27,265 nucleotides of DNA from a virus, in IMG/VR virus record IMGVR_UViG_3300047564_001198, positions 1-27,265 of that record. One strand, written 5' to 3'. The position numbers and the translations under genes were made by a program. Positions 1 through 27,265 of the stretch are shown piece after piece. How positions within the stretch are numbered: the first letter of the stretch is position 1; each line of letters begins with the position of its first letter. Under the pieces are notes generated by a model. That model saw only the letters and a list, made by a program, of their open reading frames with translations, made no database searches and was not told where the DNA came from.

Positions 1-282
1 AGCCGAGACGAGCAAACCCACGTCGCGGTCCACTCGATGGTCTGCTCCGAGCTGGGCCTCAAGTCCACACCAAGCCTCAATCGACTACGCCGAGCGACTG
101 TTGGATGGGTAGTTGATGGTCTTGGCAGCTCCACTAGCAAATACCTAGACAAAGACTTCTGGCTTAACCAATCAGACTCCCTCTACGAGAGGGGGAAAGC
201 ACCCGGTCTGTCTGACACCCAACGTGCTAGGATGCCTGCGTTCTTCGAGGCGTCCAACACGGATCTTCCACAGTATGGCTAA
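1..282 (+). CDS. 3' end of probable ribonucleotide reductase R2-like di-iron protein (partial)
   Basis: The frame is open from the first base of the window to a TAA at 280, so only about the last 93 residues are present. Near the left edge it reads RDEQTHV, which fits the R-D-E-x-x-H metal-ligand helix of class I ribonucleotide reductase R2 subunits and other ferritin-like di-iron proteins. If so, the protein helps make deoxynucleotides for phage DNA synthesis. T7-like cyanophages commonly carry a reductase-like gene between the replication genes and the portal, which agrees with this position. The remaining C terminus (ending LPQYG) is not something I recognise, and one short motif is thin evidence. 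The ATG at 37 is internal and should not be taken as the start. It could be another ferritin-fold enzyme. Confidence 0.42.
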   Translation, partial: SRDEQTHVAVHSMVCSELGLKSTPSLNRLRRATVGWVVDGLGSSTSKYLDKDFWLNQSDSLYERGKAPGLSDTQRARMPAFFEASNTDLPQYG

Positions 283-478
283 CCCTTACCTTGAAGACGA
301 GGCCCTCCCCCTGACCCGCGTGGTTGGGGGGAATGTTTCTTTGTCTAAACTTATCGCTGAACTTGATGAGATGTATCCAGACAACTACCCTGATCACGAA
401 ATGACTCCTTGGGAGGCAGGCAGGATGGCTGGATGTATTGAGATCATCAGGCACCTTAAATCCAAATTGACCAAGTAA
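275..478 (+). CDS. small hypothetical protein (67 aa)
   Basis: The ATG at 275 overlaps the upstream gene's end by eight bases, a typical translational-coupling arrangement in this genome. A longer reading from 224 is possible but would lie deep inside the upstream gene, so I prefer 275. The product begins MANPYLEDEALPLTRVVGG and is mixed acidic and hydrophobic, with the stretch MTPWEAGRMAGCIEIIRHL suggesting one amphipathic helix. There is no signal peptide or membrane segment. It sits directly before the proline-rich protein and the portal gene, so it belongs to the start of the late region. I do not recognise a family and give no function. Confidence 0.65.
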   Translation: MANPYLEDEALPLTRVVGGNVSLSKLIAELDEMYPDNYPDHEMTPWEAGRMAGCIEIIRHLKSKLTK

Positions 479-480
479 TC

Positions 481-762
481 ATGTGTATTGCTCCTAAGGC
501 GCCCAAGCTTCCGCCTCCTGCTCCGATGCCTGAAGCTCCTCCCCCGCCGCCGCCGCCGCCGACTTCGGTGACTCCTGCTTCCACTAATACCGCTCCAACG
601 ACCGTGCGTCCCTCCGAGAGTGCTCGTGCTGCCGGGCAACGTGCTGCTAGTCGTGGTCCTGGTATGCTTCGGATTCCCACCGCCACAGTTCCCGTGAATG
701 TTTCCGCCTCTGCTGGCGGTGGCACTTCTGGTCGTTCTATTAACCTAAACATTGGTAAATGA
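481..762 (+). CDS. proline-rich small phage protein upstream of portal
   Basis: A 93-residue protein starting MCIAPKAPKLPPPAP with an unbroken run of eight prolines near residues 20-27, a Ser/Thr/Ala-rich middle, and a Gly/Ser-rich tail ending SINLNIGK. Short proteins built as MC-x-P, polyproline, then an arginine/LRIP stretch and a Gly-rich LNI-type tail recur directly upstream of portal genes in T7-like and related podoviruses. Their role is not established, though a virion-associated or portal-assembly role has been assumed from position. The stop overlaps the portal start in an ATGA configuration (759-762), so the two are translationally coupled. The low-complexity composition means function cannot be read from the sequence. 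Confidence 0.75.
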   Translation: MCIAPKAPKLPPPAPMPEAPPPPPPPPTSVTPASTNTAPTTVRPSESARAAGQRAASRGPGMLRIPTATVPVNVSASAGGGTSGRSINLNIGK

Positions 763-2411
763 CAATGGAAAATCAGTCCGCCGCTGATCGCTACGCAAAA
801 CTAGCCAGTGATAGGACGATCTTCCTCGATACTGCTAGGGACTGTGCAGCATTAAGCCTGCCATACTTGCTCACCTCAACCGGGGTGGTGAATGGTCAGA
901 AGCTTCGCACACCCTGGCAATCTATCGGAGCCAAAGGCGTTAACGTCATGGCCTCGAAGCTTATGTTGAGTCTGTTCCCTGTGAACACGACCTTCTTCAA
1001 GCTTCAGATCAACGACGGTAAACTGGCCTCGGACCCCACTCTTGATGCTACGATCAAATCAGAGATTGACCTCAGCCTCTCCAAAATGGAGCGGGTTGTC
1101 ATGCAACACGTTGCCGAATCACAGGATCGCGTGATCCTACATCAGGCAATGAAGCACTTGATTGTAACCGGGAATGCCCTGGTATACATGGGTTCGAAAG
1201 GTGTGAAGCTGTATCCTCTTGACCGTTTTGTGGTCGTCCGTGACGGAGAGGGTCAGCCCACAGAGATCGTTACTGTTGAATCTATTGATCGACAGTTCCT
1301 TCCAGAACAATTTCAACAATCAAAAAGTACTGTTAATCACACTGGAGACAACACCCCAACTCCTGATGTTGACGTAACCGTTGGCGAAGGCGAAGCAGCC
1401 GTCTATACATGGGCAAAGCTTCGTGATGGTCAGTGGCGTTGGCGTCAAGAAGTTGATGGAGAGATTGTCCCCGAGTCTGAAGGTAAGGCTCCAAAGAATA
1501 CAACGCCTTGGCTGCCCCTGCGCTTTAACGTGGTTGATGGAGAAGACTATGGACGTGGTAGGATTGAAGAGTACCTTGGTGATCTGAAGTCCCTTGAGGG
1601 GCTGATGCAAGCCATGGTAGAAGGTTCGGCTGCTGCTGCTAAGGTCATCTTCCTGGTGGCCCCCTCTGCTACCGTCAAGCCCTCCACCTTGGCAAAGGCA
1701 GGCAACGGTGCTATCATTCAAGGTAGGGCTGAGGACGTGACCGCAGTTCAGGTTCAAAAGCAGGCAGACTTTGCCACCGCTTACCAGATGATCACCCAAC
1801 TTGTTCAGCGTCTTTCTGAGGCGTTCCTTGTTCTTACTGTTCGTCAGTCCGAAAGGACCACGGCAGAAGAGATCCGGGCCACCCAGCAGGAACTCAATGA
1901 GCAGCTTGGTGGAATCTATGGTAACCTGACAACTGAGTTGGTTCGTCCTTACCTCCAACGCAAACTCTTCACCCTTCAACGGGCTGGAGATCTTCCCAAG
2001 CTTCCTAAGGGTATTGTCTTCCCAACCATCATTGCTGGCCTTGAAGGCATTGGCCGTGGTCAGGACCGTGAGTCTCTCATGATGTTCCTACAGACCATTG
2101 GTCAATCTCTTGGTCCAGAGATGCTGATGAAGTACATCCACCCGGATGAAGCAATTAAACGCCTCGCAGCGTCCCAGGGCATTGACACGCTTAGGCTGGT
2201 CAAGACCCAACAGGAACAAGCTGCTGAAATGCAGGCCGCTCAAGCCCAAGCAATGCAAGGCTCTCTGATAAATCAAGCTGGTAACCTGGCCAAGGCTCCT
2301 ATGCTTGACCCCTCTAAGAACCCTGAAGCACTAGATTCCCTCCGCAATGTCTCAGAAAACATCCAATCAGGACAACCTCCAACCATCCCAAACCTCCCCA
2401 GCGCTGGATGA
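759..2411 (+). CDS. portal protein (T7 gp8-like head-tail connector)
   Basis: At 550 residues this matches T7 gp8 (536 aa) in size, position and sequence style. The N-terminal part (RYAKLASDRTIFLDTARDCA, then LPYLLTSTG) and the segment ARTPWQ-like RTPWQSIGAKGVNVMASKLM are characteristic of the podoviral connector family. The C-terminal third is rich in Gln/Ala (residues about 480-515), the usual helical tail of the connector. The protein forms the dodecameric ring at the unique capsid vertex through which terminase packages DNA and to which gp11/gp12 attach. It starts at an ATG that overlaps the upstream stop; a second ATG two codons on (765) is an alternative. The last 65 bases overlap the next small gene. 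Confidence 0.97.
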   Translation: MTMENQSAADRYAKLASDRTIFLDTARDCAALSLPYLLTSTGVVNGQKLRTPWQSIGAKGVNVMASKLMLSLFPVNTTFFKLQINDGKLASDPTLDATIKSEIDLSLSKMERVVMQHVAESQDRVILHQAMKHLIVTGNALVYMGSKGVKLYPLDRFVVVRDGEGQPTEIVTVESIDRQFLPEQFQQSKSTVNHTGDNTPTPDVDVTVGEGEAAVYTWAKLRDGQWRWRQEVDGEIVPESEGKAPKNTTPWLPLRFNVVDGEDYGRGRIEEYLGDLKSLEGLMQAMVEGSAAAAKVIFLVAPSATVKPSTLAKAGNGAIIQGRAEDVTAVQVQKQADFATAYQMITQLVQRLSEAFLVLTVRQSERTTAEEIRATQQELNEQLGGIYGNLTTELVRPYLQRKLFTLQRAGDLPKLPKGIVFPTIIAGLEGIGRGQDRESLMMFLQTIGQSLGPEMLMKYIHPDEAIKRLAASQGIDTLRLVKTQQEQAAEMQAAQAQAMQGSLINQAGNLAKAPMLDPSKNPEALDSLRNVSENIQSGQPPTIPNLPSAG

Positions 2412-2571
2412 GCAGGAAGCCCCTGATGCTATTGTCACCGAACTGACTCCTCGTCGCAGGACTGCTGGCAAGCCTGAGGTAAAAGCAGATACTGCTAAGC
2501 CTAAGTCTGTTGGCTCTGGTTCCAAAGTCGTGGTTCCTGGTCTCGGTAAAGTTACCCTTGTTCTCCACTAA
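2347..2571 (+). CDS. small hypothetical protein between portal and scaffold (74 aa)
   Basis: This frame opens at an ATG inside the end of the portal gene and fills the otherwise empty 165 bases between portal and scaffold, which is why I accept it. The product is polar and probably disordered: Gln/Ser/Thr-rich at the N terminus, basic in the middle (TPRRRTAGKPEVKAD), and ending in a short beta-like GLGKVTLVLH. No ribosome site is obvious at the ATG and the 65-base overlap with the portal gene is long, so a shorter form from a non-ATG start is possible. No family is recognised. It might be a minor head or scaffold accessory protein by position only. Confidence 0.55.
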   Translation: MSQKTSNQDNLQPSQTSPALDEQEAPDAIVTELTPRRRTAGKPEVKADTAKPKSVGSGSKVVVPGLGKVTLVLH

Positions 2572-2576
2572 GCACC

Positions 2577-3425
2577 ATGCCTGAAATTACCTTTGACGGA
2601 ACAGATTTAGCAGACGTTGCTTCCCGTGAAGCTGAAGAGGCTCGCCTTCTTGAGCTGGGTAGTAAACTCCAAGCCGAAGAAGAAAGTATCCGTCAAGACA
2701 CTTACGACAAAGCCCGTAAGGACTCCGAGGCCGAGCTAAATTACGCAGGCAAATTTAAGTCTGCTGAAGATCTTGAAAAAGCTTATCTTGAGCTTCAAAA
2801 GAAGTTAGGCCAAAAAGAAGAAACCACCCCAGATGAGGATGAAGATACCTCAGAATGGGATAGTGATGAGGCTTCTGAGGAAGAAGAGGTTCCTGCTAAC
2901 GAAGAGGTTCAGGTCCTGCTTGATGCTTCTGAGGAGTACTACTCCAACAACAAAGAACTTAAGCCTGAGACCCTTCAAAAGCTTAAGGAGCTTCCCTCTG
3001 AAAAGTTAATTGAGGCTTACCTTGAGCTTCAAAAGAACAACACCCTTGCTGCGGGCCAGCCCCTGTCTGACTCTGAGGCTCAGGACATTGTTAAGTCCGT
3101 TGGGGGTCAAGACGCCTACAACGAAACTCTTGCCTGGGCATCGGAAAACCTGAAGCCAGAAGAGGTCGCTGCTTACGACAACGTGGTCAACAGCGGTAAC
3201 AAGGATGCTATCTTCTTTGCTGTTCAGGCCCTCAACCAGCGGTACAAAGATGCTGTTGGATTTGAAGGTAAAACCCTGTCTGGCAAGTCCGTGAAGAATA
3301 GCGTCAAAGGTTTCCGTTCACAAGCCGAACTGGCCCGTGCCATTTCTGATCCTCGTTATCGGACTGACCCGGCCTATCGCTTGGACATTGAACAGAAGCT
3401 GGCTGCCTCTGGAGATCTTCTCTAA
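2577..3425 (+). CDS. capsid assembly scaffolding protein (T7 gp9-like)
   Basis: A 282-residue, strongly acidic protein (T7 gp9 is 307 aa) lying between portal and capsid genes. Residues about 75-110 are almost entirely Glu/Asp/Ser (DEDEDTSEWDSDEASEEEE), and the rest is predicted helical with many Glu/Lys/Leu, as expected for an elongated scaffold. The C terminus, with SDPRYRTDPAYRLDIEQKLA, matches the capsid-binding end typical of podoviral scaffolds. The protein directs procapsid assembly with the portal at one vertex and leaves before packaging. It starts five bases after the preceding gene's stop and is followed by a long untranslated leader for the capsid gene, so capsid expression appears to be set separately. 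Confidence 0.93.
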   Translation: MPEITFDGTDLADVASREAEEARLLELGSKLQAEEESIRQDTYDKARKDSEAELNYAGKFKSAEDLEKAYLELQKKLGQKEETTPDEDEDTSEWDSDEASEEEEVPANEEVQVLLDASEEYYSNNKELKPETLQKLKELPSEKLIEAYLELQKNNTLAAGQPLSDSEAQDIVKSVGGQDAYNETLAWASENLKPEEVAAYDNVVNSGNKDAIFFAVQALNQRYKDAVGFEGKTLSGKSVKNSVKGFRSQAELARAISDPRYRTDPAYRLDIEQKLAASGDLL

Positions 3426-3565
3426 TGTACTGCCCGTGTCCGTGGCTTAAAACGGCACTGGAAAAATAGTCGAATCTCCAGTATTCAACCCTTTATTAAG
3501 AGAGGGGTGGACAGATCGACGGGTATTGGAGTACGCCCTGCTGCTGTTTAGCGCGGGGCATCTTT

Positions 3566-3608
3566 AGGAGAAGCGGGTGCTTACCATGGTTCGAGTCCAT
3601 GGTCTCCT
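3566..3608 (+). ncRNA. tRNA-like acceptor/T-arm minihelix (not a full tRNA)
   Basis: AGGAG (3566-3570) pairs with CTCCT (3604-3608), and ACCATGG (3583-3589) pairs with CCATGGT (3597-3603) around the loop TTCGAGT (3590-3596). That loop, followed by C, is exactly a tRNA T-loop with the G53-C61 closing pair. The two helices total 12 base pairs, the length of a tRNA acceptor plus T stem, with a 12-base bulge (3571-3582) where D and anticodon arms would be. There is no room for a D or anticodon arm, so it is not a decoding tRNA. It could be a remnant of a tRNA, an attP core copied from a host tRNA 3' end, or a processing signal recognised by tRNA enzymes such as RNase P. Confidence 0.5.
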
Positions 3609-3637
3609 CTTGAGGATGGGATAACCTCGTTAAAAAC

Positions 3638-3651
3638 CCAGTCATGACTGG
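3638..3651. repeat. perfect 14-base palindrome in capsid leader
   Basis: CCAGTCATGACTGG is identical to its own reverse complement. It lies 29 bases after the tRNA-like element and directly abuts the next hairpin. A perfect palindrome without a spacer is more typical of a protein-binding site for a symmetric dimer than of an RNA hairpin, but no protein is implicated by sequence. Confidence 0.6.
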
Positions 3652-3652
3652 A

Positions 3653-3683
3653 GTATTGGCCCGGTGCGCTGGATACCCAATAC
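3653..3683 (+). repeat. inverted repeat / hairpin in capsid leader
   Basis: GTATTGG (3653-3659) pairs perfectly with CCAATAC (3677-3683) across a 17-base loop. A second GTATTGG at 3523-3529 could compete for the same partner, giving an alternative long-range pairing that would enclose the tRNA-like element. Confidence 0.5.
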
Positions 3684-3728
3684 AACGGACGTATTTCATA
3701 AAAACCGAATACTTTTTGCGCAACAACT

Positions 3729-3740
3729 CCAACATGTTGG
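3729..3740. repeat. 12-base palindrome close to capsid start
   Basis: CCAACATGTTGG is self-complementary and lies 33 bases upstream of the capsid ATG. A T-run (TTTTTCATT) follows 13 bases later, but the lack of a loop and the gap argue against a terminator. It may be an operator-like site or part of the leader structure. Confidence 0.5.
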
Positions 3741-3773
3741 GAACTGATAAACCTTTTTCATTCCCTTAATCAA

Positions 3774-4772
3774 ATGACTTTTAACGTTACTCAACTCGGC
3801 CAAGTTAATGGCGCGGGTAATACCAAGGCTCTCTACCTGAAGCTGTTTACCGGCGAAGTGTATGAAGCCTTCCGTAACAGCACGATCGCAAAAGGCCTGG
3901 TGATGAACCGGACCCTGCGTGGTGGCAAGGAAGCCCAGTTCATTCACACTGGCCGCATCCAAGCTGGGTACCATGTTCCCGGCACCGCGATCCTTGGTTC
4001 TGGCGACCCTCTGGCCGCTGAGACCACCATCGCAATGGACGACCTGCTGGTTGCCTCTGCGTTCGTTGATAACCTCGACGAAGTGCTGGCCCAATATGAT
4101 ATCCGTGGCCCCATTGCCCGTCAAATCGGTCAGAGCCTGGCTGAGTTCTATGATCGTCGGATCTTCCGCGTTCTGGACCGTGCCTCCTCTGCTACCGCCC
4201 CTGTGACCGGCGAGCCTGGTGGCTTCCAAATCAACCTCGGCGCTGGCAACGAGTATGATGCCCAGGCCCTGGTTGACGGCTTCTTCGAAGCTGCTGCCCG
4301 TCTGGATGAAGTGGCTGCTCCTAAGGATGGTCGTGTGGCCGTGCTGGCTCCTCGTCAGTACTACGCCCTGATCAGCCAGGTGGACACCAACATCCTGAAC
4401 CGTGACTACGGCAACTCTCAGGGTAGCCTGAACAGCGGCGAAGGCCTCTATGAGATCGCTGGTATCTCCATCCGCAAGTCGAACAACATCCCCTTCCTTG
4501 GGAAGTATGGTTCGGCTGCTGGTCCTTCCATCGACGCTGCTGCCGTTCCTGGCGAAAACAACAGCTACGGTGTGGCTGCTAACTTCACCAACAGCTGTGG
4601 CCTGATCTTCCACCGTGATGCCGCTGGTGTCGTGGAAGCTATCGGTCCTTCCGTGCAAACCACTGGTGCTGACACCAAGGTGATCTACCAGGGCGATGTG
4701 GTCGTGGGCCGTCTGGCTTACGGCGCTGGCGCTGTGCGTGTGTCCGTTGCTGGTGCTTTCCGCAACGTTTGA
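3774..4772 (+). CDS. major capsid protein (T7 gp10-like)
   Basis: A 332-residue protein in the gp10 position (T7 gp10A is 345 aa). The N-terminal arm and the segment FIHTGRIQAGYHVPGTAIL, then LVASAFVDNLDEVLAQYDIR and SLAEFYDRRIFRVL, are the conserved E-loop and spine-helix region of the podoviral HK97-fold capsid family. It assembles the icosahedral shell on the scaffold and expands on packaging. Its codon use is visibly tighter and more GC-rich than that of neighbouring genes, consistent with very high expression. It follows the long structured leader and is followed 25 bases later by a strong terminator. There is no obvious slippery stretch near the stop for a gp10B-type extension. Confidence 0.97.
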   Translation: MTFNVTQLGQVNGAGNTKALYLKLFTGEVYEAFRNSTIAKGLVMNRTLRGGKEAQFIHTGRIQAGYHVPGTAILGSGDPLAAETTIAMDDLLVASAFVDNLDEVLAQYDIRGPIARQIGQSLAEFYDRRIFRVLDRASSATAPVTGEPGGFQINLGAGNEYDAQALVDGFFEAAARLDEVAAPKDGRVAVLAPRQYYALISQVDTNILNRDYGNSQGSLNSGEGLYEIAGISIRKSNNIPFLGKYGSAAGPSIDAAAVPGENNSYGVAANFTNSCGLIFHRDAAGVVEAIGPSVQTTGADTKVIYQGDVVVGRLAYGAGAVRVSVAGAFRNV

Positions 4773-4797
4773 GGATAACCCTTAAACTTTTAATACT

Positions 4798-4832
4798 GGG
4801 GCTGACTGTTAAAGGTTGGCCCCTTTTTCTTT
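4798..4832 (+). terminator. rho-independent terminator after the capsid gene
   Basis: GGGGCTGAC (4798-4806) and GTTGGCCCC (4815-4823) form a continuous nine-pair stem (two G-U wobbles) around the loop TGTTAAAG, followed directly by TTTTTCTTT. The place matches the T-phi terminator that follows gene 10 in T7, which sets capsid mRNA level above that of downstream genes. Confidence 0.9.
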
Positions 4833-4852
4833 AATAAGTCCTGTCCGATACA

Positions 4853-5452
4853 ATGACGACAAAACTCCAAGCAATCAACCAGATGCTAAGTGGCATCGGC
4901 CAGGCACCCGTGGTTTCTATTGACGTAGCAAACCCTGAGCTTGCCTTGGCTTTGGAAATCCTTGAATCCGTTAACCGGGAAATTCAAGGGGAAGGCTGGC
5001 ACTTCAACACAGAAATCAACTACCCATTCACACCTGATGTAAATGGTGAGATCCTGATTCCTGGTAATGTGCTTGCCATCTCAGACAACAAAACTTCCAA
5101 TGTCCAGAGATACCAGACCGTATTGCGTAACGGTAAGCTCTATGACAAAATCAATCATACCTACTCGTTCCCCACGGGTAACCCTGTCAAGTGTGATGTG
5201 ACCTGGCTTTTTGACTTTGAGGATCTGCCTCAGGTTTTTAAGGATTACATCGCGCAACGCGCCACACGAGTATTCGCTGGTCGAGCCCTTGGTTCCCAAG
5301 AGGTGGTAGCCTTTAATGGTCAAGACGAGCTGAACCTCCGTGCCAACTGCCTGGCCTACGACACAGGAACCTCCGAAGTTAACATCTTTGGAGTGGAATC
5401 CGGCCAGAACTTCTATGTGTCTTACACTCCCTTCCGAACCATCGCACGATAA
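4853..5452 (+). CDS. tail tubular protein A (T7 gp11-like)
   Basis: At 199 residues (T7 gp11 is 196) and located directly after the capsid terminator, it is the adaptor that joins the portal ring to the nozzle protein. The opening LQAINQMLSGIGQAPVVSID and the motif QGEGWHFNTE are characteristic of the gp11 family, as is the C-terminal helix region FKDYIAQRATRVFAGRALG. No signal or membrane segment is present. The stop overlaps the start of the tail tubular B gene in a TAATG arrangement at 5450-5454, so the two tail proteins are translated together. The ATG at 4853 lacks a clear Shine-Dalgarno sequence, as for many genes here. Confidence 0.95.
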   Translation: MTTKLQAINQMLSGIGQAPVVSIDVANPELALALEILESVNREIQGEGWHFNTEINYPFTPDVNGEILIPGNVLAISDNKTSNVQRYQTVLRNGKLYDKINHTYSFPTGNPVKCDVTWLFDFEDLPQVFKDYIAQRATRVFAGRALGSQEVVAFNGQDELNLRANCLAYDTGTSEVNIFGVESGQNFYVSYTPFRTIAR

Positions 5453-8394
5453 TGGCTGCCGTATCTCAGAAAATCCCTAACCTAATTGGCGGGGTCTCGC
5501 AGCAGCCGGACGCTTTTAAGCTGCCCAATCAACTGCGGGAATGCATCAATTACTACCCTGATCCGACCTTTGGTCTTGCCAAGCGTCCTGGGCTTCGTGG
5601 CATCCGCAAGTTAGCTAATGCGGCTTCTGATGGTACGTGGTTTACCATCTTTCGAGATGATGAAGAGAAGTACACTGCTCAGTTCACCAAGCAAGGAGTT
5701 TTGAGGATCTGGGATGCCGACAGTGGTATACAACAGACTGTTAACACTCCTGCTGCTTCGGCTACTACCTACGCAACCCACACGGATTCAACAGATCTGG
5801 AGATTCTTCAGATCAACGACTTCAACTTTGTTCTCAATAGGCGAATCATTGTAGGAGAAAATGCTGGAGATACCAGTCCAGCCTTAACTCCTTTTGGTTT
5901 CGTAACTCTCAACAGTGTTGCCTACGACACGACCTACACGGTTGTAATTGCTGGCACATCCTTTAGCTTCAACACTCCAACCACTTCTGGTACGTCTTTG
6001 AATGCCAGCACCATCCTTAACGGTTTGGTTACGGCAATCAATGCCAACCCCGCCTTCGTGGCCACGGCCATTGGCAACTCAATTCACATTCGTAGGGCCG
6101 ACAACGCAGACTTCTCTCTTGAGGCCAAGGGTGGCGTTGCTGGTAACGCTATTGAGGCTTATAAAGGGACCGTGAGTACCGTTAGCCAACTTCCTCGTCA
6201 ATTCCTTAACGGCTCCATCGTAAAGATCTTGGCCTCTGAAACTTCTCAGGGTGATGATTACTACGTGAAGTTTGTTACCAGCAATGGTGGAACTTCTGGC
6301 ACTGGTGTGTGGGAAGAGACGATTGGTCCTAGTGTTGTTGAAACACTTAATGAGGCCACCATGCCTCACGTGATTATTCGTGAAGCCAATGGTACGTTTA
6401 CCTTCCGTAAGCTTGACGAGGCTTCTGCCATTGCAACCCCAGCAACGGCTTCGGTGACTGGTGTGCCCTCTGGGTTGACTATCCTTACCACTGGCAATGG
6501 TAGGTTTGCTGTTGGTCAGAGCTTTCCGGTTTACGGCGGCACTGGCCTCAACATGCGCCTTAAGGTGACGGCTGTACGTACAGATCTGATCGTCAACAAC
6601 TTTGCTTGGGCCCCCAGCCCTGCCACTTACATTGAGAAGGTGGTATCAATCACTGGAACCCAAACTTACACTTGGTATTCAGGTGGAGTTCCATTCCAGG
6701 TCACTTCTACCGATAGCAGCTTCACCATTGGCAACCTGGAGTTTTCGATTCTAGGGTCCTATAATACTGTGCCTTCTGGTGATCCTAACGTGGCTCTCCG
6801 TCAGCAGGCTGGACTCACTGTTACCGCCACCATTCCAGGTGTGATTGATGGGGTAACCATCAGCCGCTCTGGTCGTGGGTACACGGCTCTGGATGTTGTG
6901 TCTAATGCTGAGGGTGACACCTTTAGAATTGACACGGTAGCCACCGTAACACAAACCGTTGATGGTATTGGTAAGCAGTTCTGGAAGCCTCGGGTCGTGG
7001 GTGATGCTGAGACAAACCCCATGCCTACCTTTGTTGGCAGTCCGATCCACGGCATCTCGTTCTTCAAGAATCGTTTGATCTTGATGTCGAATGAGAATGT
7101 TATCTGCTCCAAGGCATCTGATTACTTCAATTTCTTTGCTAGCACGGTCATCACGATCGTTGATAGCGACCCAATTGATCTAAGCTGTGGATCCTTGAAG
7201 CCCATTGAGCTGCGTCATGCGGTTCAGATTCCAAGGGGCCTGGCATTGTTTGCGGACAACGCTCAGTACATCCTGGAGACCACCACCGACGCATTCTCAG
7301 CAGCCACCGCAGAGATCAACCTCCTTAGTGGATACAGCCAATCACCACGCATTGGGCCTGTTGATACTGGTTCCAGCATCCTTTTTGTTGAACAGAGCGA
7401 CACAGCCACGGGTGTGTTTGAGATGCAAATCGGAGCTTCTGGTGATAAGCCTAATGTGGTTGAACTTACCAGAACCATTCCCTCCTATTTGCCGTCCGAC
7501 GTTAGGGACCTTAAGACCACTAGCTCTGCCTCCACGTTTGCCATCCTGAGTAATCGTGAGCTGGACAAGCTTTACTTGTTCCGGTTCTTTAATGATGGCA
7601 ACCAGCGGCTCATGTCGTCTTGGTTCCGGTGGGACATGCCTGGAGAGGTGGCCATGATTGAGTTCGATCATGATACCCTCTATGCAATCACCAAGCACAA
7701 CACCAGTCACGTTCTCAGTAAGATCAACCTGCTGACGGATACGCCTGGTGGGGCCTTGATCTTTGATGATAACTACGTTGACCTTAGGTTGGACTTGTTT
7801 GATTACAACCCGACCAAGGTCTATGATGCGGTTGCTGATGAGACCCACATCTGCTTTAAGGATGGTTTTGAGGATTCCAATCTACAGCCGGTGCTGGTTA
7901 CCTTGGATCCACTCCAACCTGGCGTTGTGTCGGAGGAGTTGCTTCAAGTTGACCTAACTGAACCCGTGGGACAGCGATACTTTGTTGTTGTGCCGGGGGA
8001 TGAAACAGGAAGTCCCTTCGCTCTTGGATACAAGTATTCCGCCTCGGCAATCCTTCCCGCTTTCTTTATTGAAGCTGGAGAAGGCCGTAAGGATACACTC
8101 AACGTCCCTATGATCACTCGTCTGTCGATTGACAGCTACAACTCTGGACCCTTTGTGGTGAATGTCAGGGCCGATGGACGCAACGAGTTCTCCTTGACAT
8201 TGCCTCAAATCGTTGGTAACCTTTATCCATTCAACACGGTTCCCATGCTACGTAACGCCCAGAACAAGGTGCCGATCATGGCAAAGGGTAACCAAGTTGA
8301 GGTTGAGATGATCGCTGATACACCCTTCCCTACTGCGCTCACGAGCATCACCTGGGAAGGAACCTACAACACCAAAGGAATCCGTCCACGCTAA
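5452..8394 (+). CDS. tail tubular protein B / nozzle (T7 gp12-like)
   Basis: The N terminus (QKIPNLIGGVSQQPDAFKLP followed by an NYYPDP and KRPG stretch) is the signature of the gp12 nozzle family in T7-like phages. Later landmarks are HGISFFKNRLILMSNENV (around residues 530-545) and the FRFFNDGNQRLMSSWFRW region (around 710). At 980 residues it is much longer than T7 gp12 (794 aa). Much of the extra length seems to lie in residues about 160-500, which are Ser/Thr/Gly-rich and beta-like, a pattern common to cyanophage nozzles. The hexameric nozzle closes the portal channel and carries the fibres. It overlaps both neighbours in TAATG junctions (5450-5454 and 8392-8396). Confidence 0.96.
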   Translation: MAAVSQKIPNLIGGVSQQPDAFKLPNQLRECINYYPDPTFGLAKRPGLRGIRKLANAASDGTWFTIFRDDEEKYTAQFTKQGVLRIWDADSGIQQTVNTPAASATTYATHTDSTDLEILQINDFNFVLNRRIIVGENAGDTSPALTPFGFVTLNSVAYDTTYTVVIAGTSFSFNTPTTSGTSLNASTILNGLVTAINANPAFVATAIGNSIHIRRADNADFSLEAKGGVAGNAIEAYKGTVSTVSQLPRQFLNGSIVKILASETSQGDDYYVKFVTSNGGTSGTGVWEETIGPSVVETLNEATMPHVIIREANGTFTFRKLDEASAIATPATASVTGVPSGLTILTTGNGRFAVGQSFPVYGGTGLNMRLKVTAVRTDLIVNNFAWAPSPATYIEKVVSITGTQTYTWYSGGVPFQVTSTDSSFTIGNLEFSILGSYNTVPSGDPNVALRQQAGLTVTATIPGVIDGVTISRSGRGYTALDVVSNAEGDTFRIDTVATVTQTVDGIGKQFWKPRVVGDAETNPMPTFVGSPIHGISFFKNRLILMSNENVICSKASDYFNFFASTVITIVDSDPIDLSCGSLKPIELRHAVQIPRGLALFADNAQYILETTTDAFSAATAEINLLSGYSQSPRIGPVDTGSSILFVEQSDTATGVFEMQIGASGDKPNVVELTRTIPSYLPSDVRDLKTTSSASTFAILSNRELDKLYLFRFFNDGNQRLMSSWFRWDMPGEVAMIEFDHDTLYAITKHNTSHVLSKINLLTDTPGGALIFDDNYVDLRLDLFDYNPTKVYDAVADETHICFKDGFEDSNLQPVLVTLDPLQPGVVSEELLQVDLTEPVGQRYFVVVPGDETGSPFALGYKYSASAILPAFFIEAGEGRKDTLNVPMITRLSIDSYNSGPFVVNVRADGRNEFSLTLPQIVGNLYPFNTVPMLRNAQNKVPIMAKGNQVEVEMIADTPFPTALTSITWEGTYNTKGIRPR

Positions 8395-8879
8395 TGGGAA
8401 TTTGCACCAAGCTAATCCACCAAGCCAGCCACCTAGATGCTATTTGGGTGGCAAAAAACCTACAAGAGAATGACAGGCAAGAAATTCTTGGGCTAGGTTT
8501 TGATGACCTAGAACAGGCACTTATCTTGTCTGTCTACTCCTCTGAAAACCCAGTCACCTTTTGGAACCCCGATGGAATGATTTGTGGGATTGCGGGGGTG
8601 TCCAGAACAGACGCCCAAAGCGGGAAGATTTGGATGGTGACAACACCATACATCCGCCCCTATCCAAAACTATTCTTTAAGGAAGCCAAAAAGTGGCTAG
8701 CCCAACAGACTAGCTATGATGTCCTTTACAACATAGCAGATCCGCGTAACCGAATGCACATGAAGCTCTTGCACATGCTTGGCTTTAAAAAGCTTGGGTA
8801 CGTGGCTGTTGGTCCTAATCGTTTAACCTATGTTGAATTTGCTAAATTAGTGCCATGTGCCTTGGAGCCGAAACCCTAG
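8394..8879 (+). CDS. internal virion protein A (T7 gp13-like, GNAT-like fold)
   Basis: A 161-residue protein (T7 gp13 is 138) starting at a TAATG overlap with the nozzle gene. It has the GNAT-like layout seen in gp13 relatives: CGIAGVSRTDAQSGKIWMVT, a central KLFFKEAKKWLAQQ helix, and MHMKLLHMLGFKKLGYVAVG, resembling the last beta-alpha-beta of acyltransferases. In T7, gp13 is needed to stabilise the internal core even though it is nearly absent from mature particles. The usual acetyl-CoA loop is not evident, so it is best viewed as an assembly factor with a borrowed fold. Its end overlaps the next gene by 25 bases. Confidence 0.85.
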   Translation: MGICTKLIHQASHLDAIWVAKNLQENDRQEILGLGFDDLEQALILSVYSSENPVTFWNPDGMICGIAGVSRTDAQSGKIWMVTTPYIRPYPKLFFKEAKKWLAQQTSYDVLYNIADPRNRMHMKLLHMLGFKKLGYVAVGPNRLTYVEFAKLVPCALEPKP

Positions 8880-9559
8880 CCATTGTCACAGCGATTGGAT
8901 CAGCAGCCTCATCAGCTATTGGATCCATTGCTGCGTACACTCAACAACAACAGCAGGCTAATTATCAAAACGCTGTTGCTCAACAACAATATCAAGCCCA
9001 GCTAGCTGCTTACCAACAGTCTGAACGTGCCTACAGCGAACAGATTCGTCTGAACTCGGAGGCTGCTAATCGTGCCTACACGTCGGAGCAGGGGAAACTT
9101 ACGGCTGAATACCGTAAGGCCACTGAAAAGGCCCAAGAGCTGTCCATCAAGTCTCTCCAACAGCAAGGGACGGTGTTAGCCAGCGGTAGGAGTGGTCAGT
9201 CCATTGGCCTGCTTATGGCTGATGCTGATCGTATGTTTGGTCGAGACTACGCGATGCTTGGTCAGAACCTTGCCTATGCTGAACAGGATTACGTTACTGG
9301 AACTCAATCCATCTTTAATCAAGCCCAAACACAACAGAACCTGGCAGCGTCTCAACGGATGCTTCAGCCTTCTGCGCCAATCAATGTTCCTGGTCCTAGT
9401 GGCATTGGATTGATTGCTGGCATCGGCGGTGCTGTTGTTGGTGGAGCTAGCACGTTTGGACAGCTCAAAGCCCCTCAAGTGGGTGGTGGAGCCCAACCAC
9501 GCCCCGTAGCCAATCCAGCCTTGAGCACCCCAACCAAAACCGTTATTGACTGGCGTTAA
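8855..9559 (+). CDS. internal virion protein B (T7 gp14-like)
   Basis: A 234-residue protein in the gp14 position (T7 gp14 is 196). It opens with a hydrophobic Ala/Ile segment (residues about 7-25), continues as a long Gln/Ala/Tyr-rich coiled region (about 28-150), and has a second Gly/Ala/Ile hydrophobic segment near residues 185-205. This layout is shared with gp14, which on infection is ejected and forms the outer-membrane part of the DNA conduit. The SGRSGQSIGLLMADADRMFGRDYAMLG segment begins with the SGRSG turn that is typical of the family. The chosen ATG lies inside the end of the gp13-like gene, a coupling arrangement. Confidence 0.88.
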   Translation: MCLGAETLAIVTAIGSAASSAIGSIAAYTQQQQQANYQNAVAQQQYQAQLAAYQQSERAYSEQIRLNSEAANRAYTSEQGKLTAEYRKATEKAQELSIKSLQQQGTVLASGRSGQSIGLLMADADRMFGRDYAMLGQNLAYAEQDYVTGTQSIFNQAQTQQNLAASQRMLQPSAPINVPGPSGIGLIAGIGGAVVGGASTFGQLKAPQVGGGAQPRPVANPALSTPTKTVIDWR

Positions 9560-9563
9560 GTAA

Positions 9564-12500
9564 ATGGCTAAAATTTATGAAACACGAGATCCTGCTGTTC
9601 AGCTAACTGGACCTCAGGATGCGGTGGGATTTCAACCAGTTCAAGCCTTTGATCCAAGTCGTAACTTTCTGGCTGAATCAGAACGACGCACTCGTCAAGC
9701 TGAAACTGCTGGAGCGGTGTTCTTTGAAAATCAAGCCAGAGACATTGAAGCCCTTGTCGGGTTCTCAGACACACTTGGCAAGTACATGGTCAAGAAGGCC
9801 GAAGAACGCAACAAGGCGGACTACCTTAGGGGGTTGACTGACTTGTCCGTTGGCGAAGCTGAGATCAAACCAGAGGCCCTTCAAAAGCACCAGCAACAGA
9901 CCCAGTTCCTGAAGGCTGAGGCAGAAGGAGAGCTTCAGGTTGCTAATGAGATCAGCCAAACCAACCCAGCAGCAGCTGAAAGCTTCTACAACCGGGCTCC
10001 GGCTCGAAGTGGATGGGAGAACTATGGTAGGGCCGTTCGCCAGGCACAGCTGACCGCAGCCGAAAGTTCTTCCTTCTTCAGCAGCTTTCTGAATCGTACA
10101 GATCCTGGGTCGGCTATTTCCATCACCCAACAAGATGGATCTACACGTACATTTGTACCAGCAGAGGCCCGTAACGAGGAAGAACTGGCAGCCGTCATGG
10201 CAGCAGCCAGCAGCGAGTTCATGACTTCCTCGGGACTTGCGCGGTTGAATCCGGCCATCATTGCCGAGCATGTGCTTCCTCGTTTCGATGAGGCCCGTGC
10301 TGGAGCAGCAGCAAACCGGATGAAGGAGATCTTTGCCAACAACCGGCAAGATCGCCTTGATGAGATTGACGTTACTGTCAGTCGTCTTCTGGCCTCAACC
10401 CAGGATCCTCAGCTCCTTCAAGATGGTATTGCTAAGGCCTTTGATGATGCCTACTTAGTCACCAGGGACCGCAGGGCCTCCAACGAGTTTGTTTCTGGTA
10501 AGCTCTTTGAATCCCTTGAGTCTCTTAGTCGTAGCAATCCAAACGCTGCCGATGCTGTCAAAGGTATTCTGAAGTCCACCCCGATCAATCCCAACAAACC
10601 GGAACTGGGAACCCTCTATGATCGGTTTGAGTCGCAGTTTGACCAGCTTGATAAGATCATCCAAGACTCGACTCGGGAACAAGAGCTTGTTGAGCAGGAA
10701 AACCTTAAGCAACGTATCGACGACATTCTCGGTACGCAGCTCACCGCCCAGCAGACTGGTAACCTAACCCAAGCACAGAAGGCCTTTGACAGTGCTGAGA
10801 CCCTGCTGAAGGAGCTTTCGGCGCAGTACCCTAATGAGGCATCAACGGCCCTTGTAGAGCTTCGTGGACGGCGGAGAAACTACTCCGTTGAAAACGAACG
10901 GGTTATTCTTAAAAACATCAAGGATCCAGACGAATTGTCTGCTCTTCTGGTTGGTGGCTATATCAGTCAGGAGGGGTATGATTCCGTTAAGGATACTATT
11001 CCTTCTAGCGATGGTAAGGCCAAGATCAACAGCGTGGCAGGAGATCTGATTGGCTTCTTCACAAGCCTTCTTTCAGACGAAGCGATTCGTAAAGGAGCCA
11101 ACCCAGAAAACGCCAGAGCAATGTCTAAACCCATTGCAACGCAACTTGTCAACGAGCTTCAGGTCTACGGATACAACCGTGAATCCGCCGCCAGGGCAGC
11201 AGGTCAAGCCATCACAACGGCAGCTCTCTACGACGAACTTATCCAACGCGGTCAAGATCAACTTAAGAATAACGCACGTTTTGAAGTTAAAGTTGAAAAC
11301 GGTGTTATTAAAACACGCCTGGCCGATAAAGATTTTGTATCGTCTTCTGTCAAACTGGAACGAGGCCCTAGCCTTGAAGACCTCACCAATCGAGCCCTTA
11401 ACAAGCTTCCTAAGGTTGCTTCGGCATTCTCCCCTAGTCTCGACAAATCACAGGTTGAGGCTAATATAGACGCCATCCGATCTGGTGGTAAGCCTGACGA
11501 GCGCGTTCGTATCCTGGCTGCCGCTGCAAACGTATCGGACCTCGACCTACTAAAAACACAAGCAAAACGGTATGGTATCAACACCTCTTCTTTGGACGGC
11601 TCAACAGCAGGAAAAACCTATCAAGCAAACCTGGCTATTGACCCTACGGCTGCTCGCATTCTTGCCAACCCTCGCTCTACAAGGCTTCAGCGTCAACGAG
11701 CCAGTGAGGTCCTTGAACGCGCCCGTAATCGTCAAACCTATCAGCAAGACTATTCTGATGGTAAAGCGTTTGCTGACCTTAGAACCGCTATAGTTTCCAG
11801 GGAAGGTGGTGCCCAAGGGTACAATGCTGCCAACCGTGGATCTGCTGGAGACACTCCTGGTGGTGTTCCTAATCTCACCAACATGACCATTCAAGAGGTA
11901 CTCAACCTATACAACACAGGTGGGTACAATGTTCTTGGCGGGTATCAGTTCAAACGTACTACTCTTCAAGGATTGATAAAGGATACTGGCATTCCCATGA
12001 CCAGTAAGTTTACCCCTGAGGTTCAAGATCAACTCTTTGAGTCGTACTTTACCAATGGCAGTAACAACCGTAAGCGTCTGTCTGGTTACGTAAGTGGTCA
12101 AAACAATGATCTCCGTGGTGCCCTTGAAGACCTGAGCCTTGAGTTTGCTGCGGTTCGTAGCCTCAATGGTCGTGGTCAGTACGATGGTACTGCTGGAAAC
12201 AGGGCTAGCCTTGACGCTGCTCAACTGCTTCGGCAGATTCGTGAGGAGCGTGTTGGACGTGGCCGTCCGGTGGATATGAGTAACAACAACATCCAATCAT
12301 TCCGCATTGAGACCACTGGAAATAGCTTTCAGCCTGGTATTGACATGTGGTTTGCGGATAAGCGATTTGGTGCGGTTCTACCGGGTACTGTAAAAGAAAT
12401 TCGTAGGAACTACGGAAACTATGGCAACATGGTTATCGTAGAATCCACAGACCCTGCTACTGGAGAAACCGTGGATGCCCTCTATGCTCACCTTGCGTCG

Positions 12501-12713
12501 ATCTCTGTTGCCCCTGGGCAGCGCATTCGGCCTGGTCAGATGGTTGGTGTTCAAGGTGGAACTGGTCGTGTGGTATCGTCTGATGGCACTATTGCCAGCG
12601 TAGACTTCTTGTCTCCTGCTCCGAGGGGCAGCAACAGCATGAAGCCTTATCGTTACTGGCGAGAGCTTGCCGGAAGACTTCAGTCATCCATTCAATCTGG
12701 ACGACCTCTTTAG
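9564..12713 (+). CDS. internal core protein (gp15-like) with lysozyme-like and M23-like C-terminal domains
   Basis: At 1049 residues it is about 300 longer than T7 gp15 (747). Residues 1-700 are helical and Gln/Glu/Ala-rich, as for the gp15 ejection-tube protein. Residues about 735-890 look like a peptidoglycan-cleaving lysozyme-like domain: SREGGAQGYNA with candidate catalytic Glu747, then NRGSAGDTPGG, and GGYQFKRTTLQGLI. Residues about 915-1030 resemble an M23 (LytM) domain: QPGID, NYGNMVIVE, then YAHLASISVAPGQRIRPGQM. The usual HxGxD begins with Gln923 in place of His, and the final HLH is S-V-D (1012-1014), so its zinc site is probably degraded. Only Asp927 and His976 are kept. In T7 the wall-cutting domain is in gp16. 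The gene ends just before a terminator. Confidence 0.85.
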   Translation: MAKIYETRDPAVQLTGPQDAVGFQPVQAFDPSRNFLAESERRTRQAETAGAVFFENQARDIEALVGFSDTLGKYMVKKAEERNKADYLRGLTDLSVGEAEIKPEALQKHQQQTQFLKAEAEGELQVANEISQTNPAAAESFYNRAPARSGWENYGRAVRQAQLTAAESSSFFSSFLNRTDPGSAISITQQDGSTRTFVPAEARNEEELAAVMAAASSEFMTSSGLARLNPAIIAEHVLPRFDEARAGAAANRMKEIFANNRQDRLDEIDVTVSRLLASTQDPQLLQDGIAKAFDDAYLVTRDRRASNEFVSGKLFESLESLSRSNPNAADAVKGILKSTPINPNKPELGTLYDRFESQFDQLDKIIQDSTREQELVEQENLKQRIDDILGTQLTAQQTGNLTQAQKAFDSAETLLKELSAQYPNEASTALVELRGRRRNYSVENERVILKNIKDPDELSALLVGGYISQEGYDSVKDTIPSSDGKAKINSVAGDLIGFFTSLLSDEAIRKGANPENARAMSKPIATQLVNELQVYGYNRESAARAAGQAITTAALYDELIQRGQDQLKNNARFEVKVENGVIKTRLADKDFVSSSVKLERGPSLEDLTNRALNKLPKVASAFSPSLDKSQVEANIDAIRSGGKPDERVRILAAAANVSDLDLLKTQAKRYGINTSSLDGSTAGKTYQANLAIDPTAARILANPRSTRLQRQRASEVLERARNRQTYQQDYSDGKAFADLRTAIVSREGGAQGYNAANRGSAGDTPGGVPNLTNMTIQEVLNLYNTGGYNVLGGYQFKRTTLQGLIKDTGIPMTSKFTPEVQDQLFESYFTNGSNNRKRLSGYVSGQNNDLRGALEDLSLEFAAVRSLNGRGQYDGTAGNRASLDAAQLLRQIREERVGRGRPVDMSNNNIQSFRIETTGNSFQPGIDMWFADKRFGAVLPGTVKEIRRNYGNYGNMVIVESTDPATGETVDALYAHLASISVAPGQRIRPGQMVGVQGGTGRVVSSDGTIASVDFLSPAPRGSNSMKPYRYWRELAGRLQSSIQSGRPL

Positions 12714-12720
12714 TTGTCAT

Positions 12721-12755
12721 GGGCTTATTCATCTGCGGGTGAGTAGGCCCTTTTT
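12721..12755 (+). terminator. rho-independent terminator after the gp15-like gene
   Basis: GGGCTTATTCA (12721-12731) pairs over its full length with TGAGTAGGCCC (12740-12750), giving eleven pairs with two G-U wobbles around an eight-base loop, followed directly by TTTTT. It lies in the gap between the gp15- and gp16-like genes and implies that gp16 and the downstream genes need read-through or a separate promoter. Confidence 0.9.
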
Positions 12756-12791
12756 AATAAACACTTCACTTCTCCTGAGGGAGACATCTAA

Positions 12792-15700
12792 ATGCCTAAA
12801 TGGAATCCTTTGGATAACCCCAATGAAGTAAGTGGGTTGTCTGGTGACTACTACACAAAGACCTTCTCGGAACAAGACCGCAAGCGTAAGCAGCGTCAGC
12901 AACAGCAATTACAAAAGCAACAGCAGGCTAAAGCAGCCGAAGATAAAAAGAAGGCCCAAGAGGAAGCGAAAACTCGCAAACGTCAAGAACAAACAGTTAA
13001 TCCTCTTGAAGCCATTGGGTCTGCTTTGGCTCCTGTTGGTGATGTTATCCAAGCTCCATTTGATTTCATTGCTGATCGTGCTCAAGAACTTGAGACAGCC
13101 ATCTTTGGAAAAGAAGAGACGGCTCGGCGTCAAAAGATTGCTCAGGAAGTAAGGGAAGGGGTGCGTAAACCCTTTACCCGTGAACCCCTTACCGAACAAC
13201 AGAAGCAACAGAACCTTGCTGAAAACAAGAAGTTCAAGCAGGACATGGAGGCGCCCCTTGATCTTTTGAGGGTGCCTGTTAAAGCCATTGTTGCTACAAC
13301 GGAAGGTCTTCTGGACATTTCCACTCAGGCGGCTCTGGATGTTTCCATCAATCGTGACAAAAATAGAGACGAGTACATCCGTTCTGCTTGGGACTTTGGG
13401 GTAACCCCTAAGACCGACCTTGGTAAGCTTGCCGCACAAGTCTCTAGCTTTATTGTCACCACCCGCCAAGTTGGCAAGCGCCTTGGAAGCATTGGGGACA
13501 TTGGCAAGAGTCCTGTTCCTGAAGGTCTCAAGGGTGCCAAGTGGTGGGCAGCAAAGGGTAAGCGTATCATCAGTGAAGATCTGATTCCTGGTGCCATTGC
13601 TGATTTCATTCTTTCTGACCCGGAAGACGGTAACCTCAGCTCCGCCATCCAGCGCATGGTGCCTGAAGAGATGCGGGACAGCGTGTGGTTTGGCCTTGCT
13701 GCTGATCCGGACGATAACCCTTGGTTGAACCGTGTTAAGTCGGTTCTCGAAGGTGGACCCCTGAATGCCGTTGGTAACTCCTTTGGTGCCCTTTTTAAGG
13801 CCCGCAAAGTGGCTCAGGATGTACTCAAGGCAGGTGGATCCAAGGAGGAGGCCATTGCCAAGGGCGTAGACATTATTACAAAGGAGACCGATGCTGCTGC
13901 TAAGACTGATGCCAAGGCTGCTGATGTGGAGCGTGTTCGTTGGACCGAAGCCACCGATGCTGAATTGAATGGTATTCTCAATAAAGAAACGGAGCTTAAC
14001 GAGCAACTAGCTAGGATTGATCCTAATGTCGATCCTGATGAGGCCGTTCGCCTCGACGCTGAGCTGAGTGATCTCCAAGCTCAAAAGGCTGACCTCGAAG
14101 CCCGGTACTACGAAAATGCTGACCCAGATGTTCAGCGAGAGTACTGGGAAACACAAGCCGCATCTCGTGAACCCGTCAGCCCCACAAAGGCTGTCGTTGA
14201 TCAGACCGTTGGAGAACTTGCTGATGACGGCACAGGTCGTATTAGTAAGGCAGCCTCATCTGGTAACATCTTTACGGATGCTCAGATTCGCATCATGAAC
14301 CTTGATGAGGGACAACAATCCGTTATCGATAGGTTCCAGAAAAAGATTGATGTTAAGGAAATTGCCCGCAAGACTGGTCGTACCGTTGATGAACTTCGTG
14401 CTAATGCCGAGGCCATCCTGAATCGCATCGATGATGTGTTCAAGAGCTTTGACGATGTGATGGGTGAAGAGGAAATGATCAAGGCGCTCGCTGATGCGGG
14501 TGGTACGCTTGTCGAACCCAAAGGAACCTTTGCTACCAGCGAAGGTGCCATTGCCGTCAAGACTCTTGTTGATGACCTTTCCAAGAAGATCTACGACATT
14601 GCTTACGGTGCTGAGCAACTGGATTTCTCTAGTATCGGTGGTTTCAACAACTACGACCGACTGGTTGATAGGTTTGTTGGCCTGCTTGGTATCTACAAAG
14701 AGAGTGCCAGCTACCACGGCTCTGGTCTTGGTGGGTTCAAAGTTCGTCTTCGTCAGGCCTTCTCCTCTGGGGAACAGGTCATGCGTGAGATGGAGGAAGC
14801 CGACGAGCTTACCTATGGTCAAGTCAAGAAGTGGGCAGAGGAGATTAAGTCTGCTGCTCGCAGAGGAGATCCTGAGGCCCAAGAAAAGCTTCGTTCCTTG
14901 ACTCGTGCCATGGTCCTTGCCGGTGGTGATCCAGCAAATAGCATGTCTTATGCTAAGGCTGTCTTTAACATCTGGAAGGGTGGTGCTGAAAACATCTTCT
15001 ACAATAACATTCTGTCTGGTGTAAAGACTGCTGTTCGTAACTTCAGCGGTATCACTCGTATCTTCCTTGATCCAGCCGCCATTGCCCTTAGAGGTGCCAT
15101 TGGTGGTGATGAGGCTCAGGTAAGGGCGGGTCTTGCTGGCCTTGGTGCCATCCAAAGCACCATTGGAGATGCTTGGCGGATTGCTAAGATCACCTGGAAA
15201 ACAGGCGTCCCCTCTACCTGGACTCCTGCCAACGTCATCAACAAGGCAGAAATTGAGGCTGGCATTGAGATGATGGAGCGGATGGCCACCAATCCTTTGG
15301 AGCAGGCCGCTGCTGGCTTTGCTAAGTTCACGGTGCGCTATGGTCAGTTCCTGGATGCCCCAGGTAAGCTGCTGATGAGCACCGATGACTTTGTTAAGAC
15401 CATCATCGCTCGTCAACGCATTACCGAAATGGCCATCCATGACGCTATTCTTGAGTCTCCGGACATCAAGCAGCGGGGTGAGTTGATCACGAAGTACCTT
15501 AAAAAGTACTCTCAATACATGGATCCTCAGACTGGTAAGCTTAAGGATAAGGGCCTTTCAACTTATGCTGAAATTGCTACGTTCCAAGATAATCCAGGCG
15601 CAGCAGTTAACATGCTTACCGGCTTCATTGAGGCCATTCCATTTGGTAAGTTTGTGGTGCCCTTCATTCGGACACCTGCCAACCTTCTTAAGTACCAGCT

Positions 15701-16883
15701 TGAGTACCTTCCTCTGACCCACAAGTTTAGTAAGCGTTACGCCGAGGCTGTTGCCCAGGGTGATGCACTTACGGTTGCGGAGCTGGAGGGTCGTCAAGCC
15801 ATTGGCGCTCTGGTTACTGCCACTGCATTTGGTCTTGGTTTGACTGGTAACTGGACGGGCAACCTTCCTGTGGATCCAGCAGAACGTCAACGGTGGAAAA
15901 CCCTGGGTATTCGTCCTAGGTCGGTCAAGGTTGGCGATTTGTGGATCTCTTACAATGCCATCGAACCCCTCAACAACATTGTTGCTGCCGCAGTTGATTT
16001 GGCTCAAATCGTCACGTTCATTGGCGAGGACAATCCTGGCGGCATGGAGATTGCTGAGAAGTTTTCTACACAGATGGTGCTGGCCATTGCTGCCAGTCTC
16101 ACAGAGAAGAGCTACTTTGCGAACTTTGACGCCCTTGCTTCCTTCGTTGATGTGGGTCAAATGACCCCTGAAAAGGTAACAAAGATGTTTGCTGGCTTTG
16201 CCTATACCGCTGCTGTGCCTTGGGCCAGTCTGGTCAGGGGCTTTGCCAACACCTTCGATAGCTACCAGCGAGAATACGACAATGAGTGGGAACGGGTCTT
16301 TGGCGGTAACCTTCCTTTGATCCGCAACATGGCTCCGGTAATGATTGATGTCCTTACTGGTAAGCCCATGAAGAACCCCTACGGTAACCTCTGGAACGCC
16401 AACATGCCGTTTGAGGTTGCTGTGGATGAGAAGGATTCCGTCAAGGACATGCTGATGCGGGCTCGTTACAACTGGAGAGATAATCTTGAAAGCTACAAAG
16501 GCATTAAATTAAGTGCTGAGCAACGCAAGTTTGTTAAAGAGGAGATGTATAAGGCTGGTCTTCGTCGTAACTTGGCTTCCCTTATGAAAGAAGAGTGGTT
16601 CCAAGAAGATATGAAGGCTTATCGTAACCGTCCGTTTGATCCAAATGGTGATCCAAGCGCACGTCCTCGTTATTACAATCGCATTGCTGATCAATTCAGC
16701 ACCGCCAAACAGATCGCCTTTGCACGTCTTGAAGACGTAGATCAGAAGTTCCAAGAAGACCTGACAAAGAGTCGTGTGATCTCTGCCGAATACAAAGCAG
16801 GCATCTACTCCGACAAGCAACGCACCAAGCGTCCATCTGCTGAAGCTGATTCTGCCATTCTCGATCAACTGCTTAAATTCTAA
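12792..16883 (+). CDS. large internal core / ejection protein (T7 gp16-like)
   Basis: A 1363-residue protein in the gp16 position (T7 gp16 is 1318). The N terminus is a very Gln/Lys-rich helix (residues about 24-70: repeated Q and K with few hydrophobics), not the lytic transglycosylase domain of T7 gp16; that kind of activity appears to have moved to the gp15-like protein. The rest is long helical sequence with short hydrophobic stretches, for example FGLGLTGNW around residue 1010-1020. By homology of position and size it is the largest ejected protein, helping DNA cross the inner membrane. The start is well supported by GAGGGAGA upstream of ATG 12792. Its stop overlaps the fibre gene in TAATG (16881-16885). 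Confidence 0.9.
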   Translation: MPKWNPLDNPNEVSGLSGDYYTKTFSEQDRKRKQRQQQQLQKQQQAKAAEDKKKAQEEAKTRKRQEQTVNPLEAIGSALAPVGDVIQAPFDFIADRAQELETAIFGKEETARRQKIAQEVREGVRKPFTREPLTEQQKQQNLAENKKFKQDMEAPLDLLRVPVKAIVATTEGLLDISTQAALDVSINRDKNRDEYIRSAWDFGVTPKTDLGKLAAQVSSFIVTTRQVGKRLGSIGDIGKSPVPEGLKGAKWWAAKGKRIISEDLIPGAIADFILSDPEDGNLSSAIQRMVPEEMRDSVWFGLAADPDDNPWLNRVKSVLEGGPLNAVGNSFGALFKARKVAQDVLKAGGSKEEAIAKGVDIITKETDAAAKTDAKAADVERVRWTEATDAELNGILNKETELNEQLARIDPNVDPDEAVRLDAELSDLQAQKADLEARYYENADPDVQREYWETQAASREPVSPTKAVVDQTVGELADDGTGRISKAASSGNIFTDAQIRIMNLDEGQQSVIDRFQKKIDVKEIARKTGRTVDELRANAEAILNRIDDVFKSFDDVMGEEEMIKALADAGGTLVEPKGTFATSEGAIAVKTLVDDLSKKIYDIAYGAEQLDFSSIGGFNNYDRLVDRFVGLLGIYKESASYHGSGLGGFKVRLRQAFSSGEQVMREMEEADELTYGQVKKWAEEIKSAARRGDPEAQEKLRSLTRAMVLAGGDPANSMSYAKAVFNIWKGGAENIFYNNILSGVKTAVRNFSGITRIFLDPAAIALRGAIGGDEAQVRAGLAGLGAIQSTIGDAWRIAKITWKTGVPSTWTPANVINKAEIEAGIEMMERMATNPLEQAAAGFAKFTVRYGQFLDAPGKLLMSTDDFVKTIIARQRITEMAIHDAILESPDIKQRGELITKYLKKYSQYMDPQTGKLKDKGLSTYAEIATFQDNPGAAVNMLTGFIEAIPFGKFVVPFIRTPANLLKYQLEYLPLTHKFSKRYAEAVAQGDALTVAELEGRQAIGALVTATAFGLGLTGNWTGNLPVDPAERQRWKTLGIRPRSVKVGDLWISYNAIEPLNNIVAAAVDLAQIVTFIGEDNPGGMEIAEKFSTQMVLAIAASLTEKSYFANFDALASFVDVGQMTPEKVTKMFAGFAYTAAVPWASLVRGFANTFDSYQREYDNEWERVFGGNLPLIRNMAPVMIDVLTGKPMKNPYGNLWNANMPFEVAVDEKDSVKDMLMRARYNWRDNLESYKGIKLSAEQRKFVKEEMYKAGLRRNLASLMKEEWFQEDMKAYRNRPFDPNGDPSARPRYYNRIADQFSTAKQIAFARLEDVDQKFQEDLTKSRVISAEYKAGIYSDKQRTKRPSAEADSAILDQLLKF

Positions 16884-17962
16884 TGGCAATTGTTGAAAAT
16901 CTATATACAGGGAACGGTTCGACCACCCTGTATTCTTTTACCTTCCCATATCTTGATGAGAGCGACGTTAAGGTCACCCTTAATGGCACTCCTACAACTG
17001 CATACGTCTTTGCCAGCGCAACTTCCCTTCAATTCTTGTCTGCCCCTGGTGCTGGGGTGGCCATCCGAATCTATCGAGAAACAGACGACACTGGTCTGGC
17101 AGCCACGTTCTTTCCGGGTTCGTCGATTCGCGCCGCTGATCTGAACAATGACTTCGATCAACTGCTCTACCTTGGGCAGGAATCAAGTAGCATTGCCGGG
17201 AAAGCTACAGTTACCGCAAATACCGCCCTAACAAACTCCAACACGGCCATCAGCACCGCCAACTCGGCAGTGGTTACGGCCAACGGAGCTGTTAGCACAG
17301 CCAACAGTGCGGTTAGTACTGCTAATGCTGCGGTGGTGACGGCCAATGCTGCTAGTTCTAGTGCAGCAGCTGCTGTTAGCACGGCCAACACGGCCTCCTC
17401 AAACGCTTCGGCAGCAGTGAGTACGGCCAACGCCGCATCTGCCACGGCGGCTTCTGCTGTTAGTACGGCTAATGGTGCCGTCAGTACGGCCAACGCAGCC
17501 ACGGCGACGGCCAACCAGGCTGCTCTTGATGCTGCGGCTGCTATTGTTACAGCCAATCAAGCTGATGCTGACGCGACGCTGGCATTAAGCACCGCCAACC
17601 AAGCTATTATTGATTCAGCAGCAGCTGTTGTAACGGCAAATGGTATTGCTGCTACAGCAAACACAGCTCTCAGTAATTCTACAGCAGCTGTTTCTACAGC
17701 AAACACTGCCAATAGTAATGCGTCAATTGCAGTTACTACCTCAAACAACGCAATTGTTCTGGCTAGCCAAGCCATTAGTCTTGGTCAAAAGGCTTTTATT
17801 GATCTTTACAACCTAGCTGTTGGTTCGCCTGGATCCAAAGTAATTGATCTTGGCAACCTTACCTCCGGATGCGTTTCAGATTATTTTACTGGCGAGGATG
17901 GTGGAACTTCTAACTACAACTGTGCTATTGGTTGTAGCTTGACTAATCTTGGTACTGTTTAA
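16883..17962 (+). CDS. tail fibre anchor protein (T7 gp17 N-terminal domain plus coiled repeats)
   Basis: Residues 1-100 are the phage T7 tail-fibre N-terminal domain that docks to the nozzle: LYTGNGSTTLYSFTFPYL, then VTLNGTPTTAYVFASATSL and the end RAADLNNDFDQLLYLGQE. Residues about 110-300 consist of a seven-residue repeat of the T-A-N-x-A-V-S type, expected to form a long trimeric shaft. The C-terminal 45 residues, with two Cys pairs spaced in SGCVSDYF and NCAIGCSL, end abruptly with no receptor-binding domain. At 359 aa it is shorter than T7 gp17 (553). The adhesive part is probably the next gene, so this is best read as the anchor of a two-piece fibre. Confidence 0.9.
   Translation: MAIVENLYTGNGSTTLYSFTFPYLDESDVKVTLNGTPTTAYVFASATSLQFLSAPGAGVAIRIYRETDDTGLAATFFPGSSIRAADLNNDFDQLLYLGQESSSIAGKATVTANTALTNSNTAISTANSAVVTANGAVSTANSAVSTANAAVVTANAASSSAAAAVSTANTASSNASAAVSTANAASATAASAVSTANGAVSTANAATATANQAALDAAAAIVTANQADADATLALSTANQAIIDSAAAVVTANGIAATANTALSNSTAAVSTANTANSNASIAVTTSNNAIVLASQAISLGQKAFIDLYNLAVGSPGSKVIDLGNLTSGCVSDYFTGEDGGTSNYNCAIGCSLTNLGTV
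17210..17780 (+). repeat. 21-base coding repeats in fibre shaft
   Basis: The shaft is encoded by imperfect 21-base units, such as GTTAGTACGGCCAACG variants, that specify a heptad-like T-A-N-x-A-V-S motif repeated some two dozen times. The repeats are best conserved from about 17250 to 17520 and decay afterwards. They are a coding feature, not a CRISPR or regulatory array, and are a likely place for recombinational length change. Confidence 0.85.
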
Positions 17963-17983
17963 TTCTCTTTCTTATTAAGATTC

Positions 17984-19612
17984 ATGGCCGATCAACTTCA
18001 ACTGCGTGGTGGTACTACTGCTGAGCACGCAACGTTTACTGGTGCCCTTCGTGAGGTCACTGTTGATACTGATAAAGATACTATTGTTGTTCATGATAAT
18101 GCTACCGTTGGTGGACGCCCTCTTCTTCGTGAGGACCTGAGCAACCTTCCTGCTGGCACAATTGATAACGCCGACATCAACGCCTCTGCCGCCATCGCTG
18201 GCACCAAGGTAGCCCCCGACTTCGGCAGCCAGAACATTACCACCACGGGCGTCTTTAGTCACGCACTGGGCGCAGTCGGCACTCCATCGATTGCCTTCAC
18301 CGGCGACCTGAACACCGGATTCTGGAGCCCAGCAGCAGACACACTGGCGGCATCCACAGGAGGCAGTGAGCGCCTTCGTATTGACTCCACAGGCCGCTTA
18401 GGTCTGGGGACTAGTAGCCCTACCTATTTGTTAGATGCCCAAGGTGGCCGTGGTCGAGTTACTGCAAACAGCGAAACTTATTCAGTTGGGGTGCGCTACT
18501 CAAGCGCATTGGCACCAAACGGCAACTATTGGATTGGTGCCACTAATGCAGTAAGCCCCGACATGGTTTTCAGCAACAACGCTGGAAACGAAAAGATGAG
18601 GCTGACGGATGGAGGGTCACTAGGGATTGGCACTACGACGCCTGGTAGGACTTTATCCGTAGACGGTGCAATTCAAGTCAGTAACCCTACAAGCGGTTTT
18701 GGCCTTGGTAACGGTTTAGAAATTCTGCACGAAGTTGACGGAGAAACCTATTTCCTCAATCGCAGAAATTCGAACATGAGGTTCTTCACTAACAACACCG
18801 AGAGATTTAGGTGCGATGGATCGGGGCGCCTGTTAGTTGGCACGTCCTCGGCGTCTGGGTGGTCATCGGGCGCTAAAGTTGTAGTCCAAGACGGTTCTAA
18901 TGCGAGCTATCAGGGAATTACTTTAGGCAACTCAGGTGACGGAACGACTGACATTACTTTATCCGCATGGAGCGGAAGCGGTGGGTCTGTTTTTGTCCAA
19001 AAAATAAGAGCAATTACTGGTGGTCTCGCCTTTCTTGTATCAAGCGCATCTTCTGCTGATGCAACTGGGACCCCTACTGAGGCAATGCGTATCAACGGCG
19101 GCCAAGAGCTGCTAATTGGATATACCTCAGATAACGGCGCCTACAAGCTCCAAGTCAACAGCCAGATCTTTGCTACCAGCGCCACAGTTGCCACGTCGGA
19201 TGGTCGCTACAAAGAAAACGTTGCATCCCTTGGCGGATGCTTGGATCTAGTCAAAGCCCTGCGCCCCGTCAGCTTCACCTGGAAACAACAACAAGACATC
19301 ACCCGCACCGATGACGAGGGCAATGAGGTGCTGGTGCGGGAAGGGCACAATTTCCCCCAGGGCACTCAGGTCGGCTTCATTGCCCAAGAGGTGCAGGAAG
19401 TTCTGACCGACAAGCCCTGGCTCAGCAGCGTCATCAAGGAGAATGTCCGGCCTGCTGTTTTGGACAGCAAAGGCAACGAGCTGGCACCTGAAGAACAGTT
19501 CTTTGGTATCGCTGAAGGCAGCCTGATCGCCGTGCTGACCAATGCGCTGCAGGAAGCGGTTGCTCAGATCGAAACTCTGAAGGATCGCGTTGCAGCCCTT
19601 GAGGCCCAGTAG
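17984..19612 (+). CDS. tail fibre / spike with C-terminal S74 intramolecular chaperone
   Basis: A 542-residue protein. The N terminus (QLQLRGGTTAEHATFTGALR, then VTVDTDKDTIVVHDNATVGG) is a common phage-fibre head module. The middle has several repeats of the form GRLGLGTSSP, GSLGIGTTTP and GRLLVGTSSAS, typical of beta-structured fibre stems. From about residue 400 it carries a peptidase S74 chaperone domain: TSDGRYKENVASLGG with the Ser-Asp-x-R-x-K-x-N core, LRPVSFTW, FIAQEVQEVL, and a final coiled helix. S74 domains trimerise the fibre and then cleave themselves off before that Ser. It is likely the host-recognition part attached to the anchor encoded just upstream. It begins 21 bases after that gene. 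Confidence 0.9.
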   Translation: MADQLQLRGGTTAEHATFTGALREVTVDTDKDTIVVHDNATVGGRPLLREDLSNLPAGTIDNADINASAAIAGTKVAPDFGSQNITTTGVFSHALGAVGTPSIAFTGDLNTGFWSPAADTLAASTGGSERLRIDSTGRLGLGTSSPTYLLDAQGGRGRVTANSETYSVGVRYSSALAPNGNYWIGATNAVSPDMVFSNNAGNEKMRLTDGGSLGIGTTTPGRTLSVDGAIQVSNPTSGFGLGNGLEILHEVDGETYFLNRRNSNMRFFTNNTERFRCDGSGRLLVGTSSASGWSSGAKVVVQDGSNASYQGITLGNSGDGTTDITLSAWSGSGGSVFVQKIRAITGGLAFLVSSASSADATGTPTEAMRINGGQELLIGYTSDNGAYKLQVNSQIFATSATVATSDGRYKENVASLGGCLDLVKALRPVSFTWKQQQDITRTDDEGNEVLVREGHNFPQGTQVGFIAQEVQEVLTDKPWLSSVIKENVRPAVLDSKGNELAPEEQFFGIAEGSLIAVLTNALQEAVAQIETLKDRVAALEAQ

Positions 19613-19632
19613 TCCTACTCACTTCAGGGGGG

Positions 19633-19661
19633 TTGACGGCGGTTGATGGCTCTGGTACGGT
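19633..19661 (+). promoter_or_regulatory. possible sigma-70 type promoter for integrase
   Basis: TTGACG (19633-19638) is followed after exactly 17 bases by TACGGT (19656-19661), preceded by TGG, which gives an extended -10 TG. The -35 matches consensus in five of six bases, the -10 in three of six. The hexamer region also contains two GGTTGA copies ten bases apart, which could be an operator. It lies just before the integrase gene, where a host-type promoter would allow expression independent of phage RNA polymerase. Transcription would begin close to the GTG at 19665, so the real start may be ATG 19689 or 19704. Confidence 0.35.
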
Positions 19662-19664
19662 AGT

Positions 19665-20546
19665 GTGGTTGTTACCCGCTACACCTCCATGGGCCTCACC
19701 CTTATGTCCGCTTGGGACCAGTTCGTCGCTGAACGGTCCATTTCCCTGTCAGCCACAAGCCTCACGTCCGACTACCGGCAAGCCACAAAATGGTTAAGTC
19801 GCTGCCCCTACCAGAATTTTGAGACCGAGGGTCGCCTGATTCTGACGTGGGTTCTCCAGCAGCAGCCGGTTCAGTCGGCAAGGCGGGTGGCCATGTACCT
19901 CAAGGCCCTCTACCGCTGGGCCAGCCAAGAGGACATTGCTATTATCGCACGCAACCCGATCATGACCTTCCGGATGCCCAAGGCTCCACAGAAGGACGAA
20001 GAAATTGTGGTAATTCCCAGGGACGAGATTGGTCTGGTGATGGTTGCCCTTGAGGCAAAGCAAACCTACCGGTCTACCAACTGGGCCACCTACGCGGAGT
20101 TTATGCTCCAGACTGCTATGAGGACTGGCGAGGTCAGGGCCCTTACTTGGAACGACATTAAGGACGATAAGATCCTGGTCCACAAGAACTTTACCCTGAC
20201 CCACGGCCTTAAAAACAGCACAAAAACGAATAAGAAGCGTTGGGTACCCCTCAATGCGAAGTGCAAAGAGATCCTGGAAACCCTAGATCAGAACGAAGAG
20301 TATCTCTTTCCTTGGGATAGGTCCTCGTTTCAGAGTTACTTTCGCAAAAAGATGGATCGGCTCCGTGCTGCGGACCTGATTACCCACCTCTATCGCCCCT
20401 ACGATCTGCGTCATACAGCAATCAGTCGCTGGATCGAGGCAGGCATTCCTGTTGCTCAGGTTGCATCCTGGGCTGGAAATACGGCAGACGTTATCTGGCG
20501 TCACTATGCCAACACCACTCAAACCTACGAAATTCCTATTCTTTAA
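19665..20546 (+). CDS. int: tyrosine-family site-specific integrase
   Basis: The 293-residue reading starts at GTG 19665; ATG 19689 or 19704 would give shorter forms that fit the possible promoter better. N-terminal residues about 13-100 form a SAM-like core-binding domain. The catalytic domain has Arg153 in MRTGEVRAL, Lys187 in TKTNKKRWVPL, YDLRHT with Arg249 and His250 (the first box-II His is Tyr246, a frequent substitution), Asn272 in place of the usual His/Trp, and nucleophile Tyr281 in RHYA. It should catalyse recombination between attP and a host attB, often a tRNA. Integrases are known in T7-like cyanophages, where lysogeny is rarely shown. Unlike in those, it lies in the late region between fibres and lysis genes. 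Confidence 0.92.
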   Translation: MVVTRYTSMGLTLMSAWDQFVAERSISLSATSLTSDYRQATKWLSRCPYQNFETEGRLILTWVLQQQPVQSARRVAMYLKALYRWASQEDIAIIARNPIMTFRMPKAPQKDEEIVVIPRDEIGLVMVALEAKQTYRSTNWATYAEFMLQTAMRTGEVRALTWNDIKDDKILVHKNFTLTHGLKNSTKTNKKRWVPLNAKCKEILETLDQNEEYLFPWDRSSFQSYFRKKMDRLRAADLITHLYRPYDLRHTAISRWIEAGIPVAQVASWAGNTADVIWRHYANTTQTYEIPIL

Positions 20547-20551
20547 GTATC

Positions 20552-20887
20552 ATGTCTGACATCAACACCTCTTTCACCTGGCGCATCGTCAACCTGGAAA
20601 GGGAAACCGCTGACGGGTATGTGTATACCGCACATTATACCGTCAATGCAACCGATGGCACCTACTCAGCTGGGGCCTATGGTTCTATTGGTTTTGAGCG
20701 TCCTGAAGGTGAACTGATTCCCTTCTCTCAGCTGACTGAGGATCAGATTGTCATGGAATGGCTTCTGCCTAAGTTTGGTGACGAGAAGGTTCAGGAGATC
20801 CATGCTGCCCTTCAGACTCAACTGGATGAGCAGCGTCGTCCCACCCGTGCTGCGGGTCTGCCCTGGGTGAACGATGTCCAAGCCTAA
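20552..20887 (+). CDS. conserved phage hypothetical protein (111 aa)
   Basis: It begins five bases after the integrase stop. The product reads FTWRIVNLERETADGYVYTAHYTV, then YSAGAYGSIGFERP and LTEDQIVMEWL, a pattern I associate with a small protein found widely in cyanophages without known function. It is predicted to be a compact beta-sheet at the N terminus with a helical C terminus (residues about 65-95). There is no signal or membrane segment. The next small gene starts within its last 14 bases, so it is the first member of a run of overlapped small genes leading to the endolysin. Confidence 0.75.
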   Translation: MSDINTSFTWRIVNLERETADGYVYTAHYTVNATDGTYSAGAYGSIGFERPEGELIPFSQLTEDQIVMEWLLPKFGDEKVQEIHAALQTQLDEQRRPTRAAGLPWVNDVQA

Positions 20888-21005
20888 AGGCGCCCTTAAC
20901 AAGGTCGTCCACGTCCCCGGCCCCCCGAAAAAGACTAAACAGGGGCAGGGGCAACATTCCCTACCAAATCACTCTCGTAAACAATCACGAGGACAAGGCA
21001 AATGA
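20874..21005 (+). CDS. small basic phage protein (43 aa)
   Basis: ATG 20874 opens a 43-codon frame ending in TGA at 21003. The product starts MSKPKGALNKVVHVPGPPKK and is rich in Lys, Gly, Gln, Ser and His with almost no hydrophobic core. Start and stop overlap both neighbours (14 bases upstream, ATGA downstream), which supports it as a real gene despite its size. Similar short basic proteins with a KGA...HV-GPPKKT pattern occur next to lysis genes in cyanophages. Function is unknown; the charge suggests nucleic-acid or membrane binding, but that is a guess. Confidence 0.7.
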   Translation: MSKPKGALNKVVHVPGPPKKTKQGQGQHSLPNHSRKQSRGQGK

Positions 21006-21199
21006 TCACCATCTTCGGCCTTAAGCTTTCTTATGAAGCTGCCATCTTTTTCGGACTTTTCATTGCGTCCGAGATCATTGGACTGAGCAAGTATCGCTCC
21101 AATAGCGTTGTTCAAGTCTTTCTTAAAGTCGTCACTCTGCTGAAGCCTCTTCGGTCTGAGGACGACAAGATCCGTAAATTCAAGGATTCCCTCCGGTGA
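21002..21199 (+). CDS. small single-pass membrane protein, candidate holin
   Basis: A 65-residue protein with a single hydrophobic segment at residues about 13-28 (AAIFFGLFIASEIIGL), then a more charged C terminus with SSV-type beta/helix and ending RKFKDSLR. It is directly upstream of and overlapping the endolysin gene (GTGA at 21196), a location where holins are usual. T7 gp17.5 holin is 67 residues, also with one membrane span, but sequence similarity is not obvious. It overlaps the preceding gene by ATGA. It could instead be a small membrane protein of another role, so I rank holin as a candidate based on size, topology and position. Confidence 0.55.
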   Translation: MITIFGLKLSYEAAIFFGLFIASEIIGLSKYRSNSVVQVFLKVVTLLKPLRSEDDKIRKFKDSLR

Positions 21200-22176
21200 C
21201 AAACATCCTCCTGCCGGTTGCCCAGTACTACCCACAAACAGATAGTCGCACGGCCCACGCAGACAGGATGTGCTTTTCTAGCACGATGGCCATGGGTGTC
21301 AAATACCTGTGGCCTTCCGCTTTGTCGGGCGTCAATGCTGATGATGACTACCTGAGAACTGTCCTCAAGTACGGGGACACCACGAACCCACAGTCACAGA
21401 TCAAGGCAGCAGCTGCTTACAACGTCAAGGCCACGTTCCACAAGAACGGCAACCTCCAAAGCCTCTATGATCGCCTTGGTGCGGGCCTTCCGGTGCCTGT
21501 TGGCTTCCTTCATCATGGTCCGTCCTTAGCCCCTCGGGGTGGTGGGCACTGGATTCTGCTGATTGGAGCAACCGAAACCCATGGCATCTTCCATGACCCA
21601 TATGGGGAACTCGATAACCTTAATGGAGGCTACCCTCACCGTGGTATTGGTGGCAAGAGTGTCAGCTATACCTGGAAGAATTGGCTTCCACGGTGGACAC
21701 ATGGTGGTGAGGCGTGGTTCATGGACCTCCGTCGCATCGAGGAAGTTAAGATTGCCCCTGCTTCCCTTACCTTTGAGAACTCGTGGAAGGGCGTCAAGGC
21801 CGTTGCTAAGGCCTGTGGAGCCAAGTTTCCCGAGGTTGTGGCAGCCCAGTGGGCCCTGGAAAGCAGCTGGGGTCAGCATACGTCTGGCAAGAACAACTTC
21901 TTTGGCATTAAGGGCTCTCCTGGTACCCTCCAGGAAACAAAAGAGTTCCTGAATGGCCGTTGGACCACGGTTGTGGCCAGCTTTAAGGACTATCCTAGCC
22001 CTACTGCTTGTATCGACCACCTGATTGCCATGTGGTACAAAGATTACAAGGGCTACAAGGGCATCAACCGTGCTACGTCGTGGAAGGAGTGCTGTCAGCT
22101 GCTCCAAAGCGAAGGCTACGCGACCGATCCGTCCTACCCTAGCAAACTCATCCGCCTCATTGAGGAAAATAACTAA
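21196..22176 (+). CDS. two-domain endolysin: C39-like peptidase plus glucosaminidase
   Basis: A 326-residue protein from GTG 21196, overlapping the preceding stop. Residues about 8-180 look like a papain-fold C39-like peptidase: Cys26 in DRMCFSSTMA, His118 in GGGHWILLIGA, Asp134 in FHDPYGE, a plausible catalytic triad. Residues about 195-320 look like a glucosaminidase (GH73-type): FPEVVAAQWALESSWG with candidate Glu222, NNFFGIKG, and a final helical part KECCQLLQSEGYATDPSYP. The enzyme would cut both peptide and glycan bonds in host peptidoglycan at the end of infection. T7 uses an amidase (gp3.5) in the early region, so lysis here is differently organised. No signal peptide is seen, so a holin is required. 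Confidence 0.85.
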   Translation: MTNILLPVAQYYPQTDSRTAHADRMCFSSTMAMGVKYLWPSALSGVNADDDYLRTVLKYGDTTNPQSQIKAAAAYNVKATFHKNGNLQSLYDRLGAGLPVPVGFLHHGPSLAPRGGGHWILLIGATETHGIFHDPYGELDNLNGGYPHRGIGGKSVSYTWKNWLPRWTHGGEAWFMDLRRIEEVKIAPASLTFENSWKGVKAVAKACGAKFPEVVAAQWALESSWGQHTSGKNNFFGIKGSPGTLQETKEFLNGRWTTVVASFKDYPSPTACIDHLIAMWYKDYKGYKGINRATSWKECCQLLQSEGYATDPSYPSKLIRLIEENN

Positions 22177-22349
22177 TGGCACATCCTGTTTACCCCACTT
22201 TTCCCGTCAGCCCTACGATTGGGCAAGTCTATACCCCCGCTCATGGTGGCAGCTGGACCTATACCAGCATTGGCTGGGTCAAGACGGTGGTGGTTCTGAC
22301 CTCGGACTACCCCATCTACGATGGCCTGATGGTCGATACTAGCCCCTAA
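22176..22349 (+). CDS. small hypothetical protein with tail-protein-like motif (57 aa)
   Basis: ATG 22176 overlaps the endolysin stop in TAATG and the frame ends at TAA 22347. The sequence MAHPVYPTFPVSPTIGQVYT followed by a G-G-S-W-T-Y-x-x-x-G-W spacing matches a short aromatic motif (P-T-x-G-Q-x-Y ... W-x-Y ... G-W) seen repeatedly within cyanophage tail and fibre proteins. Here it stands alone as a whole protein. The C terminus is hydrophobic/acidic and carries no membrane span. A structural role in the virion is possible; this is inferred only from the motif. Confidence 0.6.
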   Translation: MAHPVYPTFPVSPTIGQVYTPAHGGSWTYTSIGWVKTVVVLTSDYPIYDGLMVDTSP

Positions 22350-22354
22350 CCATC

Positions 22355-22582
22355 ATGTCTAGAGCCACTGAAGATCAATTCAACGAGCTTCACGGCCTCG
22401 TCACTAACGAATTGATCGACCGCATCAAGAGCGGCGTTGCCACCACCCAAGATCTTAAGGCCGCAGCCGATTGGTTGTCCAAAAATAACATCACAGGCAT
22501 TCCTGTTTCTGGCTCTCCACTAGCCCACCTCTTTGAATCACTTGAATTGGAGATGGAGGATGTCGAAAGGGCCATCCGATAA
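22355..22582 (+). CDS. terS: terminase small subunit (T7 gp18-like)
   Basis: A 75-residue protein (T7 gp18 is 89) that starts with SRATEDQFNELHGLVTNELI, followed by DLKAAADWLSKNNITGIPV. This arrangement of two helices ending in a short linker to SPLAHLFESL is typical of the podoviral DNA packaging protein A family. It recognises phage DNA and stimulates the large subunit, encoded about 2.7 kb downstream; in T7 the two are close (gp18, 18.5, 18.7, gp19), so this phage has inserted several small genes. The last 23 bases overlap the next gene. Confidence 0.88.
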   Translation: MSRATEDQFNELHGLVTNELIDRIKSGVATTQDLKAAADWLSKNNITGIPVSGSPLAHLFESLELEMEDVERAIR

Positions 22583-22781
22583 CGATGGTGAGATGTCAGC
22601 ATTATTGAGAAACTTTGCGGCAACTGCCTTTTTGGGTCTCTTTAGCTGGCACCTCATTACGCTACATAACATTGCTAAGTCGGTGGAGGTGCTTGTCGAA
22701 CGGGTGAGCGCTTCCACCACTCGCATCGAGCGCCTTGAACACGAAGTATTTTTTAAGGACAATGGCGCAAGCAAAAGGTAA
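22560..22781 (+). CDS. small membrane protein with coiled coil, spanin- or holin-like (gp18.5 position)
   Basis: The frame is open further upstream, but ATG 22560, with GGAG about eight bases before it, is the best start; ATG 22593 is an alternative preceded by GGTGAG. The 73-residue product has a membrane segment near residues 18-36 (FAATAFLGLFSWHLITL) followed by a heptad-patterned helix SVEVLVERVSASTTRIERL. N-terminal span plus C-terminal coiled coil is the layout of Rz-type i-spanins, and the gene follows small terminase exactly where T7 has its spanin gene 18.5. It is short for a spanin (T7: 143 aa), so a holin-type role is possible. Confidence 0.6.
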   Translation: MSKGPSDNDGEMSALLRNFAATAFLGLFSWHLITLHNIAKSVEVLVERVSASTTRIERLEHEVFFKDNGASKR

Positions 22782-23028
22782 GTCCGCCAAGTACTACGCA
22801 GCCAACCCAAAGGCAGCGGCCAAGAAGGCGGCGTATCAACGCAAACTGAATAAAAAGCCCTCTGTTAAGAATGCCTCCGAAGAGCGGTGGTCCGAGCGGA
22901 GGCGCAAGGGAATCGCGGGGAAGGGCGGTAAAGACCTTTCCCACACCAAAGATGGCCGAATGGTACTTGAGTCGCCATCAAAAAACAGAGCCAGAAATGG
23001 TCACAACGGTAAGAGCCCCCGAAAATGA
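22762..23028 (+). CDS. conserved small basic phage protein (88 aa)
   Basis: ATG 22762 with TAAGGA upstream gives 88 residues, overlapping its neighbours on both sides (20 bases upstream, ATGA downstream). The N terminus is Ala/Lys-rich (AKYYAANPKAAAKKAAYQRK) and the second half contains KGGKDLSHTKDGRMVLES and NRARNGHNGKS. Proteins with this GKGGKD-SH ... NRARNG tail occur widely in marine phages and some giant viruses, with no known function; the strongly basic character suggests nucleic-acid association. The more upstream ATG at 22735 would overlap the previous gene more and lacks a site. Confidence 0.72.
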   Translation: MAQAKGKSAKYYAANPKAAAKKAAYQRKLNKKPSVKNASEERWSERRRKGIAGKGGKDLSHTKDGRMVLESPSKNRARNGHNGKSPRK

Positions 23029-23174
23029 ACAAAGGAAACGCCAAGCCACCAGGCCTTTATGCCAACATCAACAAGCGTCGCAAGGCCGGAACCAGTCGCC
23101 CGAAAAGTAAAAGCACGGTGACTGCTAAGGCCTACTCCAACATGAAGGCTGGATTTCCTAAGAAAAAGAAGTAA
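23025..23174 (+). CDS. conserved tiny basic phage protein (49 aa)
   Basis: ATG 23025 overlaps the previous stop as ATGA and the frame runs to TAA at 23172. The sequence GLYANINKRRKAGTSRPKSK followed by TVTAKAYSNMKAGFPKKKK is a recognisable short family found throughout tailed phages, usually close to packaging or head genes. Its role is unproven. It is highly basic, about one third Lys plus Arg. It is easily missed by gene callers because it is under 60 codons. Confidence 0.75.
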   Translation: MNKGNAKPPGLYANINKRRKAGTSRPKSKSTVTAKAYSNMKAGFPKKKK

Positions 23175-23191
23175 CCCACCGAAGAGGAGCT

Positions 23192-23509
23192 GTGCCTCTC
23201 AAAGACCCTTCTGCCTACCTTTACAACCTAAGGGCCATGACAAGTTCCGAAGCCAAGAGAATGTGGAGAGAGTCGATCAAGGAGTCCTGGAATTACCAGT
23301 GTGCTTACTGTCGATCTACACATAATCTAACCCTGGATCATGTTAACCCTAAAACCAAGGGGGGACACAACACCACAAACAACGTGGTGCCCGCCTGCCG
23401 CTCTTGTAACCAGTCCAAAGGTTCGAACCACTGGTTGAGCTGGTGGGTTGGTCAAGACTTCTTTGACCACTCTAATTTTTCTAAGGTCCTTTCCTGGACA
23501 ACTAGCTAG
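23192..23509 (+). CDS. HNH endonuclease (small, packaging-cluster type)
   Basis: A 105-residue protein from GTG 23192, with a clear Shine-Dalgarno GAGGAG at about 23184-23189, better than most sites here. It holds a classic Zn-binding HNH motif: CAYC (Cys37, Cys40), LTLDHVNPKTKGGHN (Asp49-His50), then NNVVPACRSCNQSKG (Cys69, Cys72, Asn73). HNH proteins next to terminase assist DNA packaging and cleavage in several phages (HK97 gp74 is the known case), or may be free-standing homing enzymes. Its place between small and large terminase supports the packaging reading, but is not decisive. It ends with an ACTAGCTAGT palindrome and T-run that does not look like a proper terminator. Confidence 0.9.
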   Translation: MPLKDPSAYLYNLRAMTSSEAKRMWRESIKESWNYQCAYCRSTHNLTLDHVNPKTKGGHNTTNNVVPACRSCNQSKGSNHWLSWWVGQDFFDHSNFSKVLSWTTS

Positions 23510-23529
23510 TACTTTATTTTTTTAATCAA

Positions 23530-24030
23530 ATGGCTACTAAAGCTGCTGAACTTGTGTCGGCTTACGGTGACGTGTCTAGCGCCCCTGGTCGTCGCTGTCA
23601 GGCCCAAACCATTCAAACCATTGCCTCCGAAACCTCGGCTGGTATCACGGCTGCTACCACGGTGGCCCAGGCCCACGAGGCCATTGCTGCTATCGCCATT
23701 GCGGATCGCGCCGCAACCACCACCAGCATTGGTCGTGCTACCCGCGTCGAGACCGTTCAGGGCCGCATCCTGACCCTTAACACCCTTGTCGGCGGTACAC
23801 TGTACACCACTGGCACCTATAATGGTGTGGCCCTGACTGGTGGCACGGGTACTGGTGCTACTGCTAACATCACCGTTGCTGGTGGTGCTGTGACCGTGGT
23901 TACCTTGGTTAATGGTGGCGCTGGCTACGACGTAAACGAAACCCTGAGTGCTGCCGCTGCTAACATTGGTGGTACTGGTTCCGGCTTCTCCATCAAGGTT
24001 GCTACCACGACTGGCCCCATCAACGCCTGA
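23530..24030 (+). CDS. Ala/Gly-rich structural-type protein with C-terminal beta module
   Basis: A 166-residue protein. The N-terminal half (residues 1-80) is Ala/Thr-rich helix. The C-terminal part, from GGTLYTTGTYNGVALTGGTG through GGAVTVVTLVNGGAGYDV to GGTGSGFSIKV, is a Gly/Thr/Val beta module found repeatedly in marine phage virion proteins such as decoration or neck proteins. Codon use is as tightly biased as in the capsid gene, and both genes are preceded by the identical TTAATCAAATG. I infer a highly expressed virion protein, perhaps a head decoration. T7 has no counterpart here. Confidence 0.65.
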   Translation: MATKAAELVSAYGDVSSAPGRRCQAQTIQTIASETSAGITAATTVAQAHEAIAAIAIADRAATTTSIGRATRVETVQGRILTLNTLVGGTLYTTGTYNGVALTGGTGTGATANITVAGGAVTVVTLVNGGAGYDVNETLSAAAANIGGTGSGFSIKVATTTGPINA

Positions 24031-24044
24031 TAAAGGTAATTATT

Positions 24045-24674
24045 ATGCCTGCTAAAAAGAAAGGCCCTTCGATGTTGGAAAGTCAGCGTCGTAAGCTCCA
24101 AATGCAAAAGATCGCTAAAGGTGGCGTTCAAAAAAGTGGCGTGAAGAAGCCTGCTCCTGCTAAACCGGCAGGCCCTGCCCGTCCTTCTATTGGCAATGTA
24201 CGGGGTCCCGGTGGTCGGGGTCGCCCAGCCTCGGCCCAAGCCAATGATGCTAAGTCTTGGCAAAAGATGAACCAACTCGGTTCTGCCAAATCCGCAAAGG
24301 CTGCCGAACCCAAGCCCCGGACGCCTGCTCCGGGAACGGGCAACGTTGTTAAGACGCCATTGAACGTGGTCAGGCCGTCAAGACCGCCAATCGTCTTGCT
24401 AACCGTGCTCGTGTGGCCACTGCCGACGCTGCCAAGGCCAAGGCTCGTAAGGGTCTTGCTGCTGCGGTTGCCGGTGAGGTTGCTGGCAAGGTTCTTGGTC
24501 CTGCTGCCAAGAAGGCTGGTGCTGCTCTTGGTAAGGCCCTCCGCCCTGTTGGTCGCAAGATCGACGACACCCTGCCTGGTGTTAACAGCAAGGACGAGGC
24601 TAAGCGTCGTAATGCTCAGGCCGCATCTAAAGGCTCCACTTCAAAGTTCAAGGGTGCCCGCGATGCTGCCATGA
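24045..24674 (+). CDS. basic Ala/Lys-rich phage protein, first frame of a frameshifted gene
   Basis: This frame starts at ATG 24045 after AAAGG. Up to about 24353 it encodes a believable basic, Pro/Ala-rich protein (MPAKKKGPSMLESQRRKLQM ... KPRTPAPGTGNVVK, about 103 residues). Beyond that the same frame gives an Arg/Leu/Pro/Val-only sequence with no charge balance, typical of reading a GC-rich gene out of frame. Meanwhile the -1 frame is closed by TAA at 24350 and opens at 24353. So the natural protein probably ends or switches frame near 24350-24360. I see no canonical slippery heptamer. Basic composition suggests a DNA-associated or virion protein. Confidence 0.6.
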   Translation: MPAKKKGPSMLESQRRKLQMQKIAKGGVQKSGVKKPAPAKPAGPARPSIGNVRGPGGRGRPASAQANDAKSWQKMNQLGSAKSAKAAEPKPRTPAPGTGNVVKTPLNVVRPSRPPIVLLTVLVWPLPTLPRPRLVRVLLLRLPVRLLARFLVLLPRRLVLLLVRPSALLVARSTTPCLVLTARTRLSVVMLRPHLKAPLQSSRVPAMLP

Positions 24675-24811
24675 AGAAGGCCTCCGCCATCAAGGGTAGC
24701 CCCGTCGTTGGGCCCCGTAAGTCCTTTGACAGTACCTTTAGGGATGCCCGCAAGGCTGGCAAGAGTACCTTCACCTGGAAGGGCAAGAAGTATAACACCA
24801 AAACTAAATAG
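24413..24811 (+). CDS. C-terminal part of frameshifted basic phage protein
   Basis: This frame is coding-like from 24353 onward (DAIERGQAVKTANRLANRAR upstream of the GTG at 24413) and ends at 24811. The Ala/Lys-rich helices (ARKGLAAAVAGEVAGKVL, AAKKAGAALGKALRPVG) and the terminal FRDARKAGKSTFTWKGKKY segment are a recognised C-terminal motif of small phage virion-type proteins (AR-x-AGK-x-TFTW-x-GK-x-Y). With the upstream frame it would make one protein of about 255 residues. As given it is either a separate gene using GTG 24413, or the downstream half of a gene broken by a one-base loss (or two-base gain). A terminator follows nine bases after the stop. Confidence 0.6.
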   Translation: MATADAAKAKARKGLAAAVAGEVAGKVLGPAAKKAGAALGKALRPVGRKIDDTLPGVNSKDEAKRRNAQAASKGSTSKFKGARDAAMKKASAIKGSPVVGPRKSFDSTFRDARKAGKSTFTWKGKKYNTKTK

Positions 24812-24819
24812 CCACCACT

Positions 24820-24859
24820 GGGGCCTGGAAGCGATTCTAAGGCCCCTTCACTTTATTTT
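24820..24859 (+). terminator. probable rho-independent terminator
   Basis: GGGGCCT (24820-24826) and AGGCCCC (24840-24846) form a perfect seven-pair GC-rich stem with a 13-base loop, followed by TTCACTTTATTTT. The T-tract is interrupted by AC and the loop is large, so it is weaker than the other two. It separates the basic virion-type gene from the AT-rich endonuclease gene. Confidence 0.65.
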
Positions 24860-24881
24860 ATATGTATGGAGACCTAACATT

Positions 24882-25367
24882 ATGTTAACACGTCTTAGAG
24901 ACGATTCTCGAAAGGGTACAGGTACGCATACTTATGGATTGTACCAATGTCACTGCGGTAAACAAAAAGTAGTACGAGATGACGCCGCAAAACGTGGCCA
25001 AGAATCTTGTGGTTGTCATCGGGGGAAAAATTTAATTACACATGGACGCGCGTTTACAGAAGAAGCATACATGCTTCAGCGCAGTAGAAGCCGAGCCCGA
25101 AAAAAAGGATTCGAGCACAACATTGACATTAATGATATAATTATTCCAGATACGTGTCCTTTACTTGGCATACCTTTGTTTAAAGGACAAAAATGTGTCA
25201 TACCTAATTCACCAACATTAGATAGAATTGACTCATCTAAAGGCTATATTAAAGGCAATGTTTGGGTAATTTCGTACAAAGCTAACACCATTAAATCTAA
25301 TGCAACCATTGAAGAACTTGAAGCAATCGCCACAAAATTTAGAGCAAAGATTGAAGGAAGACTTTAA
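24882..25367 (+). CDS. homing-type endonuclease with Zn-binding N terminus
   Basis: ATG 24882, with GGAGA about nine bases upstream, gives 161 residues; the longer reading from 24708 lies in the preceding gene and terminator. Residues 21-46 have YQCHCGKQ and ESCGCHRG (Cys23, 25, 43, 45), a likely zinc knuckle. Residues about 92-145 have CPLLGIPL, then SPTLDRIDSSKGYIKGNVW and SYKANTIKSNATIEELEAI, the active-site pattern of free-standing HNH-like phage endonucleases (Asp114, Arg115, Asp117, Asn126). Such enzymes cut homologous DNA lacking them and are copied in. Composition is AT-rich, down to roughly one third GC in places, unlike neighbours, signalling transfer. The 3' end overlaps the terL start by 68 bases. 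Confidence 0.85.
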   Translation: MLTRLRDDSRKGTGTHTYGLYQCHCGKQKVVRDDAAKRGQESCGCHRGKNLITHGRAFTEEAYMLQRSRSRARKKGFEHNIDINDIIIPDTCPLLGIPLFKGQKCVIPNSPTLDRIDSSKGYIKGNVWVISYKANTIKSNATIEELEAIATKFRAKIEGRL

Positions 25368-27051
25368 GTTGTTTCTTCGGCTTTGTTGGAAATCTCTTCA
25401 ACTTCCCCAGCCAACACGAGCCCAATTGGCAATGGCGAATTACCTTCAACACGGAGGCAATCGCATCATGCTTCAATGTTTTCGAGGATTAGGCAAAAGT
25501 TGGGTCACAGCTGCCTTTGTGTTGTGGAATTTATTCTGCGACAAAGACAAAAAAATTATGGTTGTCTCAGCAAGCAAGCAACGAGCTGATGACTTTAGCA
25601 TTTTTTGTCAACGGTGCGTGTTAGAATTTGAGTGGCTTGCCCACATGCGTCCGCAAGACGATGATCAGCGTTGGTCACGAGTTTCTTTTGACGTTGCCGG
25701 GTGCCGCCCTGCTCAGTCACCATCCGTTAAAAGTGTCGGCATATCTGGACAGTTGACTGGTAGTCGCGCTGATCTTATAATTGCCGATGACTGCGAAACG
25801 CCAAATAATAGTGCAACGGATATGATGAGGGAAAAGCTGCTTCAACTTATTACTGAATTTGAATCAGTTCTTACCCCCAAAAAAGACAGTCGCATCCTTT
25901 TTCTCGGCACACCTCAATCTTGCTTTACAATTTATAAGACTCTCCACGAGCGGAATTATATTCCAATGGTTTGGCCGGCAAGGTATCCACAAAACCTTGT
26001 TGGTTATGAAGGTACATTAGCAAAAGAGCTTCAAGATGATATTGATAAGCATGGTTTAGAAGAGCTTGCTGGAAAACCAACAGACACACGGTTTTCAGAT
26101 ATTGACCTGCTAAGTCGGGAACAAAGCATGAGTCGCAGTAATTTTTTATTGCAATTTATGCTCGACACGAGCCTTAGTGACGCCCTCAAGTTCCCCCTCA
26201 AGCTTAGTGACTTCTCAGTGATGCCTCTGGACCCCGCCAAGGGGCCTTCGGACGTGATCTGGGGGGCAGACAAGGAAACTCTGTTGGATCTCCCTGCCGT
26301 GGCCCTTCCAGGCGACAGATGGCACCGACCCAAAGCAACCGGAGAATTCGTATCCTATGGGGAAACTATTGTTGCTGTGGACCCTTCTGGTCGTGGCAAG
26401 GACGAAACCGTTGCCATTATCCTTTCACAGATCAATGGCTTCCTGTTTTTAAGAGATATTTACGCGACCCAAGACGGATACTCCGACACAACACTTAGAG
26501 AAATCCTTAAGAGGGCCAAGAAGTACGGTGCATCTAAGTGCCTCATTGAATCTAACTTCGGTGATGGTGCCATCATGGAGCTGATGAAGAAACACGCCCA
26601 AGAGATGAAGGTTGGTCTGGAGTTTGAAGAGAGTCGAGCCACAACAAGGAAGGAAGATCGAATTATTGACACCCTAGAGCCCGTCCTTAACCAACATCGC
26701 CTTATCATCGACCAACGCCTCATCGATTGGGACTACCGCTCCAACCCTGACCAGGCACCTGAGGAACGACTGCCTCGCATGTTGATGTATCAGTTGACCA
26801 GGATGTGCCGCGAAAAAGGTGCCGTTAAACACGACGACCGGGTTGACGCTCTAGCTCTTGGAGTCAAGTACTTTCAGGATGTTCTAGCAATCTCCGCAAG
26901 GCAGGCCGAAATTGAGTCCTCTCGCCAACGCTGGAACAACATGCTGACCTCCTTTCTGGAGGCACCTGAGGCTGCTACTGACACGCTCGTCAGAGGGGGA
27001 ACTTTTGACGAGGTTTCTGTGGGTGAAACTGCTGTCTACAACTGGATTTAA
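25300..27051 (+). CDS. terL: terminase large subunit (T7 gp19-like DNA packaging ATPase/nuclease)
   Basis: At 583 residues (T7 gp19 is 586) and with all key motifs present: Walker A RGLGKS (62-67), Walker B LIIADD (159-164), coupling motif LGTPQ (202-206), and nuclease residues Asp361 in VAVDPSG, Glu417 in LIESNFGDG, and Asp512-Asp513/Asp516 in HDDRVDAL. It pumps DNA into the procapsid and cuts concatemers. The family N terminus (EQRLKEDFKLFL, then LPQPTRAQLAMANYLQHG) is intact but starts inside the endonuclease gene; ATG 25300 is the only good start, adding about 13 residues before the usual family start. Composition shifts abruptly near 26160: the 5' half is AT-richer than the 3' half. Confidence 0.97.
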   Translation: MQPLKNLKQSPQNLEQRLKEDFKLFLRLCWKSLQLPQPTRAQLAMANYLQHGGNRIMLQCFRGLGKSWVTAAFVLWNLFCDKDKKIMVVSASKQRADDFSIFCQRCVLEFEWLAHMRPQDDDQRWSRVSFDVAGCRPAQSPSVKSVGISGQLTGSRADLIIADDCETPNNSATDMMREKLLQLITEFESVLTPKKDSRILFLGTPQSCFTIYKTLHERNYIPMVWPARYPQNLVGYEGTLAKELQDDIDKHGLEELAGKPTDTRFSDIDLLSREQSMSRSNFLLQFMLDTSLSDALKFPLKLSDFSVMPLDPAKGPSDVIWGADKETLLDLPAVALPGDRWHRPKATGEFVSYGETIVAVDPSGRGKDETVAIILSQINGFLFLRDIYATQDGYSDTTLREILKRAKKYGASKCLIESNFGDGAIMELMKKHAQEMKVGLEFEESRATTRKEDRIIDTLEPVLNQHRLIIDQRLIDWDYRSNPDQAPEERLPRMLMYQLTRMCREKGAVKHDDRVDALALGVKYFQDVLAISARQAEIESSRQRWNNMLTSFLEAPEAATDTLVRGGTFDEVSVGETAVYNWI

Positions 27052-27108
27052 AGCGAATCTTGGGTAGAAGGTGCCACCTTATACGGGAGGAAGTGGTGCT
27101 CCTCTCGT

Positions 27109-27137
27109 CTTAAGGGGAGAGAAAACACTCCCTTAAG
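27109..27137 (+). repeat. hairpin downstream of terL (1)
   Basis: CTTAAGGGGAG (27109-27119) pairs with CTCCCTTAAG (27128-27137), ten pairs with one bulged G and an eight-base A-rich loop. No T-run follows. Confidence 0.65.
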
Positions 27138-27156
27138 AGTGGAACAGCGGTGCAAA

Positions 27157-27185
27157 GAAGGGAGATCGACTATTCGTCTCCCTTC
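27157..27185 (+). repeat. hairpin downstream of terL (2)
   Basis: GAAGGGAGA (27157-27165) pairs perfectly with TCTCCCTTC (27177-27185). Within the 11-base loop CGA can pair with TCG, extending the stem past a single bulged T. It is not followed by T residues, so an RNA processing or DNA-end role is as likely as termination. Confidence 0.65.
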
Positions 27186-27265
27186 GCCCACACCGGGAAC
27201 CCTTAAACACCGACAAACATAACAACATACAGAGTAATCCCACTAAGGTTTCTGTTGAGTGAACG

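Follow-up and report, generated by a model that had tools for sequence, protein, structure and literature searches.

The late region of phage T7 carries the phi10 capsid promoter and RNase III hairpins. Very few promoters are used in the cyanophage Syn5, whose RNA polymerase relies on just two, one of them transcribing more than 37 kb (PMC3950665). A different way to form mRNA ends is known from plant mitochondria. There, RNase P and RNase Z define mRNA ends by cutting at t-elements, tRNA-like sequences that do not become aminoacylated (PMC11658184). Both enzymes are present in cyanobacteria (PMC10989914), and RNase P positions its cut by a set distance to the elbow of the tRNA (PMC4919913).

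The window analyzed here is the complete stretch of 27,265 bases of the virus record IMGVR_UViG_3300047564_001198 (positions 1 to 27,265). Its late genes are of the T7 type, including a T7-type terminase, and the closest named phage by capsid is Synechococcus phage S-CBP2 with 70.7% amino-acid identity. Between the scaffold and the capsid gene lies a leader of 348 nt, and a tRNA-like structure (TLS) is located inside it. The features of the window were as follows:

2577-3425, + strand: scaffold (capsid assembly) protein gene (T7 scaffold PF05396)
3566-3608, + strand: TLS without anticodon arm, composed of acceptor, mini D-hairpin and T-arm (sequence, fold, covariance-model match)
3566-3571, + strand: acceptor 5' strand AGGAGA, partner 3603-3608 (sequence)
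3572-3582, + strand: mini D-hairpin AGC-GGGT-GCT(T) (fold; the homologous pair covaries in relatives)
3584-3602, + strand: T-arm CCATGG / loop TTCGAGT 3590-3596 / CCATGG (sequence, fold, strict-rule scan)
3603-3609, + strand: acceptor 3' strand TCTCCT and discriminator-like C3609 (sequence)
3610-3628, + strand: conserved TTG anchor and GAGG/CCTC hairpin, 3612-3615/3625-3628 (T-loop spacing; motif recurrence)
3638-3651, + strand: palindromic hairpin CCAGTCATGACTGG (sequence varies in relatives)
3653-3683, + strand: element B, with stem GTATTGG/CCAATAC, upper hairpin CCGG-TGCG-CTGG and 3' bulge ATAC
3774-4772, + strand: major capsid protein gene (Gp10A-like PF21703)
19665-20546: phage integrase gene (PF00589)

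The sequence of positions 3566-3608 reads AGGAGA-AGCGGGTGCTTA-CCATGG-TTCGAGT-CCATGG-TCTCCT. The T-stem is formed by the two CCATGG strands (3584-3589 with 3597-3602) and gives, together with the acceptor, a stack of 12 Watson-Crick pairs carrying the canonical T-loop TTCGAGT. This confirmed from the sequence the original prediction of a 12-pair acceptor/T-arm stack with this loop at the same site; the 12 pairs are identical, even though they had been divided into 5 + 7 and are described here as 6 + 6. The 12-base insert at 3572-3583 was found as well, but it is not the plain bulge that had been proposed: it folds as the hairpin AGC-GGGT-GCT, and the GG of its tetraloop sits like G18G19 of tRNA. 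CCA is not encoded after the acceptor 3' strand. The fold was of modest stability (z -2.2), which is not decisive alone, and when the leader was folded as a whole, the minimum-energy structure kept the T-arm and the mini D-hairpin but slipped the acceptor 3' strand to CTCTTGAGGAT.

Compared with a canonical tRNA, the acceptor and a T-arm with a TTCRANY loop are present in the window, and the anticodon arm with its 7-nt loop is missing, just 12 nt lying between acceptor and T-arm. ARAGORN found no tRNA in the window, and Rfam gave no significant match there, the tRNA model included. A tRNA gene in the window was therefore rejected.

Among the known systems, the TLS resembles plant mitochondrial t-elements and tRNA punctuation as a non-translating, often degenerate tRNA-like structure inside a polycistronic transcript (PMC11658184). 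In contrast to t-elements, it belongs to phage mRNA in cyanobacteria, many of its variants are without an anticodon arm, and the armless type is without direct tRNA-gene homology. Since t-elements are defined by mitochondrial DNA and homology to tRNA genes, an element of a phage record without an exact match in the prokaryotic genomes searched is not a member. It may work like one, with an mRNA end at the TLS. The 12-bp stack with T-loop is shared with the acceptor/T-arm minihelices that serve as minimal RNase P model substrates; unlike these, the TLS is natural and viral, bears the additional GG-containing mini D-hairpin and does not encode CCA. As in the tRNA-like domain of tmRNA, a tRNA is mimicked without a normal anticodon arm. 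The TLSs of TYMV-type plant viruses are situated at the genomic 3' end, whereas the one described here is internal in the mRNA of a DNA phage and has neither an aminoacylation signal nor CCA. T7 belongs to the same family (Autographiviridae), and like its RNase III sites and phi10 promoter the TLS would offer a route to discrete, stable late mRNAs. However, a tRNA mimic would take this place here, and in Syn5 there is no phage promoter near the capsid gene.

A strict scan, which required a T-stem of 5 Watson-Crick pairs, a TTCRANY loop, 5 bp or more in the acceptor and a stack of 12 pairs, returned the window TLS as the sole match on the + strand of the 27 kb. With the same scan, neither 300 dinucleotide shuffles of the whole window nor 20,000 of the leader gave a match. 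Additionally, a covariance model (R1) was trained on Syn5, S-TIP28 and five contigs, seven other phages in all, leaving out the window and its near relatives. R1 detected a single site in the window at 3567-3607 with 34 bits and an E-value of 1.3e-8, which is a rough figure owing to the short calibration. It also matched the capsid slot in Syn5, P60, S-TIP28, S-TIP37, S-CBP3 and many contigs. Based on the R1 match and the position upstream of the capsid gene, the window TLS belongs to a family defined here as the Syn5-type capsid-leader TLS.

Capsid leaders were obtained from 80 capsid relatives in IMG/VR, 103 stretches with the downstream motif, 22 named cyanopodoviruses and a further 130 contigs retrieved by searching with the capsids of P-SSP7 and Syn5. 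If a T-arm combined with an acceptor of 5 or more bp is counted as a TLS, 86 of 179 distinct leaders and 38 of 88 clusters carry one, where clustering of the interrelated metagenome contigs lessens the effect of kinship and does not abolish it. Among the controls, TLSs were counted in 4 of 8800 shuffles, in none of the 179 antisense leaders and in one out of 3567 stretches of 260 nt taken elsewhere in these loci. ARAGORN calls almost none of the capsid-slot TLSs. The carriers include the model phages Syn5, P-SSP7 and P60. The original prediction had correctly placed the structure between scaffold and capsid genes; it is not peculiar to this genome but a clade-wide feature. No published description of a capsid-leader TLS was found in the open-access literature that we searched. 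Neither by eye nor by R1 was a TLS seen in the leaders of Pelagiphage HTVC019P, Roseobacter phage CRP-114 and Prochlorococcus phage P-SCSP1q, and because of this absence the TLS may be restricted to the main cyanopodovirus clade.

Conservation and covariation in relatives, whose absence had been named beforehand as part of what would speak against the element, were both found. The acceptor differs from phage to phage with pairing retained (AGGAGA/TCTCCT, GTGAGG/TCTCGC, GGAATG/CATTCC, GGTAG/CTACC, AACTGA/TCAGTT, GAGTA/TACTC and more), and compensatory change was seen in acceptor, T-stem and mini-D pairs alike. The homologous mini-D pair in 16 relatives was GC (7), UA (5), CG (2) or AU (1). Acceptors of unequal length could not be aligned with MAFFT (alignment A1), hence strands of fixed length were used (alignment A2). 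On these, changes on both sides occurred in 9 of 10 pairs, a count that is partly circular as the strands were picked for pairing. Therefore the swap test and the blind model R1 were added as less circular tests. With the 3' strand placed solely by its distance from the T-loop, 38 of 44 cluster representatives had a 5' strand able to pair with it over 5 bp or more; after swapping the 3' strands among leaders, the mean was 9.4 and the maximum 18 of 44. A tertiary covariation between U55C56 of the T-loop and a GG in the spacer was considered too (43/43 against 40/51; p 8e-4 with every leader counted) and was not pressed, the association being weak after clustering (p 0.03).

The TLS keeps a strict spacing. 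From the outermost pair to the T-loop, 11-12 nt were counted in 73 of 92 relatives (12 pairs in the window). On the other side, a conserved TTG follows the T-loop at 13 nt in 43 and at 14 nt in 38 leaders, together 81 of 94, and most of the remaining leaders carry a one-base variant of TTG in the same place. The distance in the window is 13 nt. This anchor motif was seen in 60 distinct upstream contexts. In tRNA the 13th base from the T-loop is the discriminator, and RNase Z cuts after it; the conserved downstream sequence therefore starts at the would-be 5' end left by RNase Z. The geometry of RNase P and RNase Z substrates, i.e. a coaxial stack of about 12 bp and a fixed distance from the T-loop to the cleavage site, is found in the TLS. 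For the window, a capsid mRNA 5' end is predicted at 3610 after an RNase Z cut at 3609/3610, and by the T-loop ruler RNase P is predicted to cut immediately before 3566 or 3567. Past the predicted cut, a possible H-type pseudoknot was noticed at 3612-3640 (GAGG/CCTC and TGGG/CCCA), with the same layout in S-CBP2 (GTGG/CCAC and CACG/CGTG).

The element occupying the capsid slot ranges from a full tRNA to a core. In phage NATL1A-7 a genuine tRNA-Gly(UCC) was found there (Rfam 70.5 bits). Several contigs carry full-length tRNA-like elements that score 45.3, 38.4, 35.7 and 29.0 bits with the Rfam tRNA model (cut-off 29 bits) and have abnormal anticodon loops, and in one group of relatives the slot element was detected by ARAGORN as tRNA-Asn. 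Syn5, S-TIP28, S-TIP37 and the window possess solely the acceptor, the GG-bearing mini D-hairpin and the T-arm. A three-way form with the T-loop TGCRANN is present in P-SSP7, P-SSP2, P-GSP1, S-CBP3 and S-SBP1. In two of these, P-SSP7 and P-GSP1, the upstream open reading frame runs into the 5' strand of this form. Overall, TGCRANN takes the place of TTCRANN in approximately half of the T-loops.

Most leaders without a TLS are filled by one of two other elements. At least 33 leaders (about one fifth) carry, 11-12 nt before the same TTG anchor, a variable stem whose 15-nt loop hardly changes (CACCTCAGAGTCGGA or something close to it). The carriers include S-CBP1, S-CBP4, 9515-10a, P-SSP10 and others, and the element was located in the capsid leaders L179, L183, L184, L185, L187, L190, L193, L194, L196 and L198. 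This element does not resemble a canonical T-arm. Its loop CACCTCAGAGTCGGA might be a disguised T-loop; the spacing is similar, yet the loop varies at a position that a T-loop requires. The second element, a GGGGAC-TGCAAT-GTCCCC hairpin, was present in 22 leaders. Because some leaders hold slot elements that are not tRNA-like, the function of the slot need not depend on tRNA mimicry.

Based on these data we would rather interpret the capsid-leader TLS as an RNA processing element that mimics the acceptor/T-arm half of a tRNA, a reading to which we assign a probability of roughly two in three. The late genes would be transcribed into a single long polycistronic RNA. The TLS would fold in the nascent transcript, and its fold would be recognized by the host enzymes of tRNA maturation, with RNase P cutting at the 5' end of the TLS (~3565/3566) and/or RNase Z after the discriminator-like base (3609/3610). 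The capsid mRNA released in this way would start with UU, immediately followed by the GAGG/CCTC helix, and a helix so near its terminus should enable it to withstand 5'-end-dependent decay. The upstream scaffold and accessory mRNA would gain its own 3' end through the cut. The structure, its conservation, the compensatory changes, the spacing and the exchange for a real tRNA were observed; the cleavage, the choice between RNase P and RNase Z and the benefit for mRNA stability are inferred.

The genetic setting is in agreement with such a role. The exact Syn5 promoter occurs in the Syn5 genome at 4929 and 44797 only, both far from the capsid gene at 20017. In the window, no match to a Syn5-type promoter was found within three mismatches, and no terminator-like site (G+C-rich hairpin followed by a U run) was found on the + strand of 3300-3900. 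Neither an intrinsic terminator nor a sigma-70 promoter was supported in the window leader. Punctuation by a tRNA mimic is favored because Syn5 has only two promoters, the leader has no recognizable promoter or terminator on the + strand, cyanobacteria have RNase P and RNase Z, the elbow ruler is known and the t-elements provide a precedent. A processing signal was among the readings offered by the original prediction, and as a predicted cleavage site it is now well supported by comparison, namely by the conserved position, the compensatory changes, the tRNA-like spacing, the tRNA of NATL1A-7 and the lack of a phage promoter near the Syn5 capsid gene.

Other explanations have to be weighed against it. 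The TLS could remain uncut and act as a stable block, either an exonuclease barrier or a protein-binding site, that guards or marks the 5' region of the capsid mRNA or the 3' ends of upstream decay intermediates. The non-tRNA-like hairpins in the slot of some relatives are compatible with a pure barrier, and other conserved structures exist in the leader. However, a barrier needs neither a canonical T-loop nor the mini-D GG, the ruler of 11-12 nt or replacement by a complete tRNA, and we consider this explanation unlikely. Regulation of capsid translation or transcription, e.g. via a tRNA-binding protein or the upstream glutamine riboswitch, seems quite improbable: the TLS does lie in the capsid leader and glutamine-II riboswitches are found upstream in P-SSP7, S-RIP2, S-TIP37 and others, but the T-loop is mostly 125-200 nt ahead of the start codon with nothing tying the TLS to the start region, there is no anticodon-like specificity, and the acceptor sequences vary freely.

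The full tRNA-Gly of NATL1A-7 and the relatives whose element is ARAGORN-detectable as tRNA-Asn could also point to a functionless relic of a tRNA gene, or to a decoy or sponge that occupies RNase P, EF-Tu or some other host factor that binds tRNA. Compensatory changes would not persist across divergent phages in a relic, and a decoy, which had been suggested before, does not need a fixed distance to the TTG anchor and fails to account for the fixed position before the capsid gene; we give this pair of ideas very little weight. Finally, a tRNA-derived attachment core (attP) for the integrase at 19665-20546 had been proposed. The window does carry this integrase gene, and related cyanopodoviruses, whose attP sites are tRNA-derived sequences too, integrate into tRNA-Leu (PMC8776855). 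The experimentally tested cyanophage attP is located directly downstream of int and matches the first half of tRNA-Leu, so that both position and sequence match differ from the TLS (PMC8776855). The integrase lies 16 kb from the TLS, a scan of about 85,000 prokaryotic species genomes (a set lacking many hosts) for the 21-nt 3' half of T-arm and acceptor gave no exact hit, and TLS sequences diverge among close relatives with the structure retained. With neither an identical host tRNA segment among the genomes searched nor adjacency to int, the attP proposal is largely refuted, and its probability is close to nil.

Several other RNA elements were found near the slot. In relatives, element B has a variable stem, an upper hairpin often with a UNCG loop and a 3' bulge GGAUAC/GGACAAC; no Rfam match was found for it. 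It is kept in cyanopodoviruses and in the TLS-less HTVC019P, CRP-114 and P-SCSP1q (leaders L180, L192, L332, L333 and L334). An abiF-like RNA (Rfam RF03085) was detected directly upstream of a tRNA-like element in approximately 43 loci outside the window, some from the same contig. Its scores of 30.6-34.1 bits stayed under the gathering score (37), and it showed two differing stem sequences with one conserved loop. In the AbiF defence system, AbiF RNA serves as the antitoxin (PMC12373285), so the phage-borne copy could be a counter-defence mimic. A glutamine-II riboswitch (RF01704, above the gathering score) was present upstream of the tRNA-like slot, and in P-SSP7 and S-TIP37 a small ORF is located between the two. 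The sites were:

L045:2575-2613, L010:1601-1639, L011:1900-1938, L028:3780-3818, L059:4721-4759: abiF-like RNA
L192:938-991, L193:788-842, L191:937-990, L297:695-747, L312:950-1032: glutamine-II riboswitch

Little Shine-Dalgarno sequence was seen beside the capsid start codon in the window (3725-3768) and in the capsid leaders of S-RIP2, S-CBP1, S-CBP2 and S-SBP1. The same five leaders carry a GGGA(A/G)-type sequence approximately 25-35 nt upstream that is able to pair with a (C/T)TCCC-type sequence near the start codon. Further tRNA-like candidates, all on the coding strand, were noticed in the early regions of P-SSP7 (L331, ~603-647 and 1027), where the sites precede the first annotated gene, and of Syn5 (L330, ~2728), at the gp9/gp10 gap.

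If punctuation by a tRNA mimic is true, the host enzymes that trim tRNAs take over 5'-end formation of viral mRNA. We know of no earlier example of tRNA punctuation in phage mRNAs. More broadly, T7-like cyanophages might have swapped local late promoters for viral tRNA punctuation, with mimics that diversify quickly across the clade and range from a full tRNA to a core of about 40 nt, and with further sites in use near 2728 in Syn5 and near 630 and 1027 in P-SSP7, a generalization for which we see about even odds. The series of TLSs would then represent a natural range of how far a tRNA can shrink and still be handled as a tRNA. Cyanopodoviruses are abundant ocean viruses, and for them the capsid TLS would be a concrete and testable answer to how high capsid expression is reached with few promoters.
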